A stretch of DNA of 64,000 nt from Topomyia yanbarensis. Its lineage: Eukaryota; Arthropoda; Insecta; Diptera; Culicidae. A program made the position numbers and the translations under genes. How positions within the stretch are numbered: position 1 is the stretch's first letter; every line of letters starts with the position of its first letter. The notes under the pieces are model-generated. The model was not told where the DNA came from. It searched no databases and saw only the letters and a list, made by a program, of their open reading frames with translations. Shown piece after piece: positions 1-64,000 of the stretch. The stretch is from positions 3,162,001-3,226,000 of the forward strand of contig NC_080672.1 of the NCBI RefSeq assembly GCF_030247195.1, in the 5' to 3' direction.

Positions 1-229
1 AAGTTTCACTTTTGATGATAATCCCTCGGCATGATACTGTACCTTGATGTGGTCCGGGGGCTTCTCCACCAAAGCAGTATTACAGTGATTATATCACAGA
101 AACATGGGATACGATTAATTTCTTTTTAGTTAAGCTACATTGTGATCAATTTTAGTACTTAACTTGGTGACCTTTATTATCCACTGTCATGGTCAAATAA
201 TATACAATGTGGGTTTAGGGCCCAATTCT

Positions 230-1250
230 CTCTGCAGGCACCCTTCTTTTGTTGCTATATTTTCAATTAGATCCATGCTAACACTCACTAACACAAATTG
301 CCTATTCTCTCATATACACTAACAATCTCTCATTCCAAACGTACAAACGTGGCCTACGCGATAACACAAACTTGGTCACAAATACGAACGCCCGCGATCT
401 CGCCAATATTCAAACACCCCGATTGATTGGGTGAACGTTGGAACCTAAGAACCTAAGCTCACGCAATCATAAGTCGGTCACCTCCGGAAGTCTCCGCCCT
501 TGATTCTAGCAGCCCAAATTCATGCCTTTAGTTGGATAGAAATAAAACTAGACAAGACGTCCACGCGCGATCATTGAAGAATACGCGAACATGCGAATGG
601 CCACACGCTTATTAAAATAATAATGTCTCCACGAGAAGTTACATACATACTAGCACACGCGACAAAAACGTCCACATACAAACGCTCGAGTCCTTCGCGA
701 TCATCCACGCACGACCACACCCACCAACCAAAGTATAACACCCCGGTGACTAAGTGAATGGTTTAGCACTTATAAATTAACAATCCCGGTCTCGAGACCG
801 AACCTCCAAATGCCCGTGTTCTCGCGATCATGAATCGGTTTCGTCCGGAATCCCCTATTCTCGGCCCTAGTAGCATAAGTCCAATGCTTTCAGGTGGACC
901 AATCAAAAATATAATGCTCATATCCACTAAACTACATGAAATCGAATGTATACACACAAAGTCACATACACGCGACAAACAAATATAAAAATGCTTGAGC
1001 CCTTCGCGACCATCCACGCAACCTATACTCGCACTCTTCCAGACATTATAACATCCCGGTGATAATATGAACGTCTCAGCACTTGTAATCACTCAAACGC
1101 AGTCTCAAGCGTGAACCTACAGTCCCCCGCACTCGCGCATTCATGAATCGTTCACGTCCGGAAGTCTCTATCCTCCATCCAGAAGTCTAGGTCCACGCCT
1201 TAATTGAATCAAATAACTCCACAGCTCCAGTAGGACAACTCTCGAAAAAA
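230..1250 (+). repeat. R1 repeat, array of about three degenerate 300-360-bp units
   Basis: Each unit contains, in order, a 'cgcgatcatccacgca' block, 'acaccccggtgac.aagtgaatg', 'tttagcacttataaatt', 'ggtctcaagc', 'tcatgaatcg..tccggaagtctc' and 'atgccttcagttgga'. These blocks recur near 440-550, 740-930 and 1040-1210. The sequence is richer in CG dinucleotides than its surroundings. No open frame is conserved between units. R1 could be a decayed satellite-like or Helitron-like repeat; I cannot assign it. Confidence 0.65.
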
Positions 1251-1844
1251 AAATCGGAATATTATTAATACTCAATAACAATACTAACTCTTCTCTTTAT
1301 TTTATTTTTATTTATTTTCGGTCTCATGCGTTTTATTCTTGTGATGACCTTTTCGAGCTCATACATCCAAGAGGAGCAACATTGCTGCCAGCAATGATTC
1401 TTCTCTGCCATCAGACGTCGCCAGGTTTTAGAACAATGGAGATGTATTCTCATACTCGATGGAATCAGATAAGTAGGAACGATCAACAAACTGCAAGTAG
1501 TACACGTTTCTTATTTAAACAAATACAATAATATTCGTATTAAAATATTATTTATAGGCTCCACATATATCTCAACACAAACAAATACACAAATGCTTGA
1601 CAGGTGACTGGGCCAAGTGCATTCACTCGTAGGATCTATCATTTCGATGATCGCCTCGATTCTACGAAACCAGTGCACAAGTAAGCTGACATAAGATAGT
1701 CTCATCTGGTGAATGCATGTAACCTGGAAACCCCAGACACGACAGGACGAGACGGACAGACTGGACTCGACGGGGCCTAGTTCAGAGTTTTTGAGCATTC
1801 TTCAATGCACGGTTATTGACCTAAAAAAAGAAACATTCGGCATG

Positions 1845-2218
1845 TTATTTTTCCTTTTATTACTGTATCTTGAGTTGGGTTCATACTGATATTCACTAGC
1901 ACAGTCAATTACATATTCTCCCATATACATTCACATCCAAAACGTGCAAACGCCCCTAACTTTCGCGATAACACAAACCTGGTCAAAAACGCGAACTTAC
2001 ATTACAATTTCAATCATCCACATACACCTACGCTCGCAATTTCGCCAACACCCCTTTACTTAAGTGAACTTTTCAGCACCTATAACTTTACAACCGCGGT
2101 CTCAAGCATTAACCCACCACTCGCGCGATCATAGACCGGCTACGTTCGGAATTCTCTACTCTCGATCAGCCTAGACTCATGCCTTCAGTTGGACCGATCG
2201 GGAATGATGCTCATATTC
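1845..2218 (+). repeat. R1 repeat copy, left part (split by the 2.45-kb element)
   Basis: Starts with 'ttttccttttattactgtatc', the same left edge as the copies at about 240 and 16740, and runs through 'ggtctcaagcattaaccca' to 'gatgctcatattc', where the 2219-4672 element is inserted. The right part resumes at 4673. Confidence 0.65.
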
Positions 2219-4672
2219 GGTTGTATACCATTCCCCCGAGGGCCATTTCCCGGGGGGCCATTCCCCAGAGTTCCCTTACCCCGAATGTACCATTCCCCAA
2301 GAGGACATTTCCCAGAGTGTACCAATCCCTAGAGAACCATTATCCAGAATGCCCCATTCCCCAGAGGGTCATTCCCCAGAATGTCCCATTCCCCAGAAAA
2401 GTTAATGTTTTTATTCATTATTTGTGGTTAAGCCAAAGGTTTGCGCATACCTAATTCAAGGAACTTATGCGGTGTTGAGCTGCTGAGGATGTGCCGTCGA
2501 GGGCGGCGGCCTCTCGCAAGCAAACCTGTTATCCTCTCGTATAACCGGTTTACTCGAACATAGGACTTGGTTCCTTCTTTCAAACATGATCAGTTCTTTG
2601 GATTTGTACGCCAAGTAACTCTTGCACGCAAACTTGTGATCTTTTCGTCTGCCCGGTTTATTCTAACATATATGTTGATTCCTTCCTTGAAGCTTTGGTT
2701 GAATCCATATTAAAATTGAAATGAATGCATATTTTGACAAATAGTTTCGTGGGTTTTAAGAGCTATTATCTTTCTTTTGTATAGGGAATGTTTCGTACGC
2801 AAATGTACGATCCACCCGATTGCTCGGTTTACTCAAACAGGTTGCACTAATTACATTCGAAAGTATTTTCATACCTTGCGCCAAATGGTACTTATACCAC
2901 AGAGTTACAGACATAATACTCGACAACAATTATTCGTCAATGTTAGCGGTCATTTTGAATTGAATATATTTTTAGTTGGGACTGTTATCGCATTTGCGAT
3001 TATGGCGAACCCGGACATATGCGCAAGTATACGGGAGATATACCGATTGTTCCTGGGCCTGGGGGTTAACTAATTTGTAAATGAAAGGTTGGAACCGTGC
3101 ATAAAAGGTGTAGCTAGTGTTTCGGCCGAATTGGTGCAACGATATTTTTGCGAGGAGCCGCCGCTTTCGACGGCTTGTTCTTACCGGCTTAACATCATGC
3201 ATCATGCATCAGCTTCTTGACTTGGATAATGTGCAAGGTTTTGGTTTCGCCACATAACCTTACTTACATAACACTGTTTCATTGAGCATCGCATGAAAAT
3301 GTATAACCTCACTTTTCTGACAGCTCAGAGAGCTTGTTTAAGGGTAGTTTACAGTTCTGAAAACGTGTCACGGGATTTGAGTCGCTGTGTATTTTAAATG
3401 GTGCTCTGGATTTCAAATCCCGTGACGGGAAATGAGTCTACACAAAAATGACAGTTTTCCTGATGTGTAAACCAAACCGCGGAAAGCATCACGAGATTTT
3501 AAAAATTTCCACACAGAAATCCGGCCGGGGACAATTCAACACAAATTGCTTCCGACTGGAAAATAGCATTTTTATAAGGTTTACAATTCGCTGCAAGTTT
3601 GATACTGTTTGTATTTTAAAGAAGCAGCAGAGTTTTTGGTTTGGCAGTTTGGAGAGATCTCGGCGGGAAATTTTCCCTGATCAAATCCCGACGCAAATCC
3701 CGTGATCCATTTCCTGAACTGTAAACTAGCCTTTACATGGACTTAGAAAATTTTTGGTTTCACCCAGTACAAGAAACTCGGTTCGAATTCTAACACCATG
3801 TAAACAAGCTCGCTGAACTGTCATTTTTTCGAGCATTTTTACTCATATGGCGTCATCTTGCAATAGATTTTTTTACGGCTCATGTACGTACACGCCACAT
3901 TGCACAAATACTACATCACAAGCTGGTGGAAAATAATAAACAAAGACTGCAAAAGTAAATGGGATTGTTTTCAACCAGGAAACTTCATTGGTGTTTGTGA
4001 GACCGGTCGCAAAGAACTCAATGTCCCATTCTTTTAGATGCTAGAAAGGGGGTTACCGCTTTCTATGGCTGTTGCCAAATGGCACTGAAAAACACACCTG
4101 TTCTGAATTTTGCGATTTGTCCTATATGTACATATGTTTATATTATTGAAAGAATATTGCTATTGTCTAATGCTACTAGCAGTGCACTCTTCGAAGAGAG
4201 CAATATGGCCAACATTTCGAAATTTTTTTTTATTTTCATCAAGATTTGTTCCCACTTAAAAATATTTGTGGAATGATTTGTGAGCATTCTGGATATGGTT
4301 TTCTGGAGAATGGTTCTTTCTGGGGAAACACTTTGGTATTTTAGTTTCTGTGGAATGGTTTTTGGGGAAAGCCACTCAATTGGGTGCTGCAGCAAATTCT
4401 TTATTTTAATTCGGAATAAATAATGTTCTAAATTCCGGTTTTAGCACAATGCAAATCATTTCAAATGTGACCGAATCGAAAGCGAAGAATGTCGTTCGAT
4501 GGAAATGGGAACGAGTAGTACGTTTGAACAGATCAAATCAATAAAAAAAGTTAAACTTTTCTGGGGAATGACTTTCTGGGGATTAGTATATTCTGGGGGA
4601 TGATATTCTGGGGAGTGGAGTTCTGGGGAGTGGCTTTCTGGGGGATGATTTTCGGGGGAATGGTATACAATC
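2219..4672. mobile_element. 2454-bp element with 9-bp target duplication and CCATTCCCC-motif arrays at both ends
   Basis: CTCATATTC lies at 2210-2218 and 4673-4681, flanking the element. The ends are inverted: GGTTGTATACCATTCCCCCG on the left and GATTGTATACCATTCCCCCG on the other strand at the right. Behind each end is an array of CCATTCCCCAGA-like units: about nine in 2229-2405 and a similar series in 4294-4672, with opposite polarity. Nine-base duplications with long, repetitive ends fit Mutator-like elements, but no transposase was recognised, so the superfamily is open. The empty site is represented by other R1 copies (908-935, 7498-7515), in which the flanks are continuous. Short open frames rich in Pro-Gln-Ile inside the arrays are by-products of the motif. 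Confidence 0.78.
3318..3830. repeat. Imperfect inverted repeat inside the 2.45-kb element
   Basis: Left arm about 3320-3386 (tagtttacagttctg then tcacgggatttga) and right arm about 3690-3830 (caaatcccgtgatcc then gaactgtaaacta) are inverted copies, with a further inner copy of the CAAATCCCGTGA motif at 3413-3424. Both flanks also carry inverted versions of 'agcttgtttaa'. This looks like a MITE inserted inside the larger element, but exact ends were not found. Confidence 0.55.
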
Positions 4673-4980
4673 CTCATATTCACTAGACAACACGTTTCTC
4701 TACCATGCACTGAAAATTAATTATTAGATTCACGGTCCGCGCGCGATCGTCCGAGAATATACGTGAATGTGCGAATGGCAACACGGATCTAAAACCGGAT
4801 TTATGCACGCAAAGTTGGAGACACGCTGGCATTCATATGCTCGAGCCTTTAGCGATCACACTATTACACAATTAGTAAACGCCCACGCTAACTCAGACAG
4901 ATATGCACTCCTGGACTCGAACGCTAAAAACCACATCTTCCACGCATACACCACCCAGGACTGAACATTAGATTCATACA
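4673..4980 (+). repeat. R1 repeat copy, right part
   Basis: Continues the copy at 1845-2218 after the inserted element: 'ctcatattcactagacaac', then 'cgcgcgatcgtccgagaatatacgtgaatg'. Similar order is seen at 7498-7800 and 20170-20690. Confidence 0.6.
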
Positions 4981-5394
4981 TACAAAGCAACAAGTAATAA
5001 TTACAGGTATTCGACTGGCAACCGGGGGAAGTACATCTCAAACGCAGAACTTATCATTTCAATGATGGCCTTGGATCTGCGTTGCCTGTGTTCAAGGCAC
5101 CATAGCTTTGTCCGTCAGGTCAAGGATGTATGAAACCCGCTAGCCACCACCCTCGGCCCTAGCTGCCCATAAAGGGATAAAAAAAAAATTTGTCAGCCTC
5201 ATGAAAATATGTTTGATGGGCTCTAGCAAACGAACCAAGTCAAATTCGAGTAAGTCCTTTTTTGGGCATATTTTTTCTATCTAAATGATCTGTTCTGCGG
5301 AACTGGATACAATATACTTCGTCATACAGTTCCTAAGAAACGTGTCAACGGAAAGACGATCTATAAGTATCTAAAGTGCCCTTCGTGCTTCGTC

Positions 5395-5662
5395 GTTTAC
5401 GCAACTAACAACACTGAATCCCTCTGGATAAAGACTCGACACGTCAATTGTTTGTTTACCATTTATCTGTCAGTGTCACTCCAATCGAGCACGAGACCTG
5501 TCAATGGCCCTCGTTCCAGAAGGATTCGAAGCGATTTTCTGCGGATTGAGGGCTTTTGACAGGGCTCGTGCTCGATTGGAATGACACTTACTGATAAATA
5601 ATAAGAATAAGATAGAGTTGGCGAGTCTTTATCTAGAGGGAATCAGCGTCTTTATACGCAAC
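5395..5662. repeat. Foldback (inverted-repeat) element
   Basis: Arms of about 120 bases face each other: the left has 'ccctctggataaagactcg' and then 'tgtcactccaatcgagcacgag'; the right has 'ctcgtgctcgattggaatgaca' and then 'cgagtctttatctagaggg'. The inner arm alone (5464-5599) makes a near-perfect hairpin. No target duplication was defined. Confidence 0.65.
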
Positions 5663-6009
5663 ATCATTTTAAAGCAACGCAAGTGGTACTCCCACCACAA
5701 GGCAGACCAAATCAAAGCTGTTCTTCGCCATATCAAGCTTCAATACGAAACTGCCTGGAATAGTACAATCCATGGAATGGTAGAACCTCTCGACGTTCTG
5801 GAAGCTTGTGAACAGTAGAAAACGTTGCTGGTGGTATTCCCGTTAATGTTTATCTTGCTAGCGCGCAATTCACCATCTTATCACAGACGTTTATGTAGAG
5901 CACTTTCGCTGGGTATTCAACAACCAAGTTGTATATGTTAACATTACCAGTATACATGTCTCTCTTGCTTGAATATAAGTGAACCTTACGTATTGAAAGT
6001 TTTATCCAG

Positions 6010-6960
6010 TGTCGACTCATTGAAAAGACCAGGTCCAGATTGCTTTTGTCTCCAATATTCATAAAAGGATGCGCACGATCGTTGTCACTGCTGGTTAGTA
6101 TTATTTTCAACCACTCAATCACTCAAAATGTCTTCCCAAGGTCATGGAATGAAGCACAAGACTGGAGACATTCATAATATTGAAAATTACAGACGTATCT
6201 AGCTTTTGAACTGTCTGGGTGAAGTCGTTGGAAAATTAGTTTACAATGAGATGTACCCTGCTGTATCTCACGTCATCGACGAATGTTAGTTCTACCGCTT
6301 CAAATTTGATGATGTACAGTAGCATCTTAATCCTCTCTGTTGTGAAGCGTCAACAAACCGATGCAATATATTTGGACTTCTCGAAAGCATTCGATCAAAC
6401 ATCTCACAACATTGCTCTTCTGAAACTGCAGAAACTAGTATTTCCTCCATGGTTAGCTGGATGGTTGCGATCCTGTATGTCCAGTCGATGTGCTTTCGTT
6501 AGAATTGGTTCAACATGTCCTAGTTTGCTTGATATGCTAACCGGAGTCCCTCGAGGAAGTAATCTAGGGCCGTTAATTTTTATTCTATTCATAAACGATC
6601 TCTGGACTCGCCTCGAATCTCGAAAAACTATTCTTCGTCGACGATTTAAAGATTTTTCGTCATAATGCTTCTCAATTTGGCTCAACTGCACTTGAAGATG
6701 ACGTAGTTAATATTCAAAAAAGGTGCCTGTTGAACTGCATGCAGGTAAACGTTGACAAATGTAAGATGATGGATTTCAGGCGATTAGGACACTATTTGTG
6801 ACTTGAAAGTGTAGTTTGATAGAAAGCTTAGCTTCTCTGATCACTGTACATCAACAACAATGACGGCGTTCACTACACTTAATTTCTTGAAGCGCTGACT
6901 TCGACGATTTCTACGCACTAAAGTCTCTGACACCGTACTGTTTATGGCCGGACCTATTCC
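6010..6960 (+). pseudogene. Decayed reverse transcriptase fragment of a CR1/Jockey-like LINE
   Basis: Reading through at least three frame changes and several stops gives, in order, 'SLKRPGPDCF' (about 6020), 'FPRSWNEA', 'IENYRRI', then 'DAIYLDFSKAFDQTSHNI' (about 6357), 'GVPRGSNLGPLIFILFINDL' (about 6543), 'FVDDLKIF' (about 6627) and 'NVDKCKMMDFRR' (about 6750), 'DRKLSFSDHC' (about 6820). These are reverse transcriptase blocks in the usual order; the catalytic box is FVDD. No endonuclease and no tail were found. Without RNase H and ORF1 the clade assignment (CR1 versus Jockey) is tentative. Confidence 0.82.
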
Positions 6961-7309
6961 GTGGAAAAGGTGTTGCTGCAAATTTAACGAAACCTCTTTT
7001 TTTAAATGCCGCCAAATCTAATTATAAGTTAGCTATCAGGAACGTTTAACAATCTAGGTGTGCGTTGTTTACTAAAGATCAGAACAAATAACTAAATAAA
7101 TAACTAAATAATTAAACACTAAGTAAATAAATATGAGTGAGAGAGATAGATGCTTTCAGACTATTATATGTTCTTTCTGTATAGTCTTCGTAATACTAAC
7201 GTATTTCTCAAGTGCTGCATTTCTTGCCTTTCATTTCTTTTATCTTATAGCCGTTCTGCGCATGATTGTAACCATATCTCATGTCTTCCTCTAATTTAAT
7301 GTAATATAC

Positions 7310-7800
7310 AAACTTGTTAGCATATGCGACACACAAAGACCCACGAGATAAAATGAACACGCGCAATAACATGTAAGCGTTCGAGCTCTTTGCGATAATA
7401 CAAATCCGATCGCAAACGCGAACACGATCTCACAATCATAGAAACGACCCGGCGATTAAGCCAACGTGTTAGCAATTAAGAATTTATAAACGCGCTCATA
7501 TACACTAGACAACAAGCTTCAGGGCCACATAGCCGGATACTCTGTTGATATGGGGAAACTCTCTTCTAGCATTAGAACCGCACATTCAAAATTAAACTTT
7601 ATAATTACGGCCTGCGCGAATGTTTTGGAGCTCACGTGAATATGTAAACGGTCACTTGGTTATACAAACGAATACAAACGAGATACTAACGCCCACACGA
7701 TCGAACATGTTAGCATACAAACGCTAGTGCTTTGTGCGATAGTACAAACCTGGGCACAATGCCATCGCAATCATCTACGCACCCCTACCCTAACTGAGCT
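7310..7800 (+). repeat. R1 repeat copy
   Basis: Contains 'aacgcgaac', 'cccggcgattaagccaacg', then the uninterrupted junction 'cgctcatatacactagacaac' (7490-7512), 'tgttgatatggggaaactctc' and 'gaaccgcacattcaaaat'. This copy acts as an empty-site reference for the insertions at 2219 and 18541. Confidence 0.6.
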
Positions 7801-8304
7801 GTGGATCTTTTCTATTTTGACAAGGTGTGCGCTCGTAGAATTTTTTTCTTCCATTTGCAGGGTTGCCAACTATTGTTTAAGTAATAGATAGATACGGGTC
7901 ATAGTCTCGCATTAGTCTTGTTCGCGGATGGTCCTGTTTGTTGGTTTGGAGGAACTAAGAACAAATTTTTGTTGTTGCGGTGTTCATTGCTGCCGCTACA
8001 GTTCAGACAACCGTTTGTGATTCAGCTGAAGATGGTAAAGATTGTAAATTAGGTTTGATTAAGGTAGATGCATTTTCAAGACTCCCTACGCAGAGTCTCG
8101 GTAGTGTGCCATCTGATTACAGAACTGATACATAGGATATTTCCGAACAAATAATACTTTTGTAAACATTGAACTAATCCCCTTTGAAAAGCTAGCGCTA
8201 GCATATCCCAACCAGAGGTAAAAGGTAAAACAATAATTATTGCGACGTTTTCAAACTTGCGTATTTTTTATACTTGACTGAAATTAAACAAATGTTGGCC
8301 AGAG

Positions 8305-8412
8305 AACGGGCAGAGCGTAGTTGGTAAATCGATTGCCTTGTACGCAGCTCACCTGGGTTCGATTCCCAACCCCGCTCATGAAGCTAGAGATTTTTCTATA
8401 ATCAAAAAAAAA
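8305..8412 (+). mobile_element. tRNA-derived SINE (Feilai-like), copy 1
   Basis: Pol III A box in 'gcgtagttggtaaat' and B box GGGTTCGATTCC (about 8355), with the tRNA-like region followed by a short body and a run of A. The same core is found on the minus strand at 14202, 41889, 46408 and 52837. It lacks most of the body seen in those copies. Confidence 0.75.
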
Positions 8413-8419
8413 TAATGTT

Positions 8420-11400
8420 AAGCAGTAGAGAGTAGATTGTTTACACTCACACACTGAATTGTGCAGCTGTCAGTGAGATTCCGGTCGAGATAGAAGGAAA
8501 TCAGCAAACAGTTTGCGAAAGGAACAAATCCGAACAGTTCGACGCGGGACTAGGCCAAAAACTTGTTTCATAAAGTGATGTCTAAAGAGAGCAGAAACGA
8601 TCCGGTTTGAAAAGGTGCAAGACGTAGAATTTATCATATTGGCGCGAACGCCAGTAGAATGTTGCCAAAAATGCACGCCTGGAAACTCATCATGACGCTG
8701 CTAATGGAGCACCGATCATTCAAGATGAGACCTAATCAATGCGGATTTAAGGCAGTGTGACCAAAGACACCATAAACGGTGAGAGCTTGAGTTTATGCGA
8801 TCATCCCTGATTGCTACTGCGTTAGCTGGCTATAGCTGAAATTGCACATTAATGGATGACAATATTTGGGAGTAACGAATCATCCTTCAATAAATAAGTC
8901 GTGGTTCAATGCACATGTTACTTATTGATGAATAACGGCATCGTCCAGACCAGAATGTGGATGCCGATGGAAGAGGGAAAGAATGTAAGTCCGACACTTG
9001 GTTTTGCTAGAGGTCGTATATAGTACTTTTAGCAATATCCCAACGGCGAATAGCGATAAAACAACAAAATAGCAAACTTGCAAAAGGAAAAGCATTAAAA
9101 GGTTTCAAAAAAGTGATAAAATGTGGAATCAGAAACAAACTTAGGCAACAACTGAACTCGATCGTTTTCGTGACGAGAACGTGAAATAATCTAGTGCGGT
9201 CCAAAATAAGCATTAATTGTACTCAAAACCTAACTTTGTATGACAGACATATTATAAATTTCACGCGCACATTACTTCTCGCGACGTGTCAATTCTCAAC
9301 CCTCATACATTATTCAACAGTCTTAGTTTCACTCAGACAGGACCATACGTATTCCCCGTGCATTTCTAATGTGTTCAAAAAATGTGCGATTCTGAAAATA
9401 ATATAATGAAGCCTACTACTTTTTTGCATTTCCAGAGATAACATCGCTGATAAAAATATAACCTAATACAAATAGGTGATAAGGGACATGAAGGAAAATA
9501 AATGACCACCGTTCCAAAGGCCATAAACGGTGAGATTTACAGAAGTGAGAACCTCAAAAATAGATTTTGCCGTTGTTTTGGTTCGATTTAGCATCATGCT
9601 ACAGCTCCATAACCCAGCATGAATGGTATGCGGTCAAAGCTGAGGAAGGAAAATAGGCTAATGACGAAAATAGGTTAATGACGCTAAGGTTAAAATCTCG
9701 AAAAGAGGATAATGACGCTAAGGATAAAATCTCCATAATCAAAATCGAAAAAAGATCTTATGACCCGCATTTCCACCACAAGAACACTACTTCGCCATGA
9801 AGCAACCGCACAGTGGGACGAGCCCGAACCTTAGTCCATATATGAAGGTTATGCGATATTCTCACTAGTATTTTTCTCGTATCAGCTGAGCCATCAGAGA
9901 CATTTTCGCCAAATTTTAGGTGATTTGAACGTAAAATGAATTTTTGACAGCTTTTTGAAGGGCATAACTCTAGTATTTTTGCATTATTTGACCATAGGAA
10001 CTACATTCGGTTATTTGCGTTTTTCAAAGAAACGGTTGATTTTATGTATTGCGTTACTTCACCAACATTATTCGTGTGATAAAATTACATCGTAAAATCA
10101 CCAAAAATAAGTCATTAGTTGGTTTAGTTAGTGTTTAGATAACCGTTTGTCATGAATTTTTATTGAATCCGAACTTCTAATGCGATAACAACAATGACGC
10201 CCGTGAATGCCCACAATCACACTATACTCATTCGAAAGCTTTTAATTTTCTCTTTAAAGTGAGTCTATGCTAGTTTTGCGAAAACTTGCGATAAGCAGTC
10301 AAAATTTAAAAAAATTGTGAATGGAGACGCATGGTTATTACTGATATTGAATTTGAATAATCACTTTATAGCTAGAATAATGACACGAATACACGCACAA
10401 CTTTCAAATAGCATTTAGAGCATGATCTACAAGGGTTTTACTAGTTGTTGAGTAAGGAGCCGAGTGAGAAGCATGGCTTTTTAGATGGTAAAAGTATTAA
10501 GAATGTTTAAAAATCATTAAATATTTTCAACCAATTCAAATATGTTATAGCATGTTTCTGGAACTATTTCTTGCTAACATACGCAGTGACGGTCAAATTG
10601 AATAAACACAGTTGAGCTCTAATCATTTGGTAAGACTTTTCTAATCCAAATTTGAATAGCACTGATATATCTTAAGGGTATGCTATATTATCCAAATAAA
10701 ATAAGACCATTTTTAAATGAACCATATACGTAAAAAAAGGGTTTTGGACTCATTTTTATTTAAAATATGAAATAAGCAATGTAAGAAACATACAACAAAA
10801 AATAGAAATTTAGCGTAGAAAAATTTCTTTAAAAATTTTTGAACCTTCGCAACAAAATAATTATTTTTGAGCCAACCTAAGTATGAGGAATATTTTTTTA
10901 CATGTTGTAATATCAAAAACGATTTAGCACACGAAAATTAATATACATAAATTTTAGGAACGGTTTCGAAAAAATATATTTTTGAGGCACCCTAATGGAT
11001 GTTCATTTTTAATATGTTTTAATATTAAAAATGAATTCAGCGTACCAAAATTACATAAAATCGTCCTATTTGAACTGATAGGGCAATGTTTTGACTTCAG
11101 TCCACCTTTTGTTCTAAGTCGTGAACCGTGACGGACTCCGTTTCTCCGTACGGGGACATCAATTATTGATGTCAGTACTGAATGTCGCAGATGGTGAAAC
11201 TGAATGAAAAAATGGCGAACATGGCTTTAAATCCTTAAAGCACGTTTTCTGAAAATGCAAATACTACAGGTATACAATCATAAGCAGCGCGATGTCCTTA
11301 TTGTCCTTATTGCCCCACATTCCCCTACATGGATCACTTTAAAAGCCGCAGGAAATGCTTAAAATGGGCAATAGCGTATGAAGCGATTAGTTTGTTATTT

Positions 11401-14190
11401 TAGAAGGATTGGTACTGAAATACTCTGGTAAAATTGTAATAGTTTTAATTTTTTTGAAGCATCAAAAACTTCAATAATACGTCAAGTCCTATTATAAAAA
11501 TATAAGGAGTTTTGTTTCATACGATATAAAAGAATAGAAAAAAACCTGCACATATTTATCCTCGTAGCTCTTCATCAACTAGCATACACGCAATTTTCCC
11601 TGCTGAGGAGAAACCGGCTGGCAGGAAACTTGAAACTCGACATTGTAGAGCCATCGACCCCGTTCGCGCAAAGATATGAAAGAATCGTTGAAGCACAGCT
11701 CGTCAAACTTGAGCTACTGTCGCTGCATTTGCATGTCTGAACATATGATGGCGAGCTTTTCATATCCTATCCGCTTTCTTTATGTTCGGGGTGACACTCA
11801 TAAACGTGGACCTTCGTCGAAGCATGGTTGGCATGGAAACTCGCAATGCGTTCCTAAGCGATGAGTGTTGATAATAAAAAGTACTCTCAAATTCCTCACT
11901 AATATGTTCAACAAAATTCAATAATTGATTTTAAGACATATAGTCGCTAAATTCCTCTAGTTTCAAACAATTATTCAACACATTCGAACAACGCGAATAA
12001 AATAAAAAGCGACAAGCCGGAACATGCCTTTAAAAAATCATTACGTCCAACATTCCCGCGTCGGTCGGTCACGCTCTAGTGGTCGCTGTTTGGCAAATCA
12101 AGAAAGTTTGTGTAAATGTGAGAAAGAAGGAAGATCAGCGTTCATTAAAATTCATCGGATCGCACCAATCGGTGTAGAGGAAGAAACCCTGCCCGAAATG
12201 GGCAACTCAGAGGGGCTATCTTTATGGTTCAAGTGCCACGGATCTTTATGCCCATGCCCATGAAAAAAACGCTGCGGCTGACACGTCAAGCGTTGAAAGA
12301 GAATCAAAAAACAACAACAATCACAGGTTAATTAACTCTACGAACGAGCCCAAAGTGTAGGAGATCGTATGACGGTTTCCAACTTGGTAGCGTTTTATTT
12401 CTCGTCTCAGCTGTTGCAACATTAGAAATTTAATAATTATGTCACCCTAACTAATGACAGTTAGCCCTCTTGCTTGACCTAAATTATAGACAAAATTATC
12501 AACGAAGTTTACCCTACAGTCGAAGTGAAAATAAGAGCGAACCGTGGAAAAGATATAAGCCGTGGATAATAATGAAAATTACGCTTTATTCGTTATGTTA
12601 TGCACTGGTTGCCGATCAAAAATAAATCTTGGAATGAATTCCAATGCTGTGGAATTCAAAACAAAACAATAAAAGCGCTTTGATCGTGATGCGTTTAGCA
12701 TCAATCAATTCTCAATTTACGAGCAAACATCATTCATCCCATTATTGTTTAACTACCGAACGACTGCGAATCACAAACACTAATGGCCTAAACACAACTC
12801 ACATGAGGTAAATTCGCGGATACACTTTTATCTTTTGAAGCTCATTGATCTCTTGTCCAAAAACGTTTGTGCCTATTTTTAACTGAACCTGTTTTCCCGC
12901 ACTCGAAATCAAATTCAGCTCAAGTGTACGTACCGCTCTCGTTAAGCCACCGGGTGATGTCATTATCGAAATAAAATGACACCTCACCCGTCGTTTCGAA
13001 TCGGATCCTCTTGCTGATGATGCAACGCGACGTAAGGTGAACTAGAATCAATAAATATGTTCAAGGATATTAAAAGATGATGAATGGATTTAGAAGTGGG
13101 CATCCATTTAGCTGTCATCCGGGCGGGGAGAATTATGTTTCCAGTGCAAACACTCCCTCCTGTTCCATTATTATCCATTAACATTCAGTTGCAGAATGGT
13201 GGGACACTGACGATTTGAGCGTAATTGATGCCGGCATTTTGGATAGGTTCTAAAGTTGACCAAGTGATGGTGCGGTTTTGTCTACCAGTGGATTTTTGAT
13301 CTTCATTTGAAAATGTTAAGTGGCTGAATGAATCATCGTCATGATGCAGATTGAAGAGGAAGACCGGGGCAAATATTATTCGAGATTTTATCTTTGATCA
13401 CTAATCATGATTTCATCTGAGGAATCGGATGAACAGAGCCCTGGTATGGAAACCCTTTAAATTTGGTGTGCTCCAAGCTAGGGCCTCTAAAGAGCATAAT
13501 AGCTCAGATGATTTTTGGCAGACTATGCCTATGGATCTCCTGAAATTTGAAATTCATAGAAGACTATTTTTTATGTTTTTTTTGTTGCTTTGTCAGTTTT
13601 GACAGGGCTGGGACCTATGGAGATCTATCTCGCCATGTTTTTATGTTGCAAAAATATTCTGCAAAACGTTTGGGAGTGTCTAATTGTTGAATTATGAACT
13701 ATTATAACTGAAAATTATGAACTGTTATATTCAACTCTTGGATCCGTCACTGAATTCAGTTGCGTATATCGGTTTGAATTCAGTGACTGATGCAAGGGCT
13801 GATATGCTGGGGATCTTTTCCAATGTCGTAAAAACCAAAACAGGAGTTCTTTGCTTTTTCTCAAATCTCCTACATTTTAAAGTTTTTATCATACTGTTAT
13901 ATTACATTAGTATATTCTTTTTCCTTCATTCCCCTTTGTTCATCATATTCTAGAATACTTATCCCTTTATGGTGTCGAGTGAATTCTGTTGTTTTTCTAA
14001 GTAGCAAGTAACAACAAGTAAATCTCCAGCGGATATCGTCTGCAGAAGAACCGGAATTGTAGAGTTAATACTTTCGATGGTAAACCTTTCAAAAAATCTC
14101 GGCAGTCGGCTGCTCAAAGCGATGAATACACGATAACACATTTAGTAACAATTATCTCTCCCGGAATATTAATATTTAATAATAATCTTG
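8420..14190. other. No gene recognised; AT-rich unassigned sequence
   Basis: Apart from the 116-bp repeat, this stretch shows only short frames without family features, in both strands. Two places (8745-8790 and 9520-9535) share 'ccataaacggtgag'. The frames at 11575-11763 and 12024-12263 have no recognisable domain and no splice context that would support them. Confidence 0.6.
10690..11060 (+). repeat. AT-rich tandem repeat of about three 116-bp degenerate units
   Basis: Blocks like 'atttttgag.ca.cctaa', 'atgttgtaatatcaaaaacga' and 'acgaaaatta.atacataaa' recur at a spacing of about 116 bases (for example 10864 and 10981). Low-copy and strongly diverged. Confidence 0.45.
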
Positions 14191-14201
14191 CAACCAGTAA
14201 T

Positions 14202-14368
14202 TTTTTTATTTCGATTATAGACATTTTAACCTTAAGGTCATTCGCCTCTTCGGGTTAGAAACATCTCTTATGAAAATTTTCTAACCCTATGTGCGATGTC
14301 GGGACTCGAACCCAGGTGCGCTGCGTACAAGGCAATCGATTTACCAACTACACTACGCCCACCCACTA
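14202..14368 (-). mobile_element. tRNA-derived SINE (Feilai-like), copy 2, with target duplication
   Basis: Flanked by CAACCAGTAAT at 14191-14201 and 14369-14379. On the minus strand it reads 'gggcgtagtgtagttggtaaatc' (A box), 'gggttcgagtcccga' (B box), then 'aacccgaagaggcgaatgac' and an A-rich end. Confidence 0.88.
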
Positions 14369-14931
14369 CAACCAGTAATGTATTGTATTGTAAAGTATTG
14401 GATATACACAATCTCCCTTTTTAAGCCACAGTAAAATAAACATATTTTGAAGTAAAGAAATAAAACACAAAATAGAAGATCGGCTTCAGACTAACATTAT
14501 TCATTCCTTACCTCAAAAGACTTCCACTATGTGGAACTACATGCTATCCCCAAATATGTTATTTTCTGTGACCATGTAAATAATTTTGATCCATTTATGT
14601 GCTTTGGGAAAATTTCGAAACGTACGATGACTCTACTTTTGCAACTGTCATTTTACCCTATGTTTGTAAAGAATCATCGCATGAGGAAAACGTCTTCAAA
14701 CATTCGAGATGCTACCAAATATGACAGATTTCAGCTCTTACGGATAGGAACACATTTTTTTGTTTTGTTTTTCTTTTTGCTTTGAACATGTTATATCAGT
14801 TCCCCACAATACAATCTTCCTATGTTTCCAATCTGTTAATCTTTCACTTCAACAAATATCTGATGATTAATTTTGTTTCTAAGAAACGTTTCATTTTAGT
14901 GTGCTTTCTATCGGTGTAAACTTATTATCAG

Positions 14932-15867
14932 TACCGTAAACCGGGGTGACATTGATCACTTTTCGAAGTAATCATTACATATTTTTAGACGCAACACATT
15001 TTTTTCAAGTTTAATATTTTTAAACCATGTACTGATATATGGAGAACAAGATTGGATGGTTTTACCTATAATTGTCCGCTTACAACTATTTTTTCAAAAA
15101 TGATTTCAAGTTGAAGTCCGTTTTCGTGTTCCGGGGTGACTTTGATAACCTGCATGTTCACCCACATTAAGTTATTGATGTCAATGTTTTTCATTCAAAT
15201 GTTTGTTTACACTAATTCTGGAAAGATACTCATTGTTAAATAGATGTTAATTGGTATTATACAAAGATTTCAATGAACTGTAAAATTCGAGTAACCAAAA
15301 TTCGTATAATTTGTGTCCAACTAGTATAAAAGATTCTGAAAATCTTTGAAACGGCTAAAATTGTTTTGTTTCAGTGTTTTATCAATGTACAAAAAGTTTC
15401 ATCCATTTTAACACGTTGGAATATTGAGCAATAAAAAAATGTTGCGAATTTTAGCTTAAAATAATTTGAAATAATTACCATCTAGTTTCACAAAAAATGT
15501 ATTGAAAATAAACAAACTCTTAAAACTAAATGTACCATATCCCAATCTAAAGGAAAATAAAAACTCGCTTGTAATTTATTACTTTTGCTTAAATCTGAGA
15601 TTTATTTGTTTTATAAAAAATAGACACTTTACGAAGCTTCGTAAAAATCAGGTAAAGGCTAATTTCGGTTTTTTGTAGTTTTTGTACCCAAAAACCGAAC
15701 AATATACTCAAAAAGTATAACAAATCAGTATTTTATACGTTTAGAGTAAAAACCATTACAAATTAAAATGATTCGGTAGACTATTCTGGTTTAATAAGTG
15801 ATCTACGAAAAAAAGTTTCGAGTGATCAAAGTCACCCCGATGATCAAAGTCACCTCGGTTTACGGTA
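14932..15867. mobile_element. 0.94-kb MITE with ACCGTAAACCGGGGTGAC ends
   Basis: Left end TACCGTAAACCGGGGTGACA and right end, on the other strand, TACCGTAAACCGAGGTGACT. A TA dinucleotide lies at each edge, fitting a TA target. 'GATCA.AGTCACC' is repeated near the right end (15827 and 15842) and 'ccggggtgactttgat' recurs internally near 15131. The inside is AT-rich with no recognised coding sequence. Confidence 0.75.
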
Positions 15868-16734
15868 TGTTGTTACATTTACACCGTGCCGGAATGGCAG
15901 CGGTTAATTTTTTTATAAATATATAAATTAATCGCGAACTGATACTTAACAAATAGTGTTCACGTTCAGCGTTCTTGAAGTGCACGCACAGGTCAAACGA
16001 ATATTGTTTTCCTTGTGTCCATTACAGCCGACTGCTTTGCTTATCGCAGTAGATGTTCTATTTATCAGGCTGATGCATGTTCTTATTTTAATAAATTGAC
16101 GACTAACTGCTTACGATGGCCGTTGTTATCGGTATAATAAAAGTACAGCTGATGTTGTCCCTGGGGTTGGGTGATTCTACTTTCAAATGGAGCGACATAT
16201 TGGTTCAGTTGGTCGAAGACTCATTTGAACTTGGGCATAGTGATCGATTAATTCGACTCGGATCAATGGACTGTCGTCTATAAGAGATGATCAGACTGAG
16301 GGTGGGTGTTTTTATCTCTTAACTCGCTCGAACTGTCGCTCTGGTTTGTGAAGATGGCGAGTAACACTCGTCTATAACGAATCGGATTCGCTGTTTTCAG
16401 AAACAGGGACGACAATCTATTATGGATGGAACCTCTTTCTTAAACACACTGTTCAGTCACTAGTTAATGCTCAACTAGCCCATCATAATTAACTGAAACA
16501 TGTAGTTTTTGAAAAAATCCAATCCACGCAAACCACATAACCAAACACCTAAAAGTAGTTTAGATGCATGTAATATCTATTTCTCTCTGTAGCTAATATA
16601 TTTTTATTTACTCAATAGTATAGAAAATGTCTATATTTCCCGCTCTATAGATTAATTTACTCTGCCTTAACATTATCCATGCATGCTAAAAATAATCTAT
16701 ATTTGTGTTCTAACCCCATCTATCTTTGCTTGAC
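15868..16734. other. No gene or clear repeat recognised
   Basis: Unassigned sequence between the 0.94-kb MITE and R1. 'gtcgtctataagagatgatcag' and 'cactcgtctataacgaatcgg' near 16275 and 16368 look like a weak direct repeat. Confidence 0.5.
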
Positions 16735-16900
16735 TTATTTTCCTTTTATTGCTATATCTTAAATCAGATTCATACTCACTAACTCAATAAATTGCATATT
16801 CGCTCCCATTCCAAACGTACAATCTCGCAACCTCTCATGCGTGTTTATAAACGCTCGTGGCCATCGCGATAACAAAATCCGGTAATTAAGTGAATGTTTT
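16735..16900 (+). repeat. R1 repeat copy, first part (split by a LINE)
   Basis: Begins 'ttattttccttttattgcta' and ends in 'ggtaattaagtgaatgtttt', where the antisense truncated LINE starts. The copy resumes at 18385 with the duplicated AAGTGAATGTTTT. Confidence 0.65.
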
Positions 16901-17533
16901 TTTTTACTCAATTCGTTTATTTGACAAGGAACGTTTACATTTTGACTTTCTTAAAACTAGGGGGTTACACATTTAAACATTATATTGTTATTATACAATG
17001 ATCTTTAGTTTCAGTAATTTTGTTTACAGCTTACTTATACATATACAAGAGGGAATAATATAATATTCGTGAGACTAGGAGGGGGGGGGGGGGTCATATC
17101 GTGTGTTTCTTTGTATAATAATGCACTTTAGGATTATTAAAACTAGAAATAACTTGAGGGAGTGGTTCAATTTTATTAAGATTGGAGGTGATAAATTGGG
17201 GCTATTTTTAAGTAGTGGGCATTTCTTAACGAGATTAAATATTGATCAACAAAAACTAGAAGACAGGGGGTACATAAGTTTTGGGAAGATATTCAAGGGG
17301 GATGAGGGGAGGGGGATGAAGTCCTACATCTGTATATCAGAGACAGGGGATAGAGGGTGTACAAGACTGACTGGGAGGGGGGGGGGGTGAAGATATCAAC
17401 TTTCAGTTTCCGGCATCGGGAATCAACGGTAAGGATTTCAGATTCGGACGGATGCATCATGTATTGGGACGCCGGGCGGTCTTCCTAGAGCCGGCAGGGG
17501 TTTCTCCAGACGATTTCGTAGTACGGCTCAGAT

Positions 17534-17938
17534 CAGAGTTAAAAATAATCGAAGCTTTCTTTTGACGACTGAAAATGAACCTGAAGCGACTCGCGGTGAA
17601 TAGAAAAAATATTCATTCAAATAGCGATGTTATTCATTCAGTTGAATATCGTACAATATATTCGTTTCACTAATTATCTAGGAAAATGTTTTCAAATGCT
17701 GGTAAAGCATATGAAACAACAATCATCTTCTATTACATTGTGCCAGGGCCTACTTTGATGCGTTTGATTTGTTTATGCACGGTCGCTTCGTGTAATAATC
17801 GGAGACGAATGAAAATCTGCATGGATGAATGGGCGATTTGTTCGTTTGACGTTTTCAGCTGCATCACTGAATATTGAAAATGAATGCGGCTGAATGTGGT
17901 CAATTTTCATTCAATGAATTTGAATATTTTTAACTCTG
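17534..17938. mobile_element. 405-bp hAT-type MITE
   Basis: GCTCAGAT lies at 17526-17533 and 17939-17946 (8-bp duplication). The termini are CAGAGTTAAAAATA and its inverse TATTTTTAACTCTG. CAGAG ends and 8-base duplications are typical of hAT. Removing it with one target copy rejoins the 3' UTR of the truncated LINE. Confidence 0.82.
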
Positions 17939-18141
17939 GCTCAGATGCGGATCGGCAACACACCGCGTTGCGTGTGTGATGTTGTGCTGTAGGTCTCGTG
18001 GTTGTTGGGTCATTCGACAGAGATGTTTTGTGTCGTCTTGGAATCGCATCAATCCATCGTTGGGGTACGGTAGGTGGAAGAGAGCATTTCTGAGAATGAT
18101 AAGCAAAATAATAGGGGCAGTAGAATCTGCATATTGATGGT

Positions 18142-18384
18142 TTATAGAAAAGTGTATACGAGGAACATATAGAGTAGAACGCGGCTTGCTAGTACATCTC
18201 GAACCGGGACATTGGGTGATCTTCCTCGGGCCCGAAGGGAATCCAATAGTTGAGATCTGGCAGAACAGTACTCGGTGCATGCCCAGACAATATATTTGAT
18301 ATCGTGATAATCGTTGCCACAGGTGCAGATACCGCTATTTGCGAGCCCAATGCGTCGGAGATGAGCGTCCAGCGTATAGTGAGC
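18142..18384 (-). pseudogene. C-terminal ORF2 remnant of the truncated I-clade LINE
   Basis: Reads YTLDAHLRRIGLANSGICTC, then CGNDYHDIKYIVWACTEY, then SQLLDSLRARGRSPNVPVRD. It aligns residue for residue with the last 85 residues of ORF2 at 40450-40708, including the Cys/His cluster. No upstream part is present because the copy is truncated at the insertion junction. Confidence 0.88.
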
Positions 18385-18540
18385 AAGTGAATGTTTTAGC
18401 ATTTATAAATTTACAAACGCGGTCTCAAGCATTAACCCATCACCCGCGCGACCATGAATCGGCCCCGTCCGGAAGTCTCTACCCTCGATCCTAGCAGCCT
18501 AGCCTCATGCCTTCAGTTCGACCAATAAAAATGACGCTTA
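18385..18540 (+). repeat. R1 repeat copy, middle part
   Basis: From the second target copy AAGTGAATGTTTT to 'accaataaaaatgacgctta', including 'ggtctcaagcattaaccca' and 'gtccggaagtctctaccctc'. It ends where the long-TIR element at 18541 is inserted. Confidence 0.65.
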
Positions 18541-20169
18541 TACAGGGTGTTTGGTTCATGGTTAAGAATCTCTCGGAGGGTGATAGACTGCCATATTTGG
18601 AGAAAAAAATTGTTCTACACATACCATCAAATCTCAACCGTTACAGAGTTATTGAACTTTTTGTGTAAAAAACTTATTTGTTTTAAAATACCTCTAACTT
18701 TAAAAGTATACTTTGTATTTTAAATGTTTCAGTTCCATTCGAAAGGTGAGAAAATTTCCTATTGAATGGTTTTCTCATATTTTTAAGTAATTAGTTTTAA
18801 TTACCTTTTAGCTGTAAAGTAGTTAAAAGTTAGAGTTTTTGGGGAGGTTTTTGCTAATTTTCTCGAAATAATGAAGTATGATTATAGCAATATCCATTAT
18901 CTAAAAGTTGGGTTTTAGGACGATTCATAATTTGTTCTTGGACGTCAGATTTCTATCTCTTCTCATTTCTTTGTAATTTCATTACTATACTTTTCCTATA
19001 ACCGACTTGCAAGTGCTTAAAAGACTCTAATCTAAAAAATATGATTTATATCGTTATTTACAAGATTTCATTGGAAAGCTGAGAAAATGTCCTATCAGTG
19101 TACAAATACAAATATCTTTTAGTTAAGTGTACTAAATGATTTTTTACTAACGAAATAACTCAAAATTTGTGTTTTTTGGAGAGTTTTTTAATTATTCTAA
19201 TTATTAATCAACAAAATTTATCGTTACTATTGTTCATTTGATGCCCCTTAATGTTCTGTATAACATTTTATTAGACACTTTGTCTATATCTCTTTTCATT
19301 TTGCTGCTATTTAATAGTTAATACAGCAAAAGCTCACCACAAATGTAGTGGGTTCGAAATCGTTATTTTTGCATATGAAACGATGTGATAAAAACGATTT
19401 TGCGTCGAAATCAAAAGAGATAATTGAACGGAGTCAAAGAAAGAACTGTAGAACTTGCTGAAATGCATTATTTCCATGATAATAATGGTGATGTTTATTA
19501 TTTACTATTTTAAGAAAATTAACGAAAATGCTAATAATAGCACTAACTTTAAACTAATTTACTTTTAAAAGAATTCTAAATTCACTTAACTGAAAGGTAT
19601 TAATACATTTTTCACTGTAAAATTTTCCTGGCTTTCGAATACAAAGAAAAAAAGTACAATGAGTGTCATAATTTTTCAATTAGAGCTGGTACTAGTGAAA
19701 ATGAGATAAAAATATCCTAGTTGAATAACCCAAAATCATGAAAATAAGAAAAGATAAGTGTATCGTGTCAAAGAACGAATTAAGCAGCTCATCAAGACTA
19801 ACAATCTGAATTATTAAAATGATAAGGTTAACTATTAGGATTTTCAATAAATGAACGAAAAATCGTTTAAAATTGTTTAATTTTCAATAAATTTCTTTGA
19901 AAAGGCTACTTAAACTCATCAGCTGAAACATGTGAGGGCATCACTCAATGCAAAATTTTCTCACCTTTCGAATGGAACTAAAACATTTAAAATACAAAGT
20001 ATACTTTTAAAGTTAGAGGTATTTTAAGACAAATAAGTTTTTTACACAAAAAGTTCAATAACTCTGTAACGGTTGAGATTTGAAGGTATGTGTAGAACAA
20101 TTTTTTTCTCCAAATATGGCAGTCTATCACCCCCCGAGAGATTCTTAACCATGAACCAAACACCCTGTA
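18541..20169. mobile_element. 1.63-kb element with long terminal inverted repeats, TA target, copy A
   Basis: The ends are TACAGGGTGTTTGGTTCATG and its inverse, and the arms match for about 220 bases (18541-18765 and 19945-20169) with few differences. TA flanks both sides (18539-18540 and 20170-20171). The element has no recognised coding sequence. TA duplication suggests the Tc1/mariner superfamily, as a non-autonomous derivative. A second copy lies at 42746-44369. Confidence 0.85.
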
Positions 20170-20690
20170 TACACTAGATAATATGATCGGGAACTCTAGT
20201 GATATGGGAGAACTCACTCTCCTAGTTTCTGAACCGTACATTGAAAATCATGTATAAAATTAAAATCCACGCGCGATCAGCTAAAACCACACAAATATGT
20301 GAATGTACACACACGTTTATAAAATCGAATTTACACACGCGAAATCACATACATGCTATAAACACGTTAACATACGAACGCTAAAGCCTTTCGCGATCAT
20401 ACACGTACACCCCGGTAATATGGTAAACGTTTTAGTACTTACGAAGTTGAAAACGCTGTCTTAAACGCGAACCCACAAACGTCCGTGTTCGCGCGATCAA
20501 AATACGCCAAAATTAAGTATAAAATTTATGGTCTGCACGGGATCATCCAAAAACACGCGAGTACGCGAAAGGCTCATGGTTATAAAATAGAATTTACACA
20601 CGCGATCCTTCGCAATGATACACGCGATCGCAAAGTCCCTGCGCCCGCACGTATCTGAACCGTACAATGAATATCACATTCAGAATCAAC
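20170..20690 (+). repeat. R1 repeat copy, last part
   Basis: Resumes after the long-TIR element with 'tacactagataatatgatcg', 'tgatatgggagaactcac' and 'gaaccgtacattgaaaatc', then two further 'cgcgatca' units. It ends near 'caactctcgaaa', a right edge that is also seen near 1240. Confidence 0.6.
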
Positions 20691-21097
20691 TCTCGAAAGA
20701 AATATCTGAGTGAAGCTTCCATAAAATGGTACTTATACTAGGAAATGGTGGATATTAGCAATTGGATCAGGAGTAGAATAATTTATAATTGCTGAAATGT
20801 TATCGATTCTCCAATGCAGTCACCGTTTATTAACTGATTAGAAAATATATGGGCGTATTTGGATAAAAAGTGCGAAACTATCCGGATTATAAAGAGAATG
20901 ATCTTTGAAATTATAATTTAGAAGAATGGGATAAAACTTAAGTCGAATATAGACGAATTTCGCGCCAAATCGTATTCAGAGTTGGCAGCACCCTCTCAGA
21001 TTTTAATGAAACTTTCGATACATGAAGACTTTGTCACAAAAAGCCACTTTGCATACTTTGTTTTTCTAAAAATTTTTTACTATTTTTTTCAAATAGC

Positions 21098-21182
21098 TAT
21101 ACTGCCCATGATCGCATATCAGTCCCATAAAGATAGGAAATCCCATAGAAAACGGGGCAACTATGCGATCATGGGCAGTATA
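21098..21182. mobile_element. 85-bp hairpin MITE
   Basis: A perfect 21-base inverted repeat: 21098-21118 begins TATACTGCCCATGATCG and 21162-21182 ends CGATCATGGGCAGTATA, with 43 bases between. The TA ends would fit a TA target. Confidence 0.7.
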
Positions 21183-23393
21183 GTTCTCTGTGGCTATAGT
21201 CTAAAAATGACAAATCCTACAAAAAATGTTATAGGAGTGGTTTTCACAAAATTAGTCAAGTTTTCGAATAAAAATATTGAAAAAATTCTACACTGAAAAG
21301 AATCGATTTTTAAAATTTAAAGTCGGTTTACAAAAAAAAAATTGATTTAGATGAAATTTTGTTCCAAGATTGATAATTATGTTCCCTACCTAACGTCAAA
21401 AATTCAAGTTGGGCACTTTCAAGGAAAAAAAAGTTGTTTGAAAAAAACTTTTCTTTGTCCAATCTCAATTCAGTGCATTTTTATCGAAAACCAAACCAAT
21501 AAAACTCAGTTTGTGAGAAGATATTGTCTAATTTAGCAACTAAGCATAATTTTATTAAAGGGTTAACTACTTTTTCATTTTTTATAAAATTGAATTTTTT
21601 TACTACTTTATCTGAAAGTAAAACTCCTTGAGAATGTTTTCCCAAATTTTTATAGTGATCCGAGAAACAGATCGAAGGTTACAGCGCTTCCAAGCGGGCT
21701 TCATCTACCAATAGCAGTGGTAATTTGAAATTCTAAACTATCGAGTTTATCTCGAAATGTCGTTTTACTAAAAATGGTTTTTCCGCGATCACGATTGCCG
21801 AAAAACTACCCAATCAATCTTCTTATTTTTTTTCAATTGATCGTAATTAGTTTTTCTCGTACTTTAACGTATCCGTTTGTATTCATAATTTTTTGTTTCT
21901 TGGATAAGAATTTTTTGACGCAATTTTTAGAGCTTAAAACAGCGATTTTTTACTAAAAACGGTCTCGAATGCAGGAAAAATTAATATTTATTCAACTAAT
22001 CGTGAAGGTACGAGGAATACTCATATACTAATGGAATTTTTTGAGTTTTAGGATTTTAGATGATCTATTGGTCTTCAATCGTGATCACCGCAAACCTCTT
22101 AAATAAAAAAAGTCATTCGGGGAAAAAGCCATAACTCCGCCAATTATCAATTTATTTTTATAAACTTATGCTTGTTTATTTTACTAAAATACTAAAATAA
22201 TTTTACTACCAAAATATTATAACTTTGATGTAATGAAATCATTGCTTTAGTCCTTTACGAAAATTCACCCTTTCTTGACATTTTTATCACTAAAAGGCAT
22301 GAAACCCCTTAATCAAGAATCCCATTGGAAAGAGTTTATGTCATTAAACAAATATTCCATTATTACTTCTTTATTTTTTTGTTTAGTGCTGATGAAGAAT
22401 AACCACCACAACATTATGTATTGAATTTTACATAATTATTTATTTATTTTTATATATTACATTTGTCTTAAAACTATATTCATGCAAGCTACACGGTGTG
22501 TTTGGCAGAACAATTTTATTCGAAAAAAATCGGCATCGCTAAAACTTGAACATGTGATAGAATCGGCTTTTCCCTTTCATTTGAAAGCAAAATTAAAATA
22601 TTCTGTCGAGGGCTCCAGAACAACTTTTTTTAAAGGTTTTTTTTTTTGAAAACTTGGGTTTTTAAATGAAATTGGTTCACATTTTGCCCCTAGGTAGTAC
22701 TTTGAACATTCAAATATTACCAAAAGTGAGAATCTGATGGACAATTTTATTGTGTACAACTTTGTAGAAAACTACATTGCGATTTAAAATCGCCAGAGAA
22801 AGCTATTAAATTTTTATCAAAGTTTCTAGATTCGCACGGCGCCTATTGGTTAAGAAGCTTTATTCCAAAAACATTTTTATTTGTAAAAAAAAATTGCCTT
22901 ATTTTAAAAGTGTTCTCAGAAGAACCTGAATGCTATCAAAGTCCCATCTTTAAGCGTAAAAATCATAATTTCAGATTCTACCGTTTTATGCGCACGAATG
23001 ATATTTAGGAGCATGGAGATATAGAGAAGAGTAGATAAAATTTGAACGAAATTAAGACTCTTTTGAAAGATGCTGGGTAATGCGCATAATGAAACAGTTT
23101 TTTTCTTTCACAGATATATTTGTTTCTTCTTTTTTTTCTTCACTCATTCTGGAGTATGCTTGATGTAATTTTGAATCAACCTTTTTGCTCGTTACCATCT
23201 TGTGGGATATATTTGGCCTAAATTTTAACTTTATATTTGATCAAACTCGGTTAGATATTCAGTCATTTGATTTGATTTCGATTGAGAATCCTGATTGACA
23301 GTTTCATGAAGGATAGAAAAATAATTCGATGAGATTTATGTTCAAGTTTGTTAACTTTTGGGAATGGCTGTACATTGAACAGAAATCGCAATA

Positions 23394-24613
23394 CAGTAAT
23401 GTTTCGATTATATCACTATGCGTTTATATCAACACTTGTTTATATCACCCTCGATTATATCACGGTTTTATCTCGATTATATCACGCTTTTTGAAAAACA
23501 GACAAGGCACACTACGTTTTAATCCAATTAAGCCACATCTTGTATCCTGGTACTTTTACGATATTTTTACAATTGATTTGCTTATTTACATGTAGGGTAA
23601 TGAGCCTATTATTGGGTTTCGGACTATTGCGATAAGGGTTTATATATGATGAGGTCGGTCAAAAAGTCGAACTTTTTATTCTTTTATCTTAAAGTATAGA
23701 TTCTTATGAATATATCTAAAATTTTTATAGAGGTCTAAGCAGTAGACGCAAAGTTATGGCGCTGTTCACCGTGGGCGGAGGGCGTGGCGCGAAGCTTTAA
23801 ACGTGAATCTCTTAATCTTCTTAAAGTCTTGTTTTTTCCAAAAACGTTGTTGCAATGTCTAGGATTGCCGAAATATCTTTCGGATGATTCCAATTTTTGT
23901 TTTAATTTCTTCGTATCTTATTTGGCGTGTCCTTGAGGGGGCGTCTGGTGCAGCGGGTAAAAAATAGACTTCTTTTTTATTCGTCTAATTGTTAGTTATC
24001 TGCAGGAAAATCTAACAAAATAATGAGAAAAACAAGATACGCAAGATATCGTAGGTATGCAGAGATATGCATTTTCTCTTGAATTCATGTGAATACTTTT
24101 CTTTTGGAAGGACAACATCAACGATTGGATATGGGACTATTTCTATGGATGCTGACACAACGAGAACTGAATCGTAGGCCCTTCGAATAGACTGATTTTA
24201 ATAGTTAAGATATTTGCCCAAAACGTTAACGTGCCAGATTCCTTCAAGTTTAGTTTTGGGTGGTTCAACAATTTTAAGAAACAGTACGGAATACGTAAAG
24301 TGAAGCTGTGTGGGGAAAAATTATCCGCTGATACAATACCATTTGACCCAATGCGTTGAACAAAGATGTCGGACACTGCTCTAACCAACGGCTTCAAATG
24401 GGTAGTAAGATAATAGAAACATAGCAAAAATAATCACATTACCCTACAATGATTTATTCTTTTTGACTAACTTTAACTTTTTAATACTTTTTGTTAATAG
24501 AAATACATGGATTATTGCTTGAATGTAATTATTTGTTTTGTTTTGAATATATCACGCTTCAAATATATCACGCTAAAATACAGACCGACCGTGATATAAT
24601 CGAAACATTACTG
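23394..24613. mobile_element. Pogo-like (Tc1/mariner superfamily) element with subterminal ATATCAC repeats
   Basis: The ends are CAGTAATGTTTCGATTATAT and its inverse, flanked by TA (23392-23393 and 24614-24615). The motif CGATTATATCAC or TTATATCAC recurs five times within the first 100 bases and three times in the last 60. Size 1220 bp. The interior keeps a remnant of a CENP-B-type DNA-binding domain, which supports the pogo family. Confidence 0.8.
24185..24359 (+). pseudogene. CENP-B-type helix-turn-helix remnant of a pogo-like transposase
   Basis: The plus strand reads NVPDSFKFSFGWFNNFKKQY, then GIRKVKLCGEKLSADTIPF, ending in a stop at 24357. The 'F..S.GW...FKK..GIR....GEKLSA' pattern is the second half of the Tc5/CENP-B DNA-binding domain in pogo transposases. 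A related frame upstream (about 24110-24180, 'LWMLTQRELNRRPFE') looks like the first half, out of frame. The DDE catalytic part is deleted. Confidence 0.72.
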
Positions 24614-25924
24614 TAGTAAAGGAGAAATAAAGGTGTTGTCTATTGTACGAAGATAGCGATATAGAAAGTATCACCTTTACCCGAAAGACGTGTTGCTGTT
24701 TATGTCTTCAGATTCTGAACTGAACTGGCAACTCTGTCTTCTTGGTATGTTATCTTTGCTCTTATCCCATATTATGAGGGAAATCTTCAATAAACTTGTA
24801 TTACTTTGAAAATTTACTGAATGTATGGTCCAGCCTGATATTTTCTTGTTCGTTTTCTGTTGTGATCCTTGTTCAACGAGTAACGACTCCGGAATTTCTT
24901 CTTAAAGGAAATTATGAAACTTGGTTTTGATCTTTTTTTTCTAAGATTATGTGAAGTGTGTTCGATTTGGAAATAAAATTTGAGGACAAGCAAAAATCTG
25001 CATCTATAAATTCTGATGAAATGAATTTATCCCAAAAGATAAACATGGATCCAAAACTCGAAGAGCTTTTTTTCTTTTTCAATCATCTTTCTTTTAATGT
25101 TGATAAAGACAAACAGGATTCTCAACCCAAAATTGCAATAAATTCCGTCGTTTAGTACAATGACTCGAACTGTCTACTTTAGTTCATTCAAATATAAAGC
25201 TTTGAATTTAAGCCAATTGTATTTTACCAGGCAGGATAGGATTCTAGTTTACATTAGCTATCCCCTAGAGCGAGAAAAGAAATGAAAAAGGTATGATAAA
25301 ATTCGTTACTACATTAACCAACAAGATGTAAGATTATCGAAAAAATTTGGTCATCACCTTTCCACACCTCCTTGTTCATAAAGTGTCATTTTCGCCCAAA
25401 ACCCGGAGAAATCTGAAAATATATTTTTTCTGCTGAGAATGGGACTTTGTATACATTGAAATTTATCTGAATTTACTGTTCATTTAAACCCAACATTTTT
25501 TTTTGCAAGTCCTTGTTAATCGACTTCTTAATCCCGCGCACACCTAAAAACTGATAAAATTTTAATATCTTTCTCGGGTGATTTTATGTCGATTTCTAGC
25601 ATTCTAAGAAGTTGCAGACAATGGGATTGTTCATCAGATTCTCACTTTTAGTATTTTTTGAATGTCTATAGTACCAATTAGTAGCAAAAATTCGATTTAA
25701 TTTCATTAAAAAAACTTAAGTTTTCAATCAAAAAACTTTAAAATAAAAACTTGTTCTAGACCCCCCGACAAAATATTCTCATTTCACTTTCAAATGAAAG
25801 GGAAAAGTCCATTCTTTCATATCCCGAAGTTTTACAGATGCCGAATTTTTTTGAATAAAATTATTCGACAAAGACACCGTGTGCTATTTTGTATTATTTC
25901 TATACAAGGGAAATATTTTTGGTT

Positions 25925-26301
25925 CATCTTCTGAATTAGAATACCTTTTCATCTCTACTTTGCCCCCAGGAATAGGCACAAAGCTGTGGAATTTTTAAGT
26001 TCCAGATATTGTTTTGGCGTTATTATACAGCTCTTCGAGTTCTTCTGACATTTTGTTGTACTGTTCAGTGAATATGTGGCGCTTTTGCATCACAGGGTCC
26101 TTTTCCATGGGATGCAGCTACAAAATGCCATTCTGCGCTTAACTCATAATTTGACTGGAATCTACATAAGCTTGCGAAGTTTTTCTTATTTTTGTATTGT
26201 GTTGCTGCTCCATCAGCCATTAAATAAATTTTAGAAAAGTTTATCAATTGTGTTACAAAATTTATCAGTTTTGAGAGGAACAAATGAACTGTAGTCTTCA
26301 A
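25925..26301 (-). pseudogene. Transposase-like fragment with DGAATQYKN and SHGKGPCD motifs
   Basis: The minus strand reads MADGAATQYKNKKNFASLC, then ELSAEWHFVAASHGKGPCDA. After a frame change it continues as TEQYNKMSEELEELYNNAKT, and past a stop FHSFVPIPGG. A D-G-x-x-x-Q-[FY]-K-N start and an 'AEWHF-A-SHGKG-CD' box are features of an uncharacterised transposon-encoded family common in insect and cnidarian genomes; I do not know its formal name. The aspartates could be catalytic, by analogy with DDE enzymes. No intact start or end is present. Confidence 0.6.
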
Positions 26302-26944
26302 GTCTTCCAGTCTTCATTCAAGTTTGTTATGAATATATACCAAATTCGTTACTGATACTTTTTGCATGTATCAGGCAACTAGCAGCTGAGGGATTCCATG
26401 AGAAACCGGCCGACCGCAAAATATGACCATCGTCGATTCGAACGAAACTTTGCAGGTGTGTTCGCTGTATGAATCTCCATGATATTCTCTGGCAATTGGA
26501 ATATTTTGATACAAGAGTAATTTTTCAAAAGGGCGTAAACGTTTCTACGTGTATGAATTTCAATTTTTTTTCGATTACTGTATTTTATACAACAAAACTA
26601 TCTGAGAACAAGTTACAGGGAATGAATACTTCTGTCCGAAAAAAATATACACTGAAAAAAATGAGTCATTTTTCAAAAAAACAAAAATTTATGATAAAAA
26701 TTTAAATTGCGAAAAAAACCCTTTTTTTTAAATTTTTATATTTTGTTACCAAAAACCTAAAGAGAAAAGAAACATTTTGATTGTGATAATATATTTCAAC
26801 CATAGGGTCTGTTGATTAAACTATATAGCTGAATCATATGTTGGTTGTTTTCATGTAACTTTAAAATGTTTCACAATATCGCCTTGATGTCAAAGAGAAA
26901 GTTGCAGGAAAGTTTACGGGCTTTTTGAAAAACCTATTATTGTT

Positions 26945-27560
26945 GATGTATAAACGCGACTAACTTATGAAAAGGTCGTAATAAAGCAAAATAATTGTGT
27001 TGTTAAAACAAAAGTTAAAATATCTCGAGAACTACAACATTTTAGAAAATTTTTGTTAAGAGCATTTCGATTTAAAATGGCGTTTAGAATCATATTCAAA
27101 AAGAAAATTGTATTTTTGACTTCAAATAGTAAGAATTATAAAAAAATGTCAAAAGTTGTTGTTAGGAAAACTTTTTTATTGAGAGCTTCTCCAGGATCCA
27201 AATACACTAAAAAAGTTGCTTTTACGTCTTTAAAACGATAAACATTAAATTTTTGACATTTTTTGATGGGGTAACGCGAATAACTTTTAAAAAGAGCATA
27301 ATTACACGAATTAATTGTTTTTGAAGGAGCAATATTTCAAATATCTCGAAAACTATCGCATTTTGGAAGATTTTTGTTAAATGCATTTTGATTTTAAATG
27401 GTGCTTAGAATTATATTCTGTAATAGAATTACAATTTTGTATGTCTAGTAGTATGAAATTTAAAAACATGTACGAAGTTATTGTTAGGAAAACTTTTTTA
27501 CCGATTTTTTCTCCATCATGCAATCACATTCAAAATGTTTCTTTTCTCTTTAGGTTTTTG
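26945..27560 (+). repeat. Tandem pair of about 300-bp diverged units
   Basis: Both units run 'gcga.taacttttaaaaag..c.taat', 'aatatctcgaaaactaca.cattttggaaaattttt', 'gatttaaaatgg.g.ttagaat.atattc' and 'gttgttaggaaaactttttta'. First unit 26945-27240, second 27275-27560. No reading frame is shared by the two. Confidence 0.6.
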
Positions 27561-28197
27561 GTAACAAAATATAAAAAATTTAAAAAATGGGTTTTTTCGC
27601 AATTTAAATTTGTATCATAAATTTTTGTTTTTTTTTGAAAAATGACACAACATTTTTTTCAGTGCATATTTTTTTCAGACAGAAGTATTCATTCCCTGTA
27701 ACTCGTTCTCAGATAGTTTTGCTGTATAAAATACAGTAATCGAACAAAAAAAATTGAAATTCATGCACGTAGAAACGTTTACGCCCTTTTGAAAAGTTGC
27801 TCTTGAGTCAAAATAATCTTATTACCTGTGGAAAATATTTAGACTTGCATGACGGTGAAACGTGTAAAGTTTCATTGGAATCTAAGATGGTCGGTCACGA
27901 TTTTAAAGATTTTCGGACGGATCTTCGTGGAATTCCTCAGCTGGGAAAATGGATTCTGAGATGATTATGACTTTCATTGGTTTAGTTTTCGATAAAAATA
28001 CACTGAAAAAAATTCAGTTTGGACAAGGAAAAGTCCCTATCTTGGAACAAAATTTCATCCAAGTCAAAAATGGTTTTTTTTTGTAAATCGACTTTAAATT
28101 CTTAAAATCGATTTTTTTCAGTGTAGGAGTCAATGAAGAATTTTTTCAATATTTTTATTCGAAAATTTGGCTAATTTTGTAAAAATCACTCCTACTG

Positions 28198-30006
28198 CGA
28201 AATTTTGAGCATTTGTAGTACGAAACTACGAGCATTTGTAGTACAAAGATAATTATTATATCTTACCTATGTTGCCTAGTAAACTATTTCTAAATAAATA
28301 AAATATGTCGTAAACTATTTTTTTACTTCTAAAATGCATATAAGCATTCGCGCATAGCGGTATACGAATATGAGATTGTATCAGTGAATATGAAAAGGAC
28401 GGTATATCTTCTAACGTTCGCATTTGTTTTGCTATAGTCGAAAGGCTGTGATATTGAAACCCACTAATCGATAAGTAACATGATATTCAACGTCTTCGTA
28501 TACTCCACGGCCATTCTGATAAAATATTTCTATTTATAAATCAAGCCCTTTTTAATCTCTTTGTAATTGATCCTGCTTTCCTGCTATAGCTCGTTCTGTT
28601 CAATTAGTGAGCTGACCTCAACGTAAAGGTCCAAGGGCAACAGATTTCATCAAAACCAAACCGTTTCTAAGTAACGGAATACAGCAGTATATTCCATTGT
28701 ACACAGGACTTAGAAAGAACGCAGGCTCACAACTGAATAGAATGTGTTGAAATACACTGTGTACAATATATTCGGACACACTTTAAGAATGACTACCCCT
28801 GTGTTTAAAAAAATCGACATATTACCCTACTTCTTTCAAAAAATTCGCATACGCGTACAAAGCCACCCCCATTAGTATTTTATCGGCAGTTTTCCATAGT
28901 ATAATTGTTCCAAATCACACTTTCCGATATTCCATTTCCTTTCTCACTGGAGACTAATAAAGATTAGGAAGTAGTTTAATCGTTCTTGCTAATTATTCTT
29001 GGAAATACCTAGTACACCTGTAATCGTTCATTAAATAAATAGTGGATGTGCTTTTCGCCCAAGCCTACTATGCTTCGTGTGGTACCTTTGCTTTGTTATT
29101 GCACTGCGACCGGTAACCAATCTATCATCGCCAGGTAAAACAAGAGATTGCGATTGTTAATAAACCAAACGCGGAAAGTGATTATCTAACTCGAACATAA
29201 TTTACCATGCTTCAACCTTTTGTGGATGGTTTATTTAGCTCCATGCTGGGCTCTTGATATGCCTGGGAAATTGCAATAATGCATTTCTCTTTCTATGGAC
29301 CTGTAACTAAAAGTGTTAAACTATGTACAAAAATCATCATTATTTATTGTACCAAGCAAGAAAGAAAGAGAGAGAGAGAGGGAAAGATCGAAATCAAACC
29401 GCGCTCAGCTTGAAAGTAATAACTGATGGTAAACACAATTTGCTAACTGAATCGTGCGTGTTTTCGCGAATGCATCAGCCCCACTCCATCCACCAGATGA
29501 TGTCGAACTGTCGGTCGGTCGAAATGATGGAGAATAATTTGAAGCAGTAATCGGTTACGAAACAGGTGCGCTTCTAACGGGCAGTAAAAGAAAAATCTTT
29601 GCAAGCAGTCAGCTGTTGTTCCTATAGGAGGAAGTGAATAAAGTGCTGAGGTGCGTTATGTTCCTTTACTCGAACTGTATACATAGTTTGGTGTCGGGTT
29701 TCGGAATCATTTTTGTTTCAAACCCATCTCTCCGGCCCACATGCACTCGTTGCGGTTGGCTGGAAACACGCACCTTTACGGCGTGAGTGAAGGTGAAATG
29801 TGACGATTAAATTCGTTGAGTAGGTTGCTTAATGGTTGCCCTGAAACTGGTTTCCCTTCATTTGGCTATCTACAATAGCCTTTAGATTGAAAATATGGTT
29901 TAAGGAGATTAGTAATTTAATATAGTTTCGTAGGTTGTGACCCTGGATTGACTAAAACTATTCCGTATTCAACAGGCTTTAAAACAATTTTTTTCTCAAT
30001 TTCCAG
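28198..30006. other. Upstream intron or intergenic sequence before the first coding exon
   Basis: No coding sequence recognised. Contains a short (AG)n run at about 29366-29385. An upstream non-coding exon of the RhoGAP68F-like gene may lie here or further upstream, but no donor with supporting context could be chosen. Confidence 0.5.
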
Positions 30007-30171
30007 GTGCTGCAATGAACCCTCCACTGGCTGACACCGGTGAGGATCCCCACCCCAGTCTGTCCGATTGGCACGACTATGAACCGAATCTCGAGTTTGA
30101 CGATACCGAATTATCGCAAACGGCACCGGAACCCGGAGGCACGGTTATATTTGATGAAGACAACTATTCCG
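30007..30171 (+). CDS. RhoGAP68F/ARHGAP1-like gene, first coding exon
   Basis: This exon carries 8 bases of 5' untranslated sequence and then the start codon at 30015. It encodes 52 residues plus one base (phase 1). The protein starts MNPPLADTGEDPHPSLSD and continues with a strongly acidic stretch (EPNLEFDDTEL), then an FDEDNYS end. The acceptor is a pyrimidine-rich tract ending in AG at 30005-30006, and the donor is GTAGGT from 30172. It joins the 53606 exon in frame to make a glycine codon across the junction. The family assignment rests on the third exon; the acidic N-terminal segment is typical of the region before the Sec14-like domain in p50RhoGAP proteins. These are Rho-family GTPase activators that act in the cytosol and on endosomal membranes. 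The presence of an acceptor before the ATG shows at least one more upstream non-coding exon, which I could not place. Confidence 0.8.
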
Positions 30172-30899
30172 GTAGGTTTTCATATCTTGTATGGTATAAT
30201 AAATTTTAGCATAAGTATAGCAGTAACAGATTTGGTAACCGTGCGGCAAACGTCAGAATTGTATGAAGCAACTCGTAAACTGTGGCTCGGCAGACGGAAA
30301 TGGGTAGTACGTGCCAAAAATCATCCACTCTTGAAAATTGTTCCGCACATAATTTTTGGGTACCAGGGCCGATTAGTGGCATTCAGAGTGGAACCGAAGA
30401 AGGAACGTGTATATTCTATTTAGATAATACACTGGGTGGAAATCATTTCGCATTCTTCGTTTGCCCATGTGGTTCGCGGAACATCTGCATTAATAAGTTT
30501 ACATAGGTAATCATGGTCTGTAGGAAACGGAACTATTTGAGACGCGAAGAACGGAGATGGACTTTAATGAACTCTTGTATATGTTTGATTACTTTTTGGA
30601 GACTATACCCAAGTGACAATCCAAATGCTGATCAGAATTTTTCATTTTTTTATGATAGTCTTTTCAAAGTGTGACTAAATATGATTCTATCATTGCTTTT
30701 GCCGCTTTGTTGTATACGATTGACAGTTCTGAAGAGTATATCATGAATATTTGAAGAAACCTCCATATAACTACATTATTGATCGTACGAGGAGCTTTTA
30801 AACACTTTTGAGTGTTAAACCCTTGAATTTATGCACATACCTACCTAAAGTGAAGTCAGGATTTTTGTTGTTTCGGATTCTAGCTAACAGCTCGATCAT

Positions 30900-31631
30900 C
30901 ATAACAGTTTTTGCAACCGACCGAGACGGTTGTGCCTCCAGGTGGAAGGTTTTGTTCTCGAGAGAGTGACGGAGTGCGAGACGCTGTATGCGTTATTGTG
31001 GGAGAGAGAGAGACGAGTTTGTTAAGTGTGAGTCGACAGTTGATACGTCGGAGGCGTGGTCAACGGCATCCTCGACAAGTGGTGTTTTGACAGCAAACCG
31101 CGGGTAGACGAATTTGCCTACCGCGGTGGCAGAAATCGACAGCGATCGTGCCTGTACACACAGAAAAAAATATAGTGTATTGGTGTCGTCGGGCAATTCT
31201 AATCGACGAGAGGGAAGCGTCACAGGTAGACCCATTTGCCCTATTTGTCTACCGCAGAAGTGGTACGACGAATAAGGAAAACAAGTGGCACCGAAAAGTG
31301 CCGCATCGACAGTGGGATTTTCACAGCAAGCCACAGGTAGCCACATTTGTCTACCGAGGTGGTGGAAACGGAGAGAGCGCGGTTGTGGTGGTGATACCGA
31401 CGAGCAGCTTAATCGGAGAGAGTTTTGAAGTGTTGCAGGTAGGACTATTTCTCTACTGAAGAAGCAACGCGACGAAGAAGGACAGCAAGTGTCACATTGT
31501 CAAACAACGGGCACCGAGTTTACAACATAACACATGAGGTGTGTTCTACCGGTGTCTTCGTCACCTAATAGATAGTAGATAACAGGTATATTTTTCATTC
31601 CTTTTTGTGATAGTTTTTCTTACTAGGTAAA
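30900..31631 (+). promoter_or_regulatory. 5' UTR of the I-clade LINE with about four degenerate repeat units
   Basis: The untranslated leader between the target duplication and the ORF1 start contains a motif of the form CAGGTAG..ATTTG.CTACCG..GTGG near 31092, 31222, 31335 and 31437, so the spacing is about 100-130 bases. Internal promoters of I-clade LINEs lie in this region by family knowledge. Repeated leader units resemble in form the promoter monomers of some mammalian L1 elements; promoter activity here is inference only. Confidence 0.6.
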
Positions 31632-32945
31632 ATGGATGAAGAGATGGGAGAACGAGTAACAGACCCTCCCCCTAAGCCTTATGCTGAAAATGTAAATCCG
31701 ACTAGAATTAAAATTTACCCAGAGTCGTCAACGGGACCATGGATTGTATTTATTAGGCGTAAAGCAAAGGCGCTAAATATCATTCAAATTTCTAAAGATT
31801 TGACTTCGCGATTCTCGGATGTAAAAGAGATCGTCAAAGTTAATAAAGATAAAATACGCATTGTCGTTGGTAGTCTCAAACAAGCCAATGCAATTGCTTC
31901 TTGCGAGCTTTTTACGCGGGAATATAGAGCGTATATTCCTTCAAAAGAAATTGAAATTGATGGGGTCATCACAGAATCGAGTTTGACTGTTGATGACTTA
32001 GTTAAGCATGGGGTTGGTCGTTTCAAAGACACCATACTTAAAGACGTAAAAATACTTGAATGCAAGCAATTGCATTCAGTATCACACGAAGGAGATAAAA
32101 AAGTTTATCGACTGTCTGACTCATTTCGAGTGACTTTCGCTGGGTCTGCGCTGCCCAACTATGTCATTATCGATAAGATTCGTCTCCCTGTTCGCCTTTT
32201 TATCCCTCGTGTAATGAATTGCCTTAATTGCAAACAGCTTGGCCACACAGCCACTTACTGTTCCAATAAGGCACGGTGTGGCAAATGTGGGGGTTCTCAT
32301 CAAGAGGATACATGCAATGAAAATTCAGAAAAATGTTTAATGTGCGGAGAAAACTCACATGAGCTCCCTGCATGCCCCATTTATAAATTGCGTGAGGATA
32401 AAATTAAACGATCCTTGAAGGAGAGGTCTAAGCGCTCCTATGCAGAAATGTTGAAAAATGCTACCCCTAAACCCATCTTCTTAGAAAACACTTACGCATC
32501 TCTATTTTCGGAACAGTCTGACTCTGACGGAGCGTGCGAAGGTACATCATTTGTTTTACCCGGAAATTCCAGAAAAAGAAAACAGTCTTCTTTTCCCAAG
32601 CTGCCAAGAAAAGGCCTTAAAATTTCTCCACCAATAGATAAACTGCGCCCAAAACCGAAAAATTCCGATTCAAAACCGAAATCAATTCCGTCCGGTTTTG
32701 GGAACGTACAATCCAAACAGAACACCATTACTGGCAATAATAAAATTTCGACTTCCTCTGAGCCTCAGCCGGGGGTAGGATTATTGAAATTTTCTGAAAT
32801 TGTTGATTGGATTTTTAAAGCATTCAATATTTCTGAACCACTAAAGAGTATACTTTCAGCTTTCCTCCCAACAATTAGAACATTTTTAGAGCAGCTGATT
32901 GCTCAATGGCCCATCCTTGCAGCGATTGTATCTTTCAATGGGTAA
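31632..32945 (+). CDS. ORF1 (Gag-like nucleic-acid-binding protein) of the I-clade LINE
   Basis: An uninterrupted 437-codon frame starting MDEEMGERVTDPPPKPYAEN. The N-terminal half (about residues 30-180) has the RRM-like composition of LINE Gag-like proteins, with 'WIVFIRRKAK' and 'YVIIDKIRLPVRLF'. Residues about 197-245 hold three zinc knuckles: CLNCKQLGHTATYC, CGKCGGSHQEDTC and CLMCGENSHELPAC. A basic, serine- and proline-rich tail follows, then a hydrophobic end. The protein packages element RNA and helps target-primed reverse transcription. The stop codon at 32943-32945 overlaps the ATG at 32938 of ORF2 (ATGGGTAA), which suggests termination-reinitiation coupling. Confidence 0.93.
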   Translation: MDEEMGERVTDPPPKPYAENVNPTRIKIYPESSTGPWIVFIRRKAKALNIIQISKDLTSRFSDVKEIVKVNKDKIRIVVGSLKQANAIASCELFTREYRAYIPSKEIEIDGVITESSLTVDDLVKHGVGRFKDTILKDVKILECKQLHSVSHEGDKKVYRLSDSFRVTFAGSALPNYVIIDKIRLPVRLFIPRVMNCLNCKQLGHTATYCSNKARCGKCGGSHQEDTCNENSEKCLMCGENSHELPACPIYKLREDKIKRSLKERSKRSYAEMLKNATPKPIFLENTYASLFSEQSDSDGACEGTSFVLPGNSRKRKQSSFPKLPRKGLKISPPIDKLRPKPKNSDSKPKSIPSGFGNVQSKQNTITGNNKISTSSEPQPGVGLLKFSEIVDWIFKAFNISEPLKSILSAFLPTIRTFLEQLIAQWPILAAIVSFNG

Positions 32946-35128
32946 TTCACCTCCTCCAATGAAAGATTCCATCACTGTTTTACAGTGGAATTGCAGAAGT
33001 ATCATACCTAAAATTGATTCCTTAAAAATTTTACTGCATAATTTAAAATGCGATGCTTTTGCTCTATGTGAAACATGGCTTACCTCAAACATCAATTTCA
33101 ACTTAAATGATTTCAACATTATTCGCCTAGACCGAGACACCCCGTATGGAGGAGTGCTTCTAGGAATTAAAAAGTGCTATTCTTTCTATAGAATTAACAT
33201 CCCCTTGTTTGCGGGCATTGAGGCTGTAGCTGTCCAAACGAACATTAAAGGCAAAGACATGTCTATCGCTTCTATATATATACCTCCCAAAGTTCAAATT
33301 GGACAACGTCAAATTTTTGAGGTAGTGGAATCCATGGCTGCTCCGCGTCTGATACTGGGAGACTTCAATCGCACGGAGTATTGTGGGGTTCCCTCTACAA
33401 TGATAATCGATCCTCTTTGATATACAATGTTTGTGACGAATTTAATATGACAGTTTTAAATACTGGCGAAACAACACGCATCCCCAGACCTCCTGCACGT
33501 CCAAGTGCATTAGATCTATCTCTGTGCTCGACATCACTTCGGTTAGATTGCACGTGGAAGGTTGTACCTGATCCTCACGGTAGCGATCATTTGCCAATCG
33601 TTGTTTCAATTAACAGTGAATTAGGCCTTACGAATTCAATCAATGTTCCTTATGACTTAACACGAAATATTGATTGGAAAACATACCAAACATTAATTTC
33701 CACTTCTCTTGCTTCGACAGAAGAGCTACCCCCTACCGAAGAATATGAATTCTTAGCGGGTTTAATTATTGAAGCAGCAGAACAAGCCCAAACGAAATGC
33801 AATCCTGGAATGACAATAAATAGACGACCCCCTAATCCTTGGTGGGACAAAGAGTGCTCTGATGCATATGAAGCTAAACAAGTTGCCTACAAAGAAATTA
33901 TGAAACAGAAAGGGGGTATACGTGAGAACTTTGAAAATTATTTCATTTTGCAAAACAAATTTGACAGTATACGTCGTGCCAAAAAATCTAGTTATTGGAG
34001 ACACTTCGTTAATGGCTTGTCAAGAGAAACATCAATGAGTACTCTTTGGAACACAGCCAGAAGAATGAGGAATCGAAACGTGACTAATGAAAGCGAAGAT
34101 TTTTCGAATCGCTGGATATTTAATTTTGCCAAGAAAATTTGTCCCGATTCTGCTCCTGCGCAGAAAATCACTCGCGATGCTCCCACAAGTAACGATTTCA
34201 TAGATTCGCCTTTGACAATGATGGAATTCTCAATTGCACTCCTCTCATGCAACAATAATGCTCCGGGACTAGACAGAATTAAATTCAACTTGGTGAAGAA
34301 TCTGCCTGACCTAGCAAAAAGACGCTTGTTGAATTTATTCAACAAGTTTCTTGAGCAGAATATTGTTCCGCGTGACTGGAGACAAGTGAGAGTTATCGCA
34401 ATTCCAAAACCGGGAAAACCAGCCTCCGATCATAACTCGTATCGACCGATTGCAATGCTATCCTGCATCAGGAAATTGTTGGAAAAAATTATCCTACGAC
34501 GTCTCGACAATTGGGTTGAGGCGAACGGCTTGCTATCAGATACCCAGTTTGGTTTTCGGAGGGGAAAGGGAACGAATGATTGTCTGGCGCTACTTTCGTC
34601 AGAAATTCAACTCGCTTACGCAAAAAAAGAACAAATGGCGTCTGTGTTCTTAGACATAAAAGGAGCATTCGACTCAGTCTCCATTGATGTTCTCTCGGAG
34701 AAGCTACATCAATGTGGTCTTTCACCGATATTAAATAATTATTTATACAATTTATTGTCAGAAAAGCACATGCATTTTTCATATGGCGATTTGGCGACAC
34801 TCAGAATAAGTTACATGGGCCTCCCACAAGGCTCTTGTCTAAGCCCCCTTCTCTATAATTTTTACGTGAATGACATTGATAATTGTATTGTCAGCCCATG
34901 CACTTTAAGACAACTTGCAGATGATGGCGTGGTTTCTGTTACAGGACCAAAAGCTATAAATTTACAACAACCATTGCAAAATAGCTTGGATAATTTATCA
35001 ATTTGGGCTTTAAAGCTGGGCATCGATTTCTCTACGGAGAAAACAGAGTTGGTCGTTTTCTCAAGGAAGCGTGATCCAGCTCAGCTTCAGCTTCAGTTGG
35101 TTGGTAGAACGATAGCCCAAGTCATGAC
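32938..35128 (+). pseudogene. ORF2 of the I-clade LINE, part 1: endonuclease and reverse transcriptase, one frameshift
   Basis: Start chosen at ATG 32938, which overlaps the ORF1 stop by eight bases; another in-frame ATG exists at 32899. The endonuclease domain shows 'QWNCRS', 'LCETWL' and 'LILGDFN'. At about 33369-33370 one base is missing in the codon after GDFN; the frame then continues with 'HGVLWGSLYND' and 'HGSDHLPIVV', the endonuclease end. The reverse transcriptase follows with 'SYRPIAMLSC', 'GFRRGKGTND', 'FLDIKGAFDSV' (about 34652), 'GLPQGSCLSPLLYN' and a LADD catalytic box (about 34915). LADD instead of the commoner FADD or YADD is noted. The frame breaks at 35128/35129 where a DNA transposon is inserted. 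Apart from the single-base loss and the insertion, no stop was seen. Confidence 0.92.
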
Positions 35129-36417
35129 CAAGGTGCGGAAAACTCGCTCACCGCCATGAGCGTACATGAATTTGTTTCCTTATACATCGTCGGGGGTTTA
35201 CGCTCTCGTTAAAAAGATACAGACCCACACAACTCGTTCCGCATCACACCGTATGCGATTACGAAGGGAGAGAGAATCGGAAATCTCAAAATTTTTTAAC
35301 GCGTTCCGCATTGCCGATGCAGTGAGGTAATGAGTGCCATCGAACATATTCGGCAGCGAACATGTTCGTTCGGAAAAATGATCCAAATCTTCGTGCGCAA
35401 TCCTGAAACTAGACGATTGAAATATATGGCTGGATTAAAAATACCGGTAGGAGTCAGTGTCCGCCTGGACACCGCACGGAGTGGCAATTTCTGCTGTGTA
35501 GGTTCAACTCGCAGTCATTTCCTTGCTGCGTGTTAATTTTGTCATGCGCTATACATGTTATCGCTCGAGTTGAACTCTACCATTGTATGTACAAATGCCG
35601 TACTTGCGATGTAGACAAGATGTGTGGTAATGTACATTGGTTTAGATTTGTTTGGATTTAGTTTAATTTTCAATGTTCAGGCGCGTTCGGCTCCTTCCAT
35701 GCGATACATTCGAGAGAAAACTTAGATTTGTCTTCTTTTCTATGCAAATAAATAATCTCGAAAGTTGTGCGTTTTATAGCGTATCGTTACGCGAATATAA
35801 CTCACTACTTCCGGTGATATGCATTTGCAAAGAATTGACAAAATATCGATTGTCGCTGATCAATTTTCTTGTTTTTAACTGTAATGATAATATCTTTTGC
35901 TTCAATCATATGATTATCCACGTTTAGGTGGTTTTGGCTTGAGACGAAGCTGGCCCAGGTTATAACTCAAATTGATGTCAAAATAAATTAATTGATAACA
36001 GTTTCGGTTGAAACCTGACTCAGTTTCGAGATCAAACAAAAACACATTCGAGCTAGGGCATACGAGTCCGGCGCATAAAGTTCATACCTTTTTGTGTGCA
36101 TGAAATTAGGTGTGAATAAACAGATAGAAAGGGAATCATATGTATCAACTAATAACAATATAATAAAATATAATAGATAAATCGAAATTTTAAAAACAGT
36201 TTACCAAACGAAATTTTCACTGAAATGCTGTTAAGTTTATTAAGTTTCTTGGAACTAATAATTGGAATGGGGATTGCGTGAAATTTAGTAACAAGGATCA
36301 CTGTTCTGGCGGAGTAACTATTGGTGTTTGTTTCAGGCAACGTTCACAAAAATAGATAAGGCTAGTAACTGGGACTATAACCATTCATGTATGCGCTTAC
36401 AGTTGTATTATCTATAG

Positions 36418-36690
36418 CATTGCAGTTATTGATATTAGTCTGAAAGGATTCCGCTGGAGCAGTGCTGCCAAGGACATTTTCAGTTAGCAGTTAAAATGAA
36501 ATTTGTAGATATTTTCGTTATATTGCATTATTATTGAAAACTGATAAAAACACATAAATGTAGACTATCTTTGTCTATCTTTCCTGTGCTATGGGCTATT
36601 GAACAATTGGGCAGGCCATAGCACTCTGATAGAAGCATCACTCTTGATAATCAGAGGTTTTTAGTGTTTCTTGATACAAACAAATAAAAA
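36418..36690 (+). repeat. R2 dispersed repeat, copy 1 (inside the 4.07-kb transposon)
   Basis: The stretch with GGATTCCGCTGGAGCAGTGC near 36450, followed by ATTATTGAAAACTGATAAAA near 36530, closely matches 48740-49030 in the same order and orientation. The shared end includes 'agcactctgatagaagc' and 'tttcttga'. No coding content was seen. This could be a MITE that inserted in several places, or a part of the transposon family itself. Confidence 0.65.
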
Positions 36691-37384
36691 AAAAAGTCTA
36701 GCATGAAATGTTTCGAGTGATCGGTGTGAATGAATTTGTTTATAGACATCATTCAAAAACCGGGGATGGCAACGTGTGCAACTTTCGTAGCCATATATTT
36801 TTCCAATCATAATAACTGGCCAACAACATTTCGATCCGCCTCAAATTGTTTAAAATCACAGTATTTTCATATCAATTGGAATTTCTGAATCGGACAAGAT
36901 CAGTTGAGTTTGAATCGAATATTAATAGTAGACCCCATGTTATATAATACTTTCAGAGAAAATTGGTTAAATCTCACGGTATAAAGATACTTTCCCAAGA
37001 TTCAAATTTGAAAAATGTTACATGGTTAATTTTACGAAGATGCGAATTTTAATCCAGGTCGCAATTCTATGATTGTGAGTATTGTGTGAATTATATTAGA
37101 ATTTAAACTACACTGTTCTCATTAGGGTCAGACCCAAAAGAATGTGAAAAGCCTTCAGACAGCACAGAAAAGCTGTTAGGAAAACTTGGACCTAATTACA
37201 TCTTTGAGTTTATATAAAAAATTGTATGTTTAATAATGTTCTTGTGTGGTGTCAGATGGAAGAAGTGATGACAATCCTGTAAAAGCTTAGCTATCTGCTG
37301 AGAATGGTGTCCATTGCGATAGCTGGGGAACTTACGACACAGAAATGCGTAGAACTGAAGAACTTATAAATACTTTCAATTTGG

Positions 37385-37510
37385 ACAGTCTTCGGCTATC
37401 TTTTCCAAGCAACTGGATTTTTGCAAAGATTCTAGGGGAATTCTATTGTGCTTCGGAAAGTAAACATTAAGTAGTAGCTTATTACTGAAAGAGAAGCACA
37501 TACCACAGAG
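37385..37510 (+). repeat. R2 dispersed repeat, partial copy 2
   Basis: The block with 'agattctaggggaattctattg' through 'ctgaaagagaagcac' matches the second half of R2 at 48225-48305 and 48925-48995. It lies about 700 bases after copy 1 within the same transposon, so R2 segments occur twice in it. Confidence 0.55.
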
Positions 37511-39199
37511 AACAGACGTCCATCTTTAGCGTTCAACTTGTGTAAAAATCACTAACGTTGTCAAAGTCAATTGGGATATCTCCACCCGGTGCGTTACTGT
37601 CGTCATGTTAATAGTGGCCGAGTTCGATAGATTGAAAATCGAATTGTAATGCCTGAAGTTATTTAGATTGGAAGAAAACCATTTTTGTTGTAAAAATCAC
37701 TTTCAACTGTCCAAACAAAAGGTTCTTTTGAAAATTTTCTCCATAAATAGTCTTATTATCCAGTGTAGCGCATTCCTCTGTATTTGACTCCTAAAGTGCA
37801 CAGACTCTGGGTCTTACTATAAAAATTGATTCCGTCAGACACTAGTTACACTGTTACCAGTTATATTATACATAAATAATACATTTCTATGCATTGTAAT
37901 CAATAAATATAACACGTATAGCATAAAATATAGTTAACCCTTAACGCTGTTTTAAAACAATATTACGCAAAACATCTCACAGTAATGTATTGAAACTATG
38001 AAACAATTTTCACAAAAGTTTAAAAAAAAATTATTTGCGCGTTTGAGGGTAATATGACACCCAAGTTTGGAAATAAAGTAAAATGTGATATCAATTGATA
38101 CAAAAAATATCTATTGCACATTTTTAAAAGACCTATTATGTACAATAATAATGTTGCCGAAAACGGAATCCATTTGTTGCCAAAATCTGAGTGTACCGAA
38201 AAGGGAGCATGCACAAATCGGAACGTGCCAAAAACGGAATCTTACTGTACTATCATTGAACAGCCTCCAAGAAACATAAAAAACACATATCGTCAATACT
38301 TCCACCATTCCATTACAAGTCGAAAAACCTTGTCAATACGCTCCAGTATTGACAAAACAACTGAACGTGTAAGGACCGCTAATATGGAACACAAACAAGA
38401 TCAAACATTCTTTACTAGTATATATGATGATTGACAGCAGGAAAAACAAAAAGCACCACAAAAAGTATAAGTAATCAAAACATCGGGAAAATAATATTTA
38501 GAACAGATGGATAAATCGTCGTACCCGGAACATCACGTTCCAAATCCATTCTTGACCGCTCATCATTCCGAATTAGATCCACGTCATCACTGTGAACAAC
38601 GATTCCACGCACCCCGGCTTGGCCACACTATCATACTACAAATTATGCAAAACATCAAACTGTCTTGAAAACAAAAACAAAGTTGGATTGACGATGTGTA
38701 TCAAAAATATTGAACGCGTAAAGTCCGCTATTCTTTTATACCTATGTGGAATATGAACGATATACAAAGGGACAATCTGCTCGCTTAGCAAATTACAAAC
38801 ACCACTCCATCGATACAAAACACCGCGGCAGCGTCAATGCAAACAATCGCAAGCACCCGCTCGCATGCGGTGGAAATTGAATCGATTTTCGATTTAGGCG
38901 AACATAGATCGCGATCCAAATTTTTGAGGAAGAATCGCATTGCCGAACGGATCCGATCATCATAGTTCGGATACAATTCCGAACATGTATCGGAAAGAAC
39001 CTAAATTGCAGTGATCCAAGGTGAGCGTAAGAGTGAAAAAATACGAACATGTGAGATACCATATTCACTTGGCTTTGGCCGATCGGGCGTTCAACAGATG
39101 CACACTCATAAACAAGAAAAACAGAATAAAGCATCGGAGGTAGGTGAGTGCGAATGAGCCTTGAGTGAGCGTAAAACGATGCGATTCTTCCTATCCTTG

Positions 39200-40708
39200 G
39201 TCATGACCTTTAAATATCTCGGAATTTGGTTCGATTCTAAAGGTACATGGGGAGGCCACATTAGGTATCTGATAAAGAAGTGCCAACAAAGGATAAATTT
39301 TCTGCGAACAATAACTGGATCATGGTGGGGTTCTCATCCAAGTGACATGATAAGATTGTATCAAACAACAATACTTTCAGTAATGGAATATGGGTGCATC
39401 TGTTTCCGTTCAGCTGCGAACACTCACATTATTAAACTGGAACGGATACAGTATCGTTGTTTACGAATTGCCCTAGGTTGCATGCAGTCGACCCATACGA
39501 TGAGTCTTGAAGTACTAGCGGGAGTTCTTCCTTTAAAAGACCGATTCTGGGATCTCTCTTCTCGTTTACTTATCCGATGTGAGGTTATGAACCCACTGGT
39601 AATTGAAAATTTTGAAAGACTTGTCGAGCTTCAACCCCAAACCAGATTCATGACAGTGTATTTCAATCACATGTCACAAGAAGTAACGCCTGCTAGGTAT
39701 GTTCCCACATACGTCAATATACTAGATATTCCTGAATCCACTTTATTCTTCGACACGTCCATGCAAGCAGAGATTCGTGGAATTCCGGATCATCTACGCT
39801 CGCGGGAGATCCCTAAAATATTCACAAGTAAATATCAACACATAGACTGCCTTAAAATGTTTTACACTGATGGGTCACGAATCAGTGAGGCCACTGGTTT
39901 CGGTATTTTCAACAATAATTTTTCAATTTCTCTCAAACTTGCAGAACCCGCCTCTGTTTATATAGCGGAACTAGCAGCAGTTCACTATAGTTTTCAAATA
40001 ATTAATACTTTACCCCCGAACCATTACTTTATCCTCACTGATAGTCTCAGCACAATTGCAGCTCTACGCTCAAAGAGGATTGATAACCACGATCCATTCT
40101 TTTTGGGGAAGATACGAGAATCTCTGAGTAACCTGACAAGAAAATGTTATAAATTTACCCTAGTGTGGCTCCCCGCCCATTGCTCTATTGCGGGCAATGA
40201 GAAAGCTGATAATTTAGCCAAGATTGGTGCACTAGATGGTGAAATATATGAAAGACCCATCGCTTACAATGAATTTTATAGCGCTTCTCGACAGAGGACA
40301 CTTGCTAGTTGGCAAACATCTTGGGACAATGGAGATATGGGACGATGGCTACACTCAATTATCCCTAAAGTATCAACGAAGGCATGGTTCAAAGGATTGG
40401 ATGTAAGTCGGGACTTCATCCGTGTGATGTCTAGGCTCATGTCCAATCATTATACTTTAGATGCGCATCTCCGTCGTATTGGGCTCGCTGAGGGTAATCA
40501 TTGTGCTTGTGGAGAAGGTTACCATGACATTGAGCATGTTGTTTGGTCCTGCATTGAATATCGTGAAGCCAGATCACAATTAGTAGATTCTTTACAAGTC
40601 CGAGGAAGACCAATCCATGTTCCTGTTAGAGACATCCTGGCGTATCGCGATCCTCTATACATGGAACTTATCTATCATTTTCTAAAAACAGCATCTGTCA
40701 AAATTTAA
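39200..40708 (+). pseudogene. ORF2 of the I-clade LINE, part 2: thumb, RNase H and C-terminal CCHC-like region
   Basis: From the second copy of the 8-base target duplication the frame continues exactly in register (VMTFKYLGIWFDSKG). An RNase H domain follows: 'FYTDGS' (about 39862), 'YIAELAAVHYSF', 'LTDSLSTIAAL' and 'WLPAHCSIAGNEKAD' (about 40170), so the D-E-D-H-D active residues are all present. The C-terminal part has 'HYTLDAHLRRIGL', 'CACGEGYHDIEHVVWSC', a Cys/His pattern that sits at the end of ORF2 in this group. The stop is at 40706-40708. The last 90 residues are closely matched by the truncated copy at 18142-18384 on the other strand. Confidence 0.92.
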
Positions 40709-41025
40709 TTAAATTCATCTCCTCACACTCTCATCCAAGGCTAATCATTCACCAATTAAAGTGTCCTAGAATATTTAGTTTTTAAATTTAGACAATAACA
40801 GAAAAAAAGTAAATAAATACACCCGAAAATACTAGATCATTATGAAATACAACAATGTAAGGAAAAAAGCAAACCATAAAGTGATTTCGGTGTTAGTTTT
40901 AGACAAAGTACTAGTATAGTTAAAATTAGTCTTAAGGATTTTTGTAACGTGCTATGTAAAAAAAGAAACTGGCGTAAAAAGCTTTTGCAAATGCCGTGTC
41001 AAATAAACGTATGGGAAAAAAAAAA
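40709..41025 (+). other. 3' UTR and poly(A) tail of the I-clade LINE
   Basis: About 300 AT-rich bases end in TCAAATAAACG and a short spacer, then a run of A that merges into the target duplication. The same TCAAATAAACG end followed by poly(A) occurs on the minus strand at the 3' end of the truncated copy (about 16901-16925), which ties the two copies to one family or close relatives. Confidence 0.8.
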
Positions 41026-41039
41026 AACAGCTCGATCAT

Positions 41040-42745
41040 GAATCGACCAAAGGGCCGAAGTCGCAATGATATCGAATCGAGAAAGATAGCTTTGAAAATT
41101 CGGTTCAGAAAATTAAATCGTATTTTAACAGTGTTTGCACACTGCGCTTTCAAATGCATTGAAACACTTTGAAACAATACTAGTTTTCGGAAGCATAACT
41201 AAAATGGTTTATATAATAACGTTTTCGTTGATAAAATTGAAAAAAAAAATCATTTCACCGAGTGTTGTTATGAAATGTTGATTAGGCCATTTTCAAGTCG
41301 CCCTCTTTCTAGTGTTAGTTGATCAATCCGTTCGAATCTGTAATCCTGGCCGTTAATTCCTGATGCCGCTGGAGGGGAAAATTTGTTATTCCGCCGGGGC
41401 GTAACAAGCACTTGGTTTTTGTTTAGGGCGATTCTGTTTACGGACCTTGTAAACAATGATGCTGTCAATTTCGCCCGTGTACACTACCTTAGAAATGCAG
41501 AGGCGTAACCCGCATGGCATTTTGTTTACAGTTGAAAGTCGGATCCGCCGTTTTGTTTTTGATCGATTTTCATGAAGTGTGAAATATTTATAAATGAGTT
41601 TTTATATTTTTATATAGTATTTTTACTCCTCTTTCAGATATTAATCAAATCTCCGTTTGTGTACATTTGTTATATAGGCCCATTTGTCGGTTCACGATCG
41701 AGCTGACTAGGTGCGGTTCAATAAACTGGTTTAGACTGATGTCTTACCAGATTCTCAAATTTCCAAATATGTATAGTGTATTTTTTATCAACTTGAAATC
41801 AATTGTTCAAAAAACTGTTAACAACCATCGTTGTATGTATATTTTAGTAGTCTGTGGATTACAATTCAACCCTCTACTGCCCAAGTTTTATTATTTCGAT
41901 TATAGAAGTGCCTCTTCGGGGGGTTAGAAAAATTTCTTGTGAAAAATTTCTAACCCTATGTGCGGGGGTCGGGACTCGAACCCAGGTGCGCTGCGTACAA
42001 GGCAACCCCCCCAGTTTTTATGATGAGAAAACTGAAAAACATGATAACCGTTTGATGTAGGTAGACTACAAATGTAACTGCAATGTTCATTGATCGTCGC
42101 ACAGAGAAGTAACTGGGGTCGAATCGTGGCCAAAATTATTTATTGCTGCTATTGTTGTTATTATGCCTTAATATAAAGTAAAAATAGATAAAAACTAGTT
42201 TGGCATCTATCCACCTACCAGTGCAGAGGTCAATTTTCTATATCCTTTCGAATACTAGTAATTTCGAGGTAATCTTTGTGAATACGTTTTTCCAGTTGCA
42301 TAAACAGATGCTCCGTGGGAAAAGGAGAAGGGAAGGGACGCCTGTGCACATATTCATAGAGATACCTTCTACCAACCACAGTATTTGCCCCTACAGCATC
42401 GGTGTATCTGATATTAGTAAAACTTTCAATTTTTTCCAATCGATTGGAATTTGTGAATCGGATAAGATTAGAAACGTTTTTTGGATAGCTGGAATCTTGT
42501 TTTGCAATACTGCTTCAGTAACTTTGCCGGATCTCGCCGTATAATGTATCTTTTTTATCATTCAAATTTGGCGTAAAATGTTTAGAAAACGGTATTTTTA
42601 ATTTTGATAGAATACACTGCAACACAAAGATTTTCTGTTAGTTTTTAGCTGAGGTTATACAAATGGTTGTGTTCAACTACATTTCTAATAATATTGTCTT
42701 ATTTAATACAGTCATCATCACTATAGAGGGCTATATTGATGGATA
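41040..42745. other. Intronic sequence without recognised genes, except one SINE
   Basis: Outside the SINE at 41889-42010, only short unsupported frames are present. Confidence 0.5.
41889..42010 (-). mobile_element. tRNA-derived SINE, copy 3, 5' truncated
   Basis: Shares the body and B box with the other copies but stops at 'ttgccttgtacgcag' on the minus strand, missing the A box. A run of C (on the plus strand) lies at the broken edge. Confidence 0.75.
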
Positions 42746-44369
42746 TACAGGGTGTTTGGTTCATGGTTAAGAACCTCTCGGGGGGTGATAGACTGTCATA
42801 TTTGGAGAAAAAATTGTTCTACACATACCATCAAATCTCAACCGATACAGAGTTATTGAGCTTCTGGTATAAAAAACTTGTTTGTCTTAAAATACCTCTA
42901 ACTTTAAAAGTATATTTTGTATTTTAAATCTTTTAGTTCCATTCGAAAAGTGAGAAAATTTCCTATTCAATGATGTTCTCATATCTTTTAGTTAATTGGT
43001 TTAATTACCTTTTTGGCTGTAAAGTAGTTAAAAGTTAGTGTTTTTGAGGAGGTTTTTGCTAAATTTCTCGAAATAATGAAGTATGATTATAGCAATATCC
43101 ATTATCCAAAAGTTGGGTTTTAGGACGATTCATAATTTGTTCTTGGACGACATATTCCTATCTCTTCTCATTTCTTTGTAATTTCATTACTATACTTTTC
43201 CTGTAACCGACTTGCAAGTGCTTAAAAGACTCTAATCTGAAAAATATGCTTTATATCGTTATTTACAAGATTTTATTGGAAAGCTGAGAAAATGTCCTAT
43301 CAGTGTAAGTACAAATATCTTTTAGTTAAGTGTACTAAATGATTTTTTACTTACGAAATAACTCAAAATTTGTGTTTTTTGAAGAGTTTTTTAATTATTC
43401 TAATTGTTAATCAACAAAATTTATCGTTACTATTGTTCATTTGATGCCCCTTAATGTTCTCCATAACTTTTTATTTGACACTTTGTCTATATCTCTTTTC
43501 ATTTTGCTGCTATTTAATAGTTAACACAGCATGACCTCGCCACAAATGTAGTGGGTTCGAAATCGTTATTTTTGCATATGAAACGATGTGATAAAAACGA
43601 TTTTGCGACGAAATTAAAAGAGATAATTGAATGGAGTCAAAGAAAGAACTGTAGAACTTGCTGAGATGCATTATTTCCATGATAATAATGGTGATGTTTA
43701 TTATTTACTATTTTAAGAAAATTAACGAAAATGCTAATAATAGCACTAACTTTAAACTAATTTACTTCTAAAAGTATACTAAATTCACTTAACTGAAAGG
43801 TATTAATACATTTTTCTCTGTAAAATTTTCCTGGCTTTCGAATAAAAAGAAAAAAAAGTACAATAAGTGAAATACTTTTTCAATTAGAGCTGGTATTAGT
43901 GAAAATGAGATAAAAATATCCAAGTTGAATAACCCAAACTCATGAAAATAAGAAAAGGTAAGTGTATCATGTCAAAGAACGAATTATGCATCTCTTCAAG
44001 ACTAACAATCTGGATTATTAAAATGATGAGGTTAACTATTAGGATTTTCAAGAAATGAACGAAAAATCGATTAAAATTGTTTAATTTTCACTAAATTACT
44101 TTGAAAAGGCTACTTAAACTCATTAACTGAAACATGTGAAGGCATCACTGCGAAATTTTCTCACCTTCCCAGTGGACCTAAAATATTTGAAATGCAAAGT
44201 GTACTTTTTGAGTTAGAGGTATTTTAAGACAAATAAGTTTTTTACACATAAAGTTCAATAACTTTGTAACGGTTGAGATTTGATAGCATGTGTAGAACAA
44301 TTTTTTTCTTCAAATATGACAGTCTATCATCCCCCAAGAGGTTCTTAACCATGAACCAAAGGCCCTGTA
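42746..44369. mobile_element. 1.62-kb element with long terminal inverted repeats, TA target, copy B
   Basis: Same termini, arms and interior as copy A over the full length, in the same orientation, flanked by TA at 42744-42745 and 44370-44371. Differences are mostly single bases and short indels, and its right end is more diverged (GGCCCTGTA). Confidence 0.85.
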
Positions 44370-44744
44370 TAACGAAACATGTTATAAAACCCCTTAAAAT
44401 ATCACAATTTTGCATCCATGCAAAAATTCTTTAGCATTTTTTTTACATACTCCCAATCTTACTACATTATACAGTATGCTTTTAAGTCTGTAAAAAATAT
44501 AACTAAATAAAAAATCGAAAAAATATTTGGTTTTTGGCCAGGAATTTGTTCTGGTTACTCCTCAGTGCGTCGCGTTGATTTAATTTCAGGTGGTGCATGA
44601 CGGTCTTCTCTGAATTGTTTCTACGATTTATAAGTTTCGATATTCAACCTCAAACTTTAAAAGTCGGGTTTCTCGAAATATACTAAATGGCGTTTGTCAT
44701 AAGATAGCACAACAGCGTCGAACTATGCGGTGAGCTGAGTCATT

Positions 44745-44860
44745 TTCATTTGATCTTTTGTAAATTCGACCACGGAACCTCATATCATCTGATATGCAAC
44801 TGCCCAGCAGTAGCGCTATTGTGATTTTGAGTTTTCGGCCGTCCATACACAGACGACACC
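44745..44860 (+). pseudogene. LOA-clade LINE fragment (C-terminal ORF2)
   Basis: The plus strand matches the inverse of 56650-56750: 'acggaacctcatatcatctgatatgcaactgcccagcagtagcgctatt' corresponds to the 'YGTSYHMICNCPAVA' end of ORF2. The piece is short and disrupted. Confidence 0.65.
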
Positions 44861-45339
44861 GTGATGTAGTATATTTTGAGTAAACTAAAATGTGAATACG
44901 CCATGCAGAATACAAGTTGTTTGCAATTTGGGATTAGACTTCGAAACTAACATGAAAAATAGAGATGATATCAGATCTGTTTCATTTTAAAGTTTTTCTA
45001 ATCTATTTATATTTTTCTAACCGTGATATGATTTGAATTTTGAAGTTTGGTTCAGTTGATTATTTGGAAAATAAACCTTTAAGTTCTATATATTTCACAA
45101 ATGCACTAGCAAACTATAATGTCTATCAGTCTTAATAGACTTTCTTTTACACGTACACTAACACAACACTGAAGGCACAAGTGCCACTAGTTACATCGAG
45201 TTCTAATGTTTTGTTTCACATATACACTAGTGCCGCGGGATGATAAAGCTCGAAATCAAAATGAAATCAAATCCACATGACCATATCCTGGATCAGGAAT
45301 CAGTAGCCTCTGGCTCAAATGGCACGCTCTTCATGTTGA

Positions 45340-46100
45340 TCAGAGATTTGTGCCTTGCCAAGAATCGTCTTTTCATAATTTCCCTAGACGGATTGGTGAA
45401 GTGGTAAGGTTAGGGGTAAGGAAAATAGTGACACTGAACAATTAAAACAGAGCGCTCTGCACCCCCGGAAGGATTTTGAACGATCTGCAGGTGCAGCAAT
45501 AGCAGGAATAAAACTTCACAAAAAAATTGGTTAAAATAAGAGTTTCTTACTCTTAGCAGAAAACAACCAACGTATACTCTTAGTTTTTAAAATAAAACTT
45601 ATTTTGATTGCGATTTTTCATTTTGATTATTATTTTTGATTAATTTGAAAGTTTTACTTTCAATCTAATAGTAGGCGTTGCAAATTTTTCCTAAGAGCGT
45701 AACACTCTTACTTTTACCAATATTTTTTCTGTGTGTTTCAATCCCCGAAGGGGTGTAGAAGTTTTATTTAAACAGTGAGTGGATATATCAACACTCCCGA
45801 GGGGATATTGCGATAACAGAACCGCAACACCCCCGATGAAATATTATCATTCAAGTACGGCTTAAACTATAGCTCTTTTATATTATTGCAGGGCAGTTAC
45901 ATATCAAATGATATGAAGTTCCGTAGTCGGATTCACAAAGATCTTACGAATGCGATAAGTGAGTTTGCAATGTCGAGTCAGTGCCCTGACTAGAATACTG
46001 CAATTGTACTTGGAAAAGTGCAGCAAATTCTTTGACATTTTTGGACTCACATCCGGCGGTAAAGTCTTTGCGGTTCGAATTTCCAATTGTTTGGCATATT
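45340..46100 (-). pseudogene. LOA-clade LINE fragment: ORF2 end and 3' UTR, split by a MITE
   Basis: The minus strand reads KNLLHFSKYNCSILVRALTR, then HCKLTYRIRKIFVNPTTELH, which parallels the 56560-56900 sequence 'KNLLHFSKLHCGMLTRALTG'. Downstream, 'ggggatttgtgccttgcc' type sequence and 'atttccctag' are shared with the LOA 3' UTR at 56130-56190. A 220-bp MITE at 45515-45737 interrupts it. Confidence 0.7.
45515..45737. mobile_element. MITE with CACA(CAG)AAAAAA ends
   Basis: Left 'cacaaaaaaattggttaaaataagagt' and right, inverted, 'cacacagaaaaaatattggtaaaagtaagagt' are inverted repeats around an AT-rich interior that also has paired 'actctta' motifs. Exact edges are uncertain by a few bases. 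Confidence 0.6.
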
Positions 46101-46407
46101 TAATATCCGCTGGCGTTGCTGCAATGTTGTCCTTGTCATCGCCATCGCTTCCGCCTAACTTAAAATGCGAAATTGTAAAGAACGAATCATCATCCAAAAT
46201 GATGAATTGTCATTTCAAAAAGTGTTTACGGTGAAGTAAACGGTAGCAAATTGGTATTGTTGATTTTTTTTTGCTGTATATTTTGGTGCTCGCTTAAGTT
46301 TATGATAAATTACGTTGTTTTTCTTCGAAATGCAGTGGACAGTTCCGCTTGAAATACTAAATTTCTCTGTCAATGTCATGTTGCTTAGTTATGGCACTTG
46401 ACTACCC

Positions 46408-46572
46408 CTTTTTTAATTTTGGTTATAGAGGTTTTAGCCTTAAGGTCATTCGCCTCTTCGAGTTAGAAAAATCGTATGAGAAATTTCTAACCCTATGTGC
46501 GGGGTCGGGACTCGAACCCAGGTGCACTGCATACAAGGCAATATATTTACCAACTACGCTACGCCCACCCCT
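46408..46572 (-). mobile_element. tRNA-derived SINE, copy 4
   Basis: Complete A box, B box and body on the minus strand, with a possible short target duplication ACTACCC (46401-46407 and 46573-46579). Confidence 0.8.
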
Positions 46573-47025
46573 ACTACCCTTTTTTTTCTTTGTTGTGGCA
46601 TTTAATGTTGCTGGGCCAGCGAATTTCTTTATTATTTTCCGGCTTTTTTGCCAGTACTACAATGCCTATTCGGATTGTCACGGCGCCCTTTTTGACTTCT
46701 AATATGAATCCTTTCGAAAAGTTTCTCAGTCTTACACAAGTTGTGCAAATATTAGGGAAACGTACATCTTTAATAGGTTTCTTGAGCGCATCCTACCATC
46801 GTCCAAAAAGCATCTGGTCACTTCAATCTAGAGTTAATATAGTATAGCCAAAATTATTCTTTTAGCAAATTAATAAAGAAATTTTTTTCTTCTGATTATA
46901 TCTCTGGTACTGTTTGCACTTCAATCAGCGAAATGCTATTTAAAGGAAATTGTTCAAGGAATCTAGAAAAAATACTAGTTTGCAACTTTTTCAATTTAAA
47001 ATTAAAAGTACATTTTTTCACAAAA

Positions 47026-47380
47026 CACAAGTTTTTTTCACGCCGTTTTTTGCGCGGTTTTTTTACGCGTAAAAATCTTTCAAAAGACTTAGAATATTTT
47101 TGGAACTTTTTTTTGCGCGGATTTCGCAAAAATATTCGAAGTCCTTGGGAATGCAAAAGACTTGGAATATTTTCGGAAAGAGGGGTCGGGAAGACTCCTT
47201 ACGGCCCGCAGCTCAACAATGTGGGTATTTTCGGAATAGCCTTGACGAGTAGGAGACAAAGGTCGATGTTTGACATCATTTTTTGGCTGAGGTTTTTTTA
47301 CGCGGATTTTCCAATTAACGCGGTTTCTTATACGCGGATTTTTTTACGCGGTACGTATCTCCCGCGTAAAAAAACTGGGG
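47026..47380. repeat. Array of TTTTTTACGCGG motifs
   Basis: The motif (T)nACGCGG or its variants (TTTTGCGCGG, TTAACGCGG, CCCGCGTAAAAAAA) recurs at least eight times, in both orientations. Such motifs are found in the ends of some insect DNA transposons. No element edge was resolved. Confidence 0.55.
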
Positions 47381-47852
47381 GTACATATATTGGATACGGC
47401 AAGCCTTTTTGACACATAAAATTACATTGTGTCGACTTCGCTCGGTATGTTTCGGGTCCTCTCTTAGGATACCGTTGACTTGTTTCTCAGGATTCTGTTT
47501 GGATCTGTTTCAGGATTCTGATCGAAGTTAGTCCCAATGGAATCTCTCTCAGAATTTCAATTGAGTTCTAATCCGTATTTCTACGTTTTCTTACTCTGAA
47601 TTTTCTTGTAAGAATCTAGAAGCTTCTCAGAGGTCATGTGAAGTCCTTCTCAAGATAGAATTCTACTGAAGATCATGATTTGTTCAGGATACTGAATTGT
47701 GTTCATATTTTCAATCAAATCCTGTGTAAAATTCTGATGAATATCTCGCTCAGAGCTCCCGCGAAATTTGACGTAATGTTGCTCTACTCCCATTATCCCT
47801 TTCAACATTATGATGGAAGCGTAATGTTGTTGATAAATAACCACGTTTATAA

Positions 47853-48105
47853 GGGACCATTCATAAATTACGTAACGCTTTTAGGGGGGAGGGGGTGCAA
47901 CAAATTGTGACAAGTTGTGACATATGGGGGAGGGGGAGTAAGCTAGATCGTTACGTAACATGTTTTTACTGAAGGAAAAATTTTTTTCTCGGAATTTGTT
48001 ACGTAATAAGGGAGGGGGTATAGAGAAATTTGTGACAGTTTGTTACATGGGGGAGGGGAGTCAATTTTGGGCAATTTTTGCGTTCCGTAATTTATGAATG
48101 GTCCC
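47853..48105. mobile_element. 253-bp MITE with GGGACCATTCATAAATTACG ends and TAA duplication
   Basis: The ends GGGACCATTCATAAATTACG are inverted, and TAA flanks it at 47850-47852 and 48106-48108. Inside are G-rich segments 'gggggaggggg' spaced by 'tgtgacaagttgtgacatatg'. A 3-bp duplication and GGG ends suggest a PIF/Harbinger-like origin, which is inference. Confidence 0.8.
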
Positions 48106-48159
48106 TAAAGAGGACTGGGACTGTTCTTTCATTTTAGCACTAACAGCCAAAAGTAGGAC

Positions 48160-48400
48160 AGATGTTATTGCAATTAGTTTGATTGAGTTGGAGTAGTGCT
48201 GCCACAGACAGATTTTGTGAACAGTGATTTAAATATTCTAGGAGAATTGTATTGAGCATCGGAAGGTAAAAATTGAGCAGCTTCTAGCACTGCGAAAGAG
48301 CCACCTATCTTGATTTAAGCAGATTTTTTGTCTTTCACGAACCCAACAACTATGAAGAAAAATAGTTTTGGAATCCTATAAACGGTAGTCAAGAAAGGGT
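48160..48400 (+). repeat. R2 dispersed repeat, copy 3
   Basis: 'ttggagtagtgctgccacagac', 'attctaggagaattgtattgagcatcggaaggtaaaa' and 'gcttctagcactgcgaaagag', ending in 'gaaagggttaac', parallel copy 4 at 48720-49105. Confidence 0.65.
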
Positions 48401-48719
48401 TAACAAAATTCTGATAAGAGACCCGGTAGTAGCTAAAGCGTAGATGTATGTTGGGCTGTGCAAAGAGGGCGTCATCAGTACTTTTCACTGAGGTGGCCGG
48501 GAATCCATCATCGACTTGGCGAACATGATAACACTACTCTCACTCAGCTAACTTGAATGAGACTTTACCCATTCATGCCCATGTTGTTTGTGGACAACAA
48601 CGTTTTTAAGCAGTTATATCTTTTGGTTTAGGCAAGAATTTCTCTCAAAAACAAGTAAGGCTAATAAATATGGATATTATCTTTCATTTGAGAACTAACA
48701 GTTACAAGTAATATCCCTG

Positions 48720-49105
48720 AAACTGAAGTTATTACAATTAGCCTGATTGGATTCCGATGGAGCAGTGTTGCCAGGGATAGTTTACATTGACGACGAAAAA
48801 TGAAATTTTGATATATCTTTGTTTTTTGCAATATTATTGAAAACTGATAAAACCTATTAATTTAGACTATCTTCGACTACATTTTTTACAATAGTCCAAT
48901 TACTACACTTAATTGGACTATTGTAAAAATTCTAGGAAAATTGTATTAAGCATGGGAAGGTAAAACTTGCACAGCTTCTAGCACTGCGATGGAAGCTCTT
49001 TATGAAAAAAAGTTTTTCGAGTTTCTTGACCCCACCATTTTCAAGGAAAAATAGTTTTGGACTCCTGTATGCACAAGAAAAAAGTTGGGCATGAAAGGGT
49101 TAACA
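48720..49105 (+). repeat. R2 dispersed repeat, copy 4
   Basis: Contains the complete order: 'ggattccgatggagcagtg', 'attattgaaaactgataaaa', a perfect hairpin, 'attctaggaaaattgtattaagc', 'gcttctagcactgcgatgg' and 'gaaagggttaac'. Confidence 0.65.
48883..48929. repeat. Perfect 20-bp hairpin with 7-base loop
   Basis: TTTTTACAATAGTCCAATTA at 48883-48902 is the exact inverse of 48910-48929, with the loop CTACACT. It lies inside an R2 copy and is absent from the other R2 copies. Confidence 0.85.
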
Positions 49106-49808
49106 GAAACGTTGGTTATAATATGTGACTCCACTTCGTAAAATAAAATGGAGCCAAGGAACAGATGACCCGAGTCGAAATATTTACCGTGGAAAATCGA
49201 AGGCCCGGGTTGTCGAGCTTGACCTGTACTGCAAACGACACACCTTATTAAAAAGTTTGTCTTGGAATTCTTGCTCAAATATTTATATAAAACTTTTCCA
49301 TATACTGTTAACTTGTTACCAATATAAATAAAAATATAAACCAATTGAAAATACGAATCAAAAAAATCGACTAGGGCAAAATAGGTACATTTATATTTAC
49401 CGTAGCAGAAAAATTTACCCTGCCCATTATATTTACAGATTCTTCGCGAGTGGAGCTTAAATTCATAAAAAAAAACACAAGAAAAGTTTGACTCGTTTAT
49501 CCAGGTTATTCGATTATCCGGGGTGAGATGTTTTAAAATTCCCAGATAATCAAGTATGATCTGTACTTGTTTATGCAGAATATACACCTGAAGTTAGTCC
49601 AAAAACTTTCGGAAATGAAGTTAGCTCTACTGTAGATCCAACGACTTACTTAAATTTTTTTTTGGTTGTTCATACATTTTCATTCTAAGCTCGACATCAT
49701 ACGCAGCCACGCACGAGATATTAACACTTCCAGAACGAAAATTAACATTGTTCGTGCATTTAGTGCATTTAACTATAAAAAACATAGTGGAATTAAAAGG
49801 TAGAAAAC

Positions 49809-51060
49809 CTGTGTAAAGTGTTATATATATAATTATTAAATTTATTTAGGCCCAAATGCGGTAGCTCAACGAGGCCGATTGTTCGTTTTTTTACAATAAA
49901 TTAAAAAAAAAACAACTATGTTAAGTTTTTTGTCTCGTTTAGACGCAGCTTTCTGCTGCGTGTTGAGATCCTTTTTCTAGGGGGCGAAATATTGCCAGTG
50001 TTGTCCACTGCCATCTGAGGTTCGATCCGTTTGTCTTCTTTTGCGTTGTCGTTCATGTCCATGTCCTCATCCGTACTACTTTCCTGCTGCTCGCGGTCAG
50101 ATGTTCCAGTTTGTGTCTCGCTCTTATCGGTCGTCATTGTATGTTCATATTTTTCGGCATTCGTTTCGTTGTTGTTGTTGCTGGTTGTTGGTGCTTGATC
50201 CGAAGATGTTGGTTTTGCAGCTGTTAGTGGTTTAGCGTAAGATGGTTCTGGGCTGATTTTAGTTGGATTGGTTAAGTTTTCCTTAACAGTTTCTACGCAA
50301 GGTTTTCCGAGGTGCAGCTTCTTCGTGCAGAACTGGCACGTAGGAATTTGCCCTGGGTACGTGACTAGTGATGTTTGATGAATGAGAACATCGTCACTTC
50401 CTAACGCTGTGACGGTTATGTATGAGGGAATTGGCTTGGTCACACGCATTCTCACCACACGAACACCGTTAGGGATGCCCGGGAAAAAAATCCTCCAAGT
50501 CTCATGTGTAACGGAGTCTACTTCTCCGTATTTTTGCAAGGATTTTTTAATCGCGCCGTCAGGGGTACGCGTAGCCAAATCATGGACACGAACTTCTACA
50601 GCGCCGTTCTCGATGTATACGGGAATGCTATATTTAACATTGCCGCATTCGGCGGTGTGCTGCATGTTGTTTCGCGAGGCGAATGACTCAGCTTGGTTAA
50701 TGTTGTTGAACGAAATCAGCACGCAATGTTTGATATGATGCATTTGTAGGGTTTTCACTTCAGCCAGATTGAGTTTCATCTGCACTTTTAATAACTGTTC
50801 CACTTCCCGAATGGCTGGTCTTACGGGGCATTTCGAAAAATCAACAGCAACACAGTTCAACCGCAGCTGGGTTGCTTTTTGCTGGGCACCGTCACTCATC
50901 ACTAAATCGCACAGTAGGTATAGGCTATTGTTATATGGACTGCTTGTGTGATAGGCACCGATTGATTTTTAGGTAGAATTCACTGTTTCACTTGCGCGGG
51001 ACGATTTTTTGCTTCTGCTCAGGGCGAGATGTGAAGACAAACTGACTGTGTAAAGTGTTA
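49809..51060 (-). mobile_element. ORF1-only non-LTR retroelement with 15-bp target duplications
   Basis: A perfect CTGTGTAAAGTGTTA is found at 49809-49823 and 51046-51060. Between them, on the minus strand, are a 143-base leader, one intact ORF (50902-49916), and a 92-base 3' end finishing in 'aataaatttaataattatatata'. There is no reverse transcriptase and no space for one. The target duplication and LINE-type ORF1 show that the unit moved by target-primed reverse transcription using an enzyme supplied elsewhere. The layout is that of mammalian HAL1 ('half-L1') elements, an analogy and not homology. Confidence 0.88.
49916..50902 (-). CDS. Intact ORF1 (Gag-like protein) of the ORF1-only retroelement
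   Basis: A 328-codon frame starting MMSDGAQQKATQLRLNCVAV. Residues about 30-190 form an RRM-like double-domain pattern seen in mosquito LINE ORF1 proteins ('RPAIREVEQLLKVQMKLNLAEV', 'RVHDLATRTPDG', 'FFPGIPNGVRVVRMRVTKPI' in pieces). One zinc knuckle, CQFCTKKLHLGKPC (CX2CX4HX4C), is at about residues 196-209. The C-terminal 110 residues are Ser/Thr/Asn/Glu-rich and disordered-looking, with a basic end (PPRKRISTRSRKLRL) that could be a nuclear signal. No stop or frameshift interrupts it, unlike most element genes here. Binding of its own RNA is expected by family; the LINE clade of origin is not settled. Confidence 0.85.
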   Translation of the reverse strand: MMSDGAQQKATQLRLNCVAVDFSKCPVRPAIREVEQLLKVQMKLNLAEVKTLQMHHIKHCVLISFNNINQAESFASRNNMQHTAECGNVKYSIPVYIENGAVEVRVHDLATRTPDGAIKKSLQKYGEVDSVTHETWRIFFPGIPNGVRVVRMRVTKPIPSYITVTALGSDDVLIHQTSLVTYPGQIPTCQFCTKKLHLGKPCVETVKENLTNPTKISPEPSYAKPLTAAKPTSSDQAPTTSNNNNETNAEKYEHTMTTDKSETQTGTSDREQQESSTDEDMDMNDNAKEDKRIEPQMAVDNTGNISPPRKRISTRSRKLRLNETKNLT

Positions 51061-51809
51061 ATGTAATGCAACATTTAAAGTGTCTCTTTAACGATTGTCA
51101 TTTTTCTATACTTGTCTTTTTTTACCCTATTTTCTTCCTTCTTTCTGCAAATCGTAGTGAGTCTTGTACCCACTGCTAGACTCGCGCCCGATTAAACATG
51201 AGGTTGATCTACTTCTGTAGGTTTGTCTCCTGTAGAACGCTGCAAGAAACCACTTCAAGTGACACCTACCTCGATCTTCGGGTACCCACTTTTAAAGTCA
51301 CGCCAATAAAAACTAGTGTTGGTTTTGCTTGAGAACTTAGAAATGAACCCAGGTTAGTTGTTTCAAGCAAACGTTTTTTTATGGAACTTCGTTGGGTTCT
51401 TGCAAAAAGTGGTTGTGTTGGCGAACCTGAAATATATTTTCAGTGGAGAACCCAACCCAATTTTCAGTTCAGGGGAGCAGAACCTAGATTTTTGTGTAAA
51501 AATGAGCTATTTACCAATATAACCGATTGAGATTCCTTTAGTAAATTCATGCGCAAAGTTTCATCTGAATCGAAGAATATCGAGCTCTGTTTTTGTTTGT
51601 TTTGACATGAGAGTACACAAAATAGGTAATGAACAGAACATGCATTAATGACTGGCATCAAAAAAAAGGAAACGATTTGCTTTACGCGTAAATACTTTTG
51701 ATAACACGTCCTACACATCATTTAAGTGGTAAAACTTGAGTCCACTGGAGATGTATACAAACTAACAGAGATTAGACGTCCACAATAGGAATATGATAGA
51801 GCTCTGCAC

Positions 51810-52001
51810 CAGCGATATTAGGCATCTTTTTCAAATGTCTTCACATTTTATACAAAAATGTCTTCAACGGTCAGGATTCTGAATCGGTTATTTATTTTGA
51901 ACCAGAATTCTGCCACAAATTAGTCAGACAACCGAATAAATTTGTCTTCACAACATTTTAAAAATCAAAATGAAGACAAATCTTCAAATCTGGCATCTCT
52001 G
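51810..52001. mobile_element. 192-bp hAT-type MITE
   Basis: Right end, inverted, CAGAGATGCCAGATTTGAAG; left end CAGCGATATTAGGCATC. Flanks are CTCTGCAC and CTCTGCAA (7 of 8 bases equal). 'TTTGTCTTCA' type motifs recur inside in both orientations. Confidence 0.65.
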
Positions 52002-52461
52002 CTCTGCAAGTTTGGATACGGAATTCTATCTTGACCAGGCTCTTACTGGAAGCTCTTTGCTTGAAGTCGAGAAATTACAACCACATTAATGGGTTTAGTT
52101 TTAGTAATCCCTGCTCTGGTTACATGAAACGGGATTCGAGATTATTGAATATATAGATGGTTTGGTGGATGATCGTAAAGCGTAAAATTCCATCACTTCA
52201 AAAATATTAAGGAAGATGGTCGCAGTGCTAAAGTTTTCTAAGTCGAGAGCTATTATAATTTCTTTGGTCACATTCACATTCTTGACAATCTCTCGAAAGT
52301 ACCGTATAGTCAGTCCAATAGCTTTTGTAATACAGCTTTCAAACGTTTCCGGTGCCTTTATTTTTTAATGGAAAGCGTAAATTAACAGTAAAGATCCTCC
52401 TTTTAATCATGTCGTAGTTTTTAAATGGACCATAAAAAATCGTGAATAACCCTTCGGAATC

Positions 52462-52594
52462 TAATGTCGTTTTCGTTTTTGACTGTGCACTACACCGGTG
52501 TAGTCGATGCTACACTCATTCAAACTTGGGTGTAATCAGTTTGTCTCTTTTTTGTACTCCACCGGTGTAGCACCAGGAAAAAACGGAAACACCA
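52462..52594. repeat. Short inverted-repeat element with CTACACCGGTGTAG
   Basis: The left arm 'cgttttcgtttttgactgtgcactacaccggtgta' and the right arm, inverted, 'gtttccgttttttcctggtgctacaccggtgga' fold on each other. Each arm includes a palindromic ACACCGGTGT core. Probably a MITE. Confidence 0.6.
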
Positions 52595-52836
52595 TAAGTG
52601 TCTATGAACTACATCAATTTAAGTAAATCTTTTTTTGAAATGCTCCAGGAACATAAAATTTGATTTTGTTATGCTGACAAATTCGGGTTATTCACTGTAA
52701 TACTATATTATACATGCCGAATTCGAAACGAAAGTACCAAACAACGCAATCTAATCTGAGCGTGTAGAATTTAGTATGTAATGGTGAATTACATTGTTTT
52801 TATTGTTTTTTGTATTACAGACAGAAAAATGTTCCT

Positions 52837-53000
52837 TTTTTATTTCAATTATAGAGGTTTTAACCTTAAGGTCATTCGCCTCTTCGGGTTAGAAAAATCT
52901 CTTAGGAAAAATTTCTAACCCTATGTGCGGGGTTGGGACTCGAACCCAGGTGCGCTACGTACAAGGCAATCGATTTACCAATACGCTACGCCCACTCCCT
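52837..53000 (-). mobile_element. tRNA-derived SINE, copy 5, with target duplication
   Basis: Flanked by a perfect 13-base GAAAAATGTTCCT at 52824-52836 and 53001-53013. The minus strand carries the A and B boxes and the conserved 'ccgaagaggcgaatgacctt' body. Confidence 0.9.
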
Positions 53001-53605
53001 GAAAAATGTTCCTATTTTAACCCTATTAAAGATTGTGTTAAACTGCACCATTAATTACTCGGTCCATAATTTACTGAATACATTTTGAATCAGTATTTTC
53101 GCTTCCTTTCTCAGAACAAATGAGCTATTTGTGTTTGAACAAAGAAAAAACGCAAATCGAGCACTATTTTCACCATATTATTGAACAAAAATCACAGACA
53201 CTGTTCTAGCAAATGGCTTCAAATGGGTAGGGTAACAATGATAATAAGAAGAAAATAGGCTTAACCCCTTACCTATTCGCCCTATATTTACTCAATGATA
53301 ACGCAGTCATGTACTCGAGAAATCAATCACCGTCCGAGTTCTGTATCACTGTTTCTCGATACAAGCTGTGATACAGCTCGCTGGGGTTCCCCAATATCAT
53401 TTCACTAAGGAGCATTCCTTAGCCAAAGCCCAGTTGCACTAGTGGCCCATTTTTCTTTATAATTCAGTGCTGCCGCAATTTGTATTACATACAGAATTTC
53501 CTTCGTATATAGGTACCTAGCATGTACAAAACAGTCACGGTTTGTTGAGTCTCCATATTGATACCATTTTTGTTTCTTTACATTCCTCACTCGCACCCAA
53601 ACCAG

Positions 53606-53691
53606 GCGAGTTTGAAGAGGTGTCCGCAGACGAAATCATCAAAACCGCACTCGATCCGGACAACTACGAGGAGCAGCTTAAAATGGTCGAG
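53606..53691 (+). CDS. RhoGAP68F/ARHGAP1-like gene, second coding exon
   Basis: An 86-base exon whose acceptor AG is at 53604-53605 and whose donor is GTACGT from 53692. It accepts the phase-1 base from the 30171 donor and ends on a codon boundary (phase 0). It encodes GEFEEVSADEIIKTALDPDN and then YEEQLKMVE, an acidic, helical linker before the Sec14-like domain. The intron upstream is 23,434 bases long and contains an I-clade LINE, a SINE, an ORF1-only retroelement and several MITEs. The intron downstream is only 69 bases, the usual size for a compact insect intron. The small downstream intron and frame agreement on both sides make this exon secure even without a database match. Confidence 0.85.
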
Positions 53692-53760
53692 GTACGTTGT
53701 AGATTTTCAAATCAGCTGTTTAATCCATAGTGAAATTAACATTTTTTTTTATCCTTTTAG

Positions 53761-53906
53761 CCCGATGAGAACACTATCCGCAAAGAGTTCAAGCGGCGAA
53801 AATTTATCGAATTCATCGGTACGGACAAACACGGTCAGCCCATTATCGCTATCTATGCGTGTAGTTTGCCGGAAAGGAAAGATCTCAACACGAATATTTT
53901 CATCGA
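53761..53906 (+). CDS. RhoGAP68F/ARHGAP1-like gene, third coding exon: start of the BCH/CRAL-TRIO (Sec14-like) domain
   Basis: A 146-base exon that follows a TTTTTTTATCCTTTTAG acceptor and ends at a perfect GTGAGT donor (53907-53912), leaving two bases (phase 2). It encodes PDENTIRKEF, KRRKFIEFIGTDKHGQPIIA and IYACSLPERKDLNTNIFI. The pattern of a 'GTDKHGQPII' turn followed by a strand and 'AC.LPE' is the first beta strand region of the BCH-type CRAL-TRIO domain, as in p50RhoGAP/ARHGAP1 and its relatives BNIP2 and Caytaxin. ARHGAP1/RhoGAP68F is preferred over BNIP2 because of the DK-G-PII wording and the short linker, but this is judgement from memory of the family, not an alignment. The three exons together give 129 complete codons. 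The rest of the lipid-binding domain and the RhoGAP domain (arginine finger) must lie past 64000, because no further exon was recognised in 53.9-64 kb. Confidence 0.82.
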
Positions 53907-54229
53907 GTGAGTAATTACTGATAATAGAGTTGACGCATGTGTTATTGTTGACAGTTACTAGTCGACCAGTAAAGTGAAGTGGTAAATGAAATAAGGAATT
54001 GCAGTTGTGACGATGAATTTTCATCATCGCAAAACTGCCAACGATACATGATATGTGCATTGGTTGTTGACGTTTACGCTGACGCTGCATCTCAAGCCAG
54101 ACGGTTGTGCACATGTTGTCGTTTCGTGGTGTACAAACACCAACGATAGTTTGCTTGTACAACACTGGATACAAAACAAATATGAAAACGATTTTATCAA
54201 CAATTCATCAAACTACAACTAGTAGTACA

Positions 54230-54880
54230 GTAGCACGGAGTGGTTTGAAAAGTCCGAGGCACATCTATTAAAAAAGCACGTACTCAGACAAATTTTAATT
54301 ACTTTTCCGACGTAATCTTCGCCACCTTCAATACACTGAAACCAGTTTTTTCGAGGTGATTTAAATTTGGGAAAGAAAAAAATTCATTCGAGACCAGGGT
54401 AGGTGAATATGGTGGCTGGTCGAGGATTTCATACCGTAGTTCGTTTAACTTAGCCTTTCATACCGAACGTGGGCGCTGTCGTAATAGGACAGTATTTTCC
54501 TCTTTATCAAACCAGGACGTTTCTCTTTAATTGCAGAGTCTAAATAGATTTGGCCATCTTCGGTTCTCCCTTCCTTCCACTGCATTGACTGTCATTTCGT
54601 TTCTGCTGTATCGTGATGGATCAACGGCTTATCATCAGCTACAAATCACCACAAGAAATGATTAGCAGCGAGCAAACCCAGCACCCAATACGCACTTATT
54701 TGTTTCATATCCAACTCGGCTGTTAGAATGTGATGTACCCGCTCAGTTGAGACGTCTACAGATACAGCAATCTCACGCACTTTAAGTTTACGGCCACTTA
54801 ATAATAAATCCTGAACTTTAACAATGTTATTGTCCGTGGTAACACTATGTACTATGTGACGACGAGGCTTCACTGTACAT
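54230..54880 (-). pseudogene. Mariner transposase relic, internally deleted
   Basis: The minus strand gives, in order, a helix-turn-helix end 'VREIAVSVDVSTERVHHIL' (about 54775), 'MKQISAYWVLGLL', 'HHDTAETK', 'QSMQWKEG', 'SAIKEKRPGLIKRKILSYYD' (about 54510), 'LNELRYEILDQPPYSPTLVS' (about 54420) and 'FFSFPNLNHL'. These are ordered blocks of the mariner family (Tc1/mariner, DD34D), including the D before 'SAH' and the PPYSP block. Stops, frame changes and the loss of the middle make it non-functional. It lies in the intron after the third host exon, antisense to the gene. Confidence 0.85.
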
Positions 54881-54899
54881 GGGATGGAGTTTGACTTTG

Positions 54900-56039
54900 A
54901 TCGCTACTGGCTTTGATCCTTTCAAATAAAATAATAGCTCGTTATCTTGACGAGGTGCACAACTTGTCAATTTCAAGTTTTAAGCAGCTTTTTTAGCAGT
55001 GGCATCTATCCAGTGATAGTGCGAACTTTGTTCTGAAACTTGCATTTATCACTTCGTCAGGGACTATTCAAATCACTCTCGTATATGTACAGAATCTTGG
55101 CGAACAAATCGATGAAATCTAATTTAATTTTCCAACCAAAGCTATCATTTCTTATTATTCAGACAGATTGAAGGTGGAAGTTGGTATTTTTACCTTTTGT
55201 GAGCATAAATGAACTGGCTAATCTATATTATGTGAATTTTTGCTGCACAATCTCTCAGAGTCAGCTTAAAAGCCAAATTCAGTTCGCAACTGATGTTGAA
55301 TTTGAAGCGAAAATAACTGAATGATGTGCTGCACCGAACGAATGATTGACGAGACACACAACTGAAACATACCCTTCAGCGAAGCGGGCATGAAATGAAC
55401 TTCGTTCCTCTTTCAAGCTCACCCGAGGATGTCAATATTTCTGAGCTCCGCTTTAAGTTTTCACTCAGGGTTATTAAGTTATTAAGTGGTGTCCAAACGA
55501 AAATCAGGAATGTCTAATCTAGCTGCGTTGTTCCACAGCTTTTTGACATTTTGCTTTGGTTGTTAGTTGCTGTTGTCATTTAGACCACTCTCTCATCACG
55601 AGAGCCCGATTTTGCATGATTGGACGTAGCTCGGGACATTTCGATGAAATTGGCTGTTCTGGTGCAATATGTAGACATTATTTCATAACATGCAAAAAAC
55701 ACTAACGTAGTGACAAGCTGCAAAATCTCGCCAGAACAGAAAGAGTACAATATGACTGTATGGCTAAAATCGTTTCTGTAAACAATCTTCTTGGTAGATA
55801 TTGTGAGGTATCTTCCTATTAGTACGAAGTTTTTACTGTATCATTCACTGCATATGCAACCAGCCAAATCAAATATTTCTTGGCAAACTTAAACTTCTCT
55901 ACCGTTCAGAATTACTTTGTTTCCTAATTTCGTTGCATAGCATTATAGAAAGCATGACTAGCCTTCCTCTGAATATTTATCTCACTATCGAATTCATTTG
56001 GTCGGTTCTTAAGATTATTTTTTGCATTTATTTTAATTG
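54900..56039. other. Intronic sequence, nothing recognised
   Basis: No frame with family features on either strand. The frame phase required by the third host exon (two bases carried) is not met by any convincing acceptor plus Sec14-like coding stretch here. Confidence 0.5.
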
Positions 56040-56245
56040 TAGCTGTTGGCAGTGCAGTATTAGATGATTTTGAAACACTGTGGACAGAACTTCAGAATCA
56101 GAATATATTGGCTTAAATTCCCCGTATGTAGTCGGGGATTTGTGCCTTGCCGTGTGTTTTCATCATTTAGGGAAGTAGAATTGGAAGGGTGGGGAAAATA
56201 ACAGCACAAAAACAAAAATAAACAACAGGTAAGTTAAACTCACAA

Positions 56246-56530
56246 GGGATGATCCATAAATGACGTAGCATTTTTGAGTGATTTTTAATACCCCCTCCCC
56301 CCTCGTAGCATTTCGTCACAAACCTCTAAATACCCCCCTGGTAATTACGTAGCTTGACGGTAACTCTGCCCCCCCCCTTGTCTCCGCATTTTTTTTAAAA
56401 ATTCTATTCTATTCCCCTTTAAAAAAGCTACGTAGCATGACATGACCCCCTACCCCCCTGTCGTCACACATCATCACAAAATACAAAACTCCCTCCCCCA
56501 TATAATGCTACGTCATTTAAGGATGATCCC
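56246..56530. mobile_element. 285-bp MITE, relative of the 47.85-kb MITE, with CAA duplication
   Basis: Ends GGGATGATCCATAAATGACG and, inverted, GGGATGATCCTTAAATGACG, flanked by CAA at 56243-56245 and 56531-56533. C-rich segments replace the G-rich ones of the other copy because it is in opposite sense. It sits in the 3' end of the LOA LINE. Confidence 0.8.
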
Positions 56531-56559
56531 CAAGTAGTTCAACTTGCCTGCGAATAAGC

Positions 56560-57512
56560 CTAAAGCTCTTTACCACATTGGATAAGAAACTTTAGTATGT
56601 CTCTGAGTTTCAGTCGTCCAAACCTAGTTTCGTCTATATAAGCACGGCCGAAGCCTCGAAATCGCAATTGCGCTACCGCAGGACAGTTGCATATCATATG
56701 ATATGAGGTTCCGTAGTCGGATTCACAAAGATCACATGAAAAAGACTCAGCGCGCTGAATAGTTGCTATGTTATAATTGAGTTTGCAGTGGCCGGTTAAA
56801 GCCCTGGTCAGCATGCCGCAGTGGAGCTTCGAAAAATGTAGGAGATTTTTCGAAATCACTGGGCACGGTTGTTCTAGAAACGCCTTTGTTTGGCGACACG
56901 TTTGTAGATTTCTCCAATAATTGCGGTGCTCGGACAAAGCCCAGGACCGTATTTTTTCCCTTAACCAACGAAGCCAATCGCTGAACCTGCCCTGGCCAAT
57001 TCGTCAGCCTATTCATTTCCAGTAATACCAGGATATCCGGGCACCCAGACAAGGTAGATAATGTTGACAATGCTTAGTTCTTCGATTTGGGGTCGGCACG
57101 CGATCACTAGCTTGGACCGGGATTTATCTGAGCTAAGGGCCTTGATTGCAGCCTGACTATCGGAGCAGAAGTTTATAACTCTGCCGGAAAAACTCAGTTG
57201 AAGGGCCGATTGTACCCCGCACATAATTGTAAAGATTTCTGCTTGGAATACAGTACAGTATCTACCTAATGAATGAGATTGTTCCAATCTCATTTCACGA
57301 CAGTAGACACCAGCACCAGCACGTCCCTCCATCAGATAACCGTCAGTGTAAAAGACCACTTGCGTTTGTTGTTGTCTTTCCATAAAGCCAAACAACCACT
57401 CCTCTCGAGAGGGAATCTTCACATGGAATGTCCTGTAAGGAAAACTACAAGTGAGTGCAATATCGCTGGGAGCAAGAATATCTTCACCCCATGTAACCAT
57501 TTGTGACCACAA
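56560..57512 (-). pseudogene. LOA LINE RNase H and C-terminal Cys/His region
   Basis: RNase H blocks: 'VFYTDGYLMEGRAGAGVYC' (about 57355), 'FQAEIFTIMCGVQSAL', 'FCSDSQAAIKAL' and 'YLVWVPGYPGITGNE' (about 57030). The glycine-rich turn and acidic residues are kept; the usual His of 'GH.G..GNE' is Tyr here (PGYPGI). The frame then changes and continues with 'HCGMLTRALTGHCKLNYNIA' and 'CDLCESDYGTSYHMICNCPA', the Cys/His end, to a stop near 56560. Confidence 0.82.
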
Positions 57513-57617
57513 TCGTGTATGACTGGTAGCAAGATCAACATGGTTACTGTTACAAAGCCCAGTAACCTGCAGTTTGTATGCACATGATAGTGCTTCTTGT
57601 TTGAGGTGTATGTGTAA

Positions 57618-59105
57618 TAGGGTGGGGCATTGTTATATGGAAAAACGTAATCATAACCTCATCAACCGAGCACAGCACTTTTTTGGTTCCATTTGGGGTC
57701 CCAAACAACTGTGCAAAATTTGGGGTCGATTGGATTTGACCCGGCGTAGCGCATTGCGTTTGAAATTTGTATGGAAATTAGTATGGGAAAACCTACTTTT
57801 TTGCATTTTTAATTTTACAGACTACAATTCTTCCTGCAGTATACCAACAATTAGATAGAAGTGTAGTCCAGGATATGCTGAACAACTTTACCGAAGGATG
57901 CATGGTGCTAGAATGTCTCTACAACAAGTTATTGCTGTTCAAAGTTCGATAGATCGAATAAATTGACAAAAATCTTTTTTTTTTGCCAACACTGCGGGTG
58001 TACCAATGACTTTTCATATAGCATACCACAATAACATCATATACTTTAGATTTACCACATTGGTATGTTTGGATGAATTAATCATAAGCCTTAGCTCAAT
58101 TTCATGGGCGCAGGTAGTTTCGCAATAGGGCGTAGTGAGGGGAGAGGGGGGGGGGGGAGGATTCAACATATAGAAATTCTAACTGAAATATCTGAAATCT
58201 TGTCGAGTTGAAATGTTAAGATGTATTATTTTAAAACATTTGCACAATGTTCTATGCATAATAATAACGATGAAACGAAACATACTGTATCCCTCTGCAT
58301 TGACTTGACATTGACTATATCAATTGAAGTAAAGTTGTAGACTGAATCAACTGATGTCGAGTTGATATGTCAGAGGAATGCATTGATTATATTTCAGTTT
58401 AATACGCACTATGATTTGATAGGATGCTCATTTCGATGTTGTTCGATCACCCGAAGTAAAAATTGCTGTTGAACTGGGGCTCTTGTGGATTGTGTAAATG
58501 TTGTACAATAATTCATCTGAACATTCATATTCAATAAGATTTCAGTTATTTTAGTTGAAATTTCCATATTTAAAAGTCTCCCTCCCTCTCCCTTTACTAC
58601 GCCCTATTGCTAAACTACCTATGTCCATGAAATTGAGCTAAGGCTTATGATTAATTCATCCAAACATACCAATGTGGTAAATCTATTGTATAAGATGTTA
58701 TACATTAGATTTACCACATTGGTATGCTATATGAAATGTCATTGGTACACCCGCAGAGTTGGCAAAAAAATGATTTTTAGCAATTAATTCGATCTATCAA
58801 ACTTTGAACAGCTATAACTTGTTGTAGAGACATTCTAGCTCCATGCATTCTTCTGCAAAGTTGTTCAGCATATCCTGGATTACACTTATATCTAATTGTT
58901 GGTATACAGCAGGAAGAATTGTAGTCTGTAAAATTGAAAATGCAAAAAAGTAGGTTTTCCCATACTAATTTCCATACAAATTTCAAACGCAATGCGCTAC
59001 ACCGGGTCAAATCCAATCGACCCCAAATTTTGCACAGTTGTTTGGGACCCCAAATGGAACCAAAAAAGTGCTGTGCTGAAAAAACGATCATTTTGCCCCA
59101 CCCTA
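57618..59105. mobile_element. 1488-bp hAT-type foldback MITE inserted in the LOA LINE
   Basis: ATGTGTAA flanks it at 57610-57617 and 59106-59113, with T and A at positions 2 and 7 as in hAT targets. The ends are TAGGGTGGGGC and its inverse. The arms are very long: about 57618-58155 is inverted at about 58577-59105, including 'cataccaatgtggtaaat', around a spacer of about 420 bases. The arms each yield a spurious 'HFFGSIWGPKQLCKIWG' frame. No transposase was seen. Confidence 0.88.
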
Positions 59106-59244
59106 ATGTGTAATGGTTTAATATTTAGAAGTGCCTCAAGAGCAGCAGTCGGAGTCGTGGTGAAAGCACCAGTCAACGCCATGAGCCATTCTTTGCAGAT
59201 GGTTTAGTTTTGACTGGACTGTCACCACCTCTCCCCTCTGCCAC

Positions 59245-60959
59245 TTATGACAGTATTGGACGTACAATTGTCGTGTGAATCCAATAGATGTATTTAGGTT
59301 TGAGACCCCAGGTCTTTCCAAAAGTTCGTCTGCACTGCCCGAAGGCCATGCACGCTTTCTTGACTCTTAACTCAATATGAGCAGACCAATTCAGTTTGGA
59401 ATCCAATATGACTCCAACGTATTTGACTTGATCTGCACACAGCAGCTCAGAATCAAAGAACTGCAAGGGACGAACCCCGGTTGTTATTCGCTTCTTCGTG
59501 AAAAGAACCATTGAAGTTTTGCTTGGGTTAACTGATAGTTTAACTTGTCGACACCACTGTTCGACAGCTCTTAATGCCTGTTGCATTAAGTCAAAGATTG
59601 TTCCGATGCAAAATCCAGTAATTAGTATTTGGTAATCATCAGCAAACCCGTAGGTTGGAAATCCAAGCTCATTGAGTTTCTTCAACAAGCCGTCAGCTAC
59701 CAAGTTCCACAACAAAGGTGACAGAACGCCGCCCTGAGGACAACCGCAAATACTCAACTTCCGTATCTCAGCCTGTCGCAGTGACGAGCAAAGTATGCGG
59801 TTACTAAGCATTGCGTTTATCCAACCCGAGATACATGCAGGTATCCCATGACCGCGCGTCGCTTCCAGAATAGGCAGGAAGAACACATTGTCAAAGGCAC
59901 CCTCAATATCTAGGAATACACCGAAGCTAGATTGCTTGAGCGAGAAGGCCTTCTCAATGTTGTAAACATTGTTGTTGTTCCTGATGTGATGATCGATTAT
60001 CTGTTCCAAAGCTTTCAGAAGAAAACTTAAGCTGATAGGCCTAAAACTCTTGGCTTCTTCATAGCTTGAGCGGCCCCCTTTGGGAATAATTCTAACAGTT
60101 ATTTCTCGCCATACTTTCGGGATATACCCGGTAACAAGACTGGAAAGCATAATCTTTTTCAAGACATGTTTAAGTATATCAAATCCCTTTTGTAGTTGCA
60201 CGGGAAGTATTTCATCTTTTCCGGGTGATTTGTATGGAGCAAAGCTGTCATCTGCCCACTTAACCGATTCAGTGGAAACCAATGTGCGTGCTAACGCCCA
60301 CGAGTCCGAATCACCAGAATAAGATCTGTAAACATTGTTCAGCTCCGGATCGATACAACCTGGAAAGTGTGTGTTGAAGAGACCATTAAGAACACTTTTT
60401 TCGTGCGTCACATAAACACCATCTCTGGTTTTTAAGGAGTTCAATCATTCGATTTGGAGAGAATTTTATTTAACCTGCTAGCCTCGTTCAGACTAGAGAT
60501 ATTAGTGCATAGGTTTTGCCAGCCAGCCCGTTCTGCAGATCTAAGACATTTCTTATATGCACTACGAGCTGACCTGAAAGCCCTGGAGTCATCACGCTGA
60601 CGCCAGTTCCAAGCTCTTCTCATAACCTTCTTCATTCTTTCATGCTCAGCCCTCCACCAAGGGGTTCCCCTTGTCGATTTAACAGTACGAAATAGACAAG
60701 CTTCTTCGTAGGATGCTAATATGAATGAGTTTGTCGTATCAACGACGTCATCTAAGTCGTCTAGTTGACTAATTGTTGGAAAATATCCATGAAATTTAGT
60801 CGCCAAGTATTCCAAAAAGAGGTCCCAGTTTGTAGATTTAGGATTACGATATTTTACCACATTGAAGGTGACATTAAAGTGATCGAAAAAAATATTTCTA
60901 TAATCGGTTAGAGACGGTTCAGTTTCATTTGGAACCTGCCAATTTCCCAGCTCCTGCAA
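59245..60959 (-). pseudogene. LOA LINE linker and reverse transcriptase
   Basis: The linker (60959-60441) has 'TRGTPWWRAEHERMKKVMRR' and the typical basic 'AYKKCLRSAERAGW'. The reverse transcriptase (60444-59245) follows in another frame: 'YKSPGKDEILPVQLQKG', 'WREITVRIIPKGGRSSYEEA', 'FRPISLSFLLKALEQIID', 'FLDIEGAFDNV' (about 59905), 'GCPQGGVLSPLLWNLVADGL' (about 59740) and 'YGFADDYQIL' (about 59640). The catalytic FADD box is intact. The canonical 'H.SQ.GF..GKS.ETAL' block after 'EKAFSLKQSS' appears shortened, which would be an internal deletion. Confidence 0.87.
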
Positions 60960-61790
<831 letters not shown>

Positions 61791-64000
61791 GTTTATGCTG
61801 GATACTAAACTACCATCAGTCGAGAGTCTCAGCAAACAATTTTACCCATAGCACGGGATCAAAAGATAAAAAAGAGGTTTTTGATTTCATTGGGTCTTAG
61901 GAGCGATGCTTCTTGAAGTCACAATTTTGGCTTGGTTTTTGAGGGTTAAGAGCGACAGAGCGACATATTCTAACTGAACAACGGCAAACTTCGAGAATAG
62001 GATGAGAGTAGGTTTGCGGATTCTTGTAGGGCCTCGTTCGTGTTATAGTTGAAGTATAGAAGCATTTAGAGGCATGGAAGATTTTTACCGTGTTTTCTGA
62101 CCCGTGTTCAACATTTCATTTTTCTCGAAAACGAGAAAATAAAAGAGATTACACTAGATTAGAACTCCCATGAATTAAGAGCCATTCTAATGTCGTCTTT
62201 GCTTGAAGCGCAGCTGAATCAGGTTCTAACCCCAAATGCTGTCAACATGTATGAACTGACAGCGGTTGGGGTCGCATTTTTACTCATCTTTGGTGTCCAA
62301 CGAAAATAGCATATATTACTCGAGATTAGATCTTATTTATCGACCAGTAAATTGTTTCATTGTCATTCCTAAAATGGGTCTTGTGCCAAGCAACAAAACT
62401 GCCCCTGTTTTGAAGAGATTGTATAATCAACAACAAGAATATAAAATAAATTAATCAATGTTCCCAAGAAAACGAAGCTTTTAAAATCTATTGGAAACGC
62501 GTTGTGTAATTTTTATTAATGTATCATTTATCTTTCTTTCGAACCCGTCAGCGATTTCTTCTGAGCCAATTCGTGCAATTTCACCCTCAGCGTAAACACG
62601 GGAATTACCCGTGTAAACTTGATCGGAAAATGTTTACATTCATCGCCACACGCCCAGCCCCAACCAGATGTCCCTCTAGAATCTTGACCCCAATATCGGA
62701 ACCGTTTCTATCCTACCAACTGGCAGTGAGCAGAAGTGATTTCGACACTTTTCCGCGAATCTCGTCAAGCGAACTTTTAACGGATATCGGATCACGTACG
62801 AAGAAAAGCAAAACAAGTACGCAAATTTCCGAGAGTAGAGCACAGCATTCAACACTCTCATCTGACGCGTTTCGCAAGAAAATCAAACTTCCTCGGAAAA
62901 AGTAAACACTTGCCTGCGCTGAAGCCACTACAGTAAGTCTGTCAGCAAGGAGAGTAATTAAGCCGTGGCCCCTTGCCGCGAACTTTTCCCGTTCGTTGTA
63001 CTGATCCGTTCGCATCCCTGTCTCACTCACTTGCGTAATCACATTAAAATAAAACGGGTGTGATAATCAATGTTTTTGGGGTGCACTCTCCGATCTTCGG
63101 GCTAAACGAAACGAATCGAATCGCGACGTAGCGGACCACATGTGCGTTTCTGACGATCTTCCCACGCGCGTCACGTTTTTTTCTTTTCTGGTTCTCGTTT
63201 ATGCTCTCCTGGTCCGCTTTTATGTTGATATGCACATGTATATTCAAATCGTTGGCGATCAGATTTAAGTACCTGGGTAGGATCACTTGTTGGGCGTGTA
63301 AATGTCGTTCGTTGATCGGGGTGTGTGTGGCTTAGGAATGTTCGATTTGTTATGAAACATATGTTTGAAAAATAGTGACAAGCCTCTTGTATATTTTTAT
63401 CCTTCACTGGCTAACTTTGGGTAGTTTTAATAGTTAAGCAAGTCACAATGAGTGATTCTACTTTATACTTACGAGCTATTAACAACGTTCTCCAGAATTA
63501 TTGCGATTTCATATCATAGAGTATAGCTTAAAGGATATTTGCGGGGAAAAAAATTCGAATCTATTCAGCCAACTAGAGAAGTGTTGGTCGGTTCTTGTAT
63601 TAATCGGCCTCATTTAACTTGTATGGATTTCTACTTTTAGTAGATTTATTGAATTGCTGGGAAAATTTATATTGCCAGAGTTATTCCAGTGACTCGCCGG
63701 GTAACATGTACACTTTCAACTCCCCATTTGCAGTTATACTTTTAGCTATTTATCTACTGTTAAAATGAGCATCTCTCGAACGATCGCGTGAATCGTTTGA
63801 ACTCAACTAGCCCATATATCAGGACAGGAGGCAGTGCGTGTGGGTTTTCCGTTTTTTTCCGATGTGCTGTACATATTGTTGCATCGTATTTTCCTGCTCG
63901 AGTCGATTCGGCTGTACATCGTTGATGCTGTTGTGTGTATTTTGGTTTACTCTCCCACCGCGATACTAATTTCGCCAGCCGTGGTCCGACAGAACTGATC
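61791..64000. other. Intronic sequence, nothing recognised; one 128-codon frame without support
   Basis: A plus-strand frame at 62519-62905 is Ser/Arg/Lys-rich with no domain that I know. A short hairpin (aaccccaaatgctgtca against tgacagcggttggggt) lies at 62228-62274. No further Sec14-like or RhoGAP exon was seen up to the window end. Confidence 0.5.

Follow-up and report, generated by a model that had tools for sequence, protein, structure and literature searches.

A large and recently active family of non-LTR retrotransposons that encodes only ORF1, here called family A, is present in the genome of the sabethine mosquito Topomyia yanbarensis. The reading that we favour, with a probability of roughly two in three, is that of a Gag-only element of mixed make-up, which would have its ORF1 from one LINE lineage and a 52-bp 3' stretch from another (the LINE L055) and would borrow the reverse transcriptase (RT) of the tail-sharing LINE, parasitising I-type LINEs in the manner of a SINE that codes for a Gag.

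The copy under study lies in a window of 64,000 nucleotides (C3:3162001-3226000 of the 1.17-Gb assembly), where it takes up 1.22 kb (1222 bp) and consists of a 5'UTR of 146 bp, one intact ORF1 of 327 aa and a 3'UTR of 92 bp with AATAAA. Its target duplication is perfect over 15 bp, with the sense-strand sequence TAACACTTTACACAG, and the sequence of flanks and unit confirmed what a preliminary description of this DNA had reported, namely 15-bp duplications around a 1.22-kb unit without RT. No RT was found inside 49824-51045, and Rfam gave no match at E<=1 in positions 49300-51600 of the window. The uninterrupted ORF1 of 328 codons given in that description is indeed intact, but it measures 327 aa from the ATG at 50899, the count of 328 having taken in an upstream GTG. 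The unit is made up as follows:

49824..51045, minus strand: ORF1-only retroelement of family A, whole unit (copies with the same ends; target duplications)
49809..49823: target-site duplication by the 3' end of the unit, 15/15 identical to 51046-51060
51046..51060: target-site duplication by the 5' end of the unit, pairing with 49809..49823
50900..51045, minus strand: 5'UTR, starting (T)CAGTTTGTCTTCACATCTCGCCCTGAGCAG (30-mer with 384 exact genome matches, reversed control 0)
49916..50899, minus strand: ORF1, 327 aa plus stop, putative Gag-like RNA-binding protein (purifying selection; AlphaFold2 model)
49840..49845, minus strand: AATAAA, likely polyadenylation signal (sequence; A run ~12 nt downstream in most of 25 copies)

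Copy number, ends and target duplications

The genome search with 49824-51045 that had been proposed at the outset returned the picture then anticipated: numerous copies that share both ends, have target duplications, lack an ORF2 and show a dN/dS well below 1. The best 40 scored copies of 3389 first-look candidates are 97-100% identical to the query, each covering at least its positions 10-1218 of 1222. Besides the 5' 30-mer listed above, a 28-mer from the 3' part of ORF1 and a 33-mer of the tail have 405 and 325 exact genome matches, respectively, with 0 for either reversed control, all three counts leaving out copies with a changed base in the word. Family A copies are dispersed on C1-C3. 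Four of them are found together at C1:120823068-120842586, with spacings of ~5.3, 4.0 and 9.3 kb, as if a two-copy segment had been duplicated.

Exact target duplications of 9 bp or more were observed in 19 of 25 copies versus 10 of 600 mismatched flank pairs, so that the duplications are not due to chance; their length is 12-15 bp in 17 of the 25 copies, and three show zero duplication under the strict exact test. By eye, 20 of these 25 copies terminate in five or more consecutive A, typically AATAAATTTAATAATTATAAAAAA. The earlier claim that the tail is not poly(A) consequently holds for the window copy, which carries a TATATA variant, and for a few others (TA runs are also found at the tails of L009, L015 and L020), but not as a trait of the family. 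Target-site duplications, a poly(A) or simple tail and the lack of an LTR, which are general features of non-LTR retrotransposons, are all seen in family A. A frame of at least 327 codons is open in 18 of 21 copies, a sample formed by the window copy and the 20 best matches and thus biased towards intact ones, and a protein search with 29468 candidates gave 122 scored matches, of which 97 are free of internal stops as counted from the listing.

Absence of ORF2 in the copies examined

Exact words for the 5' end, the ORF1 end and the tail were paired on C1, completely for these words, with the tail sought within 20 kb. Starting from 89 ORF1 ends, the tail lies at 81-95 bp in 60 cases and further away in two (2469 and 9119 bp), with no exact tail match within 20 kb in the other 27; starting from 79 5' ends, it lies at 1071-1165 bp in 40, further away in eight and nowhere in that range in 31. 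The case at 2469 bp is explained by a 2.4-kb stretch with terminal inverted repeats inserted in the 3'UTR, which has no match to the three RTs compared. Three more divergent copies (~95% DNA identity), taken with their flanks, were ORF1-only as well. The contrary finding raised in the preliminary description, that other copies continue into an ORF2, was sought by the word pairing on C1 and in the loci fetched, and no such copy of family A was found; nor did any fetched locus of family A or of its sister family B enter an ORF2.

The ORF1 protein and its selection

The ORF1 protein was modelled with AlphaFold2 from a 47-row alignment (pLDDT 76 on average, with block means of 89-97 for residues 21-200), and the confident part of the model, residues ~20-200, shows two RRM-like folds. 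The predicted domains are:

50612..50854, minus strand: RRM-like domain 1, residues ~16-96 (model secondary structure; Foldseek)
50360..50599, minus strand: RRM-like domain 2, residues ~101-180 (model and Foldseek; weak RRM_1 match in relatives)
50297..50338, minus strand: CCHC knuckle CX2CX4HX4C, residues 188-201 (sequence)

Foldseek searches with the model retrieved the two-RRM proteins Sex-lethal (1b7f, TMt 0.56) and HuD (1fxl, TMt 0.53); the top matches by E-value were NONO and SFPQ chains, with TM-scores below 0.3. A weak RRM_1 match occurs in 6 of 47 ORF1 relatives (best E 0.0012), and residues C188, C191, H196 and C201 of the knuckle are conserved in at least 90% of the 47. Pfam gave nothing at E<=0.1 for the window protein itself, two matches at E 0.84 and 1.6 being discarded as noise. 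The model and the knuckle suggest that ORF1 functions as a Gag-like RNA binder.

Rates of substitution were calculated by the method of Nei and Gojobori with bootstrap 95% ranges. Over 19 ORF1-only pairs dN/dS is 0.18-0.38, every range lying below 0.8, with values of 0.29-0.38 among A subfamilies, 0.31 for A against the sister family C, 0.30 for A-B, 0.24 for C-B and 0.18-0.36 among B relatives; the LINE pair L047-L048 gives 0.14. Such selection on ORF1 is no proof of cis action, and ORF1 may bind its own RNA in cis.

Two LINE groups, one matching the ORF1 and another the tail

LINEs sharing the 3' tail or the ORF1 of family A were searched for, as the preliminary description had suggested, and were indeed found, but they belong to two different groups: L049/L050 for the ORF1 and L055 for the tail. 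The former (C2:305769300-305777700) is a complete LINE with ORF1, a long linker and an APE-RT ORF2 with zf-RVT, and the ORF1 group to which it belongs is homologous to that of family A (hhalign probability 100, E 6e-43). Its 3' end reads AATAAATTTTTACAAAAAAAA, lacks the hairpin motif described below and terminates in poly(A). The linker between its ORF1 and ORF2 is ~1.5 kb long with internal repeats, and forms one open 863-aa frame in this copy. An abundant LINE with a 994-aa ORF2, found through the locus L041, was considered as a partner and rejected, its ORF1 and its tail (in the copy L042) both being different. L042 (C2:16227009-16233609) lies in a stretch rich in simple repeats. Of 68 scored matches in the search for this LINE, nearly all are ~99% identical to the query and most have the full open frame, so that it looks very recently active.

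The tail leads to L055, a complete young LINE with a 471-aa ORF1 frame and a 1241-aa ORF2, both open, and an 18-bp duplication (by eye). Its ORF2 contains APE, RT and RNase H domains (Pfam), and the 1241-aa frame is open in dozens of 150 scored ORF2 matches. From the names of its relatives, L055 is probably an I-type LINE (2 of 45 relatives among the L055 matches listed are named 'i-11 aae'), and its APE, RT and RNase H content fits the I clade; a first guess of LOA was dropped in view of these names, which indicate the I group. Tail matches also occur in the LINE copies L053, whose ORF2 is in broken frames only, and L051, a copy of ~75 bp. A second, interrupted LINE of the L055 group, LINE2, lies in the window itself. 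The features concerned are:

49841..49892, minus strand: 3' stretch common to family A and L055 (52 bp, 88.5% identity, E 5e-13)
49848..49875, minus strand: putative 3' hairpin GGCCT...GGGCC, loop GTTGAGCTACCGC (sequence; folding compared with shuffles)
30900..41025, plus strand: LINE2, with a 3' end matching the family B tail (ORFs; duplication)
40993..41009, plus strand: GCCGTGTCAAATAAACG, close to the 3' end of LINE2 and shared with the family B tail, again close to its end (local score)

LINE2 has its ORF1 at 31632-32945 and pieces of ORF2 within 32899-35159 and 39161-40708, which show 69-73% aa identity to the L055 ORF2, and it is flanked by a 14-bp duplication, AACAGCTCGATCAT, at 30886 and 41026. 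Some 4 kb (35160-39160) are inserted in its ORF2. Elsewhere in the window, the minus strand contains another RT-like stretch (59251-60279), with 22-27% aa identity to two LINE ORF2s. A palindromic TA-rich element adjoins a LINE copy at L026:660-1195, and one of its arms has sequence similar to the L055 tail.

The stretch shared by family A and L055 ends 17 bp from the 3' end of the unit and shortly before the poly(A) of L055, lying within ~20 bp of poly(A) in both, and the tails score 72, where shuffles reach 25 at most. The family B tail scores 34 locally with LINE2, against a maximum of 25 (0/200 shuffles). Cross-pairings score 21 for A-LINE2 (35/200 shuffles as good) and 22 for B-L055 (4/200), and the tail of family C shows only a partial match to L055 (24; 0/200) and none above shuffles to LINE2 (20; 23/200). 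Judged by these similarities, the pairing of A with L055 is strong and that of B with LINE2 moderate. The ORF1s behave otherwise: no tblastn match at E<=1 was obtained between those of family A and L055, and hhalign gave a probability of 0.3 for family A against L055 and LINE2. As for the putative hairpin, it folds no better than shuffles in family A (z -0.41) and L055 (z -0.50), versus z values of -4.3 and -4.2 in families B and C, respectively, and RNAalifold on the tails revealed no covarying pair, families A and B being aligned out of register.

Sister families and relatives in other mosquitoes

Families B (L045, L046) and C (L038) share the ORF1-only layout of family A, with 44-57% aa identity in ORF1, duplications (by eye) and poly(A). 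Their hairpin pattern has 1114 exact genome matches, and of seven places with a variant hairpin five are preceded by the open 3' end of a B-type ORF1 (50-74% aa identity to B), one by a broken-up C-type ORF1 and one by a decayed ORF1. In a tree of 58 ORF1 proteins, A, B, C, the protein P0003 and two proteins of Malaya genurostris form one clade (support 100/99), from which the L049-type LINE ORF1 stands apart.

Six C-like ORF1 loci (L034-L037, L039, L040) have a deletion and, joined on after the hairpin, the decayed relic of an RT; they were rejected as an autonomous parent and treated as composites. This composite has been amplified at ~95-98% identity. In the C-like locus L041, an open 645-aa stretch of ORF2 from the 994-aa LINE is joined to the C-like piece. 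The piece is flanked on either side by parts of that LINE, and there are two instances of the arrangement at a distance of 3.6 kb, which we read as probable nesting with duplication.

Regarding other species, the C-terminus of the Malaya protein P0018 is compatible with a translated A or L055 tail (1/300 shuffles each), the clearest case among 12 proteins and 3 tails (P0016 with the A tail, 3/300; P0022, the second Malaya protein, with that tail, 21/300), and translated tail sequence there is suggestive only. Many relatives lie on short contigs of 1.03-1.36 kb with ORFs of 280-340 aa, which hints at ORF1-only units in other mosquitoes as well; but repeats can be expected to yield short contigs, and these were not used as evidence. 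A wider view, which we hold tentatively and at somewhat under even odds, would make these Gag-only 'protein-coding SINEs' an old, self-sustaining lineage that diversified in sabethine mosquitoes after losing any autonomous parent and that keeps pace with its hosts by acquiring the 3' tails of whatever RNase H-bearing LINE is active, one tail per family, with the Malaya genurostris and short-contig ORF1 relatives included.

Proposed mobilisation and alternative explanations

Under the mixed-origin reading, the family A unit would be transcribed by Pol II and its RNA would receive a poly(A) through AATAAA. The ORF1 protein would bind its own RNA, preferably in cis, forming an RNP in which the ORF2 protein of the tail-sharing LINE would recognise the 3' tail, and insertion by target-primed reverse transcription would leave duplications of mostly 12-15 bp. 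Family A would in this way be SINE-like while carrying its own Gag, and families B and C would do likewise with other tails, that of B matching LINE2. We infer mobilisation in trans by the LINE with the shared tail from sequence similarity, and RT recognition of the tail is suggested because shared tails mark it under the SINE/LINE rule (PMC3747384).

The arrangement had been described at first as HAL1-like, and this stands insofar as only ORF1 is encoded. An internal deletion of a LINE that once combined this ORF1 with this tail, and that continues to mobilise the product, would agree with the LINE-like 5' and 3' ends of the unit and with the existence of a LINE with a homologous ORF1. Nevertheless, a simple half-LINE of the HAL1 type is not supported, since the LINE group that matches the ORF1 is not the one that matches the tail: L049/L050 ends differently, the tail-carrying LINEs have an ORF1 without detectable similarity to that of family A, no fetched A or B locus enters an ORF2, and among the C-like loci six have only the decayed RT relic and L041 runs into an ORF2 that belongs to the unrelated 994-aa LINE. 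Such a deletion is accordingly an unlikely origin. Somewhat less probable still is that an L049/L050-type LINE mobilises family A through poly(A) alone, the tail similarity being a relic of origin. Both do end in poly(A) and their ORF1s are homologous, but the duplication of L049/L050 is short (~7 bp, single copy, by eye) compared with the 12-15 bp of 17 in 25 family A copies, whereas three LINE copies of the L055 group have 11, 14 and 18 bp, lengths that for all candidate partners come from four copies; moreover, A, B and C all show tail similarity close to the poly(A), which points to recognition by sequence.

The least probable alternative by far, to which we give very little weight, is that ORF1 has been retained by chance in SINE-like copies still too young for their frame to have decayed. 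The best family A copies are ~98% identical, as this would predict, but dN/dS is 0.18-0.36 in the 11 pairs with dS of at least 0.43, several of these being above 1 and near saturation, and A, B and the Malaya relatives all retain the frame and the CCHC, together with much of a basic motif at the C-terminus.

Significance and comparison with known systems

The need of a LINE RNA for Gag, and the ability of a Gag to work with an RT of another clade, are normally studied in intact elements. Family A is seemingly a natural chimera that joins the Gag of one lineage to the 3' tail of a different one, exists in hundreds of copies and has its Gag under selection. If the mixed-origin reading is right, the ORF1 protein would be worth carrying even with a foreign ORF2 protein and the 3' tail would decide which RT is used. 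A single genome with several families that differ in their tails makes a comparative set open to testing. No description of family A was found among the matches listed from open PMC literature (titles and abstract beginnings, most subscription papers and Repbase lying outside this scope), and its unreported status is not firmly claimed.

Stringent-type SINEs, which are non-coding and have a Pol III head (tRNA, 5S or 7SL), offer a parallel in the 3' end. According to PMC3747384, the homology of this end to that of the partner LINE is a mark of recognition by its RT. Family A likewise has a 3' tail in common with a LINE (A with L055, B with LINE2), but it encodes a selected protein and lacks a known RNA head, as judged by Rfam. 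Among mosquito LINEs, some CR1 copies of Anopheles gambiae are reported to keep a full ORF1 without ORF2, as in family A; however, PMC3442997 describes them as truncated first-part copies missing the 3' end, and both termini of family A are fixed.

HAL1 and HeT-A are the nearest precedents. HAL1 is mobilised in trans by a LINE. This half-L1 of mammals is a non-autonomous element encoding ORF1p only (PMC5753468), as does family A, but it derives from L1, whereas the ORF1 and the tail of family A match two LINE groups (a parent with both was not found) and its tail is a specific 3' sequence as opposed to poly(A) alone. HeT-A, itself without RT, is a telomere repeat of Drosophila, arranged head to tail at chromosome ends without target duplications. 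Its Gag binds its own RNA with a cis preference, and the RTs of TART and TAHRE are likely critical for it (PMC6114517), so that family A, offered in the preliminary description as an independent case in insects, is preceded there as a Gag-only element. Both are insect elements with a Gag and no RT, but family A, rather than being terminal and head to tail, is dispersed, with duplications mostly of 12-15 bp.
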